A stretch of 21,866 nt of DNA from Candidatus Aenigmatarchaeota archaeon (lineage in GTDB: Archaea > Aenigmatarchaeota > Aenigmatarchaeia > PWEA01 > B50-G16). Below are positions 1 through 21,866 of this stretch, piece after piece (positions within the stretch are counted from its first letter, which is position 1; each line of letters starts with the position of its first letter). The notes beneath the pieces were generated by a model. It ran no database searches. It worked only from the letters and a program-made list of their open reading frames with translations, and had not been told where the DNA came from. The DNA lies in assembly GCA_003663345.1 (NCBI GenBank), contig QMZU01000001.1:1-21866 (forward strand), in the 5' to 3' direction. Both the position numbers and the translations under genes were made by a program.

Positions 1-2
1 AG

Positions 3-218
3 AAAAATATCAAAAACAGACACAATAAACCAATATCCATACCTTTGGAACAGATAAACACAATCTTAAAGACAAATTGGGCCACAACGAACAATGCGGC
101 CTACCAACTCAAGAAACGTTTGAAAATCTGTTCCAGGTTTGGATTGTACTGCGGCACAGATGGTGAAAGAAGGATATATTTCAGAATCGCAACAGAAACA
201 GAAAAACAGAAATTCTAA
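3..218 (+). CDS. 3' end of a gene of unknown function, winged-helix-like C-terminus (5'-truncated)
   Basis: An open frame runs from the left edge to a TAA at 216-218 with no in-frame ATG, so the gene must begin outside the window. The visible 71 residues have an ordinary protein composition. They end in a pattern like a winged helix: a polar helix (NNAAYQLKKRLK) followed by a beta-wing-like strand pair (FGLYCGTDGERRIYFRI). Such C-terminal domains occur in viral helicases, primases and regulators, but nothing here decides between them. It is the only plus-strand gene left of 4923, and its reading direction converges with the minus-strand genes that end at 441. A poly-T stretch shortly after the stop fits transcription termination. 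I infer that it is real from the uninterrupted frame and composition. Confidence 0.5.
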   Translation, partial: KNIKNRHNKPISIPLEQINTILKTNWATTNNAAYQLKKRLKICSRFGLYCGTDGERRIYFRIATETEKQKF

Positions 219-249
219 AAAGTGATAAAACCAAAAAAACATGAAAAAA

Positions 250-268
250 AACTTTTTTTTTTTTTTTC
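250..268 (+). terminator. Poly-T tract, probable archaeal-type terminator
   Basis: About fifteen consecutive T on the plus strand lie roughly 35 nt after the stop codon of the left-edge gene. Archaeal RNA polymerase terminates at oligo-T tracts without needing a hairpin. A short A run just before it could also pair with the T run. Confidence 0.45.
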
Positions 269-380
269 AAATTCACGAGGGAAAAAGAGGAAAAGCAACA
301 ATTGACGTCTTTCAGTATTTATAACATTTCATGATTTCAAGGCGTTCTTTCAAATCAAAACTTCACTAAACTACATCATA

Positions 381-417
381 TCGAACTATGTTCGATAACT
401 GTTGAACGAAGTTCAAC
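381..417. promoter_or_regulatory. Two adjacent perfect inverted repeats, candidate operator
   Basis: TCGAAC-TAT-GTTCGA (381-395) and GTTGAAC-GAA-GTTCAAC (401-417) are both perfect, both have 3-nt centres, and they are separated by 5 nt. Their half-sites are related (GAAC/GTTC), as expected for two sites bound by one dimeric regulator. The site lies in the convergent gap, 3' of both flanking genes, so an operator role is inferred rather than implied by position. Confidence 0.4.
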
Positions 418-440
418 ACCAAACTGCACTAAACCACACT

Positions 441-728
441 CTAATCCCTTTCATTCACGTCCCTTACTTCTCTCCACGCCTTCTTGTCATCGATCGGAGC
501 CCTATCTTCAACTATTCTCCTTGCAAGTTCTCTTTCTGCTTTTCTCATGCGGAATTCTGACAGAGTCTGTTCAATGATTTGTTCTCTTTTTTCTCTTGGA
601 AGGTAGTAAAATACGTTGAAGTTAGGTTTTCTTGTTTCGCCTGTTTCTACCATTCGGTCGTAGTTTCTGCTTGGAGTTGCTTCTTTGTATAAGCGCCTTA
701 ATGTTTCGACTATGGCTTCCATTTGCAT
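441..728 (-). CDS. Small basic protein of unknown function (95 aa)
   Basis: This is a charged, mostly helical small protein rich in Arg and Glu, with no motif I recognise. The frame stays open further upstream to a GTG at 737. However, the Shine-Dalgarno sequence AGGAGGTGA overlaps that GTG, while the ATG at 728 sits 8 nt after GGAGG, so I choose ATG (first residues MQMEAIVETL). A middle segment (PNFNVFYYLPREKREQIIEQTLSEFR) could be a short strand followed by helices. It is the last gene of the minus-strand arm, about 70 nt after the metallophosphoesterase gene, and two perfect inverted repeats lie between them. A regulatory or host-takeover role is possible, but nothing in the sequence shows it. 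Confidence 0.7.
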   Translation of the reverse strand: MQMEAIVETLRRLYKEATPSRNYDRMVETGETRKPNFNVFYYLPREKREQIIEQTLSEFRMRKAERELARRIVEDRAPIDDKKAWREVRDVNERD

Positions 729-755
729 ACGGTTCACCTCCTTTCAGACAGGTTA

Positions 756-809
756 TGTTGAATGAATTCGATTCATTCAACAGCTCTCAAATGATTCCAT
801 CATTTGAGA
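756..809. promoter_or_regulatory. Tandem perfect inverted repeats between two minus-strand genes
   Basis: 756-782 has perfect 12-nt arms (TGTTGAATGAAT and complement) around a 3-nt centre. 785-809 has perfect 11-nt arms (TCTCAAATGAT and complement) around a 3-nt centre. Only 2 nt separate them. The second covers the stop codon of the metallophosphoesterase gene. In the minus-strand RNA they would form two stacked hairpins just ahead of the ribosome-binding site of the 95-aa gene; as DNA they could be operators. The GTTGAA...TTCAAC half-site also occurs at 401-417. Confidence 0.5.
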
Positions 810-1744
810 TCAACCCAGTATGGTCTTATCTTTTCGCCTTTTATTTCTAAGATCCATCCGCCGACTTGTGGATACAGGCCTTTTCTCTTTAAATACGGAG
901 TTTGCTCTTGGAAGCATCCCGCTTCTATGACAAAACTTTCAAGGTATGGCATAAAGAGTGAAATGTGGAGGTGTCCTCTGATTAAAAGGAAGGGTCTTTC
1001 CGCCATTTGCTCGAGTTGCTTCTGCGACTGGTAACTTCTGGCATAAGGGACGCCTCCGCTTCCGTGAACTATTTCGATTTCTTTGTTTCCCATCTTGAGT
1101 CTTGCGGAGACTGAGCCGACGTATTCCATGTCTTCCATTTCTTGGCAGATGGCCTTGATTATGTCGGCGCCGACTGTTTTTAAGAATGAGTCGTCGTGAT
1201 TGCCCGAGATGATGTAGGTTTTTCTACTTGATCTCGGGTATTCCTTGAGAACGTAATCGATTGTTTCGTCGAAGCCGTAGACGAGGAGTTCGTTCAGCTG
1301 GCCTCGGTAAACTTTTCCGTCTCCGTCGGTCAAGTCTCCGGCGTGAAGGAATAGCTCGGCTCCTTCTTTCTCGGCTATGTCGTAGAACTTGCGGAGTTTA
1401 TCTGGTCTTGCGTATTTGTTGCCGAGGTGGGTGTCTGAAAGAATGCCGATGATGCTTGCTTCGGGAATGTCAATGGGAATTGCGGGTTCAGGTTCTGTTT
1501 GGAGATAGTGAACGAGGTTTCCCTGCGGAGTATATTCCGACCTGATGTTGAGGCCTCTTTCCCTGAGCTTGGCGATTCTCCTGCGAACCTTGGATTTTTT
1601 CATTCCGAGGCGCTGGGATATCTCTCCGTAAGTGTGCTTTCCGCTCTTCAGAATTTTGAGGAGTCTTTCGTCGGTCATGAGCTTAGCCCGCAGTAAGTGA
1701 AGCGTGCGGATGAATCTCCTGCGTTTCTTGCTTAGTTCCCGCAC
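800..1744 (-). CDS. Metallophosphoesterase with N-terminal winged helix-turn-helix
   Basis: This is a calcineurin-like (Mre11/MPP superfamily) metal-dependent phosphoesterase. The family motifs are in order: SDTH (103-106), GDLTDGD (136-142), GNHDD (181-185), a later His in VHG (227) and GHLH (257-260), which together form the two-metal site. Residues about 24-70 (LLKILKSGKHTYGEISQRLGMKKSKVRRRIAKL) look like a winged helix that could place the enzyme on DNA. The substrate is therefore likely a nucleic acid or nucleotide, by inference. The start is a GTG overlapping the end of the preceding secreted-protein gene by 13 nt; the next in-frame ATG is at 1678 and would cut into the predicted winged helix. 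No signal peptide is present, so the protein is cytoplasmic although its neighbour is exported. The metal-binding motifs look intact. Confidence 0.87.
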   Translation of the reverse strand: MRELSKKRRRFIRTLHLLRAKLMTDERLLKILKSGKHTYGEISQRLGMKKSKVRRRIAKLRERGLNIRSEYTPQGNLVHYLQTEPEPAIPIDIPEASIIGILSDTHLGNKYARPDKLRKFYDIAEKEGAELFLHAGDLTDGDGKVYRGQLNELLVYGFDETIDYVLKEYPRSSRKTYIISGNHDDSFLKTVGADIIKAICQEMEDMEYVGSVSARLKMGNKEIEIVHGSGGVPYARSYQSQKQLEQMAERPFLLIRGHLHISLFMPYLESFVIEAGCFQEQTPYLKRKGLYPQVGGWILEIKGEKIRPYWVDLK

Positions 1745-2166
1745 TTTTCTTCGAGGATTTTGACTTTTCGCTCTAATTCTGTTACTCTAACAGCTAACTT
1801 AAATTTTTCACTTTCTAATTTTTCGATTCTTTCTTCGTAGGGTCTGATGTGGTAGCTGAAGAATTGATACATAGCTGCTCCGAATGCCTTGCTCTCGTCC
1901 GTTATCAAGAATCCGCGCCAGTCTCTTTCAGCGCCCATAGTCCAGTAAATGCCGGATATTAACACGTTCCCGATGTATTGCATATTGAGGCCGTTGCTCG
2001 TTCCGATTCTCAGGCCGTTGATGAATATTTCGACTGCGTTGGCGTCAATGTGACTGTTGAAGTAGATGTCGTCCGGAGTTGAAATGCTCATGTTGATCGA
2101 AGTGTCGGCTTTTGCTGCGGGAATGCAAGCCAATCCAATCAGCAAAACCAAGGCAATTCTTTTCAT
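1732..2166 (-). CDS. Secreted protein with C-terminal coiled coil (144 aa)
   Basis: Residues 1-20 form a clear Sec signal peptide: a basic start (MKR), a hydrophobic core and a likely cleavage after AKA. The middle part is probably beta-rich. Residues about 108-141 are a heptad-like coiled coil (EERIEKLESEKFKLAVRV and onward) ending in a Cys. No transmembrane segment follows, so the product is probably released or held on the cell surface or virion through the coiled coil. A good TATA-like box sits about 20-30 nt upstream of the ATG, giving it its own promoter, and the metallophosphoesterase gene overlaps its end. I do not recognise the family. Superinfection exclusion, adhesion or a minor virion component are all possible. 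Confidence 0.75.
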   Translation of the reverse strand: MKRIALVLLIGLACIPAAKADTSINMSISTPDDIYFNSHIDANAVEIFINGLRIGTSNGLNMQYIGNVLISGIYWTMGAERDWRGFLITDESKAFGAAMYQFFSYHIRPYEERIEKLESEKFKLAVRVTELERKVKILEEKCGN

Positions 2167-2183
2167 ATTGATTATTTGCTTTC

Positions 2184-2200
2184 AAAATTTAAATACTTAG
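2184..2200 (-). promoter_or_regulatory. TATA-like promoter for the minus-strand secreted protein / phosphoesterase pair
   Basis: On the minus strand the sequence reads CTAAGTATTTAAATTTTG, about 20 nt upstream of the ATG at 2166. Spacing and composition fit an archaeal TATA box with a very short or absent leader. Confidence 0.55.
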
Positions 2201-2232
2201 CGGAAAGAAAAGAAAGAAAGAAAGGAAGGAAA
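2201..2232 (-). terminator. Pyrimidine-rich tract after the 259-aa secreted protein gene
   Basis: On the minus strand this is a run of TTTC/TTCC repeats directly after the stop codon at 2239 and directly before the next gene's TATA box. U-rich runs end archaeal transcripts, so it probably insulates the two genes. Confidence 0.4.
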
Positions 2233-2238
2233 TCTCGT

Positions 2239-3018
2239 TTAATTTCCTTCCAGGGCGAAGTTCTCGAATTCGAACTCGTCGTCGAAGTCTGCGTAGACTA
2301 TGTAATGCGGATTGCCCGTTATGTGAATTCCGGTGTCTGTTACTATTTCGTTCTCTGCCCACGCGTTCAGCTCGAATGTTCCCGATCCGTCTATGTATAC
2401 GTTCGCGTTTGTGTAGCAGCCGCATCCTTTACCGAACTTGTAACTTGAACCCCAGTGATCCTCGCACATATCGGTTATGCTCGTCGATCCCTCGGCCATC
2501 ACTTCCAAGGTCGCGCCTTCATCGTAGCTGTCGTCTATGTAGAAGTGGTGGTAAATATAGTGTTCTCCTGTTGCTTCTATCTGGTTGTCGTTCTGCCAGC
2601 CGTAGTTCGAGTTTCTAAGTTGCGCGTAATTGCTCCACGAGCGCCAAGCGAAATCTCCCGTGTCGCTCGTCGAGATATAAGTGTATGATTCTTGGCCGGC
2701 CTCGCCATACATCGGTTCGTAGTTGTCCGTCTTCCTGAAAACGTATTCTATGTATCCGCCGTTCTCGACGTGGCTTCTGACTTTAATCTCGTTCGTGTCG
2801 ACTCCGTAAGTGTAGGGATTGTCGTTGGAGTCGGTCGCGTATAATTCGCCGGAAATGTCGTTTCCGCCCGTCCAGAAGTGAGTTTCCGAATCGTCGTCGA
2901 AGTTGAAGTGAGTTTCGAAATCTCCGCTTCCCATCCAGTGCATCTCTATTTCAGTTGGAACTGCCGATGCAATCGGAATTACCAACAAGGCCATTAACAA
3001 GCTTATGAATCTTTTCAT
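2239..3018 (-). CDS. Secreted acidic, aromatic-rich protein of unknown function (259 aa)
   Basis: Residues 1-19 are a signal peptide (MKRFISLLMALLVIPIASA), with likely cleavage before VPTEIEMHW. The mature protein is rich in Asp, Glu, Tyr, Trp and Ser, has many short alternating strands and no transmembrane helix, which suggests an extracellular beta-sheet protein. Cysteines cluster in one region (DMCEDHWGSS ... GKGCGCYTN) and may form disulfides or bind metal. The start is supported by AAAAGGAGGG a few nt upstream of the ATG. It is the second of two neighbouring exported proteins, and their signal peptides resemble each other (both start MKR and end near A-x-A). The family is unknown to me; a surface-exclusion or lectin-like role is speculation. 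Confidence 0.72.
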   Translation of the reverse strand: MKRFISLLMALLVIPIASAVPTEIEMHWMGSGDFETHFNFDDDSETHFWTGGNDISGELYATDSNDNPYTYGVDTNEIKVRSHVENGGYIEYVFRKTDNYEPMYGEAGQESYTYISTSDTGDFAWRSWSNYAQLRNSNYGWQNDNQIEATGEHYIYHHFYIDDSYDEGATLEVMAEGSTSITDMCEDHWGSSYKFGKGCGCYTNANVYIDGSGTFELNAWAENEIVTDTGIHITGNPHYIVYADFDDEFEFENFALEGN

Positions 3019-3054
3019 AACAACCCTCCTTTTGTTTAAAGAGCATAAATTTCT

Positions 3055-3216
3055 TCAATCACGTTCCCAGGAAATTACCACGTCGTCGCGCAGGATTTCG
3101 GTCGTGATCAAAAGTTCAATCACGCTGAGCACCAAGTTCATGTGCTCGATTAACTTGTTCCTCCTGCATTTAATTTTAATCTCCAAATCTCCACATTTAA
3201 TCTTGAACATCCTCAT
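3055..3216 (-). CDS. Small protein of unknown function (53 aa)
   Basis: A short frame begins at ATG 3216 (MRMFKIKCGDLEIKIKC) and ends at TGA 3055. A second in-frame ATG at 3210 is the alternative start. It overlaps the last codons of the upstream 76-aa gene, and AAGGAG inside those codons supplies its ribosome-binding site. The N-terminal part looks like short amphipathic beta strands, and the remainder is helical with a hydrophobic patch (NLVLSVIELLITTEI). Overlap, Shine-Dalgarno and position in a chain of similarly coupled genes are the reasons to accept it. No function can be assigned. Confidence 0.5.
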   Translation of the reverse strand: MRMFKIKCGDLEIKIKCRRNKLIEHMNLVLSVIELLITTEILRDDVVISWERD

Positions 3217-3427
3217 CACGCTCCTTAAACACGTCAGGAAACCATTTTTTAATAATTTCTTCGGCGGTCAAAAGTCCTTGTATCATCCCTTTATGAAAAC
3301 TTGTTTCACCAACTTCTTTGGCTGCTTCGAACACTTCTGCTTTCTTCTTCTTAATTTCCTCTAACAAGCCTTTAACCGCACTTCTATTATCCCTTTGTAA
3401 TTTACCTTTCAATTGTTCTGGTTTCAT
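3197..3427 (-). CDS. Small charged helical protein (76 aa)
   Basis: This is a Lys/Glu-rich, almost entirely helical protein with a likely helical-hairpin core around KGLLEEIKKKKAEVFEAAKEV. I recognise no domain. The ATG overlaps the stop of the upstream 46-aa gene in an ATGA junction, and AAGGAGCGTGAT about 10 nt upstream provides the ribosome-binding site. The 3' end in turn carries the Shine-Dalgarno of the next small gene. Such tightly coupled small genes are typical of viral early regions and often encode host-modulating proteins; the role here is unknown. Confidence 0.65.
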   Translation of the reverse strand: MKPEQLKGKLQRDNRSAVKGLLEEIKKKKAEVFEAAKEVGETSFHKGMIQGLLTAEEIIKKWFPDVFKERDEDVQD

Positions 3428-3564
3428 TCTTTATCACGCTCCTTCTTAATGAAGCTTTTCAAGTAGGCAAGATGCATTTCAGCAAGTTTCTCGCCCAATG
3501 GCGTTTCTTCTTCCACGTTTTTAATCAGCTCGTCTCGGGTAAAAGAATGCTTGCGTCTTTTCAT
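3424..3564 (-). CDS. Very small basic protein (46 aa)
   Basis: The frame runs from ATG 3564 to TGA 3424 and encodes MKRRKHSFTRDELIKNVEEE and further helical sequence ending in KKERDKE. Both ends overlap neighbours by the four-base ATGA arrangement, upstream with the 129-aa gene and downstream with the 76-aa gene. That is strong evidence for translational coupling despite the small size. The ribosome-binding site is weak (AAAGAGTGAT), as is common for a coupled gene. No domain is recognisable. Confidence 0.6.
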   Translation of the reverse strand: MKRRKHSFTRDELIKNVEEETPLGEKLAEMHLAYLKSFIKKERDKE

Positions 3565-3947
3565 TTTATCACTCTTTTAAAAGCGGTTCTGAACAACCAC
3601 TCGTTATAATCGCGCTTCCACTTCAGAACTGCCAACGAAACCCTGCAGTTATCAAACTTGCTCATCCAGTTTATCACTCCGATTATCAGCCTGCCGAATT
3701 TTTTCCTGAACTCTCCCTTCAGCTGGGGATGTTCTTCGATTAGCAGTTTCGGATTGTCTTTGTATCTCAGATAAAAATTGGAAGCGGATTCGATGTGTTG
3801 CTCCAATACCAGTCTCATTCGCTCTTTCTTCCTGATTATAGCATTTCGCAAAGGAATGACCGATATTTGATCGTAGGTGGGATATATCACCCTGATAATC
3901 TCATCTGCCATCTCTTCCAAATTCAAGGGCTTCGCTTTCATTCTCAT
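3561..3947 (-). CDS. Helical protein of unknown function (128 aa)
   Basis: This is a basic, mainly helical protein containing two aromatic-rich stretches (SASNFYLRYKDNPKLL and VLKWKRDYNEWLFRTAFKRV). I do not recognise the family. The frame also contains a GTG one codon upstream, but the ATG at 3947 is the natural start. A TATA-like CCTATAAG lies about 28 nt before it on the minus strand (3975-3982), inside the structured-RNA region, so the gene may have its own promoter. Its stop overlaps the start of the 46-aa gene. A nucleic-acid-binding role would suit its charge but is inference. Confidence 0.65.
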   Translation of the reverse strand: MRMKAKPLNLEEMADEIIRVIYPTYDQISVIPLRNAIIRKKERMRLVLEQHIESASNFYLRYKDNPKLLIEEHPQLKGEFRKKFGRLIIGVINWMSKFDNCRVSLAVLKWKRDYNEWLFRTAFKRVIK

Positions 3948-3958
3948 CACACCCTAAC

Positions 3959-4078
3959 ATCGCCACTTTCGCCGCTTATAGGCAGCCCATCCTTACGGCC
4001 CTGCTGCCGAAGGGAGGCAAAGCCTTTTTCCCACAGTCAGGCTACTTGGTGCTGTGGGTCACCGTTGGCTGTGGCGAT
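3959..4078 (-). ncRNA. Candidate structured RNA closed by an 8-bp helix
   Basis: ATCGCCAC (3959-3966) pairs perfectly with GTGGCGAT (4071-4078). Inside lie three further hairpins: GGCAGC/GCTGCC (3981-3986 with 4003-4008), AGGC-AAA-GCCT (4015-4025) and CCCACAG/CTGTGGG (4030-4036 with 4052-4058). The stretch is GC-richer than its neighbours and lacks a convincing protein frame. This arrangement, one closing stem around several arms, is typical of a folded RNA. I chose the minus strand because the surrounding operon and the adjacent tRNA-like element read that way. I found no match to tRNA or to the riboswitch consensus sequences I know. Confidence 0.42.
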
Positions 4079-4083
4079 ATAAA

Positions 4084-4190
4084 GGCGGAAACGGGACTTG
4101 CACCCGCATCACCCCACTTACACCGCTCTCGCACTCCCCTCCAGCCCTCACGGAGCGGCTTCGGGGTATCCTGCCTTGGACGACTCCGCC
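4084..4190 (-). tRNA. tRNA-like element with a putative 38-nt intron, possible anticodon GUA
   Basis: On the minus strand all four arms can be paired. The acceptor is GGCGGAG/TTCCGCC, the D arm GTCC-AAGGCA-GGAT with the GG of the D loop, the anticodon stem CCCCG/TGGGG, and the T arm GCGGG-TGCAAGT-CCCGT. The anticodon stem closes only if about 38 nt (roughly 4119-4156) are removed as an intron near position 32/33, leaving loop ATGTAAG with U33, GUA and A37. The intron has its own stem CCGCTC/GAGCGG. Odd points: G instead of T at position 55, a short D loop, U as the next base after the acceptor, and G1-C72 although archaeal tRNA-Tyr normally has C1-G72. The 5' part overlaps the 3' end of the zinc-ribbon gene. 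It may be functional, degenerate, or a former integration site. Confidence 0.42.
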
Positions 4191-4648
4191 ATTTTTTCTT
4201 CATCCGGATAGTAATTCTTTCTCACTGCGAGCCACTCTTCCCTCGTCATCTTGACTATTTCCGCATTTCTTCCGGGGATGAACCTGTTGCAATATGGGCA
4301 GTTGTAAAATCTCGGACGCTTCATCGACGATTTGAAGAGGCGCCCGCACGGACACTTGATCAATGTTATCGTTCTTTTCAGGGGGTCTTTCTCTTGGCGT
4401 CCTTTCTTCGCGAGGTATTCCCGGTAATACTTGTTCAGCCTTTCCCTGTTCTTTCGCCGATATTCCCTCATATACTCGGCGCGCCGCTTCATCCACTCGG
4501 GGTCCTTCTTTTTCTTTTGATACCACTCTCTCATGTAGCGCCTCATCCTGCGCCTGTGCTTCTCCCTCTTCCGAATATCCTCAATAAAGGACATTTTCTC
4601 CGCCTTGTTAATTTTTGCGGCCTGCCCGTCCAATCCACCCACTTCCAA
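4148..4648 (-). CDS. Highly basic protein with C-terminal zinc ribbon (166 aa)
   Basis: Residues about 25-85 are extremely rich in Arg, Lys, Glu and Tyr, with repeated units of the type YMREW/YMREYRRK/YYREY that should form a long basic helix. Residues 99-120 contain CPC ... CPYC, four cysteines spaced as a zinc ribbon. The layout suggests a nucleic-acid-binding protein, perhaps a viral transcription regulator. The frame begins at a TTG at 4648, with AAGGAG 5 nt upstream and only one base after the stop of the preceding gene. An ATG at 4594 preceded by GGCGGAG is an alternative that would remove 18 residues. The last 14 codons lie within the tRNA-like element, which is unusual. Confidence 0.7.
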   Translation of the reverse strand: MEVGGLDGQAAKINKAEKMSFIEDIRKREKHRRRMRRYMREWYQKKKKDPEWMKRRAEYMREYRRKNRERLNKYYREYLAKKGRQEKDPLKRTITLIKCPCGRLFKSSMKRPRFYNCPYCNRFIPGRNAEIVKMTREEWLAVRKNYYPDEEKMAESSKAGYPEAAP

Positions 4649-4649
4649 G

Positions 4650-4832
4650 TCATCTCCTTCCCTTTGATTTTTTCAATCGCATCTCGATTCGCTCTACTTT
4701 CGTCTCGAGGTCGAGAATCCTTTCCTCAAAAGAATCGACCTTCTTGCTCAGTTCTTCTTTGAATTTCTTCACGTCCTCTTCGTATCTCTCCAAGAATTGC
4801 TTCATCTCTGTCGAGTGTGGCTTTAGGCTCAT
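4650..4832 (-). CDS. Small coiled-coil protein (60 aa)
   Basis: Nearly the whole protein is one heptad-patterned helix (VKKFKEELSKKVDSFEERI and onward) with a basic tail KKSKGRR, as in small dimerising regulators or scaffolds. It is the first gene of the minus-strand arm, with a TATA-like box about 22 nt upstream of its ATG and a very short leader. The 3' end contains the Shine-Dalgarno of the zinc-ribbon gene. It sits where a small terminase subunit often lies (next to TerL), but it is too short, lacks an evident DNA-binding domain and is divergently oriented, so I do not assign that role. Confidence 0.65.
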   Translation of the reverse strand: MSLKPHSTEMKQFLERYEEDVKKFKEELSKKVDSFEERILDLETKVERIEMRLKKSKGRR

Positions 4833-4853
4833 GTTAAAATTTTTGAATCTCAG

Positions 4854-4865
4854 GTTTAAAAACTT
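4854..4865 (-). promoter_or_regulatory. TATA-like promoter of the minus-strand arm
   Basis: GTTTTTAAACC on the minus strand, about 22 nt from the ATG at 4832. Together with the plus-strand box at 4882-4900 it forms a compact divergent promoter region controlling the two arms. Confidence 0.55.
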
Positions 4866-4881
4866 AGCATTTCACGAACAC

Positions 4882-4900
4882 AAATTTAAAATATTTAAGG
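4882..4900 (+). promoter_or_regulatory. TATA-like promoter of the virion gene operon
   Basis: An A/T-only stretch with two overlapping TTTAAA/ATTTAAG elements lies about 23-40 nt before the TerL start codon. No Shine-Dalgarno precedes that ATG, which fits a leaderless archaeal transcript. Confidence 0.55.
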
Positions 4901-4922
4901 GCATTTTGCGTTAAAAATAATC

Positions 4923-6326
4923 ATGAGAACCTTCAACGATATTCTCGGTGATGATGACCTGTTAGAGTTTACCTTGCAGGCTCGGGTCGATTTTGGGTTT
5001 TTCGCCCGGAGAGTTCTCGGCCTCAATATTAAGTGGTTTCACGAGGAGTGGGTGAAGCTCTTCCTCGAAAATGAGAGAACCCTGATCTATGCTCCTCGCG
5101 GGTTCGGCAAGTCCACGATTCTCGGCGTTGCATTTCCTTTGTGGATGTCGTGCTTTAATAAGAATCTCGACTTTCTCATCGTCTCGAACGTTTATTCCCA
5201 AGCGACGGACATAATCACGAAAATCAGGAACTACATCGAATCCAACGAATATCTCTACCATCTCAAGCCGGAGTTCGCGTCAAAAGTTTGGAGAAGAACA
5301 GAGCTTCAAACCACCACCGGATGCAACATCGTCAGCAGACCGTATTCTCCCAACGTCAGGGGAAGACACTTCAACTACTGCATCCTCGACGAGGCCTCTC
5401 TCGATCGCTACGCCAGAGACAAGTCGATTTACTACTCCGCGATAGCTCCAACCGTGATTAGGAGGAGAGGACACATCGTGCTCATCGGAACTCCGAGATC
5501 CAAGCTCGACCTGATGGAAGAACTGAAGAAGCATCCGGATTACGTTGTCAAGACCTATCCCGCGATTCGCAACGGAAAGGCGCTCTGGCCCGAAGTTTTC
5601 GGAAGGAAATACCTGATGGAAAAGAAAAGAGAGCTCGGCGAAATCCCGTTCAACAAGGAATATCTTTTGAACTTGATTGCCGATCAGATTTACCTTTTCC
5701 CGCCTTCCTTGATCGAACCCGCTTTCCGCGACGACAAGATTATGACCATCTTCAAGGATGATGAGAAGCGCTATCAATACTTTATGGGCCTTGACTTCGC
5801 CCTTTCCGCTTCGCCAAGAGGAGATTACTCGGTTTTCGTGGTTCTCAAGAAAGACAGGGAAACCGGAATGATGGAACTCCAGTATCTCGCGAGATACAAG
5901 GGAATGGACTACAAGATTCAGGAGCAGAAAGTGAAAGAGCTTGCCAAGAATTTCAAGCCGGTCAAGATTCTTGCAGACGAATCCACTTTCGGCAGAATCG
6001 TTACCCAAGATTTGAAAGAAATGGGTTTGCCGGTTGAGGGATACTCGTTTCACGACGCTCAGGCGGAATACCTAATGACCCTGCGCTCCGCCTTCGAAAG
6101 AAACCAATTGATCATTCCGGCGAGCTACAAGGAGCCATACACGAAAAGAAAGGCCGACATTCTATTCAGAGAACTGACTTCAATGTCGCCGGTTGAGTCT
6201 CCGAGGACCGGGAGAGTCACCTACAAGAACGTGAGCGGACACGACGACACGGTCATAGCACTCGCATTAGCGGTCAAAGCCGCTACGGAGCAGAAGACTT
6301 TCCTTCCAATCGTGGGGATGGCCTGA
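4923..6326 (+). CDS. terL: Terminase large subunit
   Basis: This is the ATP-driven motor that packages viral DNA into proheads and cuts it with a C-terminal nuclease. The N-terminal ATPase has a Walker A motif, APRGFGKST (57-65), and a Walker B with catalytic acid, CILDEA (153-158). The RNase H-like nuclease domain shows the metal-binding acids in GLDFA (D291), ILADEST (D351) and GHDD (D441, D442). At 467 residues it is a normal length and looks intact. It is the first gene of the plus-strand operon and probably leaderless. Portal follows one gene later, the usual packaging order. No recognisable small subunit precedes it. Confidence 0.96.
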   Translation: MRTFNDILGDDDLLEFTLQARVDFGFFARRVLGLNIKWFHEEWVKLFLENERTLIYAPRGFGKSTILGVAFPLWMSCFNKNLDFLIVSNVYSQATDIITKIRNYIESNEYLYHLKPEFASKVWRRTELQTTTGCNIVSRPYSPNVRGRHFNYCILDEASLDRYARDKSIYYSAIAPTVIRRRGHIVLIGTPRSKLDLMEELKKHPDYVVKTYPAIRNGKALWPEVFGRKYLMEKKRELGEIPFNKEYLLNLIADQIYLFPPSLIEPAFRDDKIMTIFKDDEKRYQYFMGLDFALSASPRGDYSVFVVLKKDRETGMMELQYLARYKGMDYKIQEQKVKELAKNFKPVKILADESTFGRIVTQDLKEMGLPVEGYSFHDAQAEYLMTLRSAFERNQLIIPASYKEPYTKRKADILFRELTSMSPVESPRTGRVTYKNVSGHDDTVIALALAVKAATEQKTFLPIVGMA

Positions 6327-6364
6327 AACCAATAAGTTTTATTAACTTGCGAAAATAATTAAAT

Positions 6365-6646
6365 ATGAGAAAATTCTCATTTCTCCTTTCGCTCAGGAGG
6401 CTTTTCCGACGCTTCAGATTCTACTTGGTTTTGCTCAGGAAGAAACTGAAGAATCCTTGCAAAATTCTGCTTCAGGTTTTGGGAATCGCGCTCTTTTACG
6501 GCCTGATCATAAATTACGTGCTCTGGGCGTTGTTCGATTATCCTTTCTCCATCCGGCAGGTCTTCGGCTGGGGATTTCTCTTTTATTTCCTGAAATACGA
6601 GGTAATCGACAGGCTTGTCGGATTCCTCTTCCAATTTTTCAAGTGA
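6365..6646 (+). CDS. Small membrane protein (93 aa)
   Basis: A very basic N-terminus (LRRLFRRFRF ... LRKKLKN) is followed by two hydrophobic segments, roughly residues 33-56 and 64-80, predicting two membrane helices with the positive end inside the cell. A weak TATA-like TTTTATTAA lies about 25 nt before the ATG. It sits between TerL and portal, a place where accessory or lysis genes can be inserted. A holin-like role is possible given size and topology, but no lysin is seen nearby. Confidence 0.65.
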   Translation: MRKFSFLLSLRRLFRRFRFYLVLLRKKLKNPCKILLQVLGIALFYGLIINYVLWALFDYPFSIRQVFGWGFLFYFLKYEVIDRLVGFLFQFFK

Positions 6647-6650
6647 TTGA

Positions 6651-7841
6651 ATGATAGACGAAATATTCGGGATGAAAAGAACGGAAGCGAAGCTGAGCAA
6701 GGAAGAGTTGCCTCTCGGTCAGGTGGGAACCGAGTCGTTCCCGGAAACTTTGGAGCGGGTGGACAAGAAAGAGCTCGAGGCATGCTACATCCGCGATCCC
6801 ATCGTGTTCAACGGCATCAATCTTATTCTTAAAACTTTTCTCGGAACTGGATTCGAAATTCACGCGGTTAGCGGCAGAGTGAAGCAGTACATTGAGCAGC
6901 TCAGGCAGAATACCGACCTCGAGCAACTCATGCTCGAGATTATCCGCGACATTTGCATTTACGGCGATGCGTGGGTCGAGCTGCTTTACAGTGGGAACAG
7001 AATCACCGGCTTGAGAATCATCAACGCCAAGTCGATGGATTTCGAGAAAGATATCAACGGAAAGGTGAAGCTTGACAAATACGGGAGACCGATCGGATAC
7101 TTCCAGAAGGTCAGTTCCGCCTCGATGAACAGGAAGCTCGACATTGACGATCAGGGCAACCTCGGAATCCGAATTCCGCTGGAGAAGGTCGCGCACTTCA
7201 AGTTGTATTCGGTTAGCGGCTCTCTTTACGGAATCGGCTTGATCGAGCCTATTTACAACATAGTCAAGACGAAGCTCAACGTTGAGGAAGGTCACGGTCA
7301 AGCTTCTTACAGGCTCGGATATCCTTTGCCCGTCCTAACTTGCGGTGACGAGAACCATCAGCCCACCGCTCAGGATTTGAACCAGCTCGCCGAAGCTATG
7401 AAAGACCTGACCGCGAAGTCGATAATCACCCTGCCGTATTGGAACAAGCTCGAAATTTCCTATCCGAAGGGAATGGAAAAGATTTCTCAACCTCTTAATT
7501 ATTACGTCTCTCAAATCGTTTCCGGCCTTGGAGTCCCGGGTCCTTTGGTTCTGGGCTCCGGAGAGAGGACGAATCGTTCGACTCTCCAGATGCAAATCCG
7601 CGTTTTCAAGGATACGATCAGAATGATACAGGAAGTGATAGCGGATGCGTTCAGGACGGAAATCTTCAAGAGAATCGCGAAGATTGAGGGATGGAACGAG
7701 CTTCCCACGATCAAGTGGAAAGAGCTTAGTTTAGAAGACCTCCAGGCGAAAGCAGAAAGATTCAACATCTACGTCAAGTCAGGAATTCTCAAGCCGAGCG
7801 AGTTGGCGGAGAGCGTGAAAGAGCTGGAGGGCTTGAAATGA
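6651..7841 (+). CDS. Portal protein
   Basis: Portal proteins form the dodecameric ring at one capsid vertex through which DNA is packaged and to which the tail connector attaches. Features typical of the family are an N-terminal region around residue 50 beginning with DPIVFNGINLI, a mixed alpha/beta core containing YGDAWVELLY (104-113), and a C-terminal stem and crown region including SGERTNRSTLQMQIRVF (303-319) followed by a long helix. Its 396 residues fit the smaller HK97/SPP1-type portals. It lies one small gene after TerL, and its stop overlaps the next start in an ATGA junction, so the multi-enzyme protein is translated in direct coupling with it. Confidence 0.9.
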   Translation: MIDEIFGMKRTEAKLSKEELPLGQVGTESFPETLERVDKKELEACYIRDPIVFNGINLILKTFLGTGFEIHAVSGRVKQYIEQLRQNTDLEQLMLEIIRDICIYGDAWVELLYSGNRITGLRIINAKSMDFEKDINGKVKLDKYGRPIGYFQKVSSASMNRKLDIDDQGNLGIRIPLEKVAHFKLYSVSGSLYGIGLIEPIYNIVKTKLNVEEGHGQASYRLGYPLPVLTCGDENHQPTAQDLNQLAEAMKDLTAKSIITLPYWNKLEISYPKGMEKISQPLNYYVSQIVSGLGVPGPLVLGSGERTNRSTLQMQIRVFKDTIRMIQEVIADAFRTEIFKRIAKIEGWNELPTIKWKELSLEDLQAKAERFNIYVKSGILKPSELAESVKELEGLK

Positions 7842-10800
7842 ATACGGTTGATCTCGAGCTGTTCAATTATCTCGGTTCGAAAAAGCGCCAAGTGGATTCG
7901 ATAATGAGCGAAATCCCGAAGACAGCCAAAACTATTTTCGACCCGATGTGCGGTTCCAGCGCCGTGCTGTATGAGTGCAAGAAACGCGGTATGCACATAA
8001 TTGCGAACGACATTTCTCCGATGGCGTATTACTATTCCAAGGCGATTCTCGGCCAGACCAAATTCTCCAAAGAAGATGCGGAGAAATTGCTCTCCGCGAG
8101 ACCTGTCAAGGGGTATCTTTACCACGCGAAAACAATCGCGGGCAGGCCAAAGAGCAGGATCCTAAGGCAGGTAATAGACGGAATTTGCACTTACGCGCAT
8201 CAACTTCCTCCCGGCAAGAAGGAATTCGCTCTGGGAGCTATGGCAGATTGCCTTTCATCGCTTTTCGGGAGCTTCGGATTCTTCAGGAAAGCTCCAGAAG
8301 AGCAAGGACTTTACACGGTCTCGAAGTTCAAGAAGAAGCTCTTGAGAAGCATCATATCCTTGAATTCCAAAGTCATTCCCCAAGGAAGCGCGGCCGTGAC
8401 GAGAAAGGACGCGTTCACGATACCGATTCCGAAGGTGGACATCATTTACTTCGACCCGCCCTACGACATTTCAGGCACTTCAGAAGTTCCTTACGCCAAG
8501 CATTATGCCCTCCTCAATTCCATCCTGATGCAAAGGGAAGTGAACCTTCCGCCGTTCCCGAGGGAGAGAATCCCGGAATTGATTAAGCGGTTCGCGAATA
8601 AGTGCAAGATTCTGCTCGTTTCCTCTTCCAGCCAGCCGAACCTGAAATACAGGCAGATTCTGAAAGAGCATTTCGGAAACACCCGCCTCAAGAGAATCAC
8701 CTTCAAGTCTTCCGGTGGAATCCCGCAGGGAGCAGCGGTTCCAATGCGAATCCAAACCGACTATCTCTGGATCGCCGAGAACAAGTCCGAGAAGTTAGCC
8801 GAGAGGCAGGGATTGAGGCTTCCCGGTTCTCACGCCAAGTGGATCTGGACTGATCGGCAAACGGCAATTGTCCTCCCGGAAAGTTATAGACATCTCGCGG
8901 ATAAAAGCATGTATCTTGTCGACAGCAGCCATTGCTACGGCGTCATTCACTTGAAAGAGCCGTTCTCGATTACCAAAGACGAATTAATCGATCGCTTCAA
9001 CGAGCACTTGCTATCTCCTCTTGAATGCGAAGAATTGTTCGGGAATGCCAAGAAATTTTTATATTTCCCGTTTGTTTGGGTTGAGAAATTTCCGGAAAGA
9101 CGGCCGATTTCCCAAGAAGGGAAGGATTTAATAGCCGACAGAATCGAGTTCCTGGCAGAGGAATACGGGAAGCCGCAACACTCCGGAGAAGAGCAAGGTT
9201 CTCCGATTCACCTGAAGGAAGTCGTCGATAGTCTCAAGACCTTCAAAATCAAGAGGCCATACATCTGCTTGGTGGGAGGTCTCGCCACTTGGGGCAGAAC
9301 GAAGAACGACATCGACATCCTGATTAGAAAGAAGAAACCCAAGGATGAAAACGAGGACATTCCACTCAAGTTCAGGATTATCAGGCAGCTTCCCAAGCAC
9401 CTGTGGAAGAGAGTTCACTTCATTTACGACGATCACTTTCACGGCCCTTTCACCGACTTCGTCCCGCTTTACGATTTAGTCTTGGAGAAGCAGCCGTTCA
9501 AAATTGAGCGGATGTCTGAGAAAGGCGACGAGATTTCGTCCCTGATAAGCAACCTGCCCGAAATTTCAAAGGAAGAGCTCATAAAGCGTCATGAGAGAAT
9601 TCATGAAATTTGGAAGGAAGGAAAGGCGGATAAAGACGATGTAATAGATGCCCATGCCTTCATTTGGAGGGAAATGCGAAGAAGGGCAATCGAGCATCCG
9701 AAGAAGGATGACGGCCTCGACGAAGCATCCAGATTCCCGGTCATTGAATATCCCACGCCCGAATTGAAGGAACTCGAAGTCCCGAAGCATCTGAAACCCC
9801 GACAGGGATTCGAGGAGTTTGAATTCTCCGATCCCGCGACGCTGTGGAAAAACTGGTATCTAAAGCGGGCAAAAGGCGAGAAAGTTTACGTCGAGCCGAA
9901 ATGGGACGGCTTCACTTTCGGAGTCAAGAAGGACGGGAAAGAAGTTCAGCTAATCACGGAAGATAGAAGAAGGGATCGCTCGAGCATTCTCCCGCAGATA
10001 GTTGAGGACGTGAGAGCGCTTCCCGTCAAGCAGTGCGTCTTTTTCGGAGAAATGGTCTGGTTCAAGGACGGAAAGGCCAGAGAGCGCGAGGAAGCAATGG
10101 GCATCATAGCCGGCAAGGAACCTCTGGCGGATGAAGACATAAGATTTTTCGCATTCGACATCACGAACTTCGACGGCAAGGACATCTCGAATCTTCCCTA
10201 TTACGAGCGCGTGAAGTATCTTGACAGACTTCTCAGGGCGGATACAAGGCACATCATGAAGACTCCGAGAGTTCTCGTCTCCGACTACGATAATTTCGTG
10301 AAGGCCTTCAAGAAGTTCTCTGAGATTGAAGGATCCGAAGGTGTCATGGTTAAGAAGCAAGATTTCATCTACGAGAAAGATGGAAGAACTTCGAACATGG
10401 CGAAAATTAAGAAATCATACGACATTGAAGTTCAGGTCGCCAAGCGGGTGCCTAAAATTTCAAGCGCAACGGGCAAACCCATTCCCGGACAGTATCTTTA
10501 CGAAATCCAAACCAAAGACGATAAAGGAAGAATTGTCCCGATGGGCAGGACATTTTCCACAAGCATCAAGGCGAGTCCCGGAGATATTCTGACCGTCAGG
10601 ACAGCGAGAATAAGAGGATTCTGGGATCCCGAAGCGAAGAAAATGGTTAGAATTTCGCTGATGTGGCCGAAGGTTTTGGGCAAGGCGAAGCGCATGACTC
10701 CTTGGAAAGAGCTGAAGAAGATAATGTGGGTTCCGAAAGAAGAGGAACTTGCTGAAAAGCGTAGGTTTGTATATCAGGAGCATGCGAGAGGGAAATCCGT

Positions 10801-11527
10801 GCATGGGGACTTGCGATTCGAAATGAACGATCATCTCGAGGGATGGACGCTCGATGACATGGTCAAGGACGAGGTGAAAAAGCCGATTCTGACGCTGGAC
10901 GACTTGAGGAAAGAAGTGGCCGATCCGAACAACTGGAAAATTGATTGGGAAACAGGCGAAACCATCAAGCTTCCATCAGGAGAACCGATGAAGATTCTCG
11001 TTCAAAGCAAGGCAAGGCAGCCGAAAGTTTGGCTCACTCTGGAAGGCATCGTTCCTCCGGGAAAGCCCGGTGCCACCAAAAATTATCCGGGCGTCTTCAT
11101 CATCCGAGATAAAGGGACTTTTGAAGAAGGAACGAGGAAGCCGTATCTTTACGAGTATTTCCTTCACGGGAAGCACCTGAAAGGAAGATACATCATCAGG
11201 AAACTCGAAACAGGAGGACTGAAACCAAGAGGAGAAAGGGAGAAATTCAAAGTTCCGTTCGTTTGGTTTTTCTGGAAGCCGAAAGACCAAACACCTTACA
11301 TTTTGACGAAGAGAGCTCTCAAAACAGGCACGAAACCTCCACCGGGCAAGTCGTGGCTTCCCGAAGAGTGGGAGAAAAAATTGCCGAAGGAAATGAGATT
11401 CTGGGTCGGAGGATACAACAAGGAAGCCCATGAGAAAGCGGTTGAATTCGCAACCGAGTATAAGAAAGAAAAATCCCTCGAAGAGGATTTCCTTTATGAC
11501 AAGAAGTCTTTCCTGCTTAAAATTTGA
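7838..11527 (+). CDS. Multidomain DNA enzyme: adenine methyltransferase, nucleotidyltransferase, ATP-dependent DNA ligase, LigD phosphoesterase-like
   Basis: The 1229 residues hold several domains in order. (1) About 1-310: D12-class N6-adenine DNA methyltransferase, with SAM-binding FDPMCGSS (34-41), NDIS (57-60) and catalytic DPPY (206-209). (2) About 325-420: a segment of ASCH/PUA-like appearance, tentative. (3) About 465-560: pol-beta-type nucleotidyltransferase with GG (480-481) and DID (491-493). (4) About 680-955: ATP-dependent DNA ligase with adenylated Lys688 in EPKWDG, FFGEMV (735-740), FFAFDI (770-775), EGVMVKK (834-840) and MAKIKK (854-859), then an OB-like part. (5) About 975-1150: region resembling the LigD 3'-phosphoesterase (VYQEHARGKSVHGDLRFEM, then GKHLKGRYIIRK). 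The start overlaps the portal stop and has a good GGAGGG site. All key motifs look intact. Roles in end repair or genome circularisation are inference. Confidence 0.85.
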   Translation: MNTVDLELFNYLGSKKRQVDSIMSEIPKTAKTIFDPMCGSSAVLYECKKRGMHIIANDISPMAYYYSKAILGQTKFSKEDAEKLLSARPVKGYLYHAKTIAGRPKSRILRQVIDGICTYAHQLPPGKKEFALGAMADCLSSLFGSFGFFRKAPEEQGLYTVSKFKKKLLRSIISLNSKVIPQGSAAVTRKDAFTIPIPKVDIIYFDPPYDISGTSEVPYAKHYALLNSILMQREVNLPPFPRERIPELIKRFANKCKILLVSSSSQPNLKYRQILKEHFGNTRLKRITFKSSGGIPQGAAVPMRIQTDYLWIAENKSEKLAERQGLRLPGSHAKWIWTDRQTAIVLPESYRHLADKSMYLVDSSHCYGVIHLKEPFSITKDELIDRFNEHLLSPLECEELFGNAKKFLYFPFVWVEKFPERRPISQEGKDLIADRIEFLAEEYGKPQHSGEEQGSPIHLKEVVDSLKTFKIKRPYICLVGGLATWGRTKNDIDILIRKKKPKDENEDIPLKFRIIRQLPKHLWKRVHFIYDDHFHGPFTDFVPLYDLVLEKQPFKIERMSEKGDEISSLISNLPEISKEELIKRHERIHEIWKEGKADKDDVIDAHAFIWREMRRRAIEHPKKDDGLDEASRFPVIEYPTPELKELEVPKHLKPRQGFEEFEFSDPATLWKNWYLKRAKGEKVYVEPKWDGFTFGVKKDGKEVQLITEDRRRDRSSILPQIVEDVRALPVKQCVFFGEMVWFKDGKAREREEAMGIIAGKEPLADEDIRFFAFDITNFDGKDISNLPYYERVKYLDRLLRADTRHIMKTPRVLVSDYDNFVKAFKKFSEIEGSEGVMVKKQDFIYEKDGRTSNMAKIKKSYDIEVQVAKRVPKISSATGKPIPGQYLYEIQTKDDKGRIVPMGRTFSTSIKASPGDILTVRTARIRGFWDPEAKKMVRISLMWPKVLGKAKRMTPWKELKKIMWVPKEEELAEKRRFVYQEHARGKSVHGDLRFEMNDHLEGWTLDDMVKDEVKKPILTLDDLRKEVADPNNWKIDWETGETIKLPSGEPMKILVQSKARQPKVWLTLEGIVPPGKPGATKNYPGVFIIRDKGTFEEGTRKPYLYEYFLHGKHLKGRYIIRKLETGGLKPRGEREKFKVPFVWFFWKPKDQTPYILTKRALKTGTKPPPGKSWLPEEWEKKLPKEMRFWVGGYNKEAHEKAVEFATEYKKEKSLEEDFLYDKKSFLLKI

Positions 11528-11536
11528 GGTGATGAT

Positions 11537-11731
11537 ATGGAAGATTTATACCCAAAAGTTAAGGAGAAGAAAGAAATTGAAGTGATTGAGGAAGAACTGC
11601 CTTGTCCCGGAAGCAAGATTCGTTCGAGAGGAGAAGGAAGAGGACAAGGATTCGGAAAAGGAAAAGGACCCCTGGGAGTTCCGATCAAGCGGAAGAAGAA
11701 GATGAAATGGAATACTTGGGAGGAAATCTGA
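11537..11731 (+). CDS. Small Gly/Arg/Lys-rich protein (64 aa)
   Basis: An acidic N-terminal half (KEKKEIEVIEEELPCPGSK) is followed by a flexible Gly/Arg/Lys segment (GEGRGQGFGKGKGPLG) and a basic tail. GAGGTGATGAT directly before the ATG is a strong ribosome-binding site. It lies 9 nt after the multi-enzyme gene and 2 nt before the second phosphoesterase-like gene. The larger overlapping frame in this area belongs to the next gene and truly starts later. A linker or nucleic-acid-binding role is conceivable; the function is unknown. Confidence 0.65.
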   Translation: MEDLYPKVKEKKEIEVIEEELPCPGSKIRSRGEGRGQGFGKGKGPLGVPIKRKKKMKWNTWEEI

Positions 11732-11733
11732 AA

Positions 11734-12366
11734 ATGCCTGCACACAAATTTTACTTGAATCGGCACTGGTGGCGAGGGCAATTCGTTATTAGAGGCCAGC
11801 CTGTCGAGCATTTCGACCTCCGGATTGACGAGGGAAAATTGAAGAACCGCTATTGGGTGCTTGATAAAGACCCGACTTACGTTAAGAAAGGAATCGTGGC
11901 GGTTCAGAAAATCTGCGACGACAGGAGATGGCTCACATTTACCGGCAGGATTCCGCCCAATCCGAAGGCGCCGAAGTGGCTCAAGCCGGGCAATCCGAAC
12001 AAGCGAATCCCGGCGTTCGTTGAGAGAATCGATTCGGGAATCGTCAACTTCATAGAAGATTCTCCGAGGTTTATTTCCATGATTTTTAAGGGCGATCGAT
12101 TGCGGGGTTACTGGGTGATGAAAAAGCCGAATCCGGGAGAGTCCATCTGGATTTTCGAGAAGTCGGAGTTACCGAAAGCGAAGAAGCTTCTCGACATGCT
12201 AAACTCCGTTAGAAGAAGGGGCAGCCCGATTCAGATTACGCAACAGCAGTTGGACACGATTATCAAGATGTCGGAAGCGGGAGCAAGCAGGCCTCAAATT
12301 ATGAGAGCAACGAACTTGTCGAAGAGTTGCGTATATCACTACCAGCGTCTTCTCGGTTTCGTATAG
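11734..12366 (+). CDS. LigD 3'-phosphoesterase-like protein with C-terminal helix-turn-helix
   Basis: Residues about 15-50 (GQFVIRGQPVEHFDLRIDEG and on to KNRYWVLDKDP) and 113-132 (FISMIFKGDRLRGYWVMKKP) match the two signature regions of the LigD phosphoesterase fold, which trims 3'-phosphates or ribonucleotides at DNA ends. H26, D28 and R30 correspond to the family's HxDxR strand. Residues about 167-208 (QQLDTIIKMSEAGASRPQIM and onward) form a helix-turn-helix resembling resolvase/terminase DNA-binding ends. The frame is open further upstream to 11602, but GGAGGAAATCTGAAA before ATG 11734 fixes the start, and the upstream part overlaps the 64-aa gene. It is the second such domain in a row after the ligase fusion. 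Loss of activity is possible because some catalytic positions cannot be verified by eye. Confidence 0.72.
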   Translation: MPAHKFYLNRHWWRGQFVIRGQPVEHFDLRIDEGKLKNRYWVLDKDPTYVKKGIVAVQKICDDRRWLTFTGRIPPNPKAPKWLKPGNPNKRIPAFVERIDSGIVNFIEDSPRFISMIFKGDRLRGYWVMKKPNPGESIWIFEKSELPKAKKLLDMLNSVRRRGSPIQITQQQLDTIIKMSEAGASRPQIMRATNLSKSCVYHYQRLLGFV

Positions 12367-12375
12367 TTTTATAAG
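12367..12375 (+). promoter_or_regulatory. TATA box for the protease/capsid genes
   Basis: TTTTATAAG lies about 25 nt before ATG 12400, which has no Shine-Dalgarno. This would allow extra, leaderless transcription of the abundant capsid genes independent of the upstream enzymes. Confidence 0.6.
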
Positions 12376-12399
12376 TTTCCTAATTCTCTACGTTGAAAT

Positions 12400-13500
12400 A
12401 TGAGATTTGACGATCTAATTATTCAGGAATTAGACGCCAAAGAGCAATACGATTTAAATAATCTGAAACTTCCGGTCGTTCTCAAGAACAAAATTTTGAT
12501 GTCTCCGGGAATGTGGAACGGATACTATTACGATGCGGATGCAATCCGGGAGGCATTTGAAAATACGGACTGGACATCGAAAGCCGTCAGGTCTCTTTTC
12601 ATGGATCACAAGGACAACGAGACATCCGATTGGGTAGGCTTCATTTCAAATCCCAGATTCGACGGAAAGAATATCAGAGCCGACCTTGAAATAGTTGACG
12701 AGAACATGGCTCGCAAGTTGCTTTTCGGAGCAAGATTCGGGATTTCGCCGAGATTGGTTGGTCAGGAAGACAACAAGGTAATGAAGCATTTCACCTTCGA
12801 GAACTTTTCGATTGTCGTGAATCCTGCGGTGAAAACCGCTTTCATCAATAATGCTCAAAACGAGGAGGGTTTAGATATGGAGGAAGCCAAAGATTTAGAA
12901 GAGCAAATAAGTCTCGAGGAAAGAATGGAGAGACTGGAGACAGCTCTCGCAGAGATTTCAGAGCTTCTGAAGAAAAAGAAGAAAGAGCCAGAAGAGGAAG
13001 AGCTCAAGAAGAAAAAGAAAGAGCCAGAGGAAGAAGAACTCAAGAAAAAGAAAAAGAAATATCCATACCCGTATCCATACGACAAACTCTTCGACATCCT
13101 CGAACTCGACGACTTCACCTTCGAGGAAGAAGGGAGCGAGATTCTTGAAGAGTTCGTGGAGTTGAAGAAAAAGGGCGGTAAAGTTGCAAGGATAGCAAGG
13201 AAGGCGAAAGAAATCAGGAAGAAAGGAGAATCTTGGAAATCAGCAATTAAGAGAGCAGCAAAGATGCTCGCGGAGGAGGAAGGAGAAACAGCGGAAGAAG
13301 AGAAGAAAGAGGAGCCTCAAGAGAAAGTCGAGGAAGCTTCGGAGAAGAAAGAAGTAGTTCAGGAGATGCAGGAAACAAACCCTGGCCTCGCCTTACCTGT
13401 CGACGGCGCGCAAGTAGCCGACGAACAAGTTAGCGAAGAAGACAGGCTGCTAAAAATGGACGAGGCAGTCTTTAAAATCCTAAAGGAGGGTGGATTATGA
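12400..13500 (+). CDS. Prohead protease fused to scaffold (XkdF/S78-like)
   Basis: Residues about 20-150 resemble phage prohead maturation proteases of the XkdF type. A catalytic-type His70 (FMDHKDN) and Ser116 (GARFGISPR) sit at the expected spacing, with an acidic strand (RADLEI, 93-98) between them. The remainder is highly charged and coiled-coil, as in scaffolds, with a 12-residue repeat (LKKKKKEPEEEE) from residue 190 and a curious YPYPYPY tract. The protease would cleave scaffold and capsid during maturation. The stop overlaps the capsid gene start (ATGA). A strong internal ribosome-binding site before Met160 probably also produces free scaffold, listed separately. Confidence 0.82.
   Translation: MRFDDLIIQELDAKEQYDLNNLKLPVVLKNKILMSPGMWNGYYYDADAIREAFENTDWTSKAVRSLFMDHKDNETSDWVGFISNPRFDGKNIRADLEIVDENMARKLLFGARFGISPRLVGQEDNKVMKHFTFENFSIVVNPAVKTAFINNAQNEEGLDMEEAKDLEEQISLEERMERLETALAEISELLKKKKKEPEEEELKKKKKEPEEEELKKKKKKYPYPYPYDKLFDILELDDFTFEEEGSEILEEFVELKKKGGKVARIARKAKEIRKKGESWKSAIKRAAKMLAEEEGETAEEEKKEEPQEKVEEASEKKEVVQEMQETNPGLALPVDGAQVADEQVSEEDRLLKMDEAVFKILKEGGL
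12877..13500 (+). CDS. Nested in-frame scaffold protein (207 aa)
   Basis: GAGGAGGG (12862-12869) lies 7 nt before an in-frame ATG at 12877, exactly where the protease domain ends. Translation from there would yield only the charged coiled-coil part (MEEAKDLEEQISLEERMERL and onward). Nested scaffolds made this way are established for phage protease-scaffold genes such as lambda C/Nu3. The product would act as an internal scaffold in excess over the protease fusion. Seen: the strong site and the domain boundary. Inferred: that it is used. Confidence 0.55.
   Translation: MEEAKDLEEQISLEERMERLETALAEISELLKKKKKEPEEEELKKKKKEPEEEELKKKKKKYPYPYPYDKLFDILELDDFTFEEEGSEILEEFVELKKKGGKVARIARKAKEIRKKGESWKSAIKRAAKMLAEEEGETAEEEKKEEPQEKVEEASEKKEVVQEMQETNPGLALPVDGAQVADEQVSEEDRLLKMDEAVFKILKEGGL
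12967..13059 (+). repeat. 36-bp tandem repeat in the scaffold gene
   Basis: Two complete copies (12967-13002, 13003-13038) and a partial third encode LKKKKKEPEEEE units. The DNA is almost pure purine on the plus strand, so the copy number may vary by slippage. Confidence 0.7.
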
Positions 13501-14516
13501 CAAAAACAATAACTCAGTTGCTCGCAGACACAACTTCCAGCCATAATACGGATCTCCAAGCCAAGCAATGGCTAAAAGCGATAATCGATACTGCTCAAAA
13601 GGAAATGCACTTCCTGCAGGTTGCTCAGCAATTCACACTGCAGCCCGGCTGGAAGGATCTTGCGGTTCCAATTAGAAGCGACTTCATCAGCTCATGGCAA
13701 TCCTCTGCCTCGGAAGGTGCCGCAGTCAACTACACGACAATGGACACCTTGTCCACAATTACCTTCACGCCTTCCGATGCGAACTACGGGATTGCAATAA
13801 GCAACAGAGCATTAAGAATCTCCAACATCAACCTGATAACGGCTGCCAGAGACGAGCTCACTTACAGATACAAAGACGTGATAGATCAGGCAATCCAAGC
13901 AGCTATTCTCGGCGCTACGGATGCCGACTCGGATACCAAGGGAGCTCAATCATTGGCAGGTGGTGACGCATCAGGGTATGGAGACACAACAACCGATGTT
14001 GAAGCCGGCGACATCATAACCACAGACATGGTGGCAAGGGCAAGAAGGATGCTAATGTCCACCAGCTGCTACTATTGGAGCGGCGGGTCTATGTCGAAAT
14101 CTTCGGCAAGCAAAGCTCCTTGGGTGCCAACTCCAGCCGAGCCGTTCGTGCTCATAATTGCACCCGAGCAGCAAGAAGCATTCCTCAAAGATCCGCAGTT
14201 CATAAACGCAGCTGAATACGGAGCAAGAGAACCCATCTTGAACGGTGAGATAGGCAGCTATCTCGGCGTGAAGATAGTCGTTTCCAACAACTTGCCAGCG
14301 AAATCTTCATCCGACAGCGGATGGAATACAAACGGTCACGTCTGCTTTATGGTCAAGGCGAAGAGATGTGCAGGAATTGCATGGGGACAGAAACCAAGAA
14401 TCCAAATAGTCGATTATCCATCAGAGCTTGAGAAAAGAATAATCCTCGAGATGGCCTACCAAGCAAAAGCACTTCATGCAGATGCAATCGTGAAGCTGAA
14501 AGTCGCAGATGCTTAA
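13497..14516 (+). CDS. Major capsid protein, HK97 fold (N4 gp56-like)
   Basis: This protein builds the icosahedral shell. At 339 residues, and without an obvious delta domain, it fits the capsid family typified by N4 gp56. Typical marks are a long N-terminal arm, the helix region IDQAIQAAILGA (129-140), and the P-domain/A-domain stretch EPILNGEIGSYLGVKIVVSNN (245-265). The C-terminal end continues with PSELEKRIILEMAYQAKALHADAIVKLK. It directly follows the protease/scaffold gene with a four-base overlap and a strong GGAGGG ribosome-binding site. A 7-bp hairpin with a T-rich loop follows 10 nt after the stop. The protein appears complete. Confidence 0.9.
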   Translation: MTKTITQLLADTTSSHNTDLQAKQWLKAIIDTAQKEMHFLQVAQQFTLQPGWKDLAVPIRSDFISSWQSSASEGAAVNYTTMDTLSTITFTPSDANYGIAISNRALRISNINLITAARDELTYRYKDVIDQAIQAAILGATDADSDTKGAQSLAGGDASGYGDTTTDVEAGDIITTDMVARARRMLMSTSCYYWSGGSMSKSSASKAPWVPTPAEPFVLIIAPEQQEAFLKDPQFINAAEYGAREPILNGEIGSYLGVKIVVSNNLPAKSSSDSGWNTNGHVCFMVKAKRCAGIAWGQKPRIQIVDYPSELEKRIILEMAYQAKALHADAIVKLKVADA

Positions 14517-14525
14517 CTTTAATTT

Positions 14526-14551
14526 CCTTCTCATTTCTTTTTTCGAGAAGG
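14526..14551 (+). terminator. Hairpin after the capsid gene
   Basis: CCTTCTC and GAGAAGG pair perfectly around a 12-nt T-rich loop, starting 10 nt after the capsid stop codon. It could reduce read-through or protect the 3' end of the abundant capsid mRNA. Confidence 0.45.
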
Positions 14552-14556
14552 TTCAT

Positions 14557-14634
14557 CCTTAATTTAGATGCCACACGGATCAACTCCCTTTGGAAAGGAG
14601 AGATGAAGGGCATCGAATAAATTAAAGGAGGGAA
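14557..14634 (+). promoter_or_regulatory. Long leader stem enclosing the ribosome-binding site of the next gene
   Basis: The 5' arm 14557-14572 (CCTTAATTTAGATGCC) pairs with 14609-14628, with GGCATC opposite GATGCC and an AT-rich outer part with one bulge. A smaller hairpin CTCCCTTT-GG-AAAGGAG lies inside. The outer strand includes the AAAGG of the Shine-Dalgarno AAAGGAGGG for the 14640 gene, so the fold would partly hide it. Confidence 0.45.
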
Positions 14635-14639
14635 TAGAA

Positions 14640-15386
14640 ATGGGAATTCGAACTGGTTATATTAAAGCAACTCGTAGCGACAAAACCAGCACTTTTGCGG
14701 GTAATCTTACCGTTACCGGAACCACAACCCTTTCTGGAAACGTCACTTGCGCGGGTGATCTAACAATTCAAGGCAATCTCTCTTTTGGAGACGCCACGAC
14801 AGATACTTTGACAGCGACGGGTTATGCGAAATTCTATTCAGGCGCGGAGTTCTGGGACACAACCACAGTTTCCGGTGCTCTTCAAATTAACAACAATCAG
14901 AATCTCCAATTCGAAGGAGCGTCAGGCGATTCCGACGGATTAACTATTTCGTGCGATTCGTCAGGCGATGCAACCATTTCGGTAACAGCGGGGCAACTAA
15001 CATTGAGCACTTCCGATAACGTCATATCCGCAGCCGGAGAAGCAATTACAGCCGAAAGCGTGGAAGCCAAATTAATTCACCAAGACAATGTCTACACTTC
15101 AAGCGGTTCCATCGAGACAGGTGGAATTGCATTGCTTAGCGGTTCTGCCAAGCTTGAGATGACATTAGCGGATCCGGGAGCTCCAGGAAAAATGTTAGTC
15201 ATAGTCCAGAAAGATGCCGGAACGGACGGACACACCGTCACCGCAGCAACGGCGAATGCTTTCAAGTCAGCAAGCGGACAGGGAACTACATTAACATTCG
15301 ACGCTCAGAACGAAGTAGCGTGCATGGTTTCTATCAACGAAACAGACTGGGCGGTTTATTATATCAGCGGCGCAGCATTATCATAA
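14640..15386 (+). CDS. Beta-repeat virion protein, probable capsid decoration protein
   Basis: The N-terminal half is made of short Thr/Ser/Gly-rich strands in regular succession (GNLTVTGTTTLSGNVTCAGD, DLTIQGNLSFGDATTD), as in beta-solenoid segments of capsid decoration and fibre proteins. The C-terminal 100 residues look like a compact beta domain (GKMLVIVQKDAGTDG ... ISGAALS). The protein has 248 residues and no signal peptide. Its place directly after the major capsid gene is where decoration or head-stabilising proteins are usually encoded. A structured leader precedes it and the Shine-Dalgarno is strong. A fibre role is the alternative. Confidence 0.62.
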   Translation: MGIRTGYIKATRSDKTSTFAGNLTVTGTTTLSGNVTCAGDLTIQGNLSFGDATTDTLTATGYAKFYSGAEFWDTTTVSGALQINNNQNLQFEGASGDSDGLTISCDSSGDATISVTAGQLTLSTSDNVISAAGEAITAESVEAKLIHQDNVYTSSGSIETGGIALLSGSAKLEMTLADPGAPGKMLVIVQKDAGTDGHTVTAATANAFKSASGQGTTLTFDAQNEVACMVSINETDWAVYYISGAALS

Positions 15387-15390
15387 GGTT

Positions 15391-15636
15391 ATGGCATCTG
15401 GTAGCGTAGCGAAGAAAGTGGGAATCTTGAAAACCAAACCGGGAGCGACTTTGGTAGAAGAAACTCCGCGAATTAGAGGCTCGAATGCCGTCCAGCATGA
15501 AATCATCGAGGGCAAATACTTCAAGAAACTCCTGATTACAACGGACGGGAAGAACATTGACATTTCTTACTCCGATTGCTCGCTCTTGGAAATTTTGGGC
15601 ATTTGCCAGAAGTTGCTTAAAACTTTAGGAGGTTAG
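15391..15636 (+). CDS. Small protein of unknown function (81 aa)
   Basis: It has a basic N-terminal third, a short beta segment (FKKLLITTDGKNIDISY) and a C-terminal helix with cysteines (CSLLEILGICQKLLKTL). It starts 4 nt after the decoration-like gene, with a weak AAGG site, and carries the strong GGAGG of the next gene at its end. I recognise no family. It is part of the virion operon and may be a minor head component. Confidence 0.6.
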   Translation: MASGSVAKKVGILKTKPGATLVEETPRIRGSNAVQHEIIEGKYFKKLLITTDGKNIDISYSDCSLLEILGICQKLLKTLGG

Positions 15637-15637
15637 A

Positions 15638-16015
15638 ATGCACTTGATCGTAGTTGCAGAAGGAGCGAAGATTTGGATAGAGAAATTTATCAATGATCTA
15701 TCCGCAATGTGGCTCTATCCGAAGGAGCGGGATGAAAAGGTTCAGCTTGCGGTTAGGGAAGTCAAGCTTTTAGATTTGGTATTTCCCGAATCTTGCAAGG
15801 ATCAGGTACTGGCCGCTCTTGGCCTTGAGAATCCTGAAGACAATAAAGAGATAAAACGATTCCACACTGTAATATCTTGGCTTAGGAGATTTCTGAAGCT
15901 CAAGCCTGTTAAATGTAATGTTCCACCGAGTCACGAAATTTACAAGCCCTTTGTAAGAGTAATTCCTGTCGGAATCAAGGAAGACTCGTATGTCAAGGGG
16001 CTTGAACAATTGTAA
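15638..16015 (+). CDS. Protein of unknown function, paralogue of the 16444 gene (125 aa)
   Basis: An N-terminal strand (HLIVVAEGAKIWIEKFIND) is followed by helices and a C-terminal region (LKLKPVKCNVPPS ... FVRVIPVGIKEDSY). This matches the gene at 16444 in order and key residues (HLKPVKFKPTE ... FIKVFVIGIREDLY). The two are evidently ancient duplicates separated by one gene. Shared beta-alpha architecture with no catalytic motif suggests a structural or assembly protein. GGAGG sits 5 nt before the ATG. Confidence 0.62.
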   Translation: MHLIVVAEGAKIWIEKFINDLSAMWLYPKERDEKVQLAVREVKLLDLVFPESCKDQVLAALGLENPEDNKEIKRFHTVISWLRRFLKLKPVKCNVPPSHEIYKPFVRVIPVGIKEDSYVKGLEQL

Positions 16016-16029
16016 GGAGGGAAATGAAA

Positions 16030-16443
16030 ATGCCAACCATAAAAGGCGGCGTGAAGTTGGAAAGAGGGAAGCCCATACCTTCGAAAATCCTGAAGGTCAC
16101 CCGAAAGGAAAGATTGCTTCCTTTCAGGGCTGACGGTTGGAAGTCCGATTCGCCGAAGCTCGACGAGTTAGTGATGGGAACAAGCGAGGAAAAATCGGCA
16201 ACCACCAAGAGAAGGAAGTCATCCAGACGCCTACCATCCTTCAGGAAATTCAGAAGGGAAAAAAAAACTAAATTCCAAAAAATAGAAGATTTAATTAAGA
16301 TAGACGGAATCGGAAAGGAAACTTTATCAGATATACGAGTAGTCTGGAGAAACTTAGAAGATCTGATAGATGATCTGAAGAACAACCGTCACATCCCTCT
16401 TAGAAACGATGTAGTAGAGAAGTTAAGGAAGGAGCTGTTGTAA
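16030..16443 (+). CDS. Basic protein with helix-hairpin-helix-like motif (137 aa)
   Basis: The first half is basic and probably disordered (KRRKSSRRLPSFRKFRREKK). Residues about 85-100 (IEDLIKIDGIGKETLSDI) match a helix-hairpin-helix, with the GIG turn that contacts DNA backbone or mediates protein contacts, followed by a helical C-terminus. Two ATGs are in frame. GGAGG is 3 nt before 16024 but 9 nt before 16030, so I prefer 16030 (MPTIKGG). It sits between two paralogous genes in the head-to-connector region. Similar short domains occur in phage head proteins, so a DNA-contacting minor capsid protein is a reasonable guess. Confidence 0.6.
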   Translation: MPTIKGGVKLERGKPIPSKILKVTRKERLLPFRADGWKSDSPKLDELVMGTSEEKSATTKRRKSSRRLPSFRKFRREKKTKFQKIEDLIKIDGIGKETLSDIRVVWRNLEDLIDDLKNNRHIPLRNDVVEKLRKELL

Positions 16444-16851
16444 ATGGTGCATATATTCGTCGCATATGAAGGGCCGAAGAATTCACTCGATGCTTTCGAG
16501 AGTTGGATCAAGAGCAGGCAATACAAGAATCCCGATCCGAACAATCCTAATGATCTTCAAATAAACAACTTCAACCAGATTCGGTTGGCCGATATCAGGC
16601 TTCACAAGGAAATACTGGATCAAGTCTTAGAAGACCTGTTCCAATTCGAACGGCCTTGCGATGCAATACCCGGCGATAAATCAATCGCGGCAAAAATCAT
16701 TCGGAAGGTATTTCACCTGAAGCCGGTCAAGTTCAAGCCCACCGAACACCGGATTTCAAGAAACGGGCATAATTGGCCGGCATTCATAAAAGTATTCGTA
16801 ATCGGAATTCGTGAAGATCTATACAGCCCGGCGGGGCAGGAGTTGGTTTAA
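16444..16851 (+). CDS. Protein of unknown function, paralogue of the 15638 gene (135 aa)
   Basis: It shares the overall pattern of the 15638 product: an N-terminal strand (HIFVAYEGPK), a central helical part with LDQVLEDL, and a C-terminal LKPVK ... VFVIGIRED strand region. It begins immediately after the preceding stop, with AAGGAG 9 nt upstream. Conservation is clearest in the last 45 residues, which suggests a common fold or partner there. The function is unknown. Confidence 0.62.
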   Translation: MVHIFVAYEGPKNSLDAFESWIKSRQYKNPDPNNPNDLQINNFNQIRLADIRLHKEILDQVLEDLFQFERPCDAIPGDKSIAAKIIRKVFHLKPVKFKPTEHRISRNGHNWPAFIKVFVIGIREDLYSPAGQELV

Positions 16852-17010
16852 ATGGCGGTAACAACTACGGAATACGGAAACTATCGGACTCATAAAGGCA
16901 CTTTGGCCGAGGTGATGGCGGCAATCAACGGAGTGAACCCAAAAAACATAGTCGCATTCATCCAATATCAGGATAACGCCGATAGTTTCCTTGTAGTCGT
17001 ATCAAGGTAG
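16852..17010 (+). CDS. Very small protein (52 aa)
   Basis: The ATG follows the previous stop codon directly, with AGGAG upstream. The product starts MAVTTTEYGNYRTHKGTLAE and ends in a hydrophobic strand SFLVVVSR. It looks like a compact alpha/beta mini-domain (helix EVMAAINGV, then strands IVAFIQYQ and FLVVV). Tight packing against both neighbours supports it as a gene. The function is unknown. Confidence 0.58.
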   Translation: MAVTTTEYGNYRTHKGTLAEVMAAINGVNPKNIVAFIQYQDNADSFLVVVSR

Positions 17011-17019
17011 GTGGTGAGC

Positions 17020-17280
17020 ATGAATAGGAATGAAAAGTCGCTAATCATCAGGTTAGACGAAAAAGTAAAGTCGATGCACGAAGACGTTTTAGAAATCAAA
17101 AGTATGCTTACTTCAATGAACGGTCGAGTTCGCAACAATTCCACACACATTGCCAAGATCGAGGCCGAATTTGATGCTCATAAATGGCAGCATAAGAGGG
17201 ATCTGTCCCTCGTCGGGATATTTGCCGGTTTGATCGCGGCAATTGTTAACTTGATATTAAAATTATTCGGGAGGGTTTGA
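17020..17280 (+). CDS. Coiled-coil protein with C-terminal membrane helix, XhlA-like (86 aa)
   Basis: Residues about 5-60 form a coiled coil (DEKVKSMHEDVLEIKSMLTS) and residues 62-86 one membrane helix (SLVGIFAGLIAAIVNLILKL) with a basic end. This matches the layout of phage XhlA-type lysis-associated proteins, but also of small archaeal viral membrane proteins. GTG codons further upstream are in frame, but AGGTGGTGAGC just before ATG 17020 fits a ribosome-binding site. It lies within the connector genes rather than in a lysis cassette, so lysis is only a suggestion. Confidence 0.62.
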   Translation: MNRNEKSLIIRLDEKVKSMHEDVLEIKSMLTSMNGRVRNNSTHIAKIEAEFDAHKWQHKRDLSLVGIFAGLIAAIVNLILKLFGRV

Positions 17281-17282
17281 AG

Positions 17283-17948
17283 ATGGCATACGCTACTGCT
17301 TCGGATGTGAGGGCGATTTGCGATTTAACTACTGATGACATTAGCGATGATGACCTGAACACCATAATTGAGAAAGCGACTGCCATTGCGAATGCAGATA
17401 TTCTCGTGTATGTTCACGAAGAGACCGTCGAATATATTGATAGCGAACGTGAAAACGACATCGATGGTGAGAATACTACTTTCTATACCAAGCACAAACC
17501 GCTTGGAGATCGGAACGATGACGGAACCGTTGACACATCTGACATCGAAGTTTATTATTTCGATTCCGAAGGAAACAGGACGACTGCTACCGTCATTTCA
17601 GTTGATGCTGCTCTTGGGAAATTCGTGGTTCAGACTGCTCCGGAATCTAATTATACCGTGAAGGTTAGCTACTGTTACGCTCCGGTCGACGTTAATGTCG
17701 GGACTCCTCATGCCTTGTTCAAATTGGCCGTGACGTATTTGGCGGCTGCTCTTGCGTATTCAAAGATAAAACCGGATCAAATTACAAGATGGACGGTTGA
17801 CAGAATCACAATGGTTAAACAGGAAACTCCCTTCAGGCACTACTACAATCTTTATAAAGAGCAAATTCGCAGGCTCTTGGCAAGAGTTCCGTATAAGAAA
17901 GATGGAGTTGATGCTGCCAATCCTCTAACGGGCATAATCAAATCTTAG
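17283..17948 (+). CDS. Head-tail adaptor protein with a calcium-loop insertion
   Basis: Helical bundle proteins of the gp6/gp15 adaptor type bind below the portal and start the neck. The N-terminal region (YATASDVRAICDLTTDDISD) and the C-terminal helices (LFKLAVTYLAAALAYSKIK ... YYNLYKEQIRRLL) have this pattern. At about 50-135 a beta-rich insertion carries DRNDDGTVDTSD (76-87), with acids at the positions of an EF-hand/dockerin calcium loop. The frame extends 2 codons upstream to a TTG, but GGAGGG is 7 nt before ATG 17283. The neighbours downstream are head-closure and tail-terminator genes, which supports the role. Confidence 0.75.
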   Translation: MAYATASDVRAICDLTTDDISDDDLNTIIEKATAIANADILVYVHEETVEYIDSERENDIDGENTTFYTKHKPLGDRNDDGTVDTSDIEVYYFDSEGNRTTATVISVDAALGKFVVQTAPESNYTVKVSYCYAPVDVNVGTPHALFKLAVTYLAAALAYSKIKPDQITRWTVDRITMVKQETPFRHYYNLYKEQIRRLLARVPYKKDGVDAANPLTGIIKS

Positions 17949-17949
17949 T

Positions 17950-18327
17950 ATGTCGGAATTGCTTAGGGTTGTAATTAGAGACTTTGACAGGCTTGTGAAA
18001 AAGATAGGGCGAACTGTAAGCATTTATCAGCCGACCATTTCGTATAACGAGGAAAGGGACAAGACATACGATCTCGGAGAAGCCACCACGACAAAGGCAA
18101 TCATAACCGATTTGACTCCAGATCAGCCGGAAGTTATCAGAGCGGGTTTGGATGTTTCCACCGCGTATAACTGTTATCTCAAGGCAACCGAGACGATCAC
18201 GAAAGATACCATCATAAAAATCGGAGATTTGTATTACACAATCTGGAAAATCCAGAAGAATGAAATTGCCGGTTCCACAGCGTTCTATTCATTGATTATC
18301 CAGCAGGAAGACATCAAAACGGCTTAG
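17950..18327 (+). CDS. Head closure (stopper) protein, SPP1 gp16-like
   Basis: The 125 residues begin with a helix and continue as a small beta barrel (TVSIYQPTISY ... KAIITDLTPD ... IIKIGDLYYTIWKIQKNE ... FYSLIIQQE). This is the usual layout of stopper proteins that close the connector channel after packaging. It starts 1 nt after the adaptor gene. The assignment rests on fold pattern, length and position; sequence identity in this family is always low. Confidence 0.65.
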   Translation: MSELLRVVIRDFDRLVKKIGRTVSIYQPTISYNEERDKTYDLGEATTTKAIITDLTPDQPEVIRAGLDVSTAYNCYLKATETITKDTIIKIGDLYYTIWKIQKNEIAGSTAFYSLIIQQEDIKTA

Positions 18328-18345
18328 TCGAAAATTTCATTCGGA

Positions 18346-18413
18346 TTTATAAGTATGTTAATTTTTAAATTTTCAAAATAGCCCGTCTATGGGTCTAATT
18401 GAGCCGTCTATGG
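18346..18413 (+). promoter_or_regulatory. Promoter region with a direct repeat before the tail genes
   Basis: The 90-nt gap before 18418 holds a TATA box TTTATAAG (18346-18353), a second A/T element TTTTTAAATTTT (18362-18373), and the repeat CCGTCTATGG at 18383-18392 and 18404-18413. The copies are 21 bp apart, two helical turns. No Shine-Dalgarno precedes the ATG. This looks like a separately controlled promoter for tail genes. Confidence 0.5.
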
Positions 18414-18417
18414 CGAT

Positions 18418-18858
18418 ATGGCTGTAACAAGCGCAACCGTGCTTGACGCATCATGGGAAGCCGTAAGGTCGATACTCGCGAGTGATACCACGATCTCGAA
18501 CATGCTGAACGACCCGATTAGATCGGCCTATACCAAAGAGTTTATCGAGCAAGCGTCAGGAATGCCTCTTCTTGTGATCCATAAACCCAATGCAGTCGAA
18601 ACTTCAATCACGCTTAATAATTCGAAGGTTTGGAGAATCGAAATGCAAATCGATTCAGTAACCGCGAGAGCGGAAGATGCAAAACTTCTCGCCGATGCGG
18701 TTAGAAACGCGCTGGAAACCAGCCAAGATACTCTGGAAAGCAACAAACTTTTCAACTTTAGAGTCGTTTCAGAAACCGAAGATTTCGATATAATTGGAGG
18801 TAGAAAGATCGTCCATTATGACATTATGACGGTCGCATTTGATTATACGGGAGATTAA
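18418..18858 (+). CDS. Tail terminator / tail completion protein
   Basis: A 146-residue alpha/beta protein. The pattern of an N-terminal helix (ASWEAVRSILASD), a strand with LLVIHKPN, a strand WRIEMQIDSVTA, a helix (DAKLLADAVRNALET) and a final strand pair (HYDIMTVAFDYTGD) fits the tail-terminator (gpU/gp17) fold. That protein caps the tail tube and joins it to the head. Location between stopper and tail tube genes agrees. It has its own promoter region, suggesting late tail gene control. Confidence 0.68.
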   Translation: MAVTSATVLDASWEAVRSILASDTTISNMLNDPIRSAYTKEFIEQASGMPLLVIHKPNAVETSITLNNSKVWRIEMQIDSVTARAEDAKLLADAVRNALETSQDTLESNKLFNFRVVSETEDFDIIGGRKIVHYDIMTVAFDYTGD

Positions 18859-18859
18859 T

Positions 18860-19345
18860 ATGCCTGCGATATATCTTGACGTTAGGAACCTGTCCCAAGT
18901 AAGGATGCAACTTGCATCATTGGAAAAGGAAATTCCCTTCGGAGTGGAGAAAGGAGGCATGAATGTAGCCAGAAAACTCGAAAGAGGAATGAAAGAGCGG
19001 GTTAATATATGGAGAGGACGCTTGAAACGAAGCATCCGAGCGAGAAAAATCCGATCCAATCGAATCGGAATTGAAATGCTTTTCTACGGTCGATTCCTCG
19101 AGGAAGGCCACGTTTTACGACAAAGAAGGGGCGGCAAAATCAAGGGATTGCCTCCCACGCTAACCGCTTGGGCAAGAGAGAAGGGTCTCGAGGAGCTTTT
19201 AGCTTATAAACTCGCGGATCAAGGGTATCTTCGATTCCGACCTCATCCTTTCATACTCCCTACCATCAATTCAATTAGAAACGATATCGGCAGGGAAGTT
19301 CAGCAAACGATAATCGAATCAATCGTCAAGGCGGGAGTAAGGTGA
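18860..19345 (+). CDS. HK97 gp10-like head-tail joining protein
   Basis: The family signature is present: a basic segment RGRLKRSIRAR (52-62), the strand GRFLEEGH (77-84), and RPHPFILPTINSIR (127-140) near the C-terminus. These neck proteins connect stopper and tail. The frame extends 7 codons upstream into the previous gene, but GGGAG before ATG 18860 marks the start. It is 161 residues, close to the family norm, and appears complete. Confidence 0.78.
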   Translation: MPAIYLDVRNLSQVRMQLASLEKEIPFGVEKGGMNVARKLERGMKERVNIWRGRLKRSIRARKIRSNRIGIEMLFYGRFLEEGHVLRQRRGGKIKGLPPTLTAWAREKGLEELLAYKLADQGYLRFRPHPFILPTINSIRNDIGREVQQTIIESIVKAGVR

Positions 19346-19350
19346 TGCAA

Positions 19351-19572
19351 ATGCCTAAGTTCAAATATATCGGCCCTGATGGAGAATTTTTCAAGGGCAA
19401 GACGAGAAGGAAAGGAGAAATAGTGACTTTCGAAGGGCGGGAACTTGACAGGATTCAGCGAAGTCATTGGGTTCCTGTCGAGGTAGAGTCGAAGCGAAAG
19501 GTTTCGAAAAGCCGTGTCACATCGAAGAAAAGAATTGCGCCTGAACGGCGTCAAAACATAAGAGGTGATTAA
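19351..19572 (+). CDS. Small basic protein (73 aa)
   Basis: It begins MPKFKYIGPDGEFFKGKTRR, a short beta pattern like an SH3-type mini-barrel, and ends in a basic tail. In-frame starts exist at 19345 and 19351. AAGGTG ends 6 nt before 19351 but touches 19345, so the later one is preferred. It lies between the gp10-like and tail tube genes, where small tail-assembly proteins are common. The function is not known. Confidence 0.62.
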   Translation: MPKFKYIGPDGEFFKGKTRRKGEIVTFEGRELDRIQRSHWVPVEVESKRKVSKSRVTSKKRIAPERRQNIRGD

Positions 19573-20140
19573 TATCGTCAAAGTTTGGAAGGCAAGAGAA
19601 AGCACAATCAAAATAGACAAAGCATCCGATATCACAATCGACGAGTCAGCGGCTTTAGATACGTTCTTCAACAACGCTACGGCAATCACCGCCAGAGTCA
19701 GGAACGTAACGATAACGGAACCAGAAGGTGCAGTCGATAAAATCGATTTGCTCGGAGTGGACGCGAACAACTTCCAGAACTGCGAGTGGGACGAGAAACC
19801 TTTCGGTCTCGCAAGAATATCCGGGACGATTTTAATGCAGGAGGACAAGCCAGCATCAGGTGATTTCCTCGAAATGCTGGCTTTCGGAACAGGCACTTCG
19901 ATTCCATCCGATACGCCAACTCACCAAAGATTCCAAGCCGGTGACGGAAACAGAACGCCAGCAGCATTCTTGGTGAATCTCGATGACGGAACATACGAAG
20001 TCAACATAGTGCTTATGAACGCCCTGATAACCAAGCTGGGCGACAGGAGAATTTCAAGCGCAGATGGATTTTGGGAGCAGGACTTCGAAGCAGTTTGCAA
20101 GCCGAAGGACTTTTACGTTGAACTAAAGATATCGAGTTAG
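19565..20140 (+). CDS. Major tail tube protein
   Basis: About 190 residues of mixed beta structure (ATAITARVRNVTIT, GLARISGTILMQED, TYEVNIVLMNALITK, FEAVCKPKDFYVELKIS) lie immediately downstream of the neck genes and upstream of the tail chaperones. This is the standard place for the tube protein. Only one tube-like gene and no sheath are seen, fitting a non-contractile tail. The start is unclear: the first possible codon, GTG at 19565, lies inside the Shine-Dalgarno AGAGGTGAT. An ATC or GTC a few codons later would be better spaced, so the true start may be a non-ATG codon near 19574-19577. Confidence 0.7.
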   Translation: MINIVKVWKARESTIKIDKASDITIDESAALDTFFNNATAITARVRNVTITEPEGAVDKIDLLGVDANNFQNCEWDEKPFGLARISGTILMQEDKPASGDFLEMLAFGTGTSIPSDTPTHQRFQAGDGNRTPAAFLVNLDDGTYEVNIVLMNALITKLGDRRISSADGFWEQDFEAVCKPKDFYVELKISS

Positions 20141-20141
20141 G

Positions 20142-20438
20142 ATGAAAAACGAGCAGGACAAGAATAAGGAAGGAAGGAGCGCCATCACGGTTAGCGTTAC
20201 CTCTGGCTCCTTTCCCATTCAATTGTTTCAGGAATGGGAGGAGGATTGCAAGAGGAGATTCGGACATTGCCGATGGATGAAAATGTGGTCGGATCACTTG
20301 GCGGCGAAGCAATTAAGCATCATACAAGACTTGATGGAGCAGATTAAAGAATTGGATCGCCGCATTTCCATGCTTGAATCGAATCCCAATGAAAAGAAAG
20401 ACAAAGAAATTTTAACTTTAGGAGGTGTTGAGAAATGA
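20142..20438 (+). CDS. Small protein with C-terminal coiled coil (98 aa)
   Basis: The middle segment (FQEWEEDCKRRFGHCRWMKM ... SDHLAAKQ) is rich in Trp, Cys and His, and the C-terminal part is a coiled coil (IIQDLMEQIKELDRRISMLE). Four residues (C, H, C, H) in the middle could bind metal, though the spacing is not a standard finger. It begins 1 nt after the tail tube stop and overlaps the chaperone gene by ATGA. It may be a tail-assembly factor; I do not recognise it. Confidence 0.6.
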   Translation: MKNEQDKNKEGRSAITVSVTSGSFPIQLFQEWEEDCKRRFGHCRWMKMWSDHLAAKQLSIIQDLMEQIKELDRRISMLESNPNEKKDKEILTLGGVEK

Positions 20439-20791
20439 ACGAAGCGAAGAAAAATCCCTTAATAGGATTGAGCAAGCGAGAGCGATATTTAGAGATCAAC
20501 GGCCAGAAAATCAAAATAAAACCGAAAGTGAAAGACGCAGAAATGTTTTCACTGATGAAAAGAAATATGACGGAAGAAGATATGCAGAGACTAACGACAA
20601 TAATGAAAAACATTATCAAGAGAGCCAATCCCGAGGTTCCGGACGAGGACATTGAAGCGTTCATCACGGAGAATTACGGAACACTGATCTTGGAACTTTC
20701 AATTTACTTCGGATACACTTCGAGAAGGGAAGTAGAGCGATTAAAAAAAGAGATGGGATTGGCGGGAGTGGGGATCGCAAAAGGAAGATAA
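20435..20791 (+). CDS. Tail assembly chaperone, G product
   Basis: A 118-residue, mostly helical protein located just before the tape measure gene, where phages encode the chaperone pair G and GT that coat the tape measure during tail assembly. GGAGGTG upstream of the ATG is strong. Near the 3' end codons TTA AAA AAA contain a run of seven A (20743-20749), a classical -1 slippery site. The normal product ends shortly afterwards (MGLAGVGIAKGR), while the shifted product continues. Position, size and slip site together make the call firm. Confidence 0.75.
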   Translation: MNEAKKNPLIGLSKRERYLEINGQKIKIKPKVKDAEMFSLMKRNMTEEDMQRLTTIMKNIIKRANPEVPDEDIEAFITENYGTLILELSIYFGYTSRREVERLKKEMGLAGVGIAKGR

Positions 20792-21006
20792 CCCTTGAAG
20801 AAGCAAGGCGTCACTTCGAAAGGAAGGCATTGGAAGAGAGCTTCGAAGAGATACTGGTATCCAACATACTGTTCGTGGCTCACGAAATGGGGATGGAAAT
20901 TGACGAAGTGTTGGAAATGGATCCCATACGCTTCAATATTGTAATGGAGTGGATTAAGAAATACTACGAAGAATTGGGAAAATACTCGCGAGGTGCGCTT
21001 ATATGA
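20435..21006 (+). CDS. Tail assembly chaperone, GT product by -1 frameshift
   Basis: Slipping back one base on A-AAA-AAA (20743-20749) joins the G frame to an open frame without stops until TGA 21004-21006. It adds 85 residues beginning RDGIGGSGDRKRKITLEEAR, for about 190 in total. This extension has no good start codon of its own and is helical and acidic, as T domains are. It ends overlapping the tape measure start by ATGA. Programmed -1 shifting here is established in lambda-like and many other tailed phages; for this virus it is inferred from the sequence. Confidence 0.68.
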
Positions 21007-21866
21007 GGTTTCGAACCGTAATAGATATCGTAGTTAACTTGATTGATAAAACGCAGGCAGCATTGGCAGGTGTCAATAAAAGGTTGGGAACTCTCAGACG
21101 AAGTCACCTTCTTTTCAGAAGAGAGACGGAAGCCGGAGTCCAAAAACTTGATTTAATGAGCAAAGCTCTGTATGATTCCACTATTCCTCTTGATTTGTTT
21201 AACGAGAAACAAGTTCGAACGATGGGTTCTGTCCGGGAGTTTTTTCACGTTTTCAGTTTGAATCTCCGGGAATTTAGAGAACAGACCGGGCAATTCACGA
21301 CTCTCGGAGGAAGGCTCGCCGACCGATTCCGAAGATTGACTCACGGAATGCGTGGCTTCAGAATGGAAATGCTCTCCGTGATGTTCTTCGGAATGGGAAT
21401 GTATGCGTTTTTCAGGGGCTTGTTAACTCCTGCAGCAAAGCTCGCGGGCGTCTTCGAGATTATGAACATGACAATGGAAATGCTTTTCCTACCGATAACA
21501 CTGGAATACCTTCCCGCTCTCTTGGAATTCAGCCAGAAAATCATAGAACTTCCGGAAGAAACTAAATTGTGGATTGGCAGGCTTGTTCTGTTGGGTGCGG
21601 TGATTTCCCTTGCGATAATGTTAATCGGAACGTTAACTCTTGGAGTTGGCGGTGTGGTGATAGCATTCGGAAAGTTCGCTCCCGTAATTCTGGGCGTTAT
21701 AGCAGCTCTGGGGCTATTCGTGGGTAGCATGGTCTTGTCTTCTACTGGAATGATATCATCTGCCGACGAGGCGGATCTTCTCGCTAAAGAATTAAATGAT
21801 TTAAAGCAAAGCGGAGATTTAAGCGCCGACACCATCAGAAGCGCGTTCGAATCCCTCGAATTGAAT
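21003..21866 (+). CDS. Tape measure protein, N-terminal part (runs off the window)
   Basis: An open frame starts at ATG 21003 and continues for 288 codons to the edge without a stop. The N-terminal 120 residues are helical and amphipathic (DIVVNLIDKTQAALAGVNKR). Long hydrophobic segments follow (about 123-145, 193-222 and 224-246), then polar helix. Tape measure proteins are long, helical, contain such hydrophobic stretches and follow the chaperone genes; they set tail length and help DNA enter the cell. The total length cannot be seen. Confidence 0.8.
   Translation, partial: MRFRTVIDIVVNLIDKTQAALAGVNKRLGTLRRSHLLFRRETEAGVQKLDLMSKALYDSTIPLDLFNEKQVRTMGSVREFFHVFSLNLREFREQTGQFTTLGGRLADRFRRLTHGMRGFRMEMLSVMFFGMGMYAFFRGLLTPAAKLAGVFEIMNMTMEMLFLPITLEYLPALLEFSQKIIELPEETKLWIGRLVLLGAVISLAIMLIGTLTLGVGGVVIAFGKFAPVILGVIAALGLFVGSMVLSSTGMISSADEADLLAKELNDLKQSGDLSADTIRSAFESLELN

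Follow-up and report, generated by a model that had tools for sequence, protein, structure and literature searches.

The stretch of DNA analysed here (the window) comprises positions 1 to 21,866 of contig QMZU01000001.1, assigned to a Candidatus Aenigmatarchaeota archaeon. Positions 7838-11527 of its forward strand hold a single intact reading frame of 1229 amino acids with an ATG start and a TGA stop, which overlaps the upstream portal gene (6651-7841) by the four bases ATGA (7838-7841). This confirms the first-pass annotation, which had described one 1229-residue frame coupled to the portal gene. The frame belongs to a tailed virus, the DNA of which had been placed in the bin of the archaeon, and it encodes a polyprotein with the domain order D12 methylase, ASCH, nucleotidyltransferase, ligase with OB domain and LigD-like phosphoesterase (PE1; Table 1). 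The motifs reported earlier lie where they had been placed (DPPY at 206, GG...DID at 480-493, KWDG with Lys688, EGVMVKK at 834 and HARGKSVHGDLR at 982), and the identities then given to the methyltransferase, nucleotidyltransferase, ligase and phosphoesterase are supported by Pfam matches, profile matches or these motifs. The ASCH domain, a second phosphoesterase-like domain (PE2) in the next gene and a wide family of relatives with protease fusions had been overlooked.

Table 1. Genes and domains in the window; residue numbers refer to the polyprotein
Feature	Position	Strand	Evidence or remark
Terminase large subunit	4923..6326	+	phrog_38 E 2e-55
Portal protein	6651..7841	+	PF06074 E 1.4e-14; PF04860 E 1.2e-12
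D12-class N6-adenine DNA methyltransferase, residues 1-310	7838..8767	+	PF02086, motifs, relatives
ASCH (PUA-like) domain, residues about 319-445	8792..9172	+	
Minimal Pol-beta-superfamily-like nucleotidyltransferase, residues 456-560	9203..9517	+	GG...DID 480-493
Helical region between nucleotidyltransferase and ligase, residues 561-650	9518..9787	+	
ATP-dependent DNA ligase, adenylation and OB domains, residues 661-957	9818..10708	+	Lys688
LigD-like 3'-phosphoesterase PE1, residues 977-1189	10766..11404	+	metal triad His982, His989, Asp991
Basic 64-aa ORF between polyprotein and PE2 gene, may be a gene	11537..11731	+	ORF list
Gene for PE2 and C-terminal HTH, next after polyprotein	11602..12366	+	profile matches
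PE2 domain	about 11728-12201	+	start codon probably ATG 11734
HTH of the PE2 gene	about 12235-12342	+	
Probable prohead (head maturation) protease, charged C-terminal region	12400..13500	+	phrog_3270 E 0.0021
Major capsid protein	13497..14516	+	PF25209 E 3.6e-10; phrog_1357 E 1.7e-17

The N-terminal part of the polyprotein matches the Pfam model MethyltransfD12 (residues 11-215, E 2.5e-15, 57.3 bits against a cut-off of 22) and carries the SAM motif I, FDPMCGSS, at residue 34. Such a methylase was found by Pfam in 24 of 59 family members, and a profile search located it in contig L012, from another metagenome, and in other relatives. The following segment can be assigned to the ASCH fold. The nucleotidyltransferase contains the GG/GS...DxD motif of the Pol-beta superfamily, which is nearly invariant in the family alignment (G480 in 45/45, D491 and D493 each in 44/45), and the third carboxylate is not constant (Asp546 in 25/45). 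Its matches to known folds are weak, to MNT antitoxins in Foldseek (7bxo, E 0.63) and to a TdT profile (E about 1).

The ligase is recognised by the Pfam model DNA_ligase_A_M above its cut-off (E 2.8e-23), and the family alignment retains Lys688 (42/45), Glu834 (43/45) and Lys839 (44/45), with exceptions at motif I, where Asn takes the place of Asp in 9/45, and at motif V, where Lys858 is missing in 14/45. Of the alignments used for folding, A6 comprised the window sequence and 45 of 52 candidate rows, and A7 the window sequence and 27 rows from 39 candidate segments. Among the matches listed for the folded segments, the PDB lists are filled by ligases, and a match in BFVD (A0A516LT18) spans 642 columns. 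Some accessory modules of relatives look RNA-related (RaSEA-like, RNase Z-like, 2H), which counts against a pure DNA role. Another reading is a kit that acts not on DNA but on tRNAs or mRNAs cleaved by the defence systems of the host, which it would mend or process. The ligase is closest to DNA ligases across the adenylation and OB domains, the RNA_ligase model of Pfam stays below its own cut-off on the polyprotein, and by their family descriptions the D12 methylase and the pyrimidine-dimer glycosylase fused in two relatives (L017 and L043) act on DNA, so that we consider RNA repair improbable. The glycosylase and the further DNA methylases of relatives support the earlier proposal of a theme of DNA repair and DNA marking.

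The likeness of PE1 to the LigD phosphoesterase, which had been claimed before, stands for the metal triad but not for the catalytic pair. The LigD_N model of Pfam matches the polyprotein weakly (E 0.02, 15.5 bits against a cut-off of 31.1), and a profile built from 12 phosphoesterase domains of the family matches the archaeal phosphoesterase structures 3p4h (E 1e-4) and 3p43 (E 2.4e-4) with the active-site residues aligned. The roles of the triad, His84 and Tyr88 in LigD are described in the available part of PMC8656161. The metal positions His/His/Asp are kept in 97, 95 and 97 of 97 family proteins, whereas the position of His84 is mostly Gln or Glu (His in 6/97) and that of Tyr88 mostly Trp (Tyr in 0/97); in the window these are Gln1061 and Trp1065, as mapped through the alignment to 3p43. 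Since this pair is mostly replaced while the triad is kept, the sequence suggests that the activity of PE1 may differ from that of LigD, and 3' healing of the LigD type is uncertain. In two relatives (P0017 and P0069), PE1 is interrupted by intein-like insertions. Inteins usually mark functionally important sites.

The PE1 profile also matches the following gene (E 1.9e-4), and the PE1 and PE2 profiles align with an hhalign probability of 97.3%, the window PE2 being one seed of the latter. In the family alignment, PE2 is degenerate and has lost most of its catalytic residues. The C-terminus of its gene resembles HTH_7 (E 5.8e-5, 23.6 bits, just under the Pfam cut-off of 23.8). The degenerate PE2, the replaced pair in PE1, the variable third acid of the nucleotidyltransferase and the exceptions in ligase motifs I and V could all be expected of a head protein with a chiefly structural role, which acquired enzymes in the past and in which the phosphoesterase and nucleotidyltransferase are non-catalytic binding domains. 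This is quite improbable, because binding alone would hardly require the PE1 metal residues and the ligase residues Lys688, Glu834 and Lys839, which are kept over wide divergence.

The first-pass annotation knew of no described system with this exact order and named an assembly artefact joining separate genes as a possible objection. The independent contig L012 answers this objection: it has the order methylase, ASCH, nucleotidyltransferase, ligase and PE1, followed by PE2, protease and capsid genes, differs by a metallo-lactamase inserted before PE1, and is 48% identical to the window polyprotein over the best BLASTP stretch. The chance of an assembly or gene-calling artefact is thus negligible, and we dropped this reading. 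The combination is no singular case but belongs to a large family with two main orders. After removal of 13 of 50 loci, which were duplicates, near-duplicates or, in the case of C33 from the window's own MAG (L002, L003, L050), fragmentary, 37 non-redundant loci were left. The core modules recur there in altered order and in split genes (ligase in 32, nucleotidyltransferase in 30, PE2 in 32); in five of the 37 the ligase is missing from the core as far as sequence is available, two of these loci being incomplete (L045 truncated on the 5' side, L023 open on the 3' side). Among 97 proteins, the order nucleotidyltransferase, PE1, PE2, ligase, protease was found 41 times, nucleotidyltransferase, ligase, PE1, PE2 16 times, and the latter followed by a protease 10 times.

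The tie to the head genes, which the earlier description had placed in one capsid operon, is conserved. In 26 of the 37 loci the kit is preceded by a portal gene, at distances from an overlap to 4.3 kb and within 1 kb in 16; where more than 2.9 kb of upstream sequence is present, this holds for 23 of 27 loci, and Pfam confirmed nine of the ten portal genes checked among the 26. A prohead protease is fused in 18/37 loci and encoded within 300 bases in a further 13/37, and in five loci besides that of the virus ANMV-1 the available sequence near the core contains no protease. PHROGs named a head maturation protease in seven of ten adjacent genes checked (E <0.001), gave no name to the protease of L012 or L006 and named that of L025 weakly. 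Just downstream, nine of ten hand-picked candidate capsid genes are head or virion proteins belonging to four different PHROGs. The window protease itself has no Pfam match at E 0.1, but its single-sequence profile matches the fused C-terminal domain of L017 (E 1.1e-4), and an iterated profile connects it with fused domains that are Peptidase_S78 (L023) or Peptidase_S78_2 in Pfam; a two-sequence profile of the window protease, compared by hhalign with S78_2-type domains, gave no such link.

Two readings of this gene context have to be weighed. The polyprotein might be a late enzyme outside the virion, which mends nicked, gapped or poorly ended replicated viral DNA in the cytoplasm so that the terminase can package it, and which lies in the head operon for timing only. 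Clean DNA is a requirement of packaging motors, and phage T4 relies on a ligase of its own to provide it; the coupling to the portal gene and the lack of a protease fusion in the window are compatible with such a role. However, 70 of 97 family proteins include a protease within their own chain, a count possibly inflated since two of three protein searches used queries with a fused protease, although scoring was confined to PE1. This argues for a physical place in the procapsid and makes the cytoplasmic role rather unlikely. We favour, with a probability of roughly 0.55, a polyvalent protein from the head operon of a tailed virus, which carries a DNA-end repair kit, is made with the head and is probably packaged or acts at packaging.

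The favoured packaged or packaging-linked kit could work as follows. Several DNA enzymes in one chain would be produced together with portal, protease and capsid, the core consisting of the nucleotidyltransferase, the ATP-dependent ligase and the two phosphoesterase-like domains, here spread over two adjacent genes. Because 31 of 37 loci have a prohead protease as a fusion or in the gene next to it, the polyprotein most likely joins the procapsid, where the protease could cut the chain into units. Its most likely task is to mend broken or nicked viral DNA: PE1 would use a metal ion to clear blocked 3' ends, a terminal nucleotide may be added or exchanged by the nucleotidyltransferase, the ligase would seal the DNA, PE2 with its HTH would aid DNA binding, and the methylase would mark the DNA against restriction. 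The protein would most likely act on the DNA both at packaging and on entry. We infer packaging and action at entry from the gene context, as we infer activity, substrate, processing and delivery.

A bolder version can be put forward tentatively, at clearly less than even odds: many tailed viruses, infecting archaea and apparently bacteria too, would place a self-contained, LigD-like repair and marking polyprotein in the procapsid, tied to the maturation protease, which would free the enzymes during head maturation, and these would travel with the genome and mend and mark it at entry. This would be virus-borne end joining combined with excision repair, in which a minimal nucleotidyltransferase replaces the LigD polymerase. 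If the repair-kit reading is right, a widespread group of viruses delivers, or at least assembles around, its own DNA break-repair kit, and this would explain how virion DNA that is damaged or nicked can be rescued where the host lacks a fitting repair pathway.

In the available part of Iyer et al. 2017 (PMC5512222), polyvalent proteins appear as extended polypeptides that string together unrelated enzymes and are encoded next to virion genes in portal-terminase viruses; they are taken there to enter the particle and to be processed by a protease of their own. They are described there as scarce in archaea, those above 1,000 aa being almost all bacterial; a zincin-type peptidase is a common theme but not a requirement. 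The window protein shares with them at least two disparate enzymatic domains and a position near late virion genes, and the family has adenine methylase and 2H domains in common with those covered in that part. In contrast to them, Pfam finds no built-in peptidase in the window protein, which instead has a probable prohead protease gene adjacent; the core is a DNA ligase with a LigD-like phosphoesterase, and the protease of relatives is of the serine prohead type, not a zincin. The word ligase stands three times in the main text of PMC5512222 as available, which has a passage on RNA ligases. The best reading of the family is that of a new branch of the phage polyvalent proteins, with DNA-end repair at its centre. 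The polyvalent idea, reported as rare in archaea, would thereby extend to a large family whose core is a DNA ligase. According to the accessible part of PMC9503650, some phage Nudix domains are fused to MuF, portal or a capsid-processing serine peptidase and are taken to be packaged and injected. The joining of enzymes to a head-maturation peptidase in our relatives is similar, but those fusions are nucleotide-hydrolysing enzymes without a ligase-phosphoesterase kit in the text available.

With LigD (POL-LIG-PE) of bacterial and archaeal non-homologous end joining, the window protein shares the combination of ligase, phosphoesterase and nucleotide-adding module, the ATP-dependent ligase with its catalytic Lys, and the triad (His42, His48 and Asp50 in LigD). 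Unlike LigD, it contains no AEP polymerase domain found by Pfam or NCBIfam but the minimal nucleotidyltransferase, it has Gln/Trp for His84/Tyr88 and a second, degenerate phosphoesterase, and it lies in a viral head operon. PE1 thus represents a divergent subfamily with an altered active site, the chemistry of which is directly testable. The repair enzymes of African swine fever virus are separate proteins of an unrelated virus, and to our knowledge that set includes neither a phosphoesterase nor a methylase.

With the PE1 of the window or of L048 as query, ANMV-1 was the single match among 50,697 phage records; the whole polyprotein matched six, five of them over the ligase only. Plasmid sequences gave no match to the L048 PE1. 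The ANMV-1 protein AJP62006.1 ('ATP-dependent DNA ligase', 866 aa) has the order nucleotidyltransferase, ligase, PE1, PE2 and directly follows the portal, but lacks a methylase in Pfam and any match to the methylase and ASCH profiles, and its prohead protease is 21 kb away. It was deposited as a ligase only, a word absent from the main text of PMC4372165 as available. The literature covered, with few subscription papers, yielded no description of a ligase-phosphoesterase family in head operons.

Of 95 genomes searched, the PE1 profile matched five, the window's own and four others weakly (E 2.4e-5 to 3.4e-4; frames of 126-163 aa). The MAG is 74% complete; searches of it found no Ku, no match to an archaeal SSU rRNA model and none to LigD_N, a model that also misses the window's own phosphoesterase. 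The archaeal markers L32e and TBP were found in it. The window contig is present in IMG/VR as well as in the MAG, and the two may be one assembly.

The head-operon polyprotein gene of the window is one uninterrupted frame of 1229 codons, whose start codon lies within the last bases of the portal gene (ATGA). The motifs named in the first-pass annotation, from DPPY and GG...DID to the ligase KxDG with Lys688, were found at their positions. Two of its Pfam matches are over the cut-off, one to D12 adenine methylase (E 2.5e-15) and one to ATP-dependent DNA ligase (LIG, E 2.8e-23); a third, to LigD phosphoesterase, is below threshold (E 0.02).

Scans yielded 6, 33 and 6 loci of the same family, and ANMV-1 was added from phage records; 37 of 50 loci, including the window, were kept after removal of 13 duplicates, near-duplicates or fragments. 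Two of the 37 (L048, L049) are related long copies with 91% identity in the PE1 region, one close to each end of a 105.8-kb contig that has been placed in a Myxococcales MAG. With our own profiles LIG was found in 32, a nucleotidyltransferase (NT) in 30, the second phosphoesterase-like domain (PE2) in 32 and a window-type methylase in 8 of the 37 loci; the first such domain (PE1) was the query for most loci and its presence is thus by construction, and several cores are truncated where their contig stops. Three protein searches yielded 97 family proteins, with the order NT-PE1-PE2-LIG-protease in 41, NT-LIG-PE1-PE2 in 16, NT-LIG-PE1-PE2-protease in 10 and any other order in at most five each. 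The protease is part of the same chain in 70 of the 97, a share that the choice of query may have raised. The best evidence that the modules work together is that the set stays together despite changing order and gene borders.

Coordinates of features in the window and in related loci
Feature	Sequence	Position	Strand	Observation
Polyprotein gene	window	7838-11527
D12 methylase	window polyprotein	residues 11-215
DNA ligase	window polyprotein	residues 675-858
Small basic ORF	window	11537-11731		between polyprotein and PE2 gene
PE2 gene	window	11602-12366		next after polyprotein
Protease gene	window	12400-13500		repetitive Lys/Glu-rich stretch (by eye), perhaps scaffold part
Winged-HTH joined to calcineurin-like phosphoesterase	window	800-1744	minus	resembles DNA repair exonucleases (phrog_7339, E 1.7e-13)
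Portal match	L004 (ANMV-1)	1913-3193		PF06381, E 3.2e-22; deposited as 'MutT-like phage hydrolase'
PE2 gene	L012 (closest relative)	9983-11290		additional ligase-profile match, residues 243-428
Accessory fusion	L017	2531-7690
Accessory fusion	L043	3230-7954
Second polyprotein	L050 (contig C33)	3-3542

A LigD phosphoesterase-like signature had been proposed for PE1. The profile (12 sequences) matches two solved archaeal LigD-type phosphoesterases (3p4h, E 1e-4; 3p43, E 2.4e-4). According to an excerpt of a review (PMC8656161), the LigD metal triad is His42, His48 and Asp50, and Arg52, His84 and Tyr88 surround the phosphate mimic. The triad is kept in the family (His 97/97, His 95/97, Asp 97/97), as is the Arg52 position (94/97), but the His84 position is occupied by Gln (59/97), Glu (23/97) or His (6/97) and the Tyr88 position by Trp (95/97) or Phe (2/97); therefore, LigD-type activity cannot be assumed. 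An Arg-Gly pair follows the first His (each residue 94/97), and Lys1058 and Glu1106 are invariant (97/97). Judged from these alignments, PE1 is a divergent phosphoesterase subfamily, in which the metal site is kept and the phosphate side rebuilt. LAGLIDADG intein-like insertions are present in PE1 of two proteins at different places, at the His box (P0017) and in the second motif region (P0069).

The PE2 gene of the window is matched by the PE1 profile (E 1.9e-4) and ends with a resolvase-type HTH (E 5.8e-5, just below cut-off); hhalign pairs the profiles of PE1 and PE2 with a probability of 97.3%, and in most relatives PE2 is joined behind PE1 in one chain. In most members PE2 probably serves as a binding domain, since many copies no longer have the catalytic residues (His 14/44 and 18/44, Asp 19/44, Arg 13/44). 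Window PE2 retains all four.

Upstream of the core, 26 of the 37 loci have a portal gene (as do 23 of the 27 with more than 2.9 kb of upstream sequence), from overlapping to 4.3 kb off the core and within 1 kb in 16 loci; L005, L012, L013, L018 and L040 share the four-base overlap of the window. The prohead protease is C-terminally fused in 18/37 and within 300 bases in 13/37 loci; in ANMV-1 it lies 21 kb away, and none was found near the core in 5/37, two of which (L022, L049) are cut by a contig end. Since these assignments come from iterated profiles seeded with window genes, they were checked with Pfam and PHROGs. Pfam called nine of ten tested portal matches (of 26) portal, and PHROGs called seven of ten tested neighbouring proteases (of 13) head maturation protease (E < 0.001), with the window protease reaching only E 0.0021. 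Fused protease domains are Peptidase_S78_2 or, in L023, Peptidase_S78 by Pfam; XkdF-type peptidases were proposed as head-processing peptidases (PMC7824862, in excerpt). The polyprotein would be made together with the head and retained in or near the procapsid, perhaps being cut by the prohead protease, and its enzymes could clean the ends of the genome, add nucleotides, seal and methylate it during packaging or upon entry. A serious rival to such a packaged kit is a late, non-virion enzyme that repairs replicated viral DNA in the cytoplasm and is encoded in the head operon only for timing. Ten capsid candidates were hand-picked among the first downstream genes in 21 loci, and nine match head or virion proteins, in four different PHROGs (1623, 1650, 212, 371); thus the ligase-phosphoesterase kit seems to move along with head operons whose capsid proteins are of different families.

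Relatives carry further D12 methylases (by Pfam 24 of 59 proteins from one protein search), metallo-beta-lactamase, pyrimidine-dimer glycosylase, DUF6884, 2H, an extra ligase, a RaSEA-like radical SAM domain and a C5 methylase. Several of these modules point towards DNA repair or marking and some towards RNA. In L017 and L043, the glycosylase, the RaSEA-like domain (E about 1e-37, below cut-off) and DUF6884 are fused to the ligase-phosphoesterase core and protease; these fusions might modify viral DNA or tRNA.

The nearest concept is that of phage polyvalent proteins, described as rare in archaea in an excerpt of PMC5512222; DNA ligase and LigD-type phosphoesterase are absent from them as described there but present in our family. 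The fusion principle has precedent, because Nudix enzymes fused to a capsid-processing peptidase have been reported (PMC9503650, in excerpt). LigD is the nearest enzyme, but the window polyprotein is no LigD member, since Pfam and NCBIfam scans found no AEP polymerase domain in it and its phosphoesterase does not keep the His84/Tyr88 pair. ANMV-1 has a family member annotated just as ligase, and a description of a ligase-phosphoesterase polyprotein family was not found in the open-access literature searched.

Named genome contigs with family loci have been assigned to MAGs of Thermoplasmata, Thermoprotei, Dehalococcoidia, Planctomycetota and Myxococcales, binning being no proof of host; the same holds for the MAG containing the window. 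This MAG is archaeal by L32e and TBP markers; neither archaeal SSU nor Ku was detected in it at 74% completeness. Its only two ATP-ligase matches are the window polyprotein gene and a family-type gene on another contig, C33. This contig encodes a second related polyprotein (L050) with a metallo-beta-lactamase-like start and an NT-like motif (both by eye), ASCH and ligase; its frame ends without a phosphoesterase, and tail-like genes seem to be next (by eye).
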